Below, piece after piece: positions 1-64,000 of a stretch of 64,000 bases of DNA. The notes under the pieces were generated by a model. It had not been told where the DNA came from. It worked only from the letters and a program-made list of their open reading frames with translations, and did no database searches. The position numbers and the translations under genes are program-made. Every line of letters starts with the position of its first letter. The first letter of the stretch is position 1. Source of the DNA: Xiphias gladius (lineage: Eukaryota > Chordata > Actinopteri > Istiophoriformes > Xiphiidae); contig NW_024401814.1 in the NCBI RefSeq assembly GCF_016859285.1, positions 1 to 64,000 of the forward strand. The letters are read 5' to 3'.

Positions 1-93
1 CTGAGAGAAGTTGAAAAGCTGTTGGTGCTCCAACATGCTTTTGACACTGTGTATCATCCTCAGTACCAAGGAAAAGTGGAAATGATTAACCAA
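1..93 (+). pseudogene. Endogenous retrovirus integrase C-terminal fragment
   Basis: Frame 1 reads without a stop through the hallmark retroviral integrase stretch YHPQYQGKVEMIN (residues 18-30 of the fragment), part of the catalytic core that inserts viral DNA. The frame is entered from outside the window. Around base 90 the integrase reading is lost and env transmembrane coding begins in another frame, so a large internal deletion has removed the end of pol and most of env. The copy is dead. The epsilon- or gamma-like class is a guess from the env tail that follows. Confidence 0.7.
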
Positions 94-449
94 ATGAATC
101 AGTTACTCGAGCCCTTGAAGGCCTTAGAACATTGTCTGAAGAAATACATGAAAATTCTGGTATCGATAACCCCCTCGATGGCGTAATAGGGCAATGGTTT
201 GGTAAATGGAAGACTCTAATTGTGTCAGTAGCCCTATCTTTGGTTGGAATGATAGCAGCGCTGGGTCTCTGTGGGTGTTGCTGCATTCCCTGCATTCGAT
301 CCCTATGTGAGCGCATAATTGTAGCTGCCATTGAGAAGAAAAAACCCCCACCACCATATCAAATGTATCAGGCCGAGACAGAAGGTTTGTTGAGATGCTC
401 GCCTGAAGGTGAGGATGAAGAGGTAGTATTAGCCATGTCAAAAGTGTGA
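91..449 (+). pseudogene. Endogenous retrovirus env transmembrane-subunit remnant
   Basis: This is an open frame (no ATG; bases 132-134 are TTG) running from the deletion junction to a TGA at 447-449. It shows a heptad-like helix, then IGQWFGKW just before a ~25-residue hydrophobic segment starting LIVSVALSL, a cysteine-rich membrane exit (CGCCCIPC), a basic stretch KKK and a cytoplasmic tail with PPPPY. That order is typical of the C-terminal end of a retroviral env TM subunit. The receptor-binding subunit, fusion peptide and disulfide loop are absent, so no functional env is encoded. The PPPPY is a PPxY-type motif, which is more usual in gag; its role here is unknown. Confidence 0.75.
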
Positions 450-511
450 TCTCATAAATGAGATCGAAAGGGGGTGTGTAAACTTTCAGGTATAAAATGG
501 CCTCCTTCAGA

Positions 512-526
512 GGCCAAAAGGGGGAC
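512..526 (+). other. Polypurine tract of the endogenous retrovirus
   Basis: A purine run (aaaaggggga) lies immediately before the TG that opens the LTR. This is the expected place for the plus-strand primer. Confidence 0.6.
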
Positions 527-1065
527 TGTTGGATTATAACAAATAATGAAGGAACAAAATGTTTGTATATATTGGAAATTTGCTGACTGCCTCACCTATT
601 CTCTTTTGCAGAAGAGCAGATGTCTAAATGTGCGAAAATGTGACCGCTTGCTGGAAATGGGTTGCTAAGCTACATGTTTTGTCTAACTTCCGGTTGCTGT
701 ATGCTCTGAACAGTCAAAAGGAGGTGTTGCTGAGTGCGGTTGAGTGTGTGCGTGTGTGTTTGTGCAAAGACATGTGCTTACTCCACAGACTTGAGCGAGA
801 AGACGGGAAATAAAGAAACAACTGAGGAAGCCACGTCTGAGCAACTCATTTTGCGTCTCAAAGATAATTGTACGCTTATATATCCTGGGCGAGGGAGAGA
901 CAGTCAGTCAGACTTCGTGAACTGACCGAACCTTGTTGGCACTAGGGATAGACGACAGCCCAGAGCTCTGTAGCCATCATTTATGCTTTTAAATAAATAT
1001 ATTTGAGGATTCATCAGCTCTCCTGTCAACTTAATTTTGAACATGCAGAGGAGAAGGGCGTTACA
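527..1065 (+). mobile_element. 3' LTR of endogenous retrovirus
   Basis: The LTR starts TGTTGG after the polypurine tract and probably ends at ...TTACA near 1065. It contains a TATA-like element (tatata, 877-882) and an AATAAA (992-997) spaced as in a U3-R-U5 structure, and the R/U5 part is CA/GT rich. The small open frames at 628-925 lie inside the LTR and are not genes. The exact right boundary is uncertain because no 5' LTR is present to compare. Confidence 0.65.
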
Positions 1066-1079
1066 ATAACCCATTTGTG

Positions 1080-3525
1080 TTTAATTTGAGCAACAAAACG
1101 ACTTCTCTGACAGTATATAAGATATGTTATCGACCCATCAAGCTCATCTAACTACTTTAAGATTTTGGAATGAAAGAAATTGCATAACTGATGATGGCAA
1201 ACCTGCTTTCATTTGATTTTAGTGCGCAGACGGTCCCAAATCACAGCAGATGTTGATTTTTGGGGTCTATTCGCTGAGAAAACTTCATTTGACTCCGACG
1301 TTAAATTTGAACGTCTTATAATCCTTCCCAGAGCCTTTAAAGGGATGTGAGGTGAAGGACGTGAAAAACACAATCACTGGTAAGGCAAATATGGATTGAT
1401 GAGCGTTTGTGTGAACACTTTGCAGCAAATGTTAATGTTGAGCTTAGCAAACTTCATTGAACTCCAATATTCATTTGAACTGCTAGGTTCTTAATTCTTG
1501 CCAGATCGTTTTAGAAAACTGTCCTCTTTAGGAAGACTTCAAAAGAAAGGTAAGTATGTGCTTTGAATTGAGTTTGTATAAACATTTTTTGAAAACGCAG
1601 TACATGTTGGATTTGATGTTCATTCGCGACGAGAGAGGGAATTTGAACATAATATAGTTTAAACAGCTCGTTTCTTTTGGAACATACCTATATATATATA
1701 TATATATGTATATAAGATATGTTGTCGACCTATCAAGCTCATCTAACTACTATAAGATTTTGGAATGTAAGAAATTGCATGACTGATGATGGCAAACATG
1801 CTTTCATTTGATTTTAGTGCATAGACAAACTCAATTCAAAACACATACTTACCTTTCTTTTGAAGTCTTCCTAAAGTAGACAGTTTTCTAAAACGATCTG
1901 GCAAGAGGTTGAAGTTTGCTAAGCTCAATATTAACATTTGCTGCAAAGTGTTCACACAAACTCCCATCAATCTATATTTGCTTACCCAAACCAGGCTCCG
2001 CAGGATGGCAGTCTAAATGGGAGTTTAGTTTGGCCTGTTTGTTCGTCCGGCGGAGTCAAGATTACGCGTCCGATCCCATCCTCGTCGCCAAATGTTAGGG
2101 TAGAAAGGCCTTTAGGTGAGGAAAAAAGAACAACAATAAGTCTATGAAGATTCAAATGATTTATTACAGAATATCAAGTCGAATTAAAGAGAGCAACCAT
2201 CAGTATTCAGCAATGATCATCAGACAGGGACAAGAGTCTATCTATTCGGCCGAATAGGGTTCAGCACTCTTTCCACCACTGAGGTTTCAGAGTCCGCACA
2301 CGTGCCAACTATAAGACAAATCCTTATATAAAGTGATGGTCACGTAGCCGTTGTCGTCAGCATGAATAAACAGGTTAAATTCCACACTCTTTCCTCGAAT
2401 CTGCACAAAAGTACAGCCGGTTCAGACCAGCATTTATTTGTTATAATCACTACATACGGTTCATTCAAACAATCCTAATTTCAGACAACATAGCATCCCT
2501 TTACATTACAAGAACATAGTTCAACAGGTTTAATCAGTGATAAGTAGCAATGAATAAAAAGAAATAAAACATTTCCCATTACACCTTTATTTTGTAGTCT
2601 TCCTTAAGTAGACAGTTTTCTAAAACGATCTGGCAAGAATTAAGAACCTAGGAGCTCAAATGAATATTGGAGTTCAATGAAGTTTGCTAAGCTCAACATT
2701 AACATTTGCAGGTAAGTGTTCACACAAACTCCCATCAATCCATATTTGCCTTACCATTGATTGTGTCTTTTAACGTCCTTCACCTCACATCCCTTAAAAG
2801 GCTCTGGGAAGGATTATAAGACGTTCCAATTTAACGTCGGAGTCAAATGAAGTTTTCTCGGCGAATAGACCCCAAAAATAGACATCTGCTGTGATTTGGG
2901 ACCGTCTGCGCACTAAAATCATATGATAGCATGTTTGCCATCATCAGTTGTGCAATTTCTTATATTCTAAAATCTTGAAGTAGTTATATGAGCTTGATGG
3001 GTCGACAACATATCTTATATACATAAATATATATATAGGTATGTTCCAAAAGAAACAAGCTGTTTAGACTATATTATGTTAAAATTCCCTCTCTCGTCGC
3101 GAATGAACATCAAATCAAACATGTACTGCGTTTTCAAACAATGTTTATTAAAACTCAATTCAAAGCACATACTTACCTTTGTTTTGAAGTCTTCCTAAAG
3201 TGGAGAGTTTTCTAAAAAGATCTGGCAAGAATTAAGAACCTAGCAGCTCAAATGAATATTGGAGTTAAATGAAGTTTGCTAAGCTCAATATTAACATTTG
3301 CTGGAAAGTGTTCACACAAACTCCCATCAATCTATATTTGCCTTACCAATAATCGTGTTTTTCACGTCCTTCACCTCACATCCCTTAAAAGGCTCTGGGA
3401 AGGATTATAAGATGTTAAAATTTAACGCCGGAGTCAAATAAAGTTTTTTCGGCGAATAGACCCCAAAAATCAACATCTGCTGTCATTTGGGACCGTCTGC
3501 GCACTAAAATCAAATGAAAGCATGT
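1080..3525. repeat. Subtelomeric-type satellite, ~590 bp unit, in both orientations
   Basis: One long unit recurs. A forward copy runs about 1110-1710 and restarts at 1712-1825. Inverted copies begin at the landmark gtcttcctaaag at about 1866, 2598 and 3189, and the last two are 591 bp apart. Shared landmarks include gatatgtt(a/g)tcgac, gatgatggcaaac, ggtctattcg and tgtgaggtgaaggacgt (or their complements). The array runs straight into telomeric repeats at 3526. No coding frame is conserved. The copies differ by a few percent by eye. Confidence 0.85.
1985..2583 (-). mobile_element. LTR plus primer-binding site and leader of an LTR retroelement
   Basis: On the minus strand the segment 2583-2093 starts TGTAATGG and ends CCCTAACA (491 bp, TG...CA). 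It has a TATA-like ttatataag, several AATAAA signals, and directly downstream TTTGGCGACGAGGATGGG, which has the TGG start of a tRNA primer-binding site. A ~90 bp leader continues to about 1985, where the sequence switches abruptly into the satellite. The rest of the element is missing. It is likely a Ty3/gypsy-type or retroviral element; the tRNA was not identified. Confidence 0.65.
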
Positions 3526-3900
3526 CTAACCCAAACCCTAACCCTAACCCTAATCCCTAACCCCTAACACGAACCCTAACCATAACCCCTGACCCAGACC
3601 TTAACCCTATCCCCTAACCCTAACCCCTAATCCTAACCCAAACCCTAACCCTTAGCCCTAACCCTAACCCTAACCCTAACCCCGAACCCCTAACCCGGAC
3701 CCTAACCCTATCCCCTAACCCTAACCCCTAACCCTAACCCCCTAACCCTAACCCTAACCCTAACCCTAACGCTATCCCTAACCCTAACCCCTAACCCATA
3801 ACCCCCTAACCCTAACCCTAACCTTAACCCTAACCCTAACCCTAACCCTAACCCCCTAACCCTAACCCTAACCCCTAACCCTAACCCTAACCCTAACCCT
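3526..3900 (+). repeat. Interstitial or subtelomeric telomere repeat array (CCCTAA)n
   Basis: About 375 bp of CCCTAA units, with many single-base variants (ccctaacccc, cccaaaccc, cctatccc). The C-rich strand is on the plus strand, the orientation expected for a left chromosome end. Variant units indicate an old array or the degenerate proximal part of a telomere. The long minus-strand frame through it (Gly/Leu/Arg/Val repeats) is a by-product of the hexamer. Confidence 0.95.
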
Positions 3901-4440
3901 GCAACCCATTCTAGAGGTGCTTGCAAAATCTCCTGCAATTGGCTGGCTTTTTTAGTGAGATATAATGTTATTCTAAATATGACACTGTAATCAAAGAAAA
4001 AAGTAATGTGACTAGCAAAAAATTTACAAAATAAAAACTGTGCAAGATAATTATGACTATAGTTTTGAATACCTCATGATGTTCATTTGTTTACATTTAA
4101 ATCACTATACTGATTTCATCAGCATTAGCAAATACAGAAAAGCAAAAAGAAAAAAGAACTATTTTGAATTTACTATTTACCACCCCCCATATATTGTATT
4201 TTCTTCTTCTTTCCTTCCTTCTTATTAATATCCTACAATAACCCTGGTCGATCAAGCACAATAACTAAGTTTTTTTTTACAAAGTATTTCTACAACTGTT
4301 ATAGATTTTTTTGTTCTGTTCTCCTCTTCCTTTTAAATTTATTCTTGTGTGTGCTCTCTTTTGTTTCTGTTTAATTTTTTTTTCACGTTGTTATTGCACC
4401 AAGCTAAATAAAAAAAATAAAAAAAAATAATAATACACAG
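3901..4440. other. AT-rich DNA without recognisable genes
   Basis: Low-complexity AT-rich sequence with poly-T and poly-A runs near 4370-4430. No exon, RNA gene or element end could be supported. Confidence 0.5.
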
Positions 4441-4479
4441 AATTATTGAAAAGGGACAAACCCAGTGGGCTCAGTGCCC

Positions 4480-4910
4480 ACTAAAAAATGAAATCTAACT
4501 TCCTGCCAAACCAAAGACAGAGCTCTCACTCTGGTTATATAAGGACCATATGGCAGTTCACAGGCACTGCCTCCAACCTGCATGTGACATTGAAGAGATG
4601 TGCCAGATAAAACGATCCAACAATGTCTAGAGCCTTCAGCATCTCAGGGTGAATCTCATCTACACACAGCACTTTGCTGCCGGGGAGCTTCTTAAATACC
4701 TAAGAGATCTCAGCCAGCGAAATGGCTTGAGCTTCTCCAAATTTTTCCAACTCTGCCTCCTCCACACAGGATGTGTTGGCTGGGTTCAGGAGTTCCTGGC
4801 CAATTAAATATAGTTTCACTCTGTGGCATAGTTTGAAGCACTCAGGTTCCAAAGATCTTGAGCAATAAAGGCCTCCAACAATGGATAATTGTAATATTTT
4901 GTCAGTTAGG
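4480..4910 (-). pseudogene. Non-LTR retrotransposon reverse transcriptase fragment
   Basis: The minus strand reads, with stops, through the pre-palm region of a LINE reverse transcriptase: a segment like GSKVLCVDEIHPEMLKALD followed by hydrophobic helix residues and a Pro-Val step. The pattern (…K.…VDEI.PEMLKAL…) is common in fish LINE polymerases. The clade cannot be fixed from so short a piece. It is non-functional. Confidence 0.55.
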
Positions 4911-4943
4911 GGCCTGACCAGGGAGCTACTGAATTTAGAAAGG

Positions 4944-4965
4944 TTTAGGGTTAGGGTTAGGGTTA
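4944..4965 (+). repeat. Short telomeric repeat (TTAGGG)~3.5
   Basis: ttagggttagggttagggttaagg sits in opposite strand orientation to the large array at 3526. It is an isolated interstitial patch. Confidence 0.85.
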
Positions 4966-5309
4966 AGGAGACTGGGTAAAAATCTTTAGGGGTTCTGCTA
5001 AAATATCTTACTTATATTGATAGTATATGGATAATTCATAATCCTTCTGTTCAGGAGTACATTTATTGTTCCAACAGCCACAAAATGTTTTCTTGAATAA
5101 ACTGTCTTTACCACTTTAGCACTACTTCCAACTATAACCTCAGTAGATTTTCTCTCTAGAGATTTTTTCCAACCACAGTCCTAGAAAACCTAAATTTTGA
5201 GATGGAAATTGAACACTACCCTTCTTAATAATTATGCCTGTCTTAGTTAAGGCTCAAATTAGAGAAATTTTAAATATGAGAAAAAATGTGTCAAAAACCT
5301 TGAAAATAA

Positions 5310-5570
5310 ATGGTCTACACTTATGTAGTGCTTTTCTGGTCTTATCAACCACTCAAAGCTCGTTACACTACTGCCACATTCACCCATTCACATACACATT
5401 CATCCAGCACTTTTCTATGCATACAGCACTTTCTACATTCATATACCAATGATACTTCGGGGGCAATTTGGTGTTCAGTTGCCCAAGGACATTCCACAAG
5501 CCAGGGATTGACCCACCGACCGTCCAGTTAGTGGACAACTTGCTCTACCTCCTGAGCCAAAGCCGGCCCC
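5310..5570 (-). repeat. tRNA-derived SINE
   Basis: On the minus strand the head has a tRNA-like A box (tggctcaggaggtagagc) and B box (gtgggtcaatccctgg). A body with ttgggcaac and the 3' motif caagcg/gagtggttgat-type tail follows. The same family occurs at 31010-31350 in the plus orientation, where the A-box part is gtgctcaggaggtagagcgg. Internal pol III promoter boxes are visible but degenerate. Confidence 0.75.
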
Positions 5571-5799
5571 AAAATAAATTGAAAGAACACCACCTCATGG
5601 CCACTCAATCAGAACTAAACTGAACTGTCTTGGACTCTGAGACTTCAGAAGAGCAAAAGGTCCAGAAAAATGCCCTGAGAAGGGATCCATATCATCAAAG
5701 CTGGAAATAAATAATACATTATTTTTAAAATTTATATGCAAGTGTAGCCAACCTTCCCATGATAATTTTAAAGATATTTTTTTCATGGTTTAGACCTCC

Positions 5800-6830
5800 C
5801 TACATTATTGTCAGGCAGCTAGGCTCTCTCATCAGACTAGATGAACTACTCCAAGCTGTTAAATCCACAAATGAGGGTTGCACCCCAGGCATACCTGGAG
5901 AAATTTATTTTAGTTTTAGGGACATCCTTTGTCTGTTGTGGTTAGAAATGCTGAACTATGCCATAAAACAGTCATTTTCATAAAGATCCTAACACAGTTC
6001 TGATTACAGTTCTACCTAAGTTCGGCAAAGACCCATTTGAATGTGATAATAAAGTATTGGACCATTTCACTGATCAATGCAGATTTATAAAGTATTACCA
6101 AATAGGCTTGAGGCAGTGATGGGAAAGTTGATAAATCCTGATCAGACTGAGTTTGTGAAAGGGCATCTGGCTTCTGTTAATGTAAGAAATCTTCTTGGCA
6201 TAATGAGAGAAGCTCATAAAATTCCATCTTCAAATGGAAATCCATTGATAGGCTTGAGCGGCCTTACTTATAGAGAATTCTTAAAGAATTCACTTTAGTT
6301 GAGTGATATATCACTATGATACAGGTGGTGTTCTATACAAACTCATTGGCTAGAGTGGGAGGACGCTTCTCTGAATTATCTAATATCTCTCAGGGAACCA
6401 GACAGGTTAGCTCCTTTTCCCCATTAATCTTCAGTTTAATCATGAAAACACTTGCAATTTATCCATAACAGTGTGCAAATTACACACATCATGATTGGCT
6501 CCACATCACACTCAATATTGTTATTTGTGGATGACACTTAAATCTTTATGGCTGATTTTCAAAATTGACTTCCTATTGTGCTGCAAATATTTTTGAAAAT
6601 TGTCTCTTTGTCTGAATCCAAAATTAATCTATCAAAATCATCACATTTACTGTTCGTTAATAAATACCAAGGTAATCTATGTCTTCCCCCTGAGATAAAC
6701 ACCGCAAACAATGACAATCATCTTTCTGGGTATACAAAGAAGTGCATCAGTTCCAGTGATAGCCAGAGTAAATTTGGAACCCGCCAGTATTAGTTCAAGC
6801 CAAGTATCACAAATAACAGATATATATATT
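5800..6830 (+). pseudogene. L1-like LINE ORF2 reverse transcriptase remnant
   Basis: Broken plus-strand frames give the sequence of L1-type reverse transcriptase blocks: an ANRLEAVMGKL-like helix, NPDQTEFVKG near 6140-6165, a later SQGTRQ block (6393-6410, usual RQGCPLS), and LLFVDDT-type bases at 6518-6540, which correspond to the catalytic FADD box. Frames change several times and stops interrupt. It is dead. Confidence 0.7.
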
Positions 6831-7199
6831 CATATATTATCTCGCATGAAGTTGAGTAGTTCAGTGCTACCCTTAGCCCCTCCTGGAGGTTATTGGTTTA
6901 AACCCAAAACCTTGCCACGTATCTGTGTTTGGAATAGTAAGCACCCACATATCACATGGTCTACCCTAGATCAGAATCGTTTTTTTGTGCCTGCACTCAG
7001 GATGCAGGCCAACCGCAGTCGCGAAGGTTGAAGCCACTACCGCTGATAGCACCCTTTCTGATAGGCCCCTCCACACCTCCCTCTCCGCAACAAGAGGGAT
7101 GGGGCAGGTGAGTCCGTTATACATCTCTGCACTATTTTCCCTGCACCTCCACTGACGTATCGCTACCCAGAGTGGGTGCGTCTGTGAGGCACTCGCCCT

Positions 7200-7660
7200 C
7201 CCTGGTTGGACAGGATGCTGAAGAAGGGTTACACATTACAGTTCTGCCGTCAGCCTCCAACTTTAAACAGCATTGTGCACACCGCTCTTCCTAGCGTCGC
7301 AGAAAGAGCTGCACTGGAGGAAGAAATAGCATTACTCCTGAGGAAAGGGGCTATTGTGATGGTTCCCCAGTTGGAGGCACAGAAGTGTTTTTTTTTTCTC
7401 AACGTATTTCTGAGTTCCCAAGAATTGGGTGGGTATGAGACCAAACCTCAACTTGCACACACTGAATGGACACATCGTGCAGTGTCCTTTCCGCATGCTG
7501 ATGATCAGACAATTGGTGGAATGCATCCAACCATGTGGCTGCACAAAATCCATAGAATATATTTTCACATCTCCATCCTGCCGCAGCACAGAAAGTATCT
7601 GCGTTTCACAGTAGGAAAGGGGATTTATCAGTACTGTTGCCTCCCATTCAGTTACTCACT
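7200..7660 (+). pseudogene. DIRS1-like retrotransposon reverse transcriptase fragment
   Basis: The frame from 7206 reads KKGYTLQFCRQPP at the start, an ALEEEIALLLRKGAI block, then after a poly-T slip FHISILPQHRKYLRF and YQYCCLPF. These are the characteristic blocks of DIRS-1 reverse transcriptases. The palm Asp pair region is missing because the sequence breaks into telomere-like repeats at 7659. It is degenerate, with frame changes around 7390 and 7480. Confidence 0.75.
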
Positions 7661-7681
7661 AACCCTAACCCTAACCCTAAC
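7659..7681 (+). repeat. Telomeric repeat patch (CCCTAA)~3.7 inside the DIRS element
   Basis: ctaaccctaaccctaaccctaac replaces the sequence expected after the LPF block of the reverse transcriptase. Confidence 0.85.
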
Positions 7682-7739
7682 ACCACATGGTAGCTTACCT
7701 AAACAGGAGGGGGCTGCCATACACACCTGTTCCTGGCGC

Positions 7740-7999
7740 AGTACCTCATGGTCTAGCAGTTGAGAAGGAGAGATTGAGAGAGCTGGGCTTGCCAGCTGCG
7801 GTGATCTCCGCGATCCAAATCTAGGGCTTATAGGACATGTTTGGTTTTGTTTGCTGAATGGTGTGAGAGCAGGGCCATCAACTCACAATTGTGTCTGCTG
7901 CAGGGCATCCGTGAGTTTCTGCAGGGGTTGGTTGATAAATGTTGCGCTGCATCCACCTTGTGGGTGTTCGCGGCTGCAATTGCGGCTGGCAAATGATGG
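7740..7999 (+). pseudogene. DIRS1-like tyrosine recombinase N-terminal fragment
   Basis: The plus strand reads ERLRELGLPAAVISAIQ (7764-7815), then after frame slips IREFLQGLVDKCCAASTLWVF at about 7908-7970, ending AAAIAAGK and a stop. These are the DNA-arm helices of the DIRS tyrosine recombinase, which integrates circular DIRS cDNA. The catalytic domain is absent. Confidence 0.65.
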
Positions 8000-8004
8000 T
8001 TTGA

Positions 8005-8955
8005 GCTGCTTCATGGCCAGGAGCAATCCACTGGTCGAGTGCTTCCTTCAAATGTTCCGCAGAGCAAGGCCCGTAGCTGGTTGTCTTTTCCCCTCAGTGG
8101 GACCTGCTTCCATTCTCTTCTCTTCCCATCATTCTGGTACAAGTTGATCATGGTTTCACCTGTCCAAAGAATCATGTTCCAGAACTGGACAGGGTTTTTT
8201 TTAGGGGTGTTTTCTAGCAAAGTCTAATATGGCCTTGCTGTTCTCAAGGTGCAACCTGTGGTTTGCACCTTGTGGTAAACCATCTGTATTTACATTCATG
8301 AATTTTGACTTTGTAGACTTGATACGCCTACCTCCTCGAGAGTGTTCTTGACCCAGCTAAATGTTGTGAAGGGGTTTCCCTTCACCAAGGAAAGAATTCT
8401 GTGATCACCCAATTTGGTTGTCCTCTGTGGTCTTCCAGGCCTTTGGTGTTGCTGAGCTCACCAGTGAATTCCTTCTTTTAAAGAATGCACCAGATTGTTG
8501 ATTAGGCCACTCCTAAAGTCTGATAGGGTTGTTTGCCTAATGATGGCCTCCTTCATTTTCATCAACACCTCTTTGTACCACATATTGAGAGTTACCATGA
8601 AAAGTTACCAAATGCAAATTTAACACTTGGAATCAACTCAAGACATTTTATCTGCTTATTTTGTCATGAATTTCATGGCTATGAAACTGATTGTCCGTTA
8701 ACTGTCCAATTACTCTTGAGCTTCTAAAGGTACTATTGCATAACTGTTTAGGAATTACAACCATTTTATAATGGTTGTAATTCCTAAACAGTTAATGCAA
8801 TATTTTTGTTAAAGCCCTTGAATTAAAGCTGAAAATCTACACTTCAATCACATCTTGATGGGTTCCTTTCAAATCTATTGTGGTGGTGTACAGAGGCCAA
8901 ATTAGAAAAATTGTGCCACCATCCTAATACTTATGCTCCTAACTCTATATATGTA
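8005..8955 (-). mobile_element. Decayed Tc1-like transposon
   Basis: Minus-strand reading gives GRPQRTTKLGDHRILSLVK (HTH/linker part, about 8445-8390), an NPFTTFSWVKNTLEEVG block and, near 8200-8140, KNPVQFWNMILW and NLYQNDGKR. These are standard Tc1 transposase blocks around the first catalytic Asp. Numerous stops and a lost C-terminal half show decay. The right side (8820-8955) carries the terminal region typical of this fish family. Confidence 0.8.
8735..8801. repeat. Near-perfect 28-bp-arm palindrome
   Basis: attgcataactg...acaacca, a short AT spacer, then tggttgt...cagttaatgcaat: two inverted arms that differ by one inserted t. It lies inside the Tc1 element and could form a stable hairpin. 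Confidence 0.9.
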
Positions 8956-9021
8956 AGTATTTCTTATGTATTCATACTATGTTTGAGTGTTTACTTATTT
9001 ATTGTTTTTCTTTAATGTTCT

Positions 9022-9030
9022 TTATTATTA

Positions 9031-9085
<55 letters not shown>
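9022..9085. repeat. (TTA)n microsatellite
   Basis: About 20 TTA/ATT units with one interruption (atc). The poly-Tyr open frame over it is an artefact. Confidence 0.95.
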
Positions 9086-9086
<1 letters not shown>

Positions 9087-10380
9087 GTAACTATTTTCAC
9101 ATAGTCTTACCAAAGTTCAATGATAAAGAAGTTCAGAAGTTAATGATAAAAAAAGAGCAGTTTCAAATTGGCTGCTTGTTATTCAAATTGCTATGGTTAA
9201 GGAAACATGAGGGGAGTGCCATCTTGCCATACCCATGCAGAGGAATCACCAGAGTAGCATCTAGCGCAAGAACACAAGGGAACAATACATGTATATTCTG
9301 TTATATCCATTACTTTAATGTTTAAATTGTGATATAAAGGGTGTTAATAAAAATCTATAAATGTGTTTGAATCCCACATGTTGTTTTTTTTAACTGAGAG
9401 ATATTTTGTCATTATTTTAATGTTTTAAGTAGTGATATAAACTATGCAAATAAGAGTGCATACATTTGTTTAAAATTGTATTTTCCTTAATTTTTTCCAG
9501 CTTTTTTTTTTTTTTAGTAGAATGATTTTAAGTAATGTTTTATTTGTCATTATCTTATTGTTTAGATGAGTGATATAAGCTTTGGAAGATTGTGTAAAAA
9601 TTTTCGTCTTAACAAATGCCATGTTCATTTTGTTGGCTATTCATTTATTTTAGTGGAATGATTTACAGATTAATGTTTAATACGTGTTTTATTTATCATT
9701 TTCTTGTTTTAAGTAGTTAAATAAACAAAATAAACACAACTTTTCAACAACCACTAGAAAGTCCCTCTACAAGACCGGAGGCCACAAGATGGAGGATGGA
9801 GGACCAAACATAGTTGATATTATAATTCGTTGGAACAAGTTTCCAGCAAATTTGAGATTAATCAAATTATTTAGACCTAAATTATATGGAGTAATCCTGG
9901 GACTTTTAAGGGCCCCTTGGGATCTGGGCCCATGGGCAGTTGCCCATATTGCATGGTTAGTGAACCAGCTTTGCCTGTAACAATTAATAGTAGTATTAAT
10001 AATAACAATGTATCGTGTAGTTTAACAAATAGTACTTACACATAGTACTGAGTACCAACAACAATGTCCAGGGAGATACACATGGACATACAGCAAAAAC
10101 AAGGACAGCAAAGCTGAGCAAAGCTAAATAAACATAAACATGACTGACTTATGTACAAGCAACTAGGTAAATAAATAAAAAAGACAATGTGTCTTTTGTA
10201 GTTAAGTAAAAGATTAAAAAACATAAGCATATGACTATTATGTACAAGACAGTGGGTGAAAAAAGAAAGAAATAATTAGAGGAATAAAATAAAATAAAAT
10301 TTAAAATATATATACACATATATGTAGTTAAGTAAAAGATAAAAAATTATAAAAATGTGACTATTATGTATACCCAAGAT
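9086..10380. other. AT-rich DNA, no gene recognised
   Basis: Repeated short phrases (agtgatataa...; gttaagtaaaagat at ~10202 and ~10327; atgactattatgta twice) suggest local duplications or old MITEs. No splice-consistent coding segment was found. Confidence 0.4.
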
Positions 10381-10384
10381 ATTA

Positions 10385-10550
10385 CATGACTGACTAACTG
10401 TTAGATTAACTAACTGTTTATCAGGGTGATGGTATGTGGGAAGAACCTGTTCTTGTGGCTATTTTGGCATACTGTGTTGTGTAGCACCTACCAGAGGGCA
10501 GGAGTTGGAACAGACAGATGAAGACCCTGAGTGGAGATCAAATTAAAAGT
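10385..10550 (+). repeat. Interspersed fish repeat fragment
   Basis: The phrase gaagaacctgttcttgtggct...accagagggcaggagttggaacag is a pattern I recognise as a dispersed teleost repeat. The class was not determined. Confidence 0.45.
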
Positions 10551-10639
10551 CAATTGATAGTGATGTGGGAGGAAAGTCATTTAATGAAAGGATATGCAAT
10601 GGTATAAAACATAGGATGATGTAAAATTACAGCTGTATG

Positions 10640-11012
10640 TTTTCCTGGTGCTCTGTTTGTCCCTTGTCCTCTCCTGTCTTCTCTGAAACTCCCCCCAGGT
10701 GATACATAATCAGTCATCAATGAGGTGCACCTGGCCTGGGAATGGAGTACTTGAAAGCTCCTGTGCCAGCATCAGAAGGGAGAGGTTTCTAGCTTGAGTA
10801 CTGTTGCTCTTGCTACCTCTAAGCCTGGGATTTTATTTTGTGTTGCTGCTGTGTTATGATGTTGTGTCTTTTGTGGTCTTGCTTTAGTGTCCTGGTTGTT
10901 CTCTATATCTATGTTAATAAATTCCATCTATTTGTTTTTTTTAAAGGTGTTTTCTGTGGTTGATTTGGGTCAGTGATGTAGGGCCGTGCAAAGGGTGGGG
11001 CATAACAATGTG
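10640..11012 (+). mobile_element. Probable solo LTR or LTR-like repeat
   Basis: This CT-rich segment contains aatgaggtgcacctggc and an AATAAA (tgttaataaattcc, ~10916). It ends in the typical fish LTR-like phrase gatgtagggccgtgcaaa...cataaca. No internal retroelement genes are attached. Boundaries are estimates. Confidence 0.4.
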
Positions 11013-11019
11013 TTTTGTC

Positions 11020-11930
11020 AGTAAAGTATATAATTGGTTAAAGGATTTCTTATTTGGTAGGTGTAGAAAGAAAATGGAACTCCTTCAAGGCAGTGTAATT
11101 AGTCCTATTCTAATTTATGAAAAATTATACATATAAAATCAAGTTGTTCCAGATATTGGTAAGTGGGAGTATGATTTGTTGGCCACATAGAAAAATCACA
11201 TTGGCTAAACACAAGACAAGTTTTGAATTTTATGAAATACTTGACAGCCACGGTTGGGAGAGCCGATAGACCTGCGTTTAAAAAAAAAATGTATTGATTT
11301 TATTAGATCTGTTCTAGATTAAGGTTTTCTTGTATTTAAATCAACTAGGTATACATCCCTCAAAAGGTTAGACAGAATTCAGAGTCAACTGTTACAGTTA
11401 TGTTGTGGTGCAGTCAATTCAACTATGCTGTCAGGTAGAAGACGATGAAGTACCTCTTCATCTAAGAAGGAAACAATTACTGGGTCATAAAGATTTATAC
11501 CCTACAAAAAAATTTTCTCAGGGAAGAAGAGTGTCTGATCTGTAGGGTCAGACTGGGACACACTGAACTTTTTTCTTCTTGACACCTCATGGGAAAGCAT
11601 CCAGGTGGAAAATGATGCCTGCTATCAAACGAAGCCTGTGGACCATGTCATCTTTGTTGGTCCTAAATATGCAAATCAAAGCAGTCATTAAGGAACAAAC
11701 TGGAACAGAAAAGGACTCAACACATGGACCTAAAAACATCTTTCACAACTAGCTGTGGAAACTTTGTTTTGAAGCATGTACTCATCTACAAGACACAGCA
11801 CTGGTAATCTGGGCGTGAGAATTCTGCAGCAGGTGGCGATAGTGCTCCTCCCGTTGCATTTCTTCTCCTAATTAGCAATTAGTAGAAGAAGAAGAAGAAG
11901 AAGAAGAAGAAGAAGAAGAAGACGAAGAAA
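11020..11930 (+). pseudogene. I-clade (Nimb-type) LINE 3' end with (GAA)n tail
   Basis: The plus-strand frames, broken by stops, read GRCRKKMELLQGSVISP, then a TATVGRADRPAFK block, SVLD.GFLVFKSTRYTSLKRLDRIQSQ and LCCGAVNS. This is the end of the reverse transcriptase/connection region of I-clade LINEs. The end of the element is the phrase gcagcaggtggcgatagtgc followed by a (GAA)n tail at 11884-11930, the usual 3' signature of this family. It is non-functional. Confidence 0.7.
11884..11930 (+). repeat. (GAA)n microsatellite at LINE 3' end
   Basis: About 15 gaa units, one variant (gac). It is the LINE tail rather than an independent repeat. Confidence 0.95.
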
Positions 11931-12059
11931 TGAGGAAGAAGGTGTGTGAAGAAAAGATCAGCCATCTTCGTGAGGTCGAAATCTGCAGTGCAGGGGTAAT
12001 ATTTTTAGTATTTATAAATCATCATTTACTCTATGTTTCTAACGGGTTAGCTTGTTAAG

Positions 12060-12340
12060 AGACCCAAATTGGCATGATAAAGTTAGTTAGGAGTAGGAAA
12101 ACAACGTGGCAGACGCAAAGTGTTCAATGTCCTATGACATTTTCTCTCTGAGGCGAATGCGCATCAGCTGCTAACGTTAGTTGTCTAATATTCAGAAAAC
12201 TAGTAGGCTCCGGGATCACGGAAACTTGGAAATCAGCTACAACAACGTTTAAACATTTACGTCCAGTCTGTTTCTGAGCCGTTTTCCTCGGCGTTAACTC
12301 AGCATGCCGTAATGTCGAAATTTAAGGACGCAGTAAAATG
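12060..12340 (+). promoter_or_regulatory. Possible CpG-containing promoter region upstream of thap7
   Basis: This stretch has clearly more CpG than its neighbours (gcgaatgcgcatcagc, taacgttag, ccgggatcacgg, gccgttttcctcggcgtt) and an NRF1-like GCGCAT core. The thap7 start codon at 17837 directly follows a splice acceptor, so a noncoding first exon must lie upstream, and this is the best-looking place. No start site or donor could be fixed. Confidence 0.3.
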
Positions 12341-12589
12341 TCAAACTTGATTTTACTACAGAAATCGAGCACTAACTACAATCTAACTCAAAACAAAGAC
12401 ATCAAATTCTAGTGGGATTCTAGATAAAGATGCAATAAATATTAGATAAATATTACGGATTTGATTTTTAACAGCTTTCTTATTTAAGGAGGATTAGATA
12501 GTGGCCACATAATGCTCCTTTTCCTTCAAAAAATACAGCAAAGGAAGTTTGTTTGTAAATTGGCATTTTGACTGTGAAGAAGTAAATTA

Positions 12590-12970
12590 ATGATTTACAT
12601 GATAAAAACCCGCAGTCATTGAACTGCTGCATACCATTATTTTTATGATCGATTAATAAGCCAAATATTTTCTTCATTAATTGATGAGTCATTTAGTCCA
12701 TAAAATGTAAAATGACCACCAAAGTGAAGTCTTCACGTCACTTTGTGTGTCCCACCAGCAGTCCAAATTCCAAAGAAACAGTATTTCATCAACAATCATA
12801 CACGAAAAAGAAAAATTCAGCAAATCTTCACATTTGAGAATCTGAAACTACCAAAAATGTTTGTCATTTTTCCTTTTAAAAATGAAATTATTAATTTATT
12901 ATCAAAATAGATTAATTTTCTTTTGAATGACTAATCAAATAATGACTGAACCTTGCAGCTCTGTGATCGT
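12590..12970 (-). repeat. hAT-like MITE (copy 1)
   Basis: Minus strand: cagagctgcaaggttcag...gattagtcattc...gttgatgaaatactg...ggaatttggactgctggtggga...ttaatcgatcataaaaataat. The same family is seen in plus orientation at 15744-16100 (tagagctgaaatcatt...ggactgttggttggacaa). It is AT-rich and noncoding. Confidence 0.6.
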
Positions 12971-13069
12971 AGCAGAAGATTTGATACATGGTGAAACCCA
13001 TATTTAATTATCATGTCATTCTGAAACTATGGGCATTAAAGTGTTGCTCTAACAGCCTCTTCTTTCCTG

Positions 13070-13250
13070 GTTTCAGTCTTTCCACCACCTTGTTGAACAT
13101 GCTGCAGGGATTTGCTCCCAATCAGACACCAAAACATAAGTGAGGTCCAACATTGATTTTGGGTGATAAGGTCTGGCGACGTTCCAGTTCATCCCAAAGG
13201 TGTTGGATGGGTTTGAAGTCAGGGTTCTGGGCAGGCTATGTAGTGAATGT
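13070..13250 (-). repeat. DNA transposon (Tc1-like) fragment
   Basis: ccaaaggtgttggatgggtttgaagtcagggttctg is a phrase from the transposase region of fish Tc1-like elements, read in reverse. It is short and noncoding. Confidence 0.45.
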
Positions 13251-13315
13251 CAAAGGGTTTTCTCTACCACTGTAGTACTTATGCGCAGCACCTAAACTGA
13301 ATGAGCAGAAACAAC

Positions 13316-14115
13316 AAAACTAGGTCAAAACCTGGTATGGATGGACCGCGTATGGTCTTTGCGAAATTGAGGACTTATTTGAAAACTGTTGTGGAACCGC
13401 TGTAAGCAATTACTTTCAATGGAAAGTAGCTAAAGCCTGCTGGAAAAGTCAGTAAATGTCGATAGATGGTGTAATATGCTAATTAGCATATTCATAATGT
13501 CATTGTGTCTTATTTGCATTCTGCCTATGGTCAGCCAGTTTCAGGCCTTTGTCTGCTTGCGTCTCTCCTACTCTCTGTGTTCACATGTACAGTAATTTAA
13601 TTAATACATCTGAATTCCCTGTATAGCTGTTCTCATTTACATGTTATTCTGTTTCTGTTGTCAGACAACAGAAAAAGTATGAAGCAGTGACCGATTCGTG
13701 GCCCATCAAGACTACATGTTAACCAGCAGTCACTTCCAAGCCATTTCCAAGCTGCTGCTCTTCACTGCTAAAATCCTGATTTTTATAACCATGACGTCAT
13801 CTGACAACATCACCAGACACATCAGTTAAAGACCATGGCTGTGCTGTGATTTCAGCTATATTAATCTGTAAAATGATCACTCAGAGAGAAAGTTAGAAGC
13901 TCATTCATGTCTATGTCAGATATCATCTGGTCCGCTGAATGAGACAAATAGATAAGTGTGAAAAGATGCTAAGATTTGTTGCTAGGGGCTTTTTTGGGGG
14001 AAAAAAAAAACAAAACAAAAAAAACAAACTAAAGGGGTCTGAAAAGTTGGTACATGTAGCGACAGAGGCGCTCTTCAATTTGAAAGAGCAACGGCCAGTG
14101 GGGAAATATTTCAAG
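13316..14115 (+). repeat. Dispersed repeat family R1, copy 1
   Basis: The 0.8 kb segment matches 54556-55455 in the same orientation. Shared parts include ctaggtcaaaacct, gtaagcaa(t/c)tactttcaatggaaagtagctaaagcc, cttatttgcattct, cacttccaagccatttccaagctgctgct, and a shared end with cattttgaaagagcaa/ggccagtgggg. No frame is conserved between the copies. The class is unknown to me. Confidence 0.8.
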
Positions 14116-14119
14116 AACT

Positions 14120-15740
14120 ATTTCATGTTCCTTCATTACAAGAGATATTCTTTTTGAATGGAGAGAGTACCAGTGTAACTATGGTCTTTAACAGAGTGTT
14201 GCATTATGGGTTATTTGTACCCCTCTTATGTTGCTAGGCTAGTGAGTGTTTTTGAGTCAGTCTATAGTGAGTTGTTAATCAGCCTTAAAAGTGTTACGTT
14301 AGTTTAACCTGCAGGAGTTTCTGAAGGCTTGTGTAACATGATCTGCTGCCACACAGGAAATAAATGTATAATGTGATAGCTTGGCATCTCGCACACCCTG
14401 AATGACAGGCACACAGAGATGGCTGGTAAAGAGAGTGACAGGGCCGGTAAAAAGTTAATGGATATTTTTATTATCCACCAGCTCACTGGGATTTGTCCAG
14501 GTACTCCTGATGGCCAGTCCAACTATGAACCAGGGAGAAACTCTGTCAGACAGCCAAGATTTATGTCTGTCACAAATGATGAGCTCAAAAAGACTTTTGT
14601 GAACTGTGAACTATCAGAGAGAATAATTATGCGAGAGGAATGAGAATGAGAGAAGAATCAACTTGCTATAGTATTTTAGTCAGTTGCTAGTGCCAACTGG
14701 GAAAGTGAGCTGTCTACAGATGTCCAACCGAAAAAAATTTTGGTAAGCAGTCAAATGTAGTTACACTGTCAAATGGCTTTGTAAGGATGAGAAAATTGCA
14801 CTTAAAATCCATTCACTATAAGTGTTGTTTTACCAATGTGATTTTGTTTGGTGCACATTGTGACTTTCACAAAAATGTGAAAGATTACTTCAGGACACAG
14901 CACTTACTTCATCAGTACGCATAATTGTTTGGCTTTTCTTCTTGCTAATGTCTGAGTGTACTGTGAAAAACATCAACCTATGTTGTGTTTCTAAATATTG
15001 TAATGATAATGGTCCAAAATGATGTGAAAATGCATATTTTGACAATTTGCAATGCCCCGAACAAACACCCTCCCAAGCCATCACAGCGCCTAAGCCCTCC
15101 AGAAACCTTTGGAAAACCCTGTATTCGGGTTGTGAGAAAATGACCAGTACAAATACACTCCAGGAGGCTCTGGAGGATGAGCAAGGATGGAGTTAGGAAT
15201 TCGAGATTTCTAAGTTTCTTCAAAGTGTCCTGTGAAAATAATTGTTTTCAAACTTCTGTTTGGTTGAGCAGTGGGGACATCTAAACCCTGGAACTGTGGC
15301 AGCAATCATTGTGTTTAATGGAGGATGTGAAGTGATAAAGAAGGAAATAGCGATACAAAAGGTGAGGTTAGAGTAGAGAAATCGTGTTTGCAGAGACTGT
15401 TAACATATAGTATTGAATCAGGAAAGAGAAATGCAGCCAAATAAAGAATCAGGGCAGTCCAAAGATCGAAATGTCAGGTTGACTTGAAGGAGGCCACTCT
15501 CTTTCATAGCAGAGGCAGTAAGTGCTACAATAGAGACTATATCAAAAACAGAGAATCCAAATACTACTAGTAGCAGTTGATCAAATGGATATCTGTGGAC
15601 TGACCTGGCATTGACTTGTGACGAAAAATCTCAGTGTCCACTGCTCATGCTTTTACACTGAAATGCTAGAAGTGTATTTGCTAATGGACAGAGATTGATA
15701 ATGTTTATTGATAAGTTATCAAGCCATGTAAGCCAATCCA
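14120..15740. other. Upstream/intronic DNA of thap7, no coding exon supported
   Basis: Several open frames of 60-80 codons exist on both strands (e.g. 14419-14643) but lack recognisable domains or convincing exon signals. Confidence 0.4.
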
Positions 15741-15743
15741 AGT

Positions 15744-16100
15744 AGAGCTGAAATCATTAAGCAATTAATCAATTAGTAAATAAACATAGAAATAAATTAC
15801 ATTGATTTTTGATAATGGATGAATTATTTGGCTCAGTTTTCAAGTAAAAAAGCCAAACATTTGCCTGTTCCAGCTTCTCCAAACTGAGTATTTGCTGCTT
15901 TCCTCATTGTAGACTAAGTATCTTTGTTTTTTTGGACTGTTGGTTGGACAAGAGAAGACATTTGAAGATGTGGTCTTAGACTCTAGAAATTGATGGGAAT
16001 TTTGAATTATTTTCTGACATTTTATATTCATAACAATTTAATAATTGAGAAAATAGCAGATAATTGGTTATGAAAATAATTTTTAAATTGCAACCTTAAG
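15744..16100 (+). repeat. hAT-like MITE (copy 2)
   Basis: It starts tagagctgaaatcattaagc and ends atgaaaataatttttaaattgcaacc. The body shares the ggactgttggttggacaa and ttttctgacattttata phrases with the reverse copy at 12590-12970. Confidence 0.65.
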
Positions 16101-17078
16101 TATGAGTTTGCAAGATGAGACCAAATTTGTATTTTAAACTATTTGTATGTTGTTGTGGGCAAACAGGGAGGATTAGAAACTTTGATTGAAGATAATGATA
16201 TATCTTCTATAGTTATGAGGTAAGTAGTACAGAGCCCCTGAAGAACAGAAAAAAGATATTGAACAAGATAATAATTTGTGTATACAAGTTATTTTCTTGT
16301 GCACAAGTTAAGAACTATCTTTTGGGACTTTTTTTGGGCTCTGAAATACTACAGACAGTAAATATGAATGGATTGTTGTAGAGATGAGGAGGAAATTGTG
16401 ACAGTCCTTGTAAGAACATAGGTTTTATTGGGTTAATGACAAACGAAAGAGGCAAGATAGTTAGGGTGGTGTGGTTTGGGGGGTGAAAAGCTCATAACAC
16501 ATCATGGGGTGAGTGTCGACTATGGCGGAATGTTGAAATGTACCAACAGATGATTTTGTACACCAATTATCAAAACCTGTCATCGACCAAAAGTTTACCT
16601 TGAATTCTCACATTTGTACTTAACATCCATAACTTGAAAAAAAAAAAGAGGTTTTCCAGAAAAACATTTTTCAAAAGTACAAGTTTCAAAGTTAGGCACT
16701 GATATGACTTAAAACAGACTGACTGATGTGCTGCCTCAGCAAACAAAACAAAGGAGTCTGGTACTCTGCCTCCACTGTCAACCTGTAAAATGGAAGGTGC
16801 TTGGGGTGTCCTAGTATCCTCAGGGTTAAGGTGCATACTACATAAACTCAACATCCCAAGTTCAGGAAAGCTGGTAACATTTGTAGCATGTCATGTCACT
16901 CTCTGTTCAGATGTTTCCTGTTTATACCTATAAAATCAACTAGCAAGCAAGTACTTTATAAATGGCCACATTTTGTCACTCAGACTGCAATAGCTGCACA
17001 CTGGAATCACAACTTCCTTTAATTATCAGCCGCATTTCAACCAACTACAGGTCTTCCTCAGGTAAATACCCACGGAAA

Positions 17079-17262
17079 GGTGGACACTTTATTAGGTACA
17101 CTTGTAAACTCTAATGCAGTCCAATACAACAGCTCAGACTCAAATTCTGCTCTTACAAAATTAATAATGTTCAGCTTGCAGTGGTGTTGAACTGGAATAC
17201 ATTATAGCAGATCTCTTGCACTGGATTGTTTTGGTGTACCTAATAAAGTGGCAAGGGAGTGT
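17079..17262. mobile_element. MITE with cactttattaggtacac inverted ends
   Basis: The left end is ggacactttattaggtacac and the right end is ggtgtacctaataaagtggc, exact complements over about 16 bp. They enclose ~150 bp of noncoding DNA. The length and ends fit a Tc1/mariner-related nonautonomous element. Confidence 0.75.
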
Positions 17263-17836
17263 ATCTAATCACATTAATATATATATATATCCTTGTTCTA
17301 AGGAAAATGAGAAAAAAAAATTTTTACAAGCATAATTTAAAGAACTCTTGCACAAATATCCAATCAGTGGGTCATATATAAATATCAAACATTTATTTTA
17401 TATAATTTCATATGTTTACACTAGCCTCACAAAAAATGACTTGAATGTACCTTGGCCCCTGGTCTCACATCCTAAGACATTCTTTACTGATGTGTGAAGC
17501 AGCTTTTAATCTCAGCAGTAATTGTGATTGATCAGCAACAACTATGTTCATTAAGTCAGAAGTTTGGACACGAGTGTTGGGTCGCAGCTGCTGAACAAAT
17601 GTTTGTCATTGTACCGCTTGGTAAAAATACAGTTACAAGTATTGAAAAAGTGACATGACATGTAATGTTTAAACCTATTGAAGTCTAACTTTTCAAAAGG
17701 ATGTTTTGTGTTTGTGGTTCTCTTTTCAGATTAAATTCTTCCCATAGATGAATTAACTACAAGAGTTAATAATACTGTTATTGATACAAAATGCAGAACT
17801 CACTTCTTTTTCTCTCCTCACTGTGTCAAATTTCAG

Positions 17837-17916
17837 ATGCCAAGACATTGCTCAGCAGGTGGTTGCAAATCTCGGGACAACCGTGAAACTCGTAATGCTG
17901 GTATCACCTTTCACAA
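17837..17916 (+). CDS. thap7: thap7 coding exon 1
   Basis: It starts ATGCCAAGACATTGC directly after a splice acceptor (aaatttcag), so the 5' UTR is on another, unidentified exon. It encodes the first zinc ligands (HCSAGGC) and ends in phase 2 at cacaa|gtgagc. Confidence 0.9.
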
Positions 17917-20900
17917 GTGAGCATTTGCACATTTTGTAGAACATCAGGGATAGGGAAAATCGTAAGTTTTAAAAGCAGATTGATTTCTGTTTTTCTATCT
18001 CTGTCATATCTACTATTTTAAAGGGCGGTAACCACAACCAAAAAAATACACTACTTTGACAGCAATGTTTCCTGCAGAATGTCAGTTTTGTTGACTGACT
18101 GACTTTTTTGTAATAAAAGCAGCTGGTGATTTTAATGTTTGAGCTTTCAAAATGTGCTGAAATGATGCATCAATAACTAATCGGTCAGATGATAGCAACA
18201 ACTCCATAGCTGTATTATTACTGGTGTAACTTCCAGGTTGTCAGTCGGTGTTTACTTTCAGACTGGCTGCTTCTTCTGTTTTCAGCAGTTTAAATTGAGA
18301 ATATTGCATCCACTAAGATTTGTACTGTTTCAGTCATAGAACAGTTCTGGAGTTCTGTTCTCTGAGATCTGAAACAGGTTCAACAAAAACTGAACATTAA
18401 AACAAGACTGGTCTCCTGCTAGCAGAGCCTGGCTTGTATTTAGTATAGATAACATCACTGAATTAACACTGCCAATGTGCCCAGTGAGGAAAGCCTGCTG
18501 CTCAAAAGAACTAACAGAGATTACTGATTTCAAAGAAGATATCGTAATGCTTTCAAATAATTGGCGAAAAAGAATTATCACACAGCAGCAGAAGATTTTT
18601 GTTATAAAGTCTGCCGTCTCAGATATCATTTTGTGGCATCAAGTAATACCCCTTCAGCCATCCTCTTGCTGGACTCCCAATATAATACGATCTCTTTTGG
18701 AATTGCACAGAACTTTTTACAAACGATGGCCTGTACCTCAATGTGAAAGGATCATGCTTTCTGATGAGCAGCATCCTATACTGTCTTCACCACATGTGCA
18801 TCCCTTTGTCAGTGAATGACAGCTCCAAAACAAAGTACCAGTGGTCAGTTCTGCCTGTGCATTTGATTTCACTCATTGTAACAGCCCAACATGTACCACC
18901 TTACAAACACAATCCTGTATGTCATTTATGATCCTCAAATTCATGGAGGACAACACACCTGATGTTCTTTTCATTACTGAAACATGGTTAGTCATGACTT
19001 TCAAATAACGAGGTAAACGTATGTAAAAGTAATGAGACAAAAGCTCAGGTGTCAGACGGCTCTGAACGCTAGGTTTTACCAACAGTTTTTTCTACTTCCT
19101 GCTTCATTTTGTCACAGATTTCTTTATAGGGTCTTCTGCTCCAAACACAGCTCGTTCTCCCTAAACAGTCTATTTGAATAGTATTATAAGCTTTTAATGT
19201 ACTCCAGCATACAAATAACAGTGTCGATTTACTGTACAGTTGTTTGGTGACAGCAGAATAACATTTTACTAGCAATGTTAGCTTTTGTATTTCCTGGCAG
19301 CAGATGTTTTCCACATAAGTTTTAGCATATTTTCTACATGTTCAACTATTAACAGTGGCATGTATAGAAACATTTTTATATACGGATTATGATTGAAAGA
19401 CTAAATCCACTGTTTTTTCACACAATAAGCAGGTAATGGGCGTAATATTTACCAAACAGAGACGTCCTGCTGTAATCTTTGTTGCTGGAGATGTTTATGC
19501 TGTCCACCCTGATATTCCGGATCTGATTCAGGATTGAATATTTGCAGATAGAGAAGTTGCCATTTCCAATAAATGATGTTATGTTATTTAATTTTAGTTA
19601 CTAGTTGCTTAGTTTTACAGTTTGCTTTCCGAACCTTCCCACAGGATATTTGCCTAATTAGAAGAAAGTGGGCTTTTAAAGGCCCGAGGCAATATTGCCT
19701 GTTTCAGTCAGAGGCTCAAATGAAGGGATGCATAACAGGCAGTTTGAGATACATAAGGACTTTTATGAAATGTGAATCATACAAAGCTACTGTAGTGGAG
19801 TCCCAGTAATAAAAATACAGAGCTGGTAAAACAAGGAGGTAAAATTAACTTTTCCATTAGGCTTTACAATGCACAGTAACTATGACATAAAAGAACATTG
19901 AGGCTAGAAATGGTGGAGCTGCTGTTGGAGCAATGGGTGTTCATGTGTGGACACGAGAGCACCATCCTCAACCAGGAAGTCGAGTTCAGATAAAAAACAA
20001 TGTTTAGAAAATAGAGCAAACAAGAAACCAAGGAGACAAATACTTGGCTGAAAACATACTAAATCAAGTAGATATTATGTATTAATCTTCTTAATTGGAT
20101 CCTAATTTTAGGTGAATACATGTTGCATAAGAAAAAACAAATATTAAACTTACCTAATCAATACATGTGCTTTCACCTGATTGGTTAGGGAGTGAGTGAA
20201 GTTCCCTCACAATGGCTGAGTGCTTTAATTCACTACACTCAGATAGTATCAATAATGCGCAACTCTAAGAACTATTGTCGACTCTCTGGCAAATTTAAAG
20301 CACTGTGGTGAAATACTGAAATTATAAAGAAACTCAAATATGACCCCTGAAAAGTTGAAAAGAAAAAAATTCTCCAAATCTTATCAACAACCACAAAAAC
20401 GATGCAAGACATGTTCTCTACCACTGACAAACTTATTAGCCTCTCCTCTCATGTTTTTCTGTGACGTATTTTCGGTTGACAAATGTTATGAATTTGCATT
20501 TTTCATTAGGCTCAATACTATAAATACCGCTTTTGCTGTTAATAGTGACATAGCTCCAAATTCGCATGGAAACTGTCTCAGGCAGTTCTCTATTAAGATT
20601 TTGGGGATCTTGCTGATATTGTACGCCAACTTGAGGACTCCACCGGCCATCTTGATCCACTTCTGACATCCTTTTTTCAATCTGTTTTCAATTTTTTAAC
20701 AGAAGACATATTGACAATAGTGAATTTTCTCACTTCAGACTGGAATTTTTCTCTTGTGCCTGAAAATGTCTGCTATTATACCACTTTCAAAATAGAATAG
20801 GTTGGACCCAAACACATTTATAAACTAGGAAAATCCCCAACGTCATCTTCCTGAGTAAAAGTATTGAGAAGGTCGTTTATCAACAATTGATAGCTACCTT

Positions 20901-23900
20901 ACAGATAATAGCATGTTTGATAAATTCCACGCTGGATTCCGCACTTCTCATAGTACAGAAGATACGCTTCTAAAAGTTGTCAGTGACATAAGGACCAACA
21001 GTGACAATAAAAATATGTCTTTTCTAGTGTTCTTGACCTCAGATCAGCATTTGATACAATGGATAATTTGATCTTGGTGGTTGGAATGAAAAATTGAGTG
21101 GGTCTGTCTGACGCAGTTCTCAAGTCCATCCTTGGACCTCTCCTTTTCAACTTATTTAATTGTAAAAGTTGGCCTATAAAACATTTATATTTGTTTTGTA
21201 CAATTTTAGAGTGAAAAAAGGGAAGGAGATCCAGACAAACTTTAGGGCACTTAAATTAGCTGGTTAGGGCTATGCCTTGTTCACAGTCATCATTAGGAAA
21301 GGCCAAGATAGGCAAATTTCATAAATTTATTTTAAAAATTTCATAAATTTAAATACTCTGACACCTCACACCTTGTCCCAACAATCAGCAGCCATGGGCT
21401 CCTCTAAGCAGCTGCTTAGCACTCTGAAAATTAAAATTATTGATGCTCACAAAGCAGGAAAAGGCTATAAGGAGAAGGAAAAACTTTTTCAGGAAGCTTC
21501 GTATATAATTAAGAAATGGCAGATAACAGGAACGGCGGAGGTCAAGTAGAGGTTTGGAAGACTAAAAATACTTTCAGAGAGAACTACTTGTACAATTGCT
21601 AGAAAGGCAAATTAAAACCCCCATTTAACTGCAAAAGACTTTCAGTATTTAGCAGACTCTGGAGTGGTGGTGTACTGTTCTACTGTGCAGCGACACCTGC
21701 ATAAATAAAACCTTCAGGGTAGAGTCATCAGAAGAAGATCTTTCCTCCGTCCTCACCACAAAGTTTAGCGTCAGAAGTTTGCAAAGGAACATCTAAACAA
21801 GCCTGATGCATTTTGGAAACCGGTCCTGTGGACTGATTAAATTAAAATAGAACTTTTTGGCAACAATTACCAAAGAGTATGTTTGGAGAAAAAAGGGTGC
21901 AGAATTTCATTGAAAAGAACACCTATCCAACTGTTGAGCACAGGGGTGGATCGATCATGCTTTGGGCTTGTGTTGCAGCCAGTGACACGTGAACATTTTA
22001 CCGGTAGACAGAAGAATGGATTCTATTAAATACCAGCAAATTCTGGGAGCAAACATTACACCGTCTGTAAAAGAGCTGCAGATGAAAAGAGGATGGCTTC
22101 TTCAACAGGATAATGATCCTAAACACACCTCAAAATCCCCATTGGACTATCTCAAGTGGCGCAAGCTGGGAATGAAAAAGTAATCTTGCTTAAAATGTTA
22201 AAGAAATGTGTCATCATTAACTTCATGCCTTTTGGAGAGCAGTTAATCTTCTACTTACTTAACTATTCACAGTAACAGAAGTTTTGACCAGAAGTGCCCA
22301 AACTTTTTCATGCCACTGTATATAAGAAGTCAAACAAAATCATCATATTTACTTTTTTCTGGAAAATCCTTTTCATCAGAACTTAGAAACATGCAGCTAG
22401 TACTTTAAGCTCCCATCTTTAAAAGGTGGCCTAAGAAGGTGTTGCTGCTATATAGATCAGACTTGGGAATGGGCTTGTTGGTGAACTCGATAGGACACCA
22501 CTGCAAACATGCTCACAGAAGAGCATGCTCACACACAAATACACATATAACATAACACGATGCATGTTGTATTTAATGCCTGTCTCGGATGTTCTTTGTA
22601 GTTTTTTATGATGTTCTTAAATGACTACTTATTTAACTTGAAGTTAAGTTTTGAAGTGACAGATTTGATGAAAGAATGTTGTTACTTTGATCAATAATAA
22701 TTAGTTATTGTGTCGGCTAGATTACCAAAAGGATCAAGTCGGAGGAGCCTTTGGATCACCAACTCCCACCGTGCAGACTCCTGGGTTCCTCAGACTGACT
22801 TTGTCTACTTTTGTTCCAAACACTTCACCCCAGACAGCTTTGAGCTGACCGGATGCAGGTCTGTAAACTCTGTCAGGACATGTCAATTGTTTAACTCTCA
22901 ATTTTCTTTTATTTGACCAGTGGTGCAAAATATACGTCTACTGCTGACAGTGTTTAGATAGCATCCTAAAATGTCTTTGGCTATTTCACTCACAGTGGGA
23001 TCAGAAGACTAAAGGAAGATGCATTTCCTACAGTATTTAATTCCTCTTCGAGAATCAAATGCAAAAGAGCAGGAACACCGCAGAATCAAGAAGACATTTC
23101 TGTCAGGTAAACGTAACTAATATAAAGTCAGATTTTTTTCATTGCTAATGAGCACAGTCTGGAAGTACCACCCACTAACCTTTTGTCAGCAGTTCAGAAG
23201 CCTCACTTGTGTGCTTTCTCAGGAGATAAAAGATTTTGAGCTTGTACTGACAAATGATTTTACATCATTTGTTATATACAATTATAGACAAAAAAAAAAA
23301 AAAGGAAACTTATTACAGGAATTATCCGTTTTTTTAAAGCCACGTTGAGACTTAAAGACTTCCGCAGTTGGACAACATTGTTGTCTATTGTTCTGTTCAC
23401 AGTTAAGGCAGTACCGACTTGTTTTTTGCATTTACATGTAAAGACAATCTGCAAAACAGAAGGAGGTAGCCTCTGCTCTGTTACCTGACTGTCAACATAA
23501 CTACTGTTAGAAGAGCAGTATTAGAGTAGCACCATGAAACACTGAAACCACGAAAAGGTTTGGGTAAATGCTGTATATATTATAGATATGACATGGAACA
23601 AAGTTAGTTTTGGTAGATTTAGTACACACAGTTATCCCTAAATATCGCTAGCACCATGCAGTGTACCTCAGATTATTAGTGATGTGCAAAACAGTTGTTT
23701 TCAGTGTCCTTACTCACTGTAATCAGTTCATTCAAAAGATTCGTACACCTGAATCATTGAGTGCTTGACCAGAGCTCCGACAGAATAGTTCCACTCACTG
23801 AACTGAAACACGGCAGAGGGGTGTATATTCCTCATAATCCCTCTCTTTCAGAACCAAAGTGCTGTCACTTTGGAAAACACAGCAAAATCTGTTTATAATT

Positions 23901-26900
23901 CTTGATATTTTAAAAATTTCCTCACTGAATATCGGAGATGAACACTGTTTTTTAATGACTTTCAAGTCTTATTAACTGATTCATGGTTCAAAATGACTCT
24001 TGAACTTCCTGGGCCTGATTCTGCTGGTTGAGCCACTGACTATCACTCAGGGCTCATCTTCACTGTATAGTAAGAGTCATGATCTGCCCCTTCTTGTGGC
24101 TTCTTGTCTGGACTCTGTTTAGTGTTTCCTGTCTTATTTATTATTAAATTACCTTTCTTTGTGTCTATTGTTGTTTTACTTCCTACCCTTGTGTGTTTCC
24201 CACCTGTTTTATTGCCTGCCCAGCCCTGATTAGTTTTACCTGTTCCCCCTTACTCTTGCCTTCCTTGTGTATTTAGTTTGTGTTCCCTTCACTCTTAGTC
24301 AGTTTGTCTGTTATGTTGCTGCGTTTATTCCCCAGTGCTTTCTTTGTGCCTGCAACCTGCTTGGAGTTTTTGTTTTCTGTTCGGACTCATCTGCCTGTAA
24401 GCCTGTTTATATCATTAAAGTATCCTCACTGCACCAACCTGCCTTTGTGTGTGTCTGCATTTGGGTCCTTACTGCCTGTGATTGTGACTGTATGAACTTA
24501 CCAAAACATGGACACAGCTGACCAGCTCCATCGTAGCTGGCCATTTACCGGTGAGGGCTTTAACGTGTCTAAGGACACATTTCTTGACGTGGAATTTGCC
24601 TTCATTAAGTTGTTGCCTCTTTTGAGGCATGATCCTAAACTTATCAAGCAGGACAGCCTTTTTCAGGTGAAAATTCCACTGCAACCCTGGTCCATGTCCT
24701 GTTTTTCCTGAGACTGTCACCTCACTCACCTGTCCAGTAAAGCCTCATGGCTCCCAGTCAGCTAGCATCCAGCATGTTAGCCTCCAATCTTCTAGCAACC
24801 AGGCCTCCAGACTGCATCCAAATCAACTAGCTCCAGGCCCGCTAGCCACCAACCTGTTTCCCAGCCTGCTTCCAAGTTGGCTAGCTCTCTCCCTCTTAGC
24901 ATTCAGCCTGTTAGCATCCAGCCTGCCTACTGGCCCGCTAGTTCTTGGCCTGTTAGCCTCCACCCTGCCTTCCAGTTGGCTAGCCTCCACCCTGCCTTAC
25001 AGTCGGCGTGCCTCCAGCCAGCATCCCAGTCGGTGTGCCTCCAGTCTGGATCCCAGTCGGTGTGCCTCCAGTCTGGATCCCAGTCGGCGTGCCTCCCATT
25101 CTGCATCCCAGTCGGCGTGCCTCCCAGTCTGCATCCTACTTGGCTAGCTTCCAGTTTGCCTGCCAGTTGGCTCTTCTCCAACCTGTTCATGCACCCAAGC
25201 TAGCTAGCCACCTGCCTCTTTCTGCTTTCAAGTTGGCTTAGCATCCAGCCTGTTCCTGCTCTAAAATTGGCTAGCATCCTGCCCATTCCTGCTGCTGAGC
25301 TAACCAGCCTCCTCTCTGATCCTGACCCTGGAAGATCCTCTGCCGTCCCCTTTCTTTGTGACCCACCTGGCTTTTGGAAGGGGTGCAGCTTGGCAGCTAA
25401 GTCTCCACAGAGATTGATCATGCCCAGTGCCATGATCAATGCCCAGCCGGGCCCCCATCCAGACCCCGAGTTGGCCGTTCAGCCAACACCAGCTCCAGTT
25501 CTCCTGTCAACAGTTCCTGCCAACACGAGCTAAAGTTCACCTGCTGGCGGTCCTTGCTGACACACTGCCTGACCTCCCAGATCATCATTTGGTCATCTTT
25601 GCTGATTCCTAGCCAGATCTCCAGCTGACTGCCTCCTGCTCGGCACTCAAGTGGTCTGCCTGTCCTTCTCTCAGGTCCGATCTACAGCTGAATCTTCTGG
25701 TACCAGCCCTCCAGTCTCTTCCCTGGTCTCCACTGCAGTCTCCAGTCCTGCCATCCTCCAAGGCCCAACCCCAAACCCGCCCTATCCACTACCACTTCAC
25801 CAAGTTTCACTCCAAATCAAGTAACATTCTCAGCTGTGGAGGGCACTTCTAATGAAGGGGGAGAGTATAAATGGATAGCCCAACTATGGGACTCCCTTGC
25901 CACTCTACCGGAACAAAGAAGCAGAAGTCACCATGGCAACAGATAGATGCCCTGCTTGGGTGCAAGGATGTTATGCTGTTTCACAGTTTATGAGATAGCT
26001 GCTTGCAGAAGACGAAAGAGTATACAAAGTGTCACAGCATTGCTGTATCAGCAAGAACAACTGCATTGCCATCGCTATTGTCTACTTCATTGAATAAGCC
26101 TTAAGGTTAAGTGTAATTGTAGTGACTTCTGTCAGTCACACGCAAAAGCGTTTAACATCACACATTCTGTGATTTAGTTTGAAACTGTCAAGCCAGCGTG
26201 AGGGAGGAAAAAAAGGTGCGCATGAATGATCTAAAATACTTTACGAAATAGAAAGACAGAACTCTCATTCGTATGTTGTTTATGGTGAGGGAAAAGGGGT
26301 TGGTTTGGGAATGGGCCATCCTCCAGAGAGGCCCCATCTGTCTGGTTGTTTTCCAGCTTTTCGTCCTGACGGGGGCCCGCCTTCGCTGTCGCCGTCCACG
26401 GGGTCTGCCTCCAGGGAGATTCAACCTTCGCCATCTGCTTCCCGCTCGACCTTTGAAGCGGTCCTGCTCTTGTCCCTACCTCCATCTCCTGCCTCAGGAG
26501 AGGGCCTGCTTTCGCCATCGCCCACCAGAGTGTCCCATCCTTTGTCTCTACTTCAAATTGTCTGCCTTGCCTCCAGGCCGCCCTCCCAAATGGCTCCGCC
26601 TGTCTGTCTGGCCACTGGGCCATCTTCCTGAGGTTCACAGCTCTCTTGCTCTTCAGCCACCAAGCTGTCCCTCTGAGGTCCTCGCTCCACCCCTGCCCAG
26701 CCCTTGGCCTGTTACCCTGAGATCATCAGCTCCACTCTTTAGCTCCCTGTTCACTACCGACCTGGTTTGCCATTAATTACTGATATTTTGTTCTATTGCT
26801 ACTTGTTTCTTTCACGACATCTGTCACGTTTGGAGGGATATGATCACTCCCCTGCAAATGAATCATGTTTGCTTGCAGCTCCCTCACTTTCTCAGTGACT

Positions 26901-29461
26901 GAGTGTATCCCTGCACGTTTGCTCGCTACTGACTCAGAACTCAACTGAACTGAGAAATGCATGGATTGTTTAAGGAAGTGATTCAGTTTATTCACCCAAA
27001 AGATTTGTTCTTTTGAAAAATCTTTCACAAACGACACTACACTATCTCATATAGTGTATAAAAATATCAGCAGGATCACCACAGTGCAGTCGTGTGAAGC
27101 TGCAGCTACTGTCATAGCCTTAAATCAGTGACATTGATTTGGGTATTATCTCCAACAGAAACACACAGGTTCTGCCTGTTTAAGCCTACATTCTAATCAA
27201 AGGATCAAAACTGCATTCTCCTGGATCTAATGTTATCAGCTCAAATCAGCAGTTATGTAAGCCAAGACCACAGCATCTCTTCATGCCAAGATGATACAAT
27301 TCTCTGTATCTTGAGATGACAATATTAATTTAATCAAACCTTGTGTTTTCCTGAGGTAGGCTCATATACTGTATAATGTACATATACTTGTGTATGCTTA
27401 CAGGTATCAAACTGAACTTGGATGAATGACATACTGAATGCAGGTGCTTCCACACAGGTCACAAGCCTCCCTGAATGCTTTGATGAGGATAACAATGATA
27501 TGAATCATATGCTATGGTCTTCAAAGTCTCCACATCTCAACCCAACTGATAACCTATGGGTTATGGAGAACACCAAATGAGGGAAGATGTTTTAGAGGAA
27601 TGCTGTTCATCCCTCCAATAGAGTTGCACTAGAGTAACATACTTTTTATTGGATTCAATTGATTGATTGATTAACTTCATTATACCAAAGGGAAATGGAT
27701 TTGCAATGCTGGCACAAAAAAGAACATACTCAGTAGCAGCAAGTTACAAACATTTGCCACACATGATGGACACACAATAATTGTGACAGCCCACATGGTA
27801 CCACATTATGCAGGTAACCAACAGCCACAACACTAGACATCCCTGAACTATAGTGATTACACAGCTGCCACATACCAACTAATGTACATAGCTAATGTTA
27901 GTACATAGTACAATACAGCATCAGCTGTAGTGCTAATAAGAGGACTAAGAATATAATGTGGACAGGTTCTTTGTTCTTTGTTTTTTCACCCATTTGTGTT
28001 TTGTGCCATGTGAAGGAAAAACTAATTGAACAGAGAGTCTTTGTCAATGTATTGTTTTTTTTCTGTAGGAAGAGTCCCTGCTCAGGCGACCAGCAGCACA
28101 CTCAAAAGGAGACAGACCAGGGTCAGAATTCAGAGGAACCCACAGTTCAGCGGTCATTGGCAGTCTCTGAGGAGATTCCTGAATACATACCTGAATTTTC
28201 TCAAGAGTCGTCAGGGGTGGAGCAGCTCTTTCGGCAAGAACATGCTCCTTCACCGTCACCAGAGTGTCGTCCCCTCTCCCCATCACATTACATGAAGCGC
28301 CTGCCCCCTCCTCCAGGCTTCTACCTGTCAAAGGAGCACAGCTACGCTCAGCTCTGCCCCCTGTTGTGGAGGAGACGTTATGACCAGGCTATTGCCTGCC
28401 TGGAGAAGGCCTTACGACAGCTGCATGCAGCTAGGCGGAGGGAAAACCGACTGCGTAGCACTGTGCTGAGGCTCCGTGATAAACGGCTAAAGCACACTCT
28501 GCTTGTGTCACAAGATGGTTGTAACAGCAAGGGGAGCTTGTCACAAGGGGGGGAGAAGAAACAAGGGAAAGAAGGTTCTAACCAAGAGGAGAGTGAGACT
28601 CATGATAAAACTGACAATACAGAGTTTTTTAAGGACAGATGTGTGGATCACATGGAGTTGGGGGGTCATTCTCTTCCAGGCACCAACAGCTGTTCTAAGA
28701 AGGAGAAGGGATACTGTCTTTATTGTGGAAGAGAGCAGGTTCAGGTGGGTGGTCAGGTAGCACACAGTCTTTCAAAGTCTGACAAAGATGTCCAGCCCAC
28801 AGAGGATGAGCACTCAGAGAAGATTCAGAGAAGTGTTGAAATCAGTATTTATGGCACAGCTGAAAATACCAAAGACACAAAGCTAGTCAGGCCAGAAAGA
28901 CCATTTGAAAAAAAAGTACAAACCAGTAACTCAGATGTTGCACATTTCCAAATCCTGCTCCAAACTCCACGTCTGCAACATGTGATCCCTACTGGAGTTT
29001 CTCTGCCTGATAATGATGAGCAGAGTTTGCAGTTTTTAGGCTCAAAGCAGAAGCTGCTACTCTCTAACATGTGTGAGGGGGAGTCTGAAGCTGTGGGTCA
29101 GGAGCATCAACTGGACCTGCAGCAGCAGCTGTTTTGGATACAGGACTGTCCTGAGGGACAGGTCATTCTGGTGCCTGTCCCTGCTGAAGATGGATTAGAA
29201 AGCTTTCTCAAGATGGAAGGGGTTGTTGATGAAGCAAAAACCATATTGGTGTCGGGACTGGATCTTAAAAGAGACTTGGAATACATGACAGAGAATAGTG
29301 GAGCTCTTCCCAGAGTTGAAAAAGTCTGCGAAGATGAACATAGTGACCAGCATTTTGTTATCAACAATACATTAGTGGAAAGGAGAGAAGATGTGAGGGA
29401 GAAACTTAAAGAACACCTAGAGGGATTTCACCTTCAGCTGAGCACCGAATTTATAAACTGA
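17837..29461 (+). CDS. thap7: THAP domain-containing protein 7 (four coding exons)
   Basis: Joined exons 17837-17916, 22721-22858, 22996-23106 and 28069-29461 give 1722 nt, 573 residues. Residues 1-87 are a C2CH THAP zinc finger: Cys5, Cys10, Cys58, His61, with the family-typical Pro29, Trp38, Phe62 and the closing AFPTVF at 82-87. Residues 199-202 (EHSY) match the (D/E)HxY HCF-1 binding motif. Residues ~210-250 are a basic, Arg-rich coiled coil. The last residues ([11 protein letters not shown]) resemble the end of human THAP7. From the family, THAP7 binds DNA and chromatin as a repressor in the nucleus. The protein is longer than human THAP7 (about 309 residues) because of an acidic Ser/Glu-rich stretch (~260-540) of unknown role. 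All phases agree across the three GT-AG introns. Confidence 0.93.
18420..18990 (+). pseudogene. L2-like LINE 5' coding fragment in thap7 intron 1
   Basis: Near 18930-18985 a frame reads [20 protein letters not shown], the opening of an APE-type LINE endonuclease, where the conserved Glu of ETWL is a catalytic residue. Upstream pieces are compatible with the same degenerate element. Stops break all frames. Confidence 0.55.
20690..21160 (+). pseudogene. L2-like LINE reverse transcriptase fragment in thap7 intron 1
   Basis: Frames with shifts read [38 protein letters not shown] (20920-20982) and [11 protein letters not shown], the finger and palm blocks of L2/CR1-type reverse transcriptases. 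FLDLRSAFD holds the first catalytic Asp. It ends where a Tc1 element begins. Confidence 0.7.
21160..22323 (+). mobile_element. Tc1-like transposon (family A), copy in thap7 intron 1
   Basis: The plus strand reads, with stops, through a Tc1 transposase: HTH region (aagcaggaaaaggctataagg), [31 protein letters not shown], and [12 protein letters not shown] near 22105-22140, the catalytic Asp block. The right end is agttttgaccagaagtgcccaaactt...catgccactgtata. It is closely related to the reverse copy at 40335-41799. No copy is intact. Confidence 0.85.
22721..22858 (+). CDS. thap7: thap7 coding exon 2
   Basis: Acceptor ggctag|atta, donor atgcag|gtctgt, 138 nt. It encodes [11 protein letters not shown] through FVYFCSKHF, the remaining zinc ligands and the DNA-contacting helix and loop. 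Confidence 0.9.
22996..23106 (+). CDS. thap7: thap7 coding exon 3
   Basis: Acceptor ctcacag|tggg, donor gtcag|gtaaac, 111 nt. It encodes [15 protein letters not shown], the conserved end of the THAP domain, and a basic Lys/Arg linker. Intron 2 is only 137 bp. Confidence 0.9.
23680..23825. repeat. hAT-like terminal fragment
   Basis: The phrases agtgatgtgcaaaacagt...cagttcattcaaaagattcg...tcactgaactgaa resemble the ends of a common fish hAT MITE. A related patch lies at 26930-27045. Confidence 0.35.
24060..25900 (+). mobile_element. Degenerate LTR-type retroelement in thap7 intron 3
   Basis: It begins atgatctgccccttcttg... with a CT-rich LTR-like body, attaaag (~24415), and the phrase ctgcatttgggtccttactg...gtgac, a familiar end in fish retroelements. 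A short open frame follows from ATG 24508. The segment ends in a purine run at 25854-25872 (aatgaagggggagagt) resembling a polypurine tract. No reverse transcriptase is present. The identity is tentative. Confidence 0.45.
24765..25300 (+). repeat. 27-28 bp minisatellite and degenerate derivatives
   Basis: From 25000 to 25136 five units follow each other, beginning cagtcgg(c/t)gtgcctcc and ending atcc (27, 27, 27, 28, 28 nt). Flanking sequence back to ~24765 and on to ~25300 is built of looser ctagc/cagcctg units. Because the 27 nt unit is a multiple of three, open frames appear on both strands. Confidence 0.9.
26180..26780. repeat. GC-rich degenerate repetitive segment
   Basis: A CpG-containing stretch with recurring cctcc/ggcc words leaves long open frames on both strands (26273-26776 plus, 26638-26231 minus) rich in Pro/Arg or Trp/Arg/Gln. 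No known domain is visible. It is probably a decayed tandem repeat or retroelement interior. Confidence 0.4.
27418..27635 (+). pseudogene. Tc1-like transposase C-terminal fragment
   Basis: The frame reads [18 protein letters not shown] at 27517-27575, the Tc1 block with the SPDLNPIEN-type motif that follows the second catalytic Asp. It is short and truncated. Confidence 0.7.
28069..29461 (+). CDS. thap7: thap7 coding exon 4 (last)
   Basis: Acceptor ttctgtag|gaagagtcc, stop TGA 29459-29461. It encodes 463 residues: a Pro/Ser-rich linker, the [19 protein letters not shown] block, the EHSY motif, the coiled coil, a long acidic region with one CLYC pair, and the conserved tail. The open frame extends upstream to an ATG at 27956, but that part is intron. 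Confidence 0.93.
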
Positions 29462-29859
29462 CAGGATCTTCTGAATGAACACAACACGTTCTTACGGATT
29501 CAATAACTGAATGATTCATCTTTTCTGCCAACAGAGGCTAACATGCTGAATGTTGTGTAGACCTAAATGTTTATTTCAGAGGGTGCCTGGCCTCTGGAAT
29601 ATATGACACCACTTAAGAATCAACTAAGCAAGCAGTCAGATATTATTATGTTGTAGAGCGACAAACCTTTTTGAGAAGCTTTAAAGACATATTCAGCACT
29701 TAGTCACATAGTAGAGAGAGTGTAAATCACTGGATAAATGGGTATTTTAACATTTAACATTTATTTGTATGAGCAGAGCTAAACCAACAGCTAATGTCTC
29801 CTACTAATACGTATTGTGATATATCCTATTCCTCTGTGACAGTTTCATTGTTGTCCAAA

Positions 29860-29869
29860 AATAAATAAA
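29860..29869 (+). terminator. thap7 polyadenylation signals
   Basis: Two overlapping AATAAA (29860-29865 and 29864-29869) lie about 400 bp after the stop. They are the first strong signals in the 3' UTR. Confidence 0.65.
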
Positions 29870-30039
29870 AACACATCAGTGAGCCACACTATTGCAATGG
29901 GTGACATGTTCCTTCATTACCATCAACAAACACACTGTAATTGATTTTGACTCAGTCTCACACACACCATCCTTCTGCCCCAAATACTTGCTACAGCACC
30001 AAATGTGGATTAATCCATCACTATAAATAGTCCCCAACA

Positions 30040-30985
30040 AATTCACTATTTCCTCAGCATAAATAGGGGGTGGTTCAAGCCAAGCCTGAGCCAGCCCTAA
30101 CTATAAGCTCTATCAAAAAGGAAAGGTTTGGCCCTCTCTTACATGTGGAGAGGGTGTCTGCCTCCCAGACCCAAACTGGAAGATGGTTCCACAGTAGAAG
30201 AGCCTGATAAGTGAAGGCTCTGCCTCCCATTCTACTTTTGGAAACTCTGGGAACCACAAGAAAGCCTGCGTTCTGGGAGCGCAGTGTTCTACTGGGGTAA
30301 TAGGTACTATGAGCTCTTTAAGATAAGATAATGCCTGACCATTAAGGGCTTTGTAGGTGAAGAGGAGGACTTTAAATTCTATTCTTGATTTTCACAGGGA
30401 GCCAATGCAGAGAAGCTAACACAGGCGAAATATGATCTCTCTCTTCCTAAACAATACTTCCACTGCAGCATTCTGGATCATCTGGAGAGTATTTAAAGAC
30501 TTGTTGGGACAGCCTGATAATAAGGAATTACAAAGATCCATGGACTAGTTTTTCTGCATCTTTTTGAGAAAGGATGTGCCTGATGTTTACAATGTCACAT
30601 AGGTGAAAAAAGGCAGTCCTTGAAGTTTGTTTTAAGTTAAATGACATCCTGATCAAAGAGAACTCTAAGATTCCTAACACTGGTGCTGGAGGCCAGGGCA
30701 ATGCCATCTAGAGTAACTATATCATTAGATATAGTGTTTCTGAGTTGTTGGAGGCCAAGTACAATAACTTCAGTTTTGTCTGAATTTAACAGCAGAAGGT
30801 TGCTGATCATCCAGGTCTTTATGTCCTTAAGGCATGCTTGAAGTTTAGCTAACTGATTAGTTTAATCTTCACTGACAAATACAATTGGGTATCATTTGCA
30901 TAGCAATGGAACTGGAATTTGCACAGGTTTACACAGCATGCATTGATCTGGAAGACCCATAGTGTAGTTGTTTTAGTTCATTATT
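30040..30985 (+). repeat. Common teleost interspersed repeat
   Basis: About 0.95 kb with familiar phrases: gatggttccacagtagaagagcctgataa, gcgttctgggagcgcagtgttctactgggg, gcctgaccattaagggctttgtagg, gagccaatgcagagaagctaa. It is noncoding. I recognise it as a high-copy fish repeat but cannot name the class with certainty. Confidence 0.6.
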
Positions 30986-31009
30986 TGCATTTGAACATTT
31001 GATAGGATG

Positions 31010-31151
31010 TTACAGGGCGATGGTGCTCAGGAGGTAGAGCGGTTTGTCAAGTAAACTGAAGTTTTGGTGGTTTGATCCCTGGCTCCTCCATTCCAAATGT
31101 TGAAGTGTCTTTGGGCAAGATATTGAACCCCAAATTGCCCCCAAAGTATCA

Positions 31152-31221
<70 letters not shown>

Positions 31222-31350
31222 GAAAGCACTGTATGTATAGAAAAGCGCTGTGTAAATGTACGTGTGAATAGGTGAATGTGGCATGTAGTTTAAAGCACAT
31301 TGAGTGGTTGAGACTAGACAAGCGCTATATAAGTGCAGTCCATTTACAGG
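31010..31350 (+). repeat. tRNA-derived SINE with internal (GT)n
   Basis: The tRNA-like head gtgctcaggaggtagagcgg (A box) and ggtttgatccctggc (B box) is followed by ttgggcaagatattgaacccc, a (GT)n tract at 31154-31221, and the tail gcgctatataagtgcagtccattta. It is the same family as the minus-strand copy at 5310-5570. Confidence 0.8.
31154..31221 (+). repeat. (GT)n microsatellite
   Basis: About 34 uninterrupted GT units inside the SINE. Confidence 0.97.
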
Positions 31351-31359
31351 ACTTTTTTC

Positions 31360-32420
31360 TTTTTTTGTCATTTATCAGGTTGCAAACAAACAAGAATAAA
31401 TCAGACTGATTTGATTTACAATCACTGTCTGAACATCTTCACTGTCTGCACTTGTTGGTGCAAATTCCCCTCATTATCTAATTTCTCTGACATACCTTGT
31501 CCACCAATAGCAGAATGTCTGGCAGCAGATGTTCTTCTTTGAGGTTTTACAGCAGTGGGCATCCACGATGTTGCATTACTACCACCTTCAGTTTTGATTC
31601 TCCCTTAGTGTCCATACATTTTATAGCCGTCTTTCCAGTCCAGTCATGCTTAAAAAACGAAATAACCATTTCAAACTTTGAACACTGTCTGCGTATTCTA
31701 ATATACTTTTAATGTTGTCCTCTACTCACCTTGTTTTCCATAATTGTGTCATAATTTCTTGTCTTTACTATGTAAATTTCCTACATGATATAAGGATATG
31801 CTCAACTTTCTCCTCCTAGAGACCCGTTGGATGTTTTCCTATGATGTGAAGTGTACTGTTAAGGTTGCTTTACTCAATTCTCTGCCTGCTCATTACCTGC
31901 TCTTTCCATTTTGTTCCCCTACTTCTTAACATACCTACTCTGTTTTTGATCTAATATAAATGTCTCCCTTTTTATTGCGTTATCCCAGTTTTGTTGATTT
32001 ACCTTTTTCTACACAATGCCTTTCCCCTCTGATTTTGATAATTTAATACTGACTTAAACAATTTATTTTTTTACTGATTCTTTTGTCAGTTCGTCTGCTC
32101 TCACTTTTCCCAGGACGAATGGATGCGAATGTGCTGGGACCCACTTGATTATGATATTTTTCCCTTGCTTAACTATTCTTGAGTTAGCAAAAAAGATTTC
32201 ATAAAGCAGATCCTGATGATTTCTGGCTGAACCTGTCTTAATGCTTGCAATGACTGGCACAGAATCACTATATATTACTATAGTGCTGCAACTAACCTGT
32301 TAAATCCATTCTAATATCATCAACATAGCATACAATTGAACCGTGTAAACGTTCAAACAATCAGATGTTCTCTTATTAAATTCCACCCTATGATTTAGCT
32401 CAGCAACTGCAGACCCTGTT
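31360..32420 (-). pseudogene. I-clade LINE RNase H end
   Basis: Minus strand 32260-32063 reads PVIASIKTGSARNHQDLLYE, then IIIKWVPAHS and RADELTKE. These are the RNase H blocks of I-clade LINE ORF2 (the WVPAH...ADELAKE signature). It is truncated and out of frame on both sides. Confidence 0.7.
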
Positions 32421-34640
32421 GCATCTGTTTGTGGATATTTTGATCAAACTGTAACAATCGTTTTTATATTTACGGTCCCTGTAACTATAGTATTCACTGG
32501 TTATTTCGTCTTATTACTTAATCTTAAATCATTCTAAATCTACACACGGATTTTCTAATACCCAGACGGGTCTAATAGGCGACCACCTTGCGCCGGACTG
32601 TATTTATAAATTATAAACATATTAAATTGTTGTTCATTACTCCTAAAGATTTAAAGATTTCGCTCAAATAAAAGTAAATTTTAAAAAAATTATAATTCTA
32701 TACATTTTGAAGAATTACAGACCACTAAAAAATTAGGACTTTTAAAAGAATGCACAATATGGCAGATGTAGGGTCAATCTATGTCTGATTGGCTGTTCTT
32801 TCTCTGATCAAACATATGATCAGACATGTGATTTCTTGAGAGTCTGTCCTAAAAGTGACCTTTACACCTTGCTGTTAGTAGGAGGAAGTAACGGATAAAT
32901 GTGTCTTATTGCTCACACTCAGTCTGCAACTTTCTTACTCTTCAGTTGGCACTGCTGTAGTGTCAGTCTTACAAGTCTGATAAATGCAAGCCCAGATGTG
33001 TAGTTTCTAAACATATCTTACACATTCAGTACAGTGTATGTCTTGGTGTGGCTAAAGTGCTGATGGGCTGTTTCCAGTGTGTCTTTGATTAACAGGGGCA
33101 CAAAAGCAAATTACATTTTTAAAGAAGGCCATATGAGAATAGTTTTGGAGGCATGTAATGATACATTTCCATGTCAAATTATGAGGTGATGAAATCTAGT
33201 GGCCAGCCCACACCTGAACATTACAGCTGAAGATCATGTTAATTCCTTATGAAATATAATCTTCTTAATTGAGTCAAATTGGGCTTTCAATGTCATTTTT
33301 GCAAAGGATTGACTTAGAACAAAAGTCATTGCAGAGTCAGTGATTGCATATTTGACCAAACTGTATTTAGGATTTGCTGCTGCAGATGGAACTTCAGCTG
33401 GTTGTGTTTTGCACTAATCAGTGCCTTTGTCTCAAAATAAAAGTTTACAATAAAGTCTCCTCAGGAAGATTCAGAGATCTAATGCTATTTTAGTTCCAAT
33501 CTCTGATAAGGGACCATTTAAAGGGCTTTAAAGGGTTTATAAGTTGTAATGAATGGGTTTATTCATTATTTAGTAATGCTTGGTAGATCAGTTATAAGCC
33601 ATTAATAAAAACAAAGTTTGTGTTGCCAGATTGTCGGAAATCTTCCAGTCGGTGTCCTGATTTTTTTGCATGCTTTCATTCATTACATTTTAAGTCATAC
33701 AGTATACAACAAAGCTGAGTTCAATGAGGACAGAAATGAATAAATGCATCACAACCCCAGTACCATCATTTTAGGTCAAAACCTTTTCCCCCGGTATGTG
33801 AAATGAAATGAAAGATTAAGTGGTACACCTGCCTACAAAAAGTGGTGTGTTCACAATATAAATACAATCACTTTCTTATACATGCAAACAAATGGTTAAA
33901 ATGGCTGGAGGTACGTTACTAGTATGTTGTCATGATTTTAACAAATTTGTTGGGTTTCACGGAAAACAGATACATTTATATGTAGACATACATATTTGTA
34001 TGATTTACTTGAAATACCTTCTAAATGCCGACCCTATTGGGAGTAAATGTTTGATATACCAGAATTGTAACTGCTACTACAGTACTTCATGAAATCTTAC
34101 CCCTACATGATACATACAGTGAACAGGATCTCCATCATGTGTAAGTACACACAGTAGATACAGAGCATTACAAAGTAAAAACAGCACAGGCTGTTTTATC
34201 CATTCATAAATTTAAATGGTAAAGAAGTAGAACCATAAATGTCCTTTATGTTGTTTCATGAACATCCCACCAAAAAGTCCCAGACTTGTTTTGATGTCTT
34301 TCCTGTTCAATTACCTTGAAAGCTCTGATTCTTTACCCACTGAGGTTAAGTCAACCAGTGTTTTATTGTTATTATTTTTTTAATAATAATGCCTCCACAG
34401 CTGCTTGCTACCAGTGTTCCCACTTTTTAAGATATGTTTTACTACATTGATATTATACTTACATAGTATTGATGTAGTAATACACAAATACACTTAAACA
34501 ACCCACCTTTTAAAAGGTTCACAGATATTTGGAAATGACTTTTCAGTCATTTGTAGTGACTCATACAGAGCACTATGTAATATCATAGGAATGTTCGCTG
34601 AAAGTTTAATGTGTGTCTGTGTTTGTATATTATTGTGTTC
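32420..34640. other. Intergenic DNA, no gene recognised
   Basis: AT-rich, no coding exon or strong element ends. A palindromic patch at 32808-32835 (gatcaaacatatgatcagacatgtgat) and short repeats near 33520-33610 are present. Confidence 0.4.
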
Positions 34641-34641
34641 A

Positions 34642-34644
<3 letters not shown>

Positions 34645-34704
<60 letters not shown>
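34645..34704 (+). repeat. (GT)n microsatellite
   Basis: About 30 GT units, nearly uninterrupted. Confidence 0.97.
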
Positions 34705-34707
<3 letters not shown>

Positions 34708-35800
34708 ATTTAATGCAAAGCATCTGCGAGCATCTCAGTGCAGTAACACAGAGTATGGAAGAGTGGGAAAGCATGATGGTCTCATACTGAAACAATTCAC
34801 TGTGGCTTCTCTGATTGGGTGTGGCATCAGCTCCTCCCACTCAGATATTCAAGTTCCTGGAGGAGAAGGAGGGGTTGGGGGTGGGGGTGGGTCTCGAACC
34901 ATAGAAATCACTGAAATCATATATTGTGACGCACCCTTCAGCCCGAGGACATCAGCTACTCTCTACAGTATCTAACTCAACCTGGAAGAAGCTCTCCTTT
35001 TAGTTTAGACTTAAACAAAAATGTACTTTTCTCCTCACGTCTACACCCACCCCACTGACTGTCTGAAGTCATACCCAGATAGAAAGAATGTGGTTGGGCC
35101 TGTTTCCTTCCCCCTCACTGTCTCCCCTCCTTGTTTTATTTACAAACTCCTTTCCAAGAACCTAACTTCAGGGCATTTCCCACAGATTGAAAGTCTCACA
35201 TGTAGTCTGTACAGGTTTGCATATAAAGTTGCAATAAAAAGTATCTGGTGTCACATTTACAGTTGGTAGTGAAGGGGTTAACACAGTGACAGTCTGGAAG
35301 AAAAGTAGAATACCAGCCTAAACTTGCAGGCAGTTATTGCGTAAAACAACATTGTCCAACTTTTACTAAAGGTTTCCAGATGTGGAATGAGTTGTCTGTT
35401 GAATGTGAGCTGCGCCTCAGTGGATGATCCAAACACATCACTTCATACATAAAATATTGTACATAACATGTTATCATGATCTTCGAGTTGAACTTTTCCT
35501 GAAAAATGTCTGATGGACATCCCAGCATGCTTGATATGACAGATGACTGTAGATTACAGTACATACTTACATATAGGCTAAGACATCTGACATAGTTCAT
35601 TTTTTGTTAAATGCCTACCACCAGCATATGAGAGCAATTAATGTTTAATCTATTCTATTAATATCTGATATAATGTGTCTGGCACATGTATGCAGTACCA
35701 CATACTGGCTTCCTTTCTTTTTGTTATATCTTGCCTATGAAGATAATGTAAGTAGTGTCTTGTAAACCCATCTGGGCTGGGCACCTTTAGCTGCAAATAT
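34705..35800. other. Region upstream of the S100 gene
   Basis: It contains a G-rich block (34862-34891, gaggggttgggggtgggggtggg) and CT-rich blocks but no supported exon. An alternative 5' exon of the S100 gene cannot be excluded. Confidence 0.35.
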
Positions 35801-35803
35801 TCA

Positions 35804-35806
<3 letters not shown>

Positions 35807-35856
<50 letters not shown>
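35807..35856. repeat. (AT)n microsatellite
   Basis: About 25 AT units, about 200 bp upstream of the S100 start exon. Confidence 0.97.
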
Positions 35857-35858
<2 letters not shown>

Positions 35859-35879
35859 GTGTGTATGTATATATACACA

Positions 35880-36059
35880 TGATGTATGAATTGAGGTAGG
35901 CTCGTGGTCCTACTTCCCTATTCCTGGCCGTTCTCTCATGCCGTGGGAGGATCCAGGAATGCTGCCAGCTGGTGACAAGCAGTGCTCCACTGACACACAA
36001 CAGCAGCAAGCAGCGAGACACGCAGGAAGAAAACTAACATATTCAAACTCCCCGTCGAC
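35880..36059 (+). promoter_or_regulatory. S100 gene 5' UTR / promoter region
   Basis: CpG density rises from about 35900 (gccgttctc, atgccgtgg, gcgagacacgc, cccgtcgac) and stays raised to ~36560. A likely 5' UTR precedes the ATG at 36060. No clear TATA box could be separated from the (AT)n repeat just upstream. Confidence 0.45.
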
Positions 36060-36068
36060 ATGCCTCAG
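36060..36068 (+). CDS. S100 gene coding exon 1 (three codons)
   Basis: ATGCCTCAG|gtaaga encodes Met-Pro-Gln and sits at the end of a mostly 5'-UTR exon (about 35880-36068). This start was chosen because exon 2 begins at a clean acceptor (ttctccccag) in phase 0 and holds no upstream ATG. In most S100 genes the start lies in the second exon. Confidence 0.7.
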
Positions 36069-39000
36069 GTAAGAAATTATACACAAACTGTTTTCTTTTC
36101 TCGCTGACGTCTAAAACCTGAGCTAAGCTTGGCAAAGTTTGCAAATGACCACTTTTTAAAAACTTTAAATTCACTTTTCTCGCTGAGAAAACCCGTGTTT
36201 TCTGTGCGAAATAAAACATGTCCAGATGGACGAACTTTCTAAACTGTGCGAGGCATGATGAGAGCGGAACGAGTCATCAAAGAACTGTTGCCCGCTGAAC
36301 ACGCGCCATCTCACGCCAGCCGAAAAAATGTCGCTGAGGAGGAATCTTTACCTGGAGAAATTGAGATTAACCGCTGATTTTTTTACACAACGGACATGGG
36401 AGCTATTCTCTACCCCAGCCGCCGTGTTATAGGTCAGTCCGCCTGAGTTCAGCAGCCTGAAGTTCCTACTTGAACTTATTTCGTGGAGACACTGTACAGA
36501 CGTGCTGCCAGCGGCCCCTCCCTGAGAATCTCTACACTGTAGCAGTCAGCTCTGTCAACATTTACAACCCACTCTGCACTATTGTATCAACCTAAGCGCT
36601 TCACTAATCTCTGAGAATATTACAGTGATAAGCAGCCAAAGCAGATACATTAAGGAGAGCATTTGTGTAGCTGTTATATATGAATACAGTAAGTGACTAG
36701 TTTTGTATGTAGGGCCCAGGTGAAACTCAGTACAGTGATCCCCCAGTCTGTGTCTGTTGCATGTACGCCAGGATTGCGCAATGCAGCATGACTTCTCTTT
36801 ATCCTAGGACCGTTCTCATTGTGCTGCATGTTTTTCATTCAGGCTCATAACTATCGTGTTCAGACTCTGGAGGGGAGGGGGCACCATGGGTGGCCTGTCA
36901 GCTTCCAACGGGGGCCTGTGCCTCCTCTGGTCCCCACTTTATTGGTTCTCTGTCCAAAATTTTTAACAAAATGACAATTTCCTTACAGGACAAGCCTTTA
37001 TCAATACACCACAATCAGCTATATCCTGAAGCAGAAAATAAATGATAAAAAAAACAGATGAGAGCAGGAATTCCTGAGGAAAGAACAATGCTTCCCTGCA
37101 ACCTGTGGTCTGGGGGAATGTTGTAGAACTTGCTCACTGTTGAAGATACATTTGCAAATTCTATAATAAAGCCCCAAAAGAAGCCCATACAGCCAAACTT
37201 TCTCTCACCTGACTGTGAATGTTCTGAAGCACGACAGTGCAGACTTTCAGACCAACAGTGAGCTGGAGAGAAATGTTGCGATTTGGGTGTGGTAATGGGC
37301 ATTATAACGAAATCAGGGAGTCTATCTTTAATTGTTCTCAATTAAACTAAATCACAAAATGTTTACCTACTACTATACTTAGTAATTAATGTTAAAAAAG
37401 CGACTATTATGAAAAAGGTAACATACTTACAAACAAATACATAACTATCAAACTAAAGCCTCCTCAGTCTGTTGATGGTACTTGTATTTCAGAAACTCAT
37501 TTGGCATCTTTTGGCTAACATAATCATTCTGTAATACTTTAGTTAATATAATGTGGTGTTGAAATTTTCTACAGCAGTAAACACTATGCCCTGTTTTTAG
37601 TCAGGATATTGGTGCTCTCTGTGGGAGAGTTTTAGTGGAGGTGAAGAGGGCTTGTGGCAGCTTGTGGCATATCAGTCAGAAAGGGTGTGGTTTTGACAAA
37701 GCTGTTGGCCAGCATTTATTGAATAACTGTAGCAAGACTGGAGTATGTTCCTCTGATGGCCAAGAGACAACCATCTTTAATGCTGCTCCGATCCACAATA
37801 AAATTAACACTGAGTCAAATGACTTTGTGTAATGTGAAGGATGCCGCTCACATTGATGAACTCAGAGAATTCTCACTAGCTCTGCAGCTCCACACTGCCT
37901 TTTAGTCTTTTAGCTCACAGTTTTGGTTTTAAAGAACATTTAAAGTTTTTTTTTTTTTTAGTCCCCTCTTCATCAGTGTAATTTTCAGCAAGCAACTGTT
38001 TTCAGAGAAAAAGCTGTAAAAAGCCACTGTCCACTACCTGCTCAGCAGCAAACAGCAGACAGACACAGACAGAGAGCAGCTGGTGAACATAGTGGAGCAT
38101 TTAGCAGCTAAAGAGCCAGATATTTCCCTCAGGAGTCAGTAGAGACAAAAAACAGTGCTAAAAGAGAGGGAATGGACTTAGATTCATCAGGTGGACAAAA
38201 CACCAGATGAATCATCACGTTGCACTGTGTCTGCTGGATCTTTAAATACGCAACTGTTTGTTATGCCGCCAAATGGCCAAATAATAAATAAATCAATAAA
38301 ATTCTGCTTTAAACAGTGTAAATACTTTGTCCAATCCTTACTAATTGTATTACTAAATGATGGAAACAGTAAAAGAATTGCAAAAATGTAGTCTCATAAA
38401 ATTGACATTTAAAGTTAAATCTTGACCTTGGAAACAGTTGTGGAGAACAACAATCTCATCACAACATCCATTTAGCAGCTGTTTTAGAGCTTTTCATCGT
38501 TTCACAAAATCTTCCTCAGCAGATGGAGTTTGATCTCTCGTCATGTAATTGTAGATGTTCAAATTTCCGTTTTTCTAAGCACTTTAAGGATATCTTACCC
38601 ACGTTTGCTTAAAGGTCAGAAAAATCACTTGACAAAACAATCCCACCACAAGGTCCGTTTGTATCCATCGTGTTGAAGAAGCTTGTGTGATACGATTTAA
38701 GAATCCATCAGTTACTAGATTGCCCTTGTGGTAGAGTGCGTTGTCGACTCGTTATAAAGCTTTATGAACTTGTAAACAACAGTTTTCACAGGCCTCAAAA
38801 GATAGAGATATAGCTAACTGCATGAACTCAGGTAGGCCAAATAGTAAGGGGCGGATTACCTTTGATTCTCCAGACTTGGACAAGTAAAGAAATGTTGCTC
38901 ACATTCATGATTTTATTCAAATAGAGCTCTCCTGCTATTTTTTTTAACAGCTCTGCAACTGTATAAGCTTCAGTTTGTCTACTAACTACTGTCAGCCTTT

Positions 39001-42000
39001 AAAAGCCAAGGTGGGAAGGAGTTTGAATGTAAGAGCTAACTCAGATCTGCAAAAGGTGCTCCATTCTAACTTCATCTTCTGTAAAAACAAATACAAATGG
39101 CTACAAATGGCATAAACATATATAGGGTGTGCCTGTTTCTATCTTGCTGATGCTTGTGACAAAGATCACCTCTCCCTATTCTTAAACCTGTAATAACTGA
39201 TTTTGTGGCCACTTGGGAGCAGAACAAGCTGTGAACACAGCATTGACATATCACATTTTAAGTTGATGTGGCAAATTCCAATAATCACTTTCTTTTTGTT
39301 TTGTTTTTGGTCTCTACCAACTCCTGAGGGAAATATCGGGCTCTTTAGCTGCTCAATGCTCCACTATGTTCACCAGCTGGTCTCTGACCGTGTCTCTCTG
39401 TTGTTTGCTGCTGAGCAGGTAGTGGACGGTGGCTTTTTGCAGCTTTTTCTATGAAAACATCTACCTGCTGCGTCAGAAAATTACGCTATCAGAGCGGCAA
39501 GAGTGAACCAACACAGTAAAGTTCTGGTCCGGGTGGATAAATAATGAGCTGAAACTCAGTATGAAGCTCTGTAAAGCCGATGGGAACTGCAGATTCAGCT
39601 GATAACCTGTTAACCAGACCTGATCCACAGGGGCAGCAGGTGAGAAAATGCTCATATGGGATGTTTTTAAAGACAGTGATAGATGATATTTTTGCATTTT
39701 CCCTGCTCATTGGTTAGTAGCTGCATTTGTTGTCTCTGCAGAAGCGGTGTTTTTGGATGAATAGCCAATAGCAAAGTCTGTTTGAGGGCAATGCCCCATA
39801 TAATCAAATTGGTATTAGTTGTAGGTATGACCATGTGTTTCCTATTGCAATTCTTATCCTTTCTTGCTCCATTTTTTCCCCTTCCTTTTCTTCTCCCCAG
39901 TACTCAGATCTGGAGAAGGCCATTAACACACTGGTCACCCAGTTCCACGCTGCTTCGGCTGACAATGGTCCAACGCTGAAAACTGATGAATTCAAAGGTC
40001 TTTTGTCCTCCCAGCTGCCCAACCTGGTGAAGGTAAAACTGCTGTCAGTTTCCTTGTGTTCCATCCTCAGCTGTGCCTGCTGCTGACAGCAGCTGCTGGG
40101 TGTGGCAGCACACCTCACCTACTCACCTCACACGAAGACAGTCAGAGACATGCTCAGCAGCAGAGTCACGCAGGCCTCATACACAAACCAGCAAATACAC
40201 ACTATAAAGACTTATACTCACACTTTTGAGAACTAGGCTCAGTTGACTGTTGGGAGATTCCATCTAAGGTGTGTATTCACTTTTTAAAGAAGTATACCAC
40301 TGAAAATATGTCTTTGAACGTCAACTTCCCAGGCTAAACTGAGATGAAGTGATTTCCAAAAGGCATATCGTTAAAGATGAAAGGTTTCTTTAATATTTTT
40401 AGCAAGATTACTTTTTTATTTCCATTTTTTACGGTTTCAAAATAACAAAAAAGGAAAAGGGCCACGAAACAAAAGTTTGGGAACCCATATGGTCAGTACT
40501 TAGTAACACCCCCTTTGGCAGGTATCATAGCCTGTAAACACTTTTTGTAGCAGCAAGAGTCTTTCAGTTCTTGTTTTGGGGATTTTCGCCTTCCTTCTTC
40601 CTTGCAAAAGGCTTCTGGTTCTGTGAGATTCTTGGGCCATCTTGCATGCACTGCTCTTTTGAGGTCTATCCATAGATTTTCCATGATTTTTAGTTCGGGG
40701 GTGTGTGAGGGCCACGGCAAAACCTTACGCTTGCACCTCTTGAGGCGGTCCATTGTGGATTTTGAGCTGTGTTTAGGATCATTATCCTGTTGTAGAAGCC
40801 ATCCCCTCTGCATCTTCAGCTTTTTTACAAACTGTGTAATGTTTGCTCCCAGAATTTGCTGGTATTAAATGGAGTCCATTCTTCGCTCTACCAGTGATAT
40901 GTTTCCCGTGCCACTGGCTACAACACAAGCCCAAGCACGATCATTCCACTCCCATGGTTAACAGTCACAGAGGTGTTCTTTTCATGAAATTCTTCACCCT
41001 TTTTTCTCCAAACAAACTTTTGTTCATAATGTACAAAAAGTTATATTTTAACTTCCTCAGTCCACAGGACTTGTTTCCAAAATGCATCAGGCTTGTTAAG
41101 ATGTTCCTTTGCAAACCTCTGACGCTGAATTTTGTGGTGAGGATGCAGTGCAGGTTTTCTCCTGATGAATCTTCCATGAAGGTCCAATTTGTGCAGGTGA
41201 CGCGGCATAGTAGAACAGTGCACCACCACTCCAGAGTCTGCTAAATCTTCCTGAAGGTCTTTTGCAGTCAAACTGGATTTTGATTTCCCTTTCTAGCAAT
41301 CGTACAAGCAGTTTCTGAGTAGATTTTCTTGGTCTTCCAGACCCTCAACTTCACCTTCACCATTCCTTTTAACTGCCATTTCTTAATTACATTACAAAGT
41401 GAAGAAATGGCTACCTGAAAACACTTTGCTATCTTCTTATAGCCTTCTCCTCCTTTGTGGACATCAATTATTTAAATGTTCAGAGTGGCCTTTCCTATTG
41501 ATGACTGTGAACAAGCCATAGCCATAACAAGCTATTTAATTCTGAGACCATGGTAAAAGTAATATGAGAGCTCAAATCTCTTAGGGTGCCCAAAACTGTG
41601 TTATAGTTATCCTTTCCTTTTTTAACTCTAAACTCTTACAAAACAAAAATAATACACTAATTTTGCTTAATATGTTAAAAAGAATGTTTTATCTTTAGTT
41701 TTATCCGTTTTGGAGATCAGTTCCCCTTCTATTCACTTAACTCTTCAGAGTAACAGAAATTTTGACCAGGGGTACCAAAACCTTTCATGCCACTGTATAC
41801 ACTCAAGTTTTTTGATAAGGGAAAAAATGAATTTAAATGATTTTAGCGTAGGGCTCCAAATAACAAAATGTGAAAAAATTGGAGGGGTCTGAAAACTTTC
41901 TAAATACACTGTATTTCACATATACAGTAAATGATAAAGCCTCCACAGATTGGTAACATGATTTGGTTTTCTCTGTATAATGTTAGTTACAGAAAAAGCT

Positions 42001-42966
42001 GTAACATACGAAATGGTTTTGATTTTTATGTGCAAGTTAATATCCTGCAAAGTAATGGTTATAATGTGGAGAGAGACTCTGTAAAACCAATACAGTATAC
42101 CGAAAATATGCAAAGTTTGATGTGCATGAAGATTAATTCTTCTTTAATACAATTTTTTTGTATGAACACCCTGACTATAGTCTGACCTACTAGTCACTTA
42201 ACAGCTCCACTGGAGCCATCACAGTAGAGATAATGAGGGAAGGACAAGCACTGCTTTTTTACTTGATTGATTTTTACCCTGATTCTACCCTGCCTCTCTG
42301 GGGATCAAAACAGCAAGCTTCCAGTCACAAGTTCCCTTATCTAACCTCTAATTCACAATTGCCTCCAGTGTGGAGGCTTCAACTACCTGCTTAGAATTTG
42401 TACATTCACAACTACACACAAATGACACAGGGTGAGTTCCTGGCAAAAATACAAAATTCAATCAAATAAATGGATTTGGCATTTCTCCACCAGAATTACA
42501 TTCCTATAAATGTAGATTATCATAGAAGATGATAAAATTTCACATTTTTGGTGGCTAGTCAAAATTTTCTTAAGTTGGGGTGGTGGTGTTCTTGGGAGAA
42601 TTCTGTCTCTGTCATCTGAATGGTTTATTTTGCTTTATCCAACTTCTTTTTAGCAATGTCACCATGTTCCCATTTGTCAGCTATAACTTTGATGAATACA
42701 GTGTTATTACTGACTGACACTGAGAACCAATTTGTAATGAACCTGAGTGATCCTATACCTTACGAGTAAAGTTTTGTCCTGTTGTGTTCCCACAGGGGAT
42801 CGGCACAGACCAGGGACTGGGTGAGATAATGCTGAAGATGGGTGTAGGTGACGGTGAGGGCATCTCTTTCAAGCATTTCTGGAACTTAATCCAGTCACTA
42901 TCCACCACGCAGCACAGCCTCCTCAGCAGCCAGAAGGGCTCCTCATGCAGCTGCATCCTCCTGTGA
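36060..42966 (+). CDS. S100-family protein (A13/A14/A16-like), three coding exons
   Basis: Joined exons 36060-36068, 39901-40032 and 42796-42966 give 312 nt, 103 residues. Residues 4-47 ([15 protein letters not shown]...LPNLVK) are the first helix pair and shortened N-terminal loop. Residues 48-85 hold the second EF-hand and the FWNLIQ helix, which resembles the (F/Y)WxLIG of S100A13, A14 and A16, as does QLPNLVK. Both calcium loops are degenerate: loop 1 is 12 residues (22-33) instead of the usual 14, and loop 2 lacks the terminal Glu (His74). S100 proteins are small dimeric regulators; this one is probably calcium-insensitive. The C terminus is CSCILL, a possible CaaX box. The intron between the two EF-hands is where S100 genes normally have one. 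Confidence 0.88.
36069..37900. other. S100 intron 1, 5' part
   Basis: CpG-enriched to ~36560, including a 34-codon open frame (36328-36432) that I cannot assign. Beyond that no exon or named element was supported. Confidence 0.4.
37988..38175 (+). repeat. Dispersed repeat R2, plus-orientation copy
   Basis: The segment agaaaaagctgtaaaaagccactgtccactacctgctcagcag...agccagatatttccctcaggagtcagtagagac is repeated in inverted orientation at 39297-39472, 1.2 kb downstream in the same intron. Confidence 0.85.
39297..39472 (-). repeat. Dispersed repeat R2, inverted copy
   Basis: The reverse complement matches 37988-38175 over its length (ctcaggag, gatatttccc, tttagctgct, caccagctg, gctgagcaggtagtgga) with scattered differences. 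Confidence 0.85.
39901..40032 (+). CDS. S100 gene coding exon 2 (N-terminal EF-hand)
   Basis: Acceptor ccccag|tactca, donor gtgaag|gtaaaa, 44 codons in phase 0. It encodes helix 1, the shortened loop [12 protein letters not shown], helix 2 and the hinge. Confidence 0.92.
40335..41799 (-). mobile_element. Tc1-like transposon (family A), copy in S100 intron 2
   Basis: Minus-strand pieces read the Tc1 order: [17 protein letters not shown] and [20 protein letters not shown] (41271-41041), later [18 protein letters not shown] (40795-40740) and [17 protein letters not shown] (the SPDLNPIEN-type block). The inverted ends can be paired: gatttccaaaaggcatatcgttaaagat (40351) against the complement of atctttag...ggagatcag (41690-41718). 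The outer right end is catgccactgtata at 41786-41799; the outer left end is eroded. Stops and frame changes make it inactive. Confidence 0.88.
41861..41912 (+). repeat. Tc1 inverted-terminal-repeat fragment
   Basis: aacaaaatgtgaaaaaattggaggggtctgaaaacttt...cactgta is the terminal repeat of the second fish Tc1 family, which is also seen at 62038-63600. Confidence 0.75.
42796..42966 (+). CDS. S100 gene coding exon 3 (C-terminal EF-hand and tail)
   Basis: Acceptor gttcccacag|gggatc, stop TGA 42964-42966, 56 codons. It encodes the degenerate second loop (around [10 protein letters not shown]), the FWNLI helix, a Ser/Gln-rich tail and the terminal CSCILL. Confidence 0.92.
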   Translation, partial: GIGTDQGLGEIMLKMGVGDGEGISFKHFWNLIQSLSTTQHSLLSSQKGSSCSCILL

Positions 42967-45395
42967 AGAGCATACTCAGGAAGTTTCCACCCTGTAATTT
43001 AACTAAACAGGGCAACAATATGTACATCACTCTCCTAATCAGGTGTCAGACAGAATACAAAGGTGCACACAGCAAGCTGTTCCCAACATTTAAGACTGAA
43101 ACATTACACATTTAAAATGCTGTGCTATCCATCTGACAGGTTTCCACATCGCACTTCTGCCACTATACTGTCCAGTATCCTTTGCACCAGTTTAAGTTCA
43201 GGCTAGTTTGCATTTCTCACATTGTCCAAGTCTACACATTGATTCTTATAACCTTTAAAAATATACCAAACTACAATTTTTAACTAGCTTACAATAATCA
43301 CCATATCAAATCACCATTACACATAGTACCGAATAACATCTTTGTGTAGCAACTTGCTAATCATGAATTAAGTTATTTTATTTAACATGCTGCACATGTA
43401 AAGATTGTCTTAAGTTCCTGTTACTGGACTAGACAGTCTAACTTTGGCCAGCATGTTATTAGCCAGAGAATACTAAGGTTAGCTCTGCTTTTCAGTTGTA
43501 ATAGTTAAAGATATACACCTTGATTTTGTTCTATTGCCCTCAGCTCTCCAAATTTCCTCCCAGATCAAACTCAAAAAATGATATATGGTAAGATTTAACA
43601 CATCCCCTGTGAGCTGGGAGGAGATCTGGGGGTACTATTAACAAAATCAGGGGGGCAGCAAGTCTCTGTGATGCAGCTAAACAAAGACACAGCTTTACCG
43701 TCAAACGTAACACATGTATAAGCATCCACTTTACACCCTAAAGGCTTCAGTATGTTTGAAATGCACCAGGTCTTATATGTCAACCATATAAACATGTCAG
43801 AAGGCTTCTGAAGAAGTGCTTGCTGGATCATCTAACAACATCTAAAACCCCCTCCCCCCACACACATCCCTTGCCAACATCAGAATCTGGGAGGGTGACA
43901 ATCTCAGGATCTTGTTCACTTCACATAGTGATTGGTCAGCTGTGTGGAAAATTGGAAGGGTGTGAACACAACTACTTCAGTCACTTTTCATTTGAACAAG
44001 TGAGTGCAACATAATAAATGATTTCCAGGAGAGACTCTGTGAAAATGGGAGAAGTTATCTCCATTTCAATGATTAATCTTGTCTTCTACTTCTGTCACAG
44101 CAGGCTTTTAACCCCCTCCTTTGAGTTGGGACATTAAGAACAGCTTCTAATTCCACTTTCAGACATATGATGCAGGTCAAGTCAACGTGCGTTTGAGCCA
44201 CGTTTCACCCATTCATGAGATAGCTTTCACAGCAGAGTCTCCAGACTGCAGTGAAGTTCTGAACACTTTATTGATAAACCTGAGAATAATTTGCCCGATA
44301 AAAGTCAAGTTTCAGTTTCACCTGTCCTTTGGTTGGTCAGTTAAATTGTTATTGAAACATGGGTATAATTTTAATTTGCATTCCTGGTAGCAACACCATT
44401 CACCAAAGCCCGGCATTGTTGACCCGTGACCAACCCCGGTGTACAGGAGGGTCGCGAAGGAGGGTCACCTGACGCCAGTTGACCCATACAGATATAGCCC
44501 CGTGTCACTGTGTTGGTGTGAATGGGGTATCACACTTCTGCCTTTAGACCAGTTTGATATTGAGTATTGCATATTGAACCCTTAGACGATCCAACAGTTA
44601 CTTTGTTTTTTGGAGGCCTTAAGAATCATTTTGAATTTATCTGGTGCAAAAGGTTGCTAGACATTATGACAGTCAAGAGTCATTAACACAGTCACTTTCC
44701 ATTATGTCCGCTAATTTTGTCCTGTGTCCATTTTCCGAGTTTAATATTGATTCATGGTGCCTTTAAAAATTAATGCAGATTATATAGTTTATATACATTA
44801 ATATAGTGTAATCATTCGCATGTCAGAAATGCTAACTCTGAAGTACTTTGAAGGTAACAGTATGTGAGCATGTATCATCAAACAGAGTCAAAGCCAGGTC
44901 ATTAGAAATCTAGAGTTAAAACGGCAGTTAAACATTCAGAAGCTTTGAAACATTTAAACGACATTTATCTCTTCATTTGTACAGAACTGACTCCAGGATA
45001 AATTATAACTGCAATTCTCAGTTCTCAGTATCTGTTATGGTGTTAGCAGTGGCAATTTACACGGTAACTTCCAGTGTAAAACCCTGTCTGAATCTTTAAG
45101 CATATGATGCTAATCATCTCATTTTGACCTCATATGCATCAGTAACGGAACACAAAATCGTAGTTTGGATTCTTTCTAAATGTCATTATGTTTAATCTGT
45201 TTAATGTCGAGAAACTCAAGACAGAAACATCTCAAAAAGTGTGCTTTATAGCCCTTTTATATGTTTCTACTAGTAACGCTTTATCCTCTGTGATTCTGCA
45301 TTTTCTATGTATTTATATTTTGTAATACTCTGTATTCTGACCTTTGTGACACCATAAGAACAAGGATGTAATAAACATGTAAAGGAATCACCAAT
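42967..45395 (+). other. S100 3' UTR and downstream DNA
   Basis: No coding frame of interest. Candidate polyadenylation signals are AATAAA at 44013-44018 and 45370-45375. A small CpG-rich island sits at 44400-44520. A long 3' UTR reaching 45.4 kb is possible but unproven. Confidence 0.35.
45370..45375 (+). terminator. Candidate plus-strand polyadenylation signal
   Basis: gtaataaacatg lies 2.4 kb after the S100 stop and just before the end of the convergent gene. Confidence 0.35.
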
Positions 45396-45418
45396 ACTGC
45401 ATTTGTTATGTTTAATCA

Positions 45419-45502
45419 TTTATTGATATAATAAGAAAAGAAAAAATCGGTAGTTTATATGAAAATCTAAATTATCTGCTGTAACAGCTGTTATGTTTTA
45501 TT
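45419..45502 (-). terminator. Candidate polyadenylation signals of the C80-like gene
   Basis: The minus strand has AATAAA at 45502-45497 and 45424-45419, 270-350 bp beyond the stop codon. Confidence 0.5.
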
Positions 45503-45771
45503 GCTTTCATAGTACATTCCTAACATCATTTCCATTCTTCGAGCCATTAAAACACTATCAAATGTGTATCTGTACCAGCAAGCTGAAACAGTCAAATTAA
45601 ACTATGCAGCATTTTGTTGCAGGGTTATATCAGCATCGGGCAGAACAAGGCAAATGTGTCAGAACGTTGTGAACAGAAGAATACCAGAGCCAACTAACAA
45701 TGGAAATACAAAGAAATAAACTACATTAATCACACATTATCCAATCCAATCCAACATTATGGATTTAAATT

Positions 45772-47743
45772 CTAATGGAATGTGGGAGTACATCCTCTTT
45801 TGAGTTTTTTTCCCTCAGGTGTACCTCGAAAGAATTCTAGATAAGATGAGAACACGTACTTATTCATGACTTTGACCCTCCCAAAGATGTTCAGTTCTGT
45901 TTGCTCGTCATGGTTGACAGCATTCATCATCTGCTTCGATTTGATGTACAGGGAGTTTTCCTTTGCAACAACTTGATCTAACCAAATCTGTCTGTTCTGT
46001 GGAGCCATTTCATAGTTGTCAATGGTGCAGCCATAGAATCCTCGTCGCAGAAGTTCAGGCCAGGGTTGCTCAGTAACCATGGGGTGGTCATCTCCAACAA
46101 ACGCTGTGCACAGGAGGCTGTCGCTCCCCCGGGAGCGGCCTACTTCACAGCCAATGACACTCATGAGAAAAAGCGAGAAGGTTCTAAAGTTACGCACAGA
46201 TGCTGAAAACACTGCTGCCATGAAGTAACGACCCCATCTCTCACAGTTGTAATTACACTGTTGGAACTGGAAAGTCTGTCGACAGAAGTCATTGAATTTG
46301 GAAGCTTTGAGACCCTGACTCAGCTCCTGCAGGGAGAACTTGCCCTGTTGCTCATTGAAATTGTTACGGAAATGTTCAATCTCAGCTCGATTTTCAATGC
46401 TTAGGAACTTGCCCACCAGACTTACGCTAAGATTTTTCCCATATACTTTGTAAATGCATTCATTGAGAACATAGTAAAGGTCAGATGTAGCTTCCTCTCT
46501 GGCATTATATCTTATCTCCACAAGTAGATCCTGAATGTTAACAATATGCTTGAAGACAATCTTATGTTCTTCTGGTCCTGGTTCTGTGAGCCAAATTGCC
46601 TTCATGTGTTTTTGATCATGCTCTGGGACATAATCAGGAGCACGCCTTCTTTCATTCTCTTCGAAGAACAAACTCCAAGTAAGCCCCTCCAGGCAGTCTA
46701 TAGAAGGGTACTTTTTACGCAGCTCCATTGGAACAAACATTTGTGGATGGCTTGGCCACTCCAATGTCTGAAGATACAAAACATTTCCTTTATAATCAGG
46801 GAACATTGGCCCTGTGCAGCCAAGCTCCACTTTGGTCAGCAGGTCACCTCTTTGGTCCAGTTCAGCAATGACTCTTCTGCTGTGGTCATGGGACCTCCAG
46901 ACTCCATCAATTCTAGTCATTATCTCTCCGTCAGACCTAACAGACACAAAGGACTTGTATAGGTGCAGCTTTGTTTCCACACTGAAAGACCGGAGAACTT
47001 GGAGCAGCTGCAACATAAAGTGCAGGTCATTTCCAAGGTTGCAACTGACGAGGCTGATGGTGTCAAGATGACCAAATATGCTTTCAGTTTTTAAGGTTGA
47101 CACAAATCTGGCAAGTTCTTCTGAGCCATGACCGGCCAGGTGGACTGCTCCATTGGTACCTTTGCTGCCATGGCCAACCAGTATTATGTCATGATTTCTA
47201 GTAGAAAAAAAATGGCTTCCTCTGAGAACATGCAGTGCCCCCTCCTTGTACCTCAGCAGAGTTGATACACTGGGATGCTTCTCATACAGGTGAATGGCTG
47301 ACTCAATCACTGCAGGGTCCTCTTCCATAATAACTATAGTCTCATGGCTATATTTTGCGTCACATTCTCTAAGGGTCATATTTGGTTGGTAAGAGAAAAT
47401 TTCTGTCTCAACTTTGTCATGGCTGAATCTAAAACCGTCTGAAGGAGTCAAATAAACTGGGAAGGCCTCTTTCATGAGACAAGTACCTCTGACAAAAGCA
47501 GGTACTGTCTGATTTACAAAACACAGGGAATGAAAAGCAGAATTCCAGCTATCAGTGATTCTCTGATGTGTCTTTAACATATATAAAATCAGAGGTTCTG
47601 TAAACCACAAATCTACCCTATAATTGACTACACTCATTGGTTCTGACTTGGTGTCTCTGTAAGGATCAGTTGACCAATTTCCAGCATCTCCAAGATCAGA
47701 GTATGGTGGGTCGAACCTCAGTGGAGTCATCTCAAGATATGCC
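45772..47743 (-). CDS. C80-like gene exon 3 (main exon, 1972 nt)
   Basis: Acceptor atctatttccag|ggcatat at 47743; stop codon ends at 45772. It holds 656 codons uninterrupted, including the whole protease-like domain and the unknown C-terminal half. The first ATG in this exon (47730) is not the start, because the frame is open back to the acceptor and joins exon 2. Confidence 0.93.
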
Positions 47744-49189
47744 CTGGAAATAGATAAGTGATGGGTGGATAAAGAGCTAATGGATCAAATACTCACACTG
47801 ATTGAATATAGCATTGTTTCACTTGAGTGAATTACAAAGAATTGTAATATGCTGTTTGATATGCACATAATTGTAGTATTTAGTATGTACAGTCTAAAAA
47901 AGGAGCCACTAACAGGCCCCAGGATGGCTTCTCCTTTCCACTTTTTTTAAAAACAGAGTTTGCGGTTACTAATTATCAATAGAATGTGCCCACATTACGG
48001 CAGTTAAACCTGTAAACACGTTTTTTTCTCATAGTGTACAGCCAAGCTAGCAGCTCTCTAAGACTGTTCTCTGGCACAGTGACTCTTTGAGCAAAATGCT
48101 AATTTCAGCATGCTGAAAATGACAATGCTTATGTTATAAACATTTAGCAGTTGATTTTTCCCATGTTCCCCATATCATTCCAATTTCCTAAGTACAGCTG
48201 ACCTGATGATGGCGGCACATGAAAAGTCAGAGGATCACCAAAGTTATTGTGATTCAACCTGTGGATCATGGCTGTACAGAATTTCGTGGCAATCCATCCA
48301 GTAGAAGGTGAGAAATTTTTGTCTGGACCAACGGGATGACAATCCCTCACCATGTGTTCAAAGAAACAGTTTATCTTGATGAGACTTTATCTTTAACCTA
48401 GCTAACATCATAGTAGTCTGGAACAGTTAAGCCACATTCAAAGAACAGATGGTATGTGCCTGATATGACTTTTCAAAGAGATACTGTAACTCTGATGACT
48501 GATAAAAAAGTGGGTTCTTTATCTTTCTTCTGTCTGAGTTGAAGTAGTATTGACAGTTTTGTAGTATATATCAAACCTATTAACACAATGTTACACTTTA
48601 TAGTCATTTCCCATCAGAGATCATTGGAATAGTAATGCCTGGTTTAAACTACGGTTAAAAACAGCAGTCTATTGCATGATGTAGTGTCTCACCTGTTTCC
48701 AACATTAGAGCTTAATGGAGTCCTTTGAACACTCCAATCTGTAATAACAAAAACACCAACACCAATAGATAAAACATCATGTCTAATGCTCATTCCACTG
48801 GTTTTCAGCAGTTGCTCTAAAATGCTACTCACCTGCGGATCAGAATAATCATTATTATATATATTATATATATTATAATCATTCATATGTATACATAGAA
48901 TATGGATATATTATAATATCATAATAAATGTTACTAATTTGGTTTTCATAGTTTTTACTGAATAATATATAGAGGCATGGGTGCGGAAGAGATTAAGAAG
49001 TGAAGTAGTTATGAGTTGTCTTTCTTTTGTAAGAAGCTTCATCAGAATGTCATATTTAAGGAGAGACATTAAAACAGAAACATGTCTATTTTAGAACTCT
49101 TTAAAAAGTGCAAGGATCTTACCAGCATTCATTCCTGCTGCTGCCAAAGACAGCTGAACAATAACATAAAATCCACAGGGTTTCAACAT
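45772..49189 (-). CDS. Predicted secreted protein with peptidase C80-like (toxin autoprocessing-type) cysteine protease domain
   Basis: Joined exons 49189-49123, 48738-48693 and 47743-45772 give 2085 nt, 694 residues, with all phases consistent. Residues 1-~20 are a signal peptide (hydrophobic YVIVQLSLAAAG). Residues ~172-335 resemble the C80 cysteine protease domain known from large bacterial toxins: IMEEDPAV (176-183) with KHP (193-195), the His motif LVGHGS (His229), LAGHGSEELA (240-249), and the Cys motif ISLVSCNLG (Cys272) 43 residues after the His, close to the family's spacing. Residues 336-694 are unknown to me and cysteine-rich. Four N-glycosylation sequons (Asn60, 115, 159, 475) fit secretion. 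In toxins the domain self-cleaves when bound to inositol hexakisphosphate; whether this fish protein does so is unknown. Confidence 0.85.
48030..48370. repeat. Common fish interspersed repeat in intron 2 of the C80-like gene
   Basis: Phrases aaaagtcagaggatcaccaaagttattgtgattcaacctg and atttcgtggcaatccatcc match a high-copy repeat I recognise from teleosts. It is noncoding. Confidence 0.55.
48693..48738 (-). CDS. C80-like gene exon 2 (46 nt)
   Basis: Acceptor tttttgttattacag|attggag and donor gaaacag|gtgaga. It encodes DWSVQRTPLSSNVGN in phase with both neighbours. An upstream acceptor (gatccgcag, ~48835) is an alternative but breaks phase with exon 1. Confidence 0.75.
49123..49189 (-). CDS. 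C80-like gene exon 1 (signal peptide)
   Basis: ATG at 49189-49187, 22 codons plus one base, then donor gctg|gtaaga. It encodes a typical signal peptide that ends at or near the exon boundary. It was chosen because its phase (+1) matches exon 2. Confidence 0.78.
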
Positions 49190-49449
49190 AGCTGTGAGGT
49201 TCTGTGAAGAGCAGCTGAAGTGAAGATGACCATGAATTCAGCAGGCAGAGGAGCGTCATGTCCTATCTCAACCCACATTTGGTTAGATAAGAATGAAAAT
49301 GTAAAAATAATGTTTATGCGCACTCAGTTCATTAGTTACACATTACAAAACTGCGTGCTAGTAAAATCTACATTAAACATTGAATCTACATTAAAACATG
49401 TAGATTAACATACTTATACACACACACAAACACACATATGTATAACATA

Positions 49450-50523
49450 TACAGTCACCAAGCACTTTATTAGGAACACCCGTACCTCTGCTTATTCATG
49501 AAATTATCCAAACAGCCGATCACGTGCCAGCAGTGCAATGCATAGATTCCTGCAGATACAGGTCAGGAGTTTTAGTTAATGTTCACATAAAACATCAGAA
49601 TGGGGACAAAATTTAATCTCTGTGACTTTGAACGTGGCATAATTGTTGATGCCAGAATGGTGTCAAAAACAAAAAAACATCCAGTGAGCCGCAGTTCTGT
49701 GGACAGAAACGCGTTGTTGATGAGAGAGGTCAGAGGAGAATGGCCAGACGATTGGGGCTGACAGAAAGGCTATGGTAACTCAAAAAACCACTCTTAAAAA
49801 CTCTGTTGAGTAGAAAAGCATCTCAGAATGAACAGCACGTCCAACCTTGAGGCGGATGGGCTACAACAGCAGAGGACCACGTTGGGTTTCACTCCTGTCA
49901 GTCAAGAACACAAAATCTGAAGCTGCAGTTGGCACAGGCTAACCAAAACTTATGGATCTGGATTTATGCTGGGGCACGGAAGATGGTAGGGTCAGAATTT
50001 GGCATCAACAGCATGAATCAATGGACTCAGTCTGCCTTGTGTCAACAGCCCAGGATGGTGGTAGTGGTGTAATGGTGTGGGGAAAATTTCTTGGCACACT
50101 TTGGGCCCCTTAATACCAATCAATCATGGTTTGAATGCCAGAGCCTCTCTGAGTCTTGTTGCTGACCATGTGCATCCCTTTATGGCCATAGTTTACCATC
50201 CTCTAATGGCTACTCCAGCATGATAATGCACTGTATCACAAAGTAAAAGTCATCTCAAACTGGTTTCATGAACATGACAATGAGTTCACTGGAAATCTGT
50301 GCCCCCCAGTCACCAGATCTGAATCCAGGTAGAACAGGAGATTGGCAGCATGAATGTGCAGCTGACAAATCTGTAGAAATGATGGGATTCAATCATGTCC
50401 ACATGGAAGAGAATCTCAAAGGAATCCATGCCAAAGAACTGGGGCTGTTTTGAGAGTAAAGAGAGGCCCAATCATTACTAGTATGATGTTCTTAATAAAG
50501 TGTTTGCTGAGTGATACAGTACA
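49450..50523 (+). mobile_element. Decayed Tc1-like transposon (family B)
   Basis: The left end (caagcactttattaggaacacc) pairs with the right end (gatgttcttaataaagtgtttgctgag) as imperfect inverted repeats. Between them the plus strand reads, with stops, RRMARRLGLTERLW, QLAQANQNLWI, GGGSGVMVWGKF and SPDLNPG, the ordered blocks of a Tc1-like transposase. It lies 260 bp upstream of the start of the C80-like gene, so it may have affected that promoter. Confidence 0.8.
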
Positions 50524-50699
50524 TGTGTGTTGTCCACAACAGTCACTATAGAGTCCATAGCTGTGGATTGGTTGTTGTTTTACATGTTTTCAACTGTAAA
50601 AGAAAAAAGGAGAACTTTTATGTAGCAAAAGTCAGTAAGAGCTGTCAGGAACTTCTGGAGACTACAAGTGAATACAATTTACTAATCAGTGTGAAATGA

Positions 50700-51100
50700 C
50701 AAACTGCTGCGTCTTTCATTGACATATGGCTACACATCAATATGCTGGACATGGCCATTGAGCCAATTCGCTACTGAAATGTCAGGAATCATCACTGTCT
50801 GGTGGGACTCATGGGGAAGGACTGTGTATTTATATCCAGAAAGAAAGGTGAAGGAATGCTGTGTCCAGAGAGTGTTCTCTGCTGGTGGAATTTATGGTCA
50901 TGCAGTGAGATCTGTAGAGTGGCATCAGCGATCAATAAACAGCACACCCTGACAGATTTTCATCATCGCTGGTGACTTCAATCATGCACATTTAAAGACT
51001 GTTTTACTGAAATTCCACCAACATGTCAAGTTTGCTCAAGAGGAGAACATACACTGGACCATGTTTCCATCCAAGTTGTTGCTGTTAATGAAAGAGTGCT
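50700..51100 (+). pseudogene. LINE APE endonuclease fragment
   Basis: The plus strand reads FIIAGDFNHAHLKTVLLKFHQH at 50958-51023, then after a frame change a piece equivalent to NTLDHV (51050-51065). GDFNHA..L is the catalytic Asp/Asn block of L1/RTE-type endonucleases. It is truncated. Confidence 0.7.
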
Positions 51101-51299
51101 CCCTCTTACCCTTCTGAATGGGTGCTGTTTGTATGTCTGTTCTACGTTGCACTGATGTTCATGAGGTACAGCATTTCCTGTGTGTATCTAATGCATATGT
51201 GTAGAAATGACACTGTTTGTTTCTGGTTTGATGGTGGTGGTCTGGTTTCCTTCCACAGTCTAAAGATTTGCAGATTAGGTTCACAGAGACTCTAAAACC

Positions 51300-52735
51300 A
51301 TGAAATACACTACATTCAGGGGATGCTCAAAACTATGAAGGATGTGAGACTGTGAAAGAAGTTGTTAATTTAGCTAGAGTATGTTTCGGAGGACCTGTGA
51401 GTGTCCGCTCCTCTGCTTTGTGGTGTGACAGTATCAAGCAGGAAGTCCAGGTCTGTGTGGATGAGTTCAGGGCATTAAGAATTGACAGCACAGTCAAGGG
51501 ATGACAGTTTGTTGTTCTGCATATCCACTGAGTTGATGTGTTTCATGAAATCCACCACCTAACAGGTCATGATTTTCTCTCTATCATACACTTAGCTGAA
51601 GCAGTGTTTCAGAGCTTTCCCGTTGTTGTTCCACTTCCTCCATGTGTAAAATTGCTCCTTTATGGGACACTGGTGAAGCTGTAGCATAGCCACGCTTTTG
51701 CCCATGGAAAGCAGCTCGCTCTTTGGATTGCCATCCGCGTTATTCAGGCACAGATCTAGGAGTAGTGAGCAGGTGGTCTGAGTTGAGTTGGTTTCTATTG
51801 ATTTACGTGAATAATCTAACAAAGTCACCTTGATAATGTCTGGATCAGTTTAAAATTTAATGAACACACACACACAAATCTATTTAGCAGTTGTTGCATG
51901 CACTGAAATTATCTCTAAATGCTTGTGGTCTGAAAAAGATTGAATAGTGAGTGTTTCTAGACACTTCACTGGAATACCTGCTGCCTTCATCACCTTCTGA
52001 AACCAGTTATTCATGTAACTGCCATGTTTTTCTAGTTGAGGATCTCATACGCAACCATGAAACAGATAACAGACAGCATCATACTTATCTTGTGATATAC
52101 TCATTGCTCAACATCAACCTGTGTGCCCACAGCTTCATGTTTGACGCTGGGAGGTGTACAGCCTGTTACCTCATGGCTGTTTCCAGGTCACTGCTAATCC
52201 GCTCCAATCTTCTTTTCTCCTCATTAGCCATCTTACCCACTTGTTTCCCTGTTCACCATGAAGCCTGTCTATGACTAATGATGTAGAAGTCTAATTTTAA
52301 ATGCCATAGTTTGAACCTATGTCTGGTACGGCCATTACTGCTGAATTGTAATCTGTAATGGTGTGACATGACAGGCAGGTAGACATTTTGATTAAAAGAG
52401 GAACTCTTAAGATGAAGCTGGGTGGAGAATACAGTAAACAGAGGTAGCTCTAAGAAGAGCCAAGAATGGACTGTCTCAGCGAAGGAAAATCCTGTGTGCC
52501 TTAAGTTGTTGTGCAATATACTATGGTTTGAACAATTCTGCAACAACAGCTGGTTTGTATGTGGAGGAGTCTGAGGAGATGACATAACGTGGTGGGTGCC
52601 AAACATCAGAAGATTCTTCAGGAAAATATCAAAACAGAGATCACGGAAAACATCAAGATACCCAACAGGTACATACACGATTACACACCCTAGACCAGAG
52701 TCAAATGCTTTTAACCATTTCAACCACAATTTCCC
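51300..52735 (-). pseudogene. Unidentified decayed coding-like segment
   Basis: The minus strand carries a 158-codon frame (52729-52253), then a 78-codon frame (51828-51592) reading LLDYSRKSIETNSTQTTCSL and YTWRKWNNNGKALKHCFS. Between them are shorter pieces in other frames. I do not recognise the family. An old mobile-element or viral-derived gene is possible. No introns or promoter were seen. Confidence 0.3.
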
Positions 52736-52739
52736 TCTT

Positions 52740-54550
52740 CAAAACCACTGTCCTTGATGTATGATAGTATCAGAGCTATTGTGCCAGTACTTCATTGCAG
52801 CTATTTTTAGTGAGTAAAAAAAATAAATGGAAATATTCTAGAAGTGCTGTTCAGCTGATATATTAGGACAGGTTTTTATATCTTGTAATCTTGTGGTTTG
52901 TGTCCACACAAAATGAATTTGTATAAGGACCTTTGTTGGGTCATTGGGTTTGAAGACATAAAATAAAGATAACTGCAGGTTTTTTTTTCTTTTTTTTAGT
53001 ATGCATTAATAATGTACATACAACAAGAGCAGGAGTTACCTTTAATACGCTCCTCAAAGGAGTATATTAATGTTTTTTCTACTTCCATTAAGTTGGCAGA
53101 CTTGAAAAAGACAAATTACAGTCAAAATACAAAAATGGTCAAAATCTGTGCAGCAGAGGCCGTGATATAATGACTTTTAGTCCCTAGTATTGCTCACGCT
53201 CCAGATAGACTCCATACCTACAGTATGTAATGCAGGCTTTCTGCAAAACCTGATGACATGACTATGACATCACCAGGATTATTTTCTCAGAATTGACAAA
53301 GCTCTTCCAGAGCCACAGAAGACATTTTACAATTGTTATCACAAACTGAGTAGGATTAACTATCACAGGTGGAAATCATTAATCTTGTTGCTGTTTTGAA
53401 TCACTTCCTTCAGTTCAAAGATTTGTACTCACTGACTATGTAGTTCATTCACTTTTTTTTGTAGTTAATTCACTTTTTTTGCTCACTAATTCAGTTCAGT
53501 ATGTGCTTCAGTAAGTGAACGCATCATCATCAAAGCTACTTCCTCACATTTAGTATTTTTGACAATACAATTCCATGCATTTACGAAATCTAAACGTTTG
53601 ACTAAAGGGACTTTTACTTGAGTATGATTCCACTGTGGTATAAACAGTGTTTTTATCTTCTACATGCAACTGGTCATTTAGCCTCAGTGGTTCAGTTTGC
53701 CATCATGACCTTAGTCTTAGAGTACTGGGGTCAAGGACTGAAAGATGATGGGGGGGGGGGGGCCTGCACTAATATGGCCCATTCCTGACACTTCTGAGCA
53801 ATCTGACTACAATCAGTGATTCAGCATTATAGCCAAACATGTAAACCACTCACCATAATGTTTAAGAAAGGATGTCATTCTTATAAACTATGTCAGATAT
53901 GTGCCTTTCTTCCTTTCTTTCTAAGCAGGGATATTTTCAAAAGACCAATACATATCATGACATGACATATTGTTGACATATCAACACTCCTCACGCTTCA
54001 TAGCCAGCCACACAAACAAAAATAATTACCAAGTTTCTAAGGCAGGGGATGACAACTAGTAGCTTATGGGAGAAATCTGGTCTCCAATGAGAATTATATG
54101 ACCAAGACATTAAAAAATGAACCTTTTCCGTAGCAGAGAAGTCAGAAGAATTTAAACATAACCAAACAGTTTCATTCATTGAAGGTAAAAAGTCCAGCCT
54201 TCAGCCTGTGTTTCCACTGCACTGGTAAAACTAGCTCAAAAGGTAGCCTACCCATGGCTGAACCTGATGACTTCTTTTTTTAACAGTTCCTCTTCCCATT
54301 TGTGTCATAGTTTCTACTTTTTAAGTTTTAGTAGAAATTTAAATGCCATCTTGCAGTGTTTACAAGTGTTTACAAATATGAATGTAAACATCCTTTGCCG
54401 ACCTTAGAGATATGGTTTGACACAATGATCTTAACTCAAGGTCAACTTACAAACTTTTTAAGACTTCTTAACCACATCTCACTGTCTACATCAGCGAATG
54501 ACAAACTGCAGCTTAGAGTTCTGCTCAACTCTGACAGATTAAAATTCTGG
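52740..54550. other. Intergenic DNA, no gene recognised
   Basis: AT-rich, with a poly-G run at 53750-53762 and a hAT-like patch at 53395-53525 (tagttcattcac...aattcagttcagtatg). Confidence 0.4.
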
Positions 54551-54555
54551 AAACA

Positions 54556-55455
54556 AGACTAGGTCAAAACCTAGTATATGGATGGACTGTGGATGGTCTA
54601 TGTGCAAAATTGAGGACATATTTGAAAAGTGTTGTGGAGCCGCTGTAAGCAACTACTTTCAATGGAAAGTAGCTAAAGCCTGCTGAAAAAGTCGGTTATG
54701 TCTGTAGATGATGCAATGTGCTAATTAGCATTTTCATGACATCATTGTGTCTTATTTGCATTCTACTTAGTGTCAGCCAGTTTCAGCCCTTTAGTCTGCT
54801 TGCTTCTGTCCCACACTCTGTGCTCACATATACAGTAATTTAATTAATACATCTGAATTCCCAGTAAAGCTGTTCTCATTTACATGTTTTTCTGTTTCTG
54901 TTGTCAGACAATGGAACAAGTATAAAATGGTGACTGAAACGTGGCCCATTAAGACTACTGGTTAGCCAGCGGTCACTTCCAAGCCATTTCCAAGCTGCTG
55001 CTCTGCACTGCTAAAATCCTGATTTTATAACCGCAATGTTGTCTGACAGACTCATCAGACACACAAGTCCATTGCTGTGCTCTGATTTCAGTGTGTTTAC
55101 TTGTAAAATGGTTACAAAGTTAGAAGGTCATTCATTTCCGTGCCAGCAGCTGCATGGTCCAATTGAATGAGATGCACAGAGAGGGAGAGATGTGCTTGTG
55201 GAGGGAAAGCCTGATCTTGCGTGCGCGGGGCAATACTTACGACTTTCTTCTAAGGAAAGTAGTTAAGGATTGTCTAAAAAGTTGATACATCTGTCGCTAG
55301 GGGCTTTCTTGACAAAAAGTTGCTAAAGCGGTCTGAAATGTAGCGACAAAGGCGCTAAGTTGGCAAAACTGCTTGTAAACACCCCCCTGATGATGCAGTA
55401 AAAACTGTTTGCGCCAGTTCATTTTGAAAGAGCAATGGCCAATGGGGAAACTCTA
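54556..55455 (+). repeat. Dispersed repeat family R1, copy 2
   Basis: Same orientation and order as 13316-14115, from ctaggtcaaaacctagtatatggatgg to tttgaaagagcaatggccaatgggg. It is about 100 bp longer because of internal insertions. Confidence 0.8.
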
Positions 55456-56159
55456 ACACTCGGCCGGCCAACCAATAGTGTAACTTCATCACTCAGTCAG
55501 TCAGTCAGCGACGGACAGTCGCATGTTGCGGTCCAGCCAAAAAACTAGGACGTGGACCAGATAAATATTATCATTGTCCCAACAACACTCATGGAACTCC
55601 CTGTACAACACACACTTAAGGCAGGAAACTGAGCTTTCAGACACCTATAAATCATAATTTTGCATCATCATTGACAGGCACGGTATTGCTAAACAGTAAT
55701 TTTGGAATCTATAAAATAGGAAGCATTGCATTGTAGGACTGTTAGCACATACCATAAACAATACTTTTCATTGTTGGAAATTTTAGGGCGCTATAAATGT
55801 AACATTCTAAATTTTGAGCCTCAGATTGTAAGTTTTTAGTCACCCTGCCAAGTATTTATTACCCATATCAGAATCACTTCCTTCCTACCAGGCTAATGGG
55901 AACTGAATGGTCATGTAATATGGGCACGTGCAAGAAGTGAGACACTTAGCAGATGCTGGGTGAGCAGCTCTGACGTGAGTGAATGGGCTTATTTGGATTC
56001 AGTGATACACCCAAAGGGGGCTGAACAGCTTCTGCTTGGGTCCTGAGAAAGGCTGGGATGGCACAAGCTGTAATGTGTGGGGCCCGCCTGTAGGTGGAAG
56101 CTGGAGCATGCTGGACCTTCAGATGGGAGGAGGCTTTCAGGCTTTGTTGTTGTACTAAA

Positions 56160-56300
56160 GGCGCTACTACGGTCAGCGTTTTCACCTCACCGGATCACGT
56201 TTCCCATGGAGCAATGACAGTGAGGGAGAAGGCTGCGGACCTTCTGTTCGACCGGTAAAAGAAGACGAGAGGACGCAGTGAGGGAAACAATCCGCACACA
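56160..56300 (+). promoter_or_regulatory. Possible CpG-rich first exon or promoter
   Basis: Locally high CpG (gcgctactacggtcagcg, ccggatcacg, gaccggtaaaagaagacgag), followed by a good donor (cacacat|gtaaga, 56300). It could be the noncoding first exon of a plus-strand gene whose body lies beyond this window. No downstream exon was found up to 64000. Confidence 0.3.
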
Positions 56301-57249
56301 TGTAAGATCACTTCAACCTTCTCACATTTTCTGCATCAGCTGGTGCTGTTGGTTTGTAAGATTTACAAAAAGGACGGCTTGTTTTAGTTTTACGACTTTA
56401 TGTTTCTCAAACAAGAAAAAAAAAACTTGAGAGTACAACGTGAAGCACCAGTACAGAACGTCAAAATATCCCAGCACTTCGCTTTTTACAGTCAGCACGC
56501 CGGGGCTGCTTTCACAAAGGAGCAGAGCGTTATGGCAGGATTTGGGGCTTACTGTGGAGCTGAACTTCGGCCACCACATGTTTCATCAGCGCTTACATAC
56601 TTTACAGATAACTGTTACCTGCATCTGCCCTCCCGCCGCTAACGTTACCTTAATTAATGTCTGCTGCACACAGCAGTCTGTTCTACTCAAAGTAGAGCTT
56701 CTTCATCTTATTTGAGGTTCATTGGCGGTTAGCAAACAACGAATTGGTGCATTACCGACACCTACTGGGTTGGAGTGTGGATCAGAATGTCTAGTGTTAA
56801 TATTCCAAAACAAAAACCCCAAAACTTATATCTTCTCAGTCAAATTTAGTCTGAGATACTGAAACAAGATGGATTAGACTCGTTTCTTGAGTTCTTTTGT
56901 AGAATATCTATTTAGATCTTTTATCTTTTGAGTCAGATGCCTTCGTTCTTCCTCATATCTGAACGTGTAGCATAACATGCTCTACTGTCTCTTCTTACAA
57001 ATAGTAGTCACCTCTGCCTGCATTAGATTTACCTGTTTTGGAGGGTGTACTTTTTAGTCAAATGTCTCCAAATTTAAGTCTTGACATCACTGTCTAATCT
57101 CTCCTGCACACCTCACTTCTCCCTCTTTCCTCTCTTCCTCCCTTTGCCATTGCAAACTTTCCTTCAATTGCTGCTTCATTATGCTCTGGATTTTTTTATC
57201 CTTCTGAAGCTAATAGCCAACTCAGTGTTATTATTTTTTGTGGCATCCT

Positions 57250-60200
57250 TTGCAGCCTTATCTGCTTTTTATTCCTTTGATACCAATGTGTGCTGGTACC
57301 CATAACAATATTAGTGTAAGATCCATCATCTGAATTCTGTATATTGTTTTTGGTTTTTCTATCAAAATGTCTGCTCTGCTGTCTGAGTGACTGAACTGTA
57401 AACTGAGCCTGAGTCTGAACAAATGATTGCTCTCACTGGTCTTGTATCCTCCATCAACTGCACTGCCAACAACATTACAAGCATTTCTCCTTTTTGAACT
57501 GATAGTCCCTCCCTGATCCCTTTCCGTCCTTTGATATGGCACTCAAGGACAATAAATGCTACTGCTATTTTATTAACTAAACTCTTTGATGCATCTGTGT
57601 AGCTCTGGATGTTATTGTTGTAACTATCAATGTATGCCTTTATGTTATGTGAATTAAAAAAAAAACTCCCTATCCTTGTTTTCCTTTTCTAATAATGTAA
57701 AATCTACTGTGGTGACAGGAAGTATCCATGGTATTACTGTTGGACTAAGGTTTAGTTGAGTTACTTTATGTTCTGTTGCTTTTCTTTGTCACTCTCCATA
57801 GAAAACTTTTTGGTTATCTCTTCTTCTTCTCCCAACAAGGTCGGAAAGTGTTTTGTGTTGGATGATCTTGACTGTGGCCCTGTAAATTAACCCAGTAATT
57901 CAGTTAGAGCTATATCCTTCTCATTTCTAGTGGCATTTTCTTTAAGTTTTAAATGCACCCGAGCATAATCTCTAAAATTTTGAGAGATATGCTTGCTGCT
58001 GATCCACACAACCATAATCTGATATTCATCTAAATAATCCACTGTATATGGCCTTCAAAGCAGTTCGCTCTGCCCCCAATTCGCTTCCAACCAGACTCCT
58101 CATTACCTTTAATTCTTTCTTACATTTGTCGACTACTTTCCTAATAAGCAGAGCCACTGTAACTGGGACAAAGACAATGTTCCATGTAGAGAACAATTTC
58201 TTTGTCTTATCAACTAAAAGTTTAGAGCCCCATCTATATGACCCATCTTCTACTTACATAACAGCCCCCTGCATTTCCCTTACAATGAAACTGCCCCATC
58301 ATCTGCAGAAAGTGAAAACCCCCATCCCATTCTCCATTTCCATAAATACATCATTTATCATTATGGAGAATAGAGCTTATTATGCGTCCTTGAGTTGTTC
58401 CATTTTCAACAACAAATCTTCCTGAATAGTTCTTTCCTATTCTGACTTGTATTATTCTTCCCAGTAAAAAGTCCTTAGTCTATCTATTCTGTACATTTGA
58501 CCTTTGATACCTAATTTACTAAGTCTTATTAATAATCCTTCTCTCCACATCATATCATTTGCTTTCTAAAAAAGTGAACCACTACACTTCTTCTATTACA
58601 TGTGGTTTTCTAATTTCATGTTCTAAACATAGAGCTGGGTCCATAGTATTTCTTCCTCTCCTAAAGCAACTCTGGTATTTGGATATATATCCTTTATTTT
58701 CTGTGTAATAAGTTAACCTTTCACTTTCATTTTATCCATTATTTTGCATATGTTGGATGTTAAAGAAATTGGTCAATAACTCCCTGGGTCTGTACAATCT
58801 TTCCCTGGTGTTTGTATTGGAACTACAACAGCCACCTGTCAGCTGTGTGGCAATTGCCCACCCTCCCAAACTTTATTACATAGCTCCAGTAAAATGTCCT
58901 CAGATGATTCACAGAGATGGTTTACTACTATATAACAGATCTGATCCTTGCCTGGTGTTGACATCTTGGTTTTCCTGAGAGAGTGGTTCAGTTCCGTCCT
59001 TGTAAATGCACAGATCGGGATTGATGACTGCAGTACTAGGACCTTGTTTAGGAGGCCACTGGTGTCTTCCTCGTGCTGTAGTAGCTCTTCAATCTCCACT
59101 ATCGTAGTTTCAATTCCTCTCCATTCCATCCTCTTCCTCCCCCTCTCCACTAATATTGTCTGAACTATGAATTTTATCACAACTTTTTGCCAGTATCTCT
59201 GCTTTATTCTCATCTCTCACTGCAGGTGTTAAGACTTGAAACCCATACTCTCTTTTAATAAAGTTCCTTCTCTTTATATTCTCCAAATTTAATAGTATTA
59301 TAGTATTATAGCATTATAGTATTATAGTATTATAGTATCCAAATTTAATACATTTGTTTTCCTTTCCACTGAGTTACACAATTTCCTCCAAAAGTCCTTC
59401 TTTGCATTTTTTATGATTCTCCTTACATTTGCCTGCAACCTTTTTATATTCAATAAGATTCTGAAAACCTCTTTTAAACATTTTAAAAGCTTTCTTTTGA
59501 GACTCAATTGCTTTATTACAATCCTTTGTCCACCATGGTACAATTTTCTCTCTGCGCTGACCTCCTTTCCTCTAAAGAGACTGTAGAATAGCTTAACAGA
59601 AAAATGTAAATTATCAACATCTTAATTAATATCAATTTTTTGCATTTCATGATCACTAATTTAACTAAATGTCTTCCACTCAATACAACTGAAAGATCAT
59701 TTCTGTAATCCTCCTATATCATATTCTTCTACATTCACGCCTACTTCAGTTACTATACGGTAAAAGTCACTTCCTACAGTCATTCTTCTAGCCATTTCCC
59801 ATGAGTAAACACCTGTCAATGAATCTGACGGTAGTGTAAGATCTATGGCGGATTCTGTACCTGTTCTGACATTAATACTTGTGCCACTTCCGTCATTTAG
59901 GCACACTAAATTTTGAATCTCCATTTACTGTTCAATTGCCATTCCTTTGCCGTCATTACAGTTATCCTGTAACGTACTATGGGCATTCAATTCTTATCCA
60001 TTGTCAGGGCTTTATTCGTTTTCTCTGTTTGACCTACCTCTGCTCTTGAACATTGGTAACTTTGCCAGTTTCATCACTTGCCCTTTGTCCATGTACCCTA
60101 TTTGCTATCTCTGTATAGTTTATGTTGTCAACTGCTTTCACTTTCTCAGTTTCTTCAGCCTTCTTCCTGACTTCTCAACCACCATTTGTTACCCTGTGCT

Positions 60201-60865
60201 GGCCACCACAATTACAATATTTAGCCTGCACATTATTGCACAGTCTTCAAGTCTATGATCACCTCCACATTTGAGACACCTCTGCCTTCCTTTGCAAAAT
60301 GCTGCTATATGCTGACACCTCTTGCATTTGTAACAGCAAAGCAGGGGACGGCCTAACTGGGAAGCTCATAAATCCAATTTGAACTTTTTCTGGAAGTACG
60401 GGCTCCTGAAACTCCAGAAGAACCGACATGCTATCAACCCTTTCACCATTAGATATTTTTAGCAATCCCTTTACTCACCTTGCATCCATAAATACTCTGT
60501 TTTAGTTTTTCCAAGTCTTCATCTACAGTAATACCTGTTATTATTCCCAGTGTCACTCTACTCTCGCCCCAAATCCTTCTTTCACTTACGACTTTCTGCT
60601 ACATATTTTCAATATGCAAAGCTTTATTTTACTGTTCTTCCATTTTACCTGTTACCAACAAACTTCCATCCCTCAAAATCTTAGCCATTTCCACCCCTCC
60701 TAGCTTCTTTTTTTCCGTTCCCTAGACAATGCTATCAGACTTAGATTAACAAGCTCAACTTCCTGTCTGAATATAAGGATTATTATAAATTCCTTCTCTC
60801 CCACTCTCTGTGCACACCGGTCTTTGTCAGGGGACCTCGGCACTCCACCTCTGCGGACTTGACAG
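57250..60865 (-). mobile_element. Long decayed I-clade (Nimb-type) LINE
   Basis: Read on the minus strand the order is complete. ORF1 at ~60730-60230 has the start motif MAKILRDGSLLV, EVVIDL-type pieces and CCHC zinc-knuckle remnants (two near 60340-60270). The ORF2 endonuclease end is at 59924-59700 (NDGSGTSINVRTGTESAIDLTL, GSDFY). The reverse transcriptase is at about 59210-58440 (LRKTKMSTPGKDQICY at ~59000, then the GFRKGR-type region). RNase H is at 57542-57258 (LLWVPAHIGIKG). Many stops and shifts mean no activity. Confidence 0.8.
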
Positions 60866-60909
60866 CATATTCATGGCAAGGGAGAAAAAAGTATGAATGA
60901 GATGGTACA

Positions 60910-61435
60910 TCCAGTTATAATTCCCTTCTTAAGCCTGTGCCACTCTGTTGTCATAAACCCAGAAGTGAACCTCATCTGGAAGTAGTTATAGTAAATCCAG
61001 AATGAGGTCACTGATCTTGCTGGGAACATGGTGTCTTAGAAGAGCCTTCTCTACCAGCTTGTGCGGTATGGACCCATAGGCACTGGCGAGGTCAAACTAT
61101 AGGACCACCACGTCGCCATTAACCTCCTTCGCTTCTCTTAGGAGTTGGGTGACTGCCCCTGTGTGCTCCAGGCAGCCAGGTGTTCCAGAGATCCTGCCCT
61201 TCTGTACCAACGTGTCGATGTACTTGTTCTTCAGGAGAAACTCTCTCAACCGTCCGGTTAAGATACTGACACATATATTGCCTTCTTTGCTGAGCAGAGA
61301 GAGAGTTTGAAACTGCTTGATGACTTTGGAGTTCTCCTTGGGGATCCAAAAACCCTCGGTGCACTTCCACTGGTTGTCAACCCTTCGTCTCTGCCAGATC
61401 ACTCTCAGGATCTTCCACAGCTGCTTCTAAATGGT
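60910..61435 (-). pseudogene. Second non-LTR reverse transcriptase fragment
   Basis: Minus 61402-61097 reads GFWIPKENSKVIKQFQTLSL, LREFLLKNKYIDTLVQKG and GCLEHTGAVTQLLREAKEVNG, a reverse transcriptase finger region of a different LINE type from the neighbouring I-clade element. The clade was not resolved. It is truncated at both ends. Confidence 0.7.
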
Positions 61436-62037
61436 ACCTGTAAGTAAGAAGTGCTGTCAGTCAGAACATGAGTGACATGCTGCTCATAAGCATGCATGTA
61501 TTGTTGACGTGGTATACGGGCATATACCAGCAGGAGAAGAGCTGCACACCAATAATCAGCAGTTAAATGTACCAGGAAGTACTCTATCTGCTGGTGGAAC
61601 ACAATTGACATGCCATCAAGAAGTGTAAATAAGCAGCAGCATACCAATAGCCAAGAATGGTATACCGTTCATCAGTTTTTAATATTGCCCTCAGTCAATC
61701 ATAGGTTGGCACAGCATCATGACAGCTTATATAAGGGCCTTTTTGGCAATTAGAAATAGTGCAATTTGTTGCAATAGCTCACTACATGTATAAATAAAAA
61801 AACATTTTAAGAGGCAAATTGGAGTTGGATACATGTCCTCAACTTTCCACAACCTTTTTTTTTTTTTTTACACACGCATGCTGATAAACAACTGATAGCT
61901 TTAGCTAACATAACACATAGTCTGAATGACAGTTTGTAAAACATGGTTTGAAGATTCAAGCCGTTTAGAGTGTAGTGCATAGGTATAACTTCAGATCCCT
62001 TCCCTTTTTACCCTAACCCACTTTATGGAGCTGTACA

Positions 62038-63600
62038 TTTAATTTAAAATTAAAAAAAAGACTGAAATCTCCAATTCACAAAAGAATTCAGACCCTTAGT
62101 TACCTCCTCCAAGGAGTTGTTTGTCAGGAGGTTTACGCAAACAGTACCGAACCGATTTGCAACAAACTTGCTGGAGGGATGGGCCCTGGGCCAGGGAAGA
62201 CCCATTAAATTTCGTCACAGATCCGGTTGAAGAGGCGGATCCAGGAATTTATCACTTTCCTCAACATTACGAGATAGGGCATTTTTCTACATCTTTGTCA
62301 ATACTTGGCCTTGGCGGAAGTATTCGCTCTACAGAGTACCATTCTAGTTCGGTACTTTTTAGAACCCCTTTGGCAGCAGTTGGAGCTTCGTGTCTCTACA
62401 TACTTCTCACACCTGGATTTGGGATTCGTTTATCCCATTCTTCCGTGCAGTTCCTCTCAAACTCTGTCAGATTGGGCCGGAGGTGTTTGTGAACCACCAT
62501 CTTCAGATCTCGCCACAGATGTTTTATGAGGTTTAAGTCTGGACTTTGGCTAGGCCACTCAAGGACAGACAGAATCCCAAACCCAATCCATTGCTGTCTT
62601 GGCTGTATGCTTCGGGTCATTGTCGTGCTGAAAGGTGAACCTTCATTCCAGTCTCAGGTCTTGTGTATTCGGAGTAGGTTTTCTCCAAGGACCTCTATGT
62701 ATTTGGCTGCATTCATTCTTCCCTCAGTTCTGAGCAGTCTCCCTGTCACTGCCATTGAGAAGCACCCCTAGCATGATGCTGCTACCACAATGCTTCACCG
62801 CAGGGATACTATTAGCTAGGCAAAGAGCAGTGCATGGTGTTCACCAGTCATAGTGCATGAAGTTCTGCCCAAAGAGTTCAATTTTTGTGTCATCAGACCA
62901 GAGAGTCATGCTTTCAGATTCCTTTAAATGCTATTTAGCAAACTCAAAGTGGGTTGTCATATGCCTTTTTGGCTTCAGTCTAGCCGCTCTACCATATAGG
63001 CCTGATTGATGGAGTGCTTCTAAGTTTGATCGTCCTTCCGTCAGGTTCTCCCATCTCTGCAGAGGACTTTTGAAGCTCTGTTAGAGTGACCGTTGGGTTC
63101 TTGGTCTACACCTCCCTAACCAAGGCCCTTTTTGCCTGGTTACTCAGTTTGCCTGGACGACGAACTCTAGGAAGAGTCCTGATGGTTCCAAACTTCTTCC
63201 ATTTCACAATTTGAGGCTACTGTGCTCCTGGGAACACTCCTTAGACTTCATGACTTTGTTTTTGTCCTGACATGCGGTGTGAATTGTTGGACCTTATATA
63301 CATAGGTGTGTGCTTTTCTAAACTATGTCCTGTCAATTCAATGTAAAACAGGTGGTATCCAATCAAGTCCTTGACACATCTGAATGATAATTAAAGCAAC
63401 AGGATGCACCTGGCCACAATTTGGAGTGTCCATAGCAAAGGGGTCTGAATACTTTTATATATGAGAGATTTCAGTGTTTGATTTTTAATAAATATGCAAA
63501 AATGAATAGAAATATGTTTTCACTCTGTCATAATGGGTTATTGGTTGTAGATTGAGGGGGAAAAAAATGGCAATTTTGTCCCATTTAAATTAAATCTAAA
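62038..63600 (-). mobile_element. Decayed Tc1-like transposon with a nested MITE
   Basis: The right end shows the typical fish Tc1 terminal sequence (ggatgcacctggccacaatttgg, ggggtctgaatacttt, ataatgggttattggttgtagattga). The left end is aaaaagactgaaatctccaattcac...cagacccttagtt. In reverse the interior reads QSPDLNLIKHLWRDLK (62555-62500) and further Tc1 blocks with stops. A 243 bp element interrupts the left part at 62102-62344. Confidence 0.85.
62102..62344 (+). mobile_element. Nested MITE flanked by TAGTT duplications
   Basis: It begins acctcctccaaggag and ends ccttggcggaagtattcgc...attc, with short inverted ends (cctccnccaagg / ccttggcggaag). TAGTT occurs on both sides (62097-62101 and 62345-62349), as expected for a 5 bp target duplication in the Tc1 host. 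Confidence 0.75.
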
Positions 63601-64000
63601 GACTGGGTCCTTTCTGGAGCCTCTGTGCAGCAACTGCAAAAAGTCTCCACAGTGAAACATGTATAGAAGGTTTTATCCTTTTGGTGCATCCAGATAGCCA
63701 AATGATTAATGTGTATCCCATATAGCTGCAAAGTCTACAAGTACTGAATGCAGCAGCAATACATAAGTATTGAATGGATTACTAAACAAGATACACCTGG
63801 AGTAATAAACAGTAAAGCAGAAGCATGAGGTAAAATACCTGAAAAGAATTCACAAGACAAGCACAGGAAATACAATGAGTTGAACATTATCAATTAAAAA
63901 ATACTTATTCAAACTATTAGGGTTTGTGAGAGTATAGAAAAAGTTGATCTAAAAGGCCCCCCACCCCCACCATCCATGCGTACTGAAGACCTCTGCACTA
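63600..64000. other. Window end, no gene recognised
   Basis: No element end, exon or RNA gene could be supported in the last 400 bp. Confidence 0.4.

Follow-up and report, generated by a model that had tools for sequence, protein, structure and literature searches.

A gene of Xiphias gladius for a secreted-looking two-domain protein with a conserved toxin-type C80 cysteine protease domain

C80 proteases are parts of bacterial toxins, for which InsP6 of the host is the signal of having reached the cytosol, and InsP6-induced autocleavage after a Leu residue upstream of the domain is a trait of the family. A locus of Xiphias gladius raises the question whether fishes make such a protease themselves and, if so, whether it still works and responds to the same ligand. 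The window, that is, the whole stretch of DNA that was analysed, is 64 kb long. The reading that we consider probable is that teleosts have a host gene of their own for a secreted protein with two domains. The first of these would be a cysteine protease of the MARTX kind that is most likely active, would depend on a flap that orders the active site upon binding of a ligand, and would stem from a bacterial source.

The gene is located on the minus strand, a detail absent from the original prediction. A scripted border search joined 49189-49123, 48738-48693, and 47743-45772; both introns carry GT/AG borders and the spliced frame is open over 694 residues plus a stop, by which the coordinates, the three exons, and the protein length predicted before were confirmed. 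The last exon lies in a large ORF (45772-47784, minus strand). The parts of the gene are the following:

49123..49189, minus strand: exon 1, with the start codon and a signal-peptide-like segment (residues 1-22 plus one base of codon 23); GT donor, open frame, hydrophobic stretch, and a start like that of orthologues

48693..48738, minus strand: exon 2, a short linker exon (residues about 23-38); AG/GT borders, fitting phase, and a similar segment after the signal peptide of orthologues

45772..47743, minus strand: exon 3, which starts with the last base of codon 38, ends with residue 694 and the stop, and contains both domains; AG acceptor and a 670-codon open stretch

The N-terminal exons have a protein form that is common to orthologues, e.g., MLKPWGFCVIVQLSLAVGINADLSVKRTSF in Sander (P0002). 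No second copy of the gene was found within the window. Elsewhere in it, a weak DDE_3 match on the minus strand at 40496-40864 (25.6 bits, with a cut-off of 28.6) is probably the remnant of a Tc1-like transposase, and a SelP_N match at 58842-59216 on the same strand stayed under its threshold (20.4 vs 23.2 bits); we take the latter to be more like a reverse transcriptase fragment. On the plus strand, a 519-residue open frame at 27902-29458 gave no Pfam match and may be coding sequence that belongs, as an exon, to a different fish gene.

The start of the protein, MLKPCGFYVIVQLSLAAAGMNA, resembles a signal peptide in its hydrophobic stretch, from which we infer secretion. With a 12-residue mean hydropathy of at least 1.6 inside the first 40 residues as the criterion, 31 of 55 orthologue models (the 59 named clusters minus P0067, P0068, P0083, and P0087) show a hydrophobic start. 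The signal peptide claimed earlier thus has a counterpart in these models and lacks one in the other 24, some of which begin just ahead of the C80 domain, perhaps as a consequence of truncated gene models. N-glycosylation sequons occur at residues 60, 115, 159, and 475; the one at Asn475 is kept in 54 of 79 aligned rows and that at 159 in 2 of 79.

The large ORF contains a single Pfam family at E ≤ 1, Peptidase_C80 (PF11713), with an E value of 1.6e-19. The score of 71.2 bits, where the cut-off is 23.8, places the match far beyond chance and bears out the C80 domain that had been proposed for this gene. The domain and its key codons are located as follows:

46921..47355, minus strand: Peptidase_C80 domain, Pfam match at residues 144-288 of ORF 45772-47784

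47170..47172, minus strand: codon of catalytic His229, His in 79 of 79 rows

47041..47043, minus strand: codon of catalytic Cys272, Cys in 78 of 79 rows, with one gap

46897..46899, minus strand: codon of Trp320, which corresponds to the flap Trp in the toxin domain, Trp in 79 of 79 rows

Four one-domain relatives scored 70.4-81.7 bits with the same profile and the two-domain Albula protein scored 148.6 bits. A structure model of the fish domain has the predicted fold of the toxin cysteine protease domain (CPD), in which His229 and Cys272 lie in the same two loops as the pair of the toxin domain and Trp320 is flanked by strands (indices 163-173 and 179-184); profile and structural matches to C80 were thus both clearly obtained, and the retention of fold and catalytic pair foreseen in the original prediction holds. 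The motifs were also found where they had been read, i.e., IMEEDP at 176, HGS at 229 and 243, and SCN at 271, with 43 positions between His229 and Cys272. The second His motif, LAGHGS with His243, is no feature of the family judging from the alignment, Tyr being present there in 17 of 24 aligned rows.

The gene is conserved across teleosts. Two protein searches yielded 83 and 86 clusters, 87 distinct ones altogether, and all clusters with a source name come from ray-finned fishes, ranging from Arapaima, Albula, and Aldrovandia to perch-like fishes and including medaka (P0064). Such searches reach only relatives with shared short exact words and a similar length. A query with the C80 part of Arapaima returned only four proteins and missed known fish orthologues, and its result is therefore no evidence of absence. 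For the alignment, 78 of the 87 clusters were combined with the Xiphias gladius sequence into 79 rows, leaving out nine partial, fused, or odd models (P0046, P0047, P0067, P0068, P0073, P0077, P0081, P0083, and P0087). P0046, from Albula glossodonta, is a 1109-residue model with two C80 stretches, which reflect either a tandem duplication or the merging of gene models; P0047, from Liparis tanakae, is publicly named "Multifunctional-autoprocessing repeats-in-toxin", an over-transferred name.

Over residues 170-330 of the 79 rows, 10 of the 161 columns have a majority of at least 0.97. Fully invariant, apart from the single gap at Cys272, are three of them, His229, Cys272, and Trp320, which are the positions that the toxin literature would name. 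Three columns drawn at random among 161 would coincide with the three named ones in about 1 in 680,000 draws, a figure to be read in the light of the general conservation of His, Cys, and Trp and of the relatedness of the rows. Of the 79 rows, 67 have Asp at the position equivalent to Asp3469 and 7 have Glu; the V. cholerae domain still works after mutation of this Asp, according to a review (PMC2900308). From the conservation of the catalytic pair and the flap Trp we infer that the C80 domain of the fish protein is most likely still catalytically active.

Whether InsP6 would be the activator is a separate matter. Reference residues were taken from the toxin literature, for V. cholerae Lys3482, Lys3611, Lys3623, and Asp3469, and for V. 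vulnificus His3642, Arg3769, Lys3770, Lys3782, Lys3787, Trp3779, His3678, and Cys3727; their chain positions were obtained by counting along the alignment as printed, and the two sets agree. In the same sources, the three Lys residues most important for InsP6 binding are K54, K183, and K195, and the pocket-wall loop of the toxin domain holds Arg29. Arapaima P0078 has the toxin residue at 11 of 11 checked positions and Oncorhynchus P0066 at 9 of 11. At R29, K54, R85, R182, K183, K195, and K200, Xiphias gladius has Lys, Lys, Asp, Glu, Ile, His, and Arg, respectively, so that one of the three key Lys residues is kept, as compared to all three in the early-branching Arapaima. Arg29 and Arg85 of the toxin domain are InsP6 contacts as well. 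Among the 79 rows, Ile is present at K183 in 58, His at K195 in 59, and His at the His3642 position in 51, while Arg at R85 (6 rows) and Lys at K183 (4 rows) do not occur inside the 66-row clade that includes Xiphias gladius, which from its named members was taken as the spiny-rayed fishes. The tree was built from columns of the C-terminal domain only and the pocket could therefore not influence it; it is a quick tree in which 30 of 76 inner branches are open. The comparison suggests a graded series from a full InsP6 pocket in Arapaima to a partly lost one in spiny-rayed fishes.

It could accordingly be argued that the protease is active but that InsP6 has no role in Xiphias gladius and most fishes, the pocket being a relic or serving another ligand and activity being constitutive or triggered by luminal conditions or the binding of a partner. 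The replacement of R85, R182, K183, and K195, next to a catalytic pair that is invariant nonetheless, speaks for this alternative, which we regard as unlikely, albeit worth keeping in mind: the flap Trp never varies, and Lys or Arg occupies the K54 position in 77 of 79 rows, the other two being gaps.

The original prediction passed over the remainder of the protein, which is large and better conserved than the protease part:

45775..46821, minus strand: C-terminal domain, residues 346-694, of no known family by sequence and more conserved than the C80 part

46135..46146, minus strand: E571-V-G-R574, where a hydrophobic helix of the C-terminal domain ends, Glu571 in 79 and Arg574 in 70 of 79 rows; a low-confidence spot of the model

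No Pfam family was found for this domain, the predicted model of which has a mean pLDDT of 66.4 and a pTM of 0.70. Its mean majority fraction is 0.811 vs 0.699 for the C80 part, and 95 of 346 columns reach at least 0.98, vs 9 of 161. This difference would fit a protein that is no longer a protease, with a C80 fold that binds a ligand or acts as a scaffold and a C-terminal domain that carries the function. We think this quite improbable, since in the C80 part it is the catalytic pair and the flap Trp that never vary, residues for which a scaffold would have no use.

In a structural alignment with the C-terminal model, the best nine rows were all ribosome-inactivating proteins (RIPs), with Z values in the range that the tool calls common. 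E571-V-G-R574 is taken by us as a possible analogue of the Glu-x-x-Arg of RIPs. Trp625, a further candidate for an active-site counterpart, is present in 79 of 79 rows, and the candidate active-site stretch falls in model blocks with a pLDDT of 54-59. A RIP identity was not borne out by sequence: the RIP profile PF00161 matched none of 63 members in one set and none of 10 in another at E ≤ 10, a limit at which the filters lose most matches with an E value beyond about 0.1, and a profile of the C-terminal domain gave 12 matches to solved structures (PDB) at E ≤ 10, none of them a RIP. The protein might be imagined as a two-part killing or defence protein made by the host, with an InsP6-responsive C80 protease and a very divergent RIP (rRNA N-glycosidase-like) domain; after secretion into plasma or mucus, it would become active within the cells that had taken it up. 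We consider this very doubtful, its odds being lowered by the poor modelling of the supposed active-site stretch. If it were true, fishes would have acquired a pair of toxin-type domains and retained both from early teleost history onwards.

That the Xiphias gladius assembly is contaminated or carries a recent bacterial insertion could be suspected because bacterial toxins are the best-known home of C80 domains (PMC2900308). The probability of this is negligible: it is already refuted by the orthologues, which come from independent records of numerous teleosts and often lie on long contigs, and is contradicted as well by two introns with proper borders. A bacterial origin of the C80 domain itself is plausible and is proposed because of the known range of C80 domains and the presence of both domains in one exon; bacteria would probably have been the source from which the fish line obtained the domain, and short upstream exons would have supplied its signal peptide. 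As to a viral or phage source, no relative was found in viral contigs (two different queries) or phage records, and a comparison by fold with viral models gave nothing at E ≤ 0.001. A search of a genome collection for prokaryote relatives, with patterns drawn from the C-terminal domain and thus addressing that part of the protein, found none.

In the favoured reading of an active, secreted C80 protease, the protein would circulate or be stored as a latent protease, the active site of which would be ordered by the Trp320 flap once a ligand fills the pocket behind it. The ligand would probably be InsP6 in early-branching lineages, met in cells or leaking from them, and gating by InsP6 would let the protein sense that a cell has been entered or damaged. 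The pocket of spiny-rayed fishes is less basic, and their trigger may have changed or weakened. InsP6 is mainly cytosolic according to the review (PMC2900308), and an extracellular protease gated by it would hence need an unusual setting. Removal of an N-terminal passenger, the use made of the domain in toxins, is weakened as a general role by the short leaders of six orthologues (P0043, P0049, P0051, P0052, P0054, and P0058). In these, the first C80 motif starts at residue 42-46, not far behind the signal peptide and a short stretch that resembles exon 2, which leaves some 18-21 residues before the Arg29 place if the signal peptide ends at about 21-22, by our own estimate. By our count on the published sequence, the V. 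vulnificus domain has more, namely 29 residues from the scissile bond to Arg3616. Passenger removal could thus hardly be the common role, unless the six models miss an exon, and cleavage may instead be directed at the segment between the domains or at a separate substrate to which the C-terminal domain binds. Ahead of the C80 domain, some perch-like fishes have the stretch KEAFPVYLT in common and others lack it, and no cleavage site is therefore claimed.

The C80 domain call itself is not new. Databases already label orthologues "Peptidase C80 domain-containing protein"; a 2022 study annotated the uncharacterised nurse shark plasma protein Seq34341 as C80, Ca2+-binding, and RTX toxin-related (PMC9207270); and a wider family that takes in toxin CPDs and putative eukaryotic members appears in the review (PMC2900308), the only place in the literature searched where its name was found. 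Of four papers that a full-text search for the Pfam name or accession turned up, the nurse shark paper alone dealt with an animal protein, the others being judged by title and abstract start. The novelty assumed in the original prediction therefore narrows to the conservation of the active centre and of the partner domain and to the stepwise loss of the pocket, no description of which, nor any functional study of the fish gene, was found in the literature searched (titles, abstract starts, and passages, largely of papers outside subscription). A secreted-looking vertebrate protein with the C80 catalytic residues kept makes the reuse of a toxin switch by animals, e.g., in sensing cell damage or invasion, now testable, and the pocket series from Arapaima to the spiny-rayed fishes offers natural variants ready for comparison.

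Among known systems, RIPs are a possible likeness of the C-terminal domain in the structural alignment only. Legumain, C11 proteases, and other enzymes of clan CD match the fish domain far below C80, and the CPD of the large clostridial glucosylating toxins shows a much weaker sequence likeness (E of 0.09 with a fish profile). Seq34341, from the plasma of a cartilaginous fish, is likened to the gene by its C80 annotation, not by sequence. With the CPD of MARTX toxins (family C80), the fish protein shares the fold and the catalytic residues, whereas it differs in being encoded by a host gene with introns and a signal-peptide-like start, in the partial loss of the basic pocket in Xiphias gladius, in the limited space that six orthologues leave for a passenger at the N terminus, and in its C-terminal partner domain of no known family.
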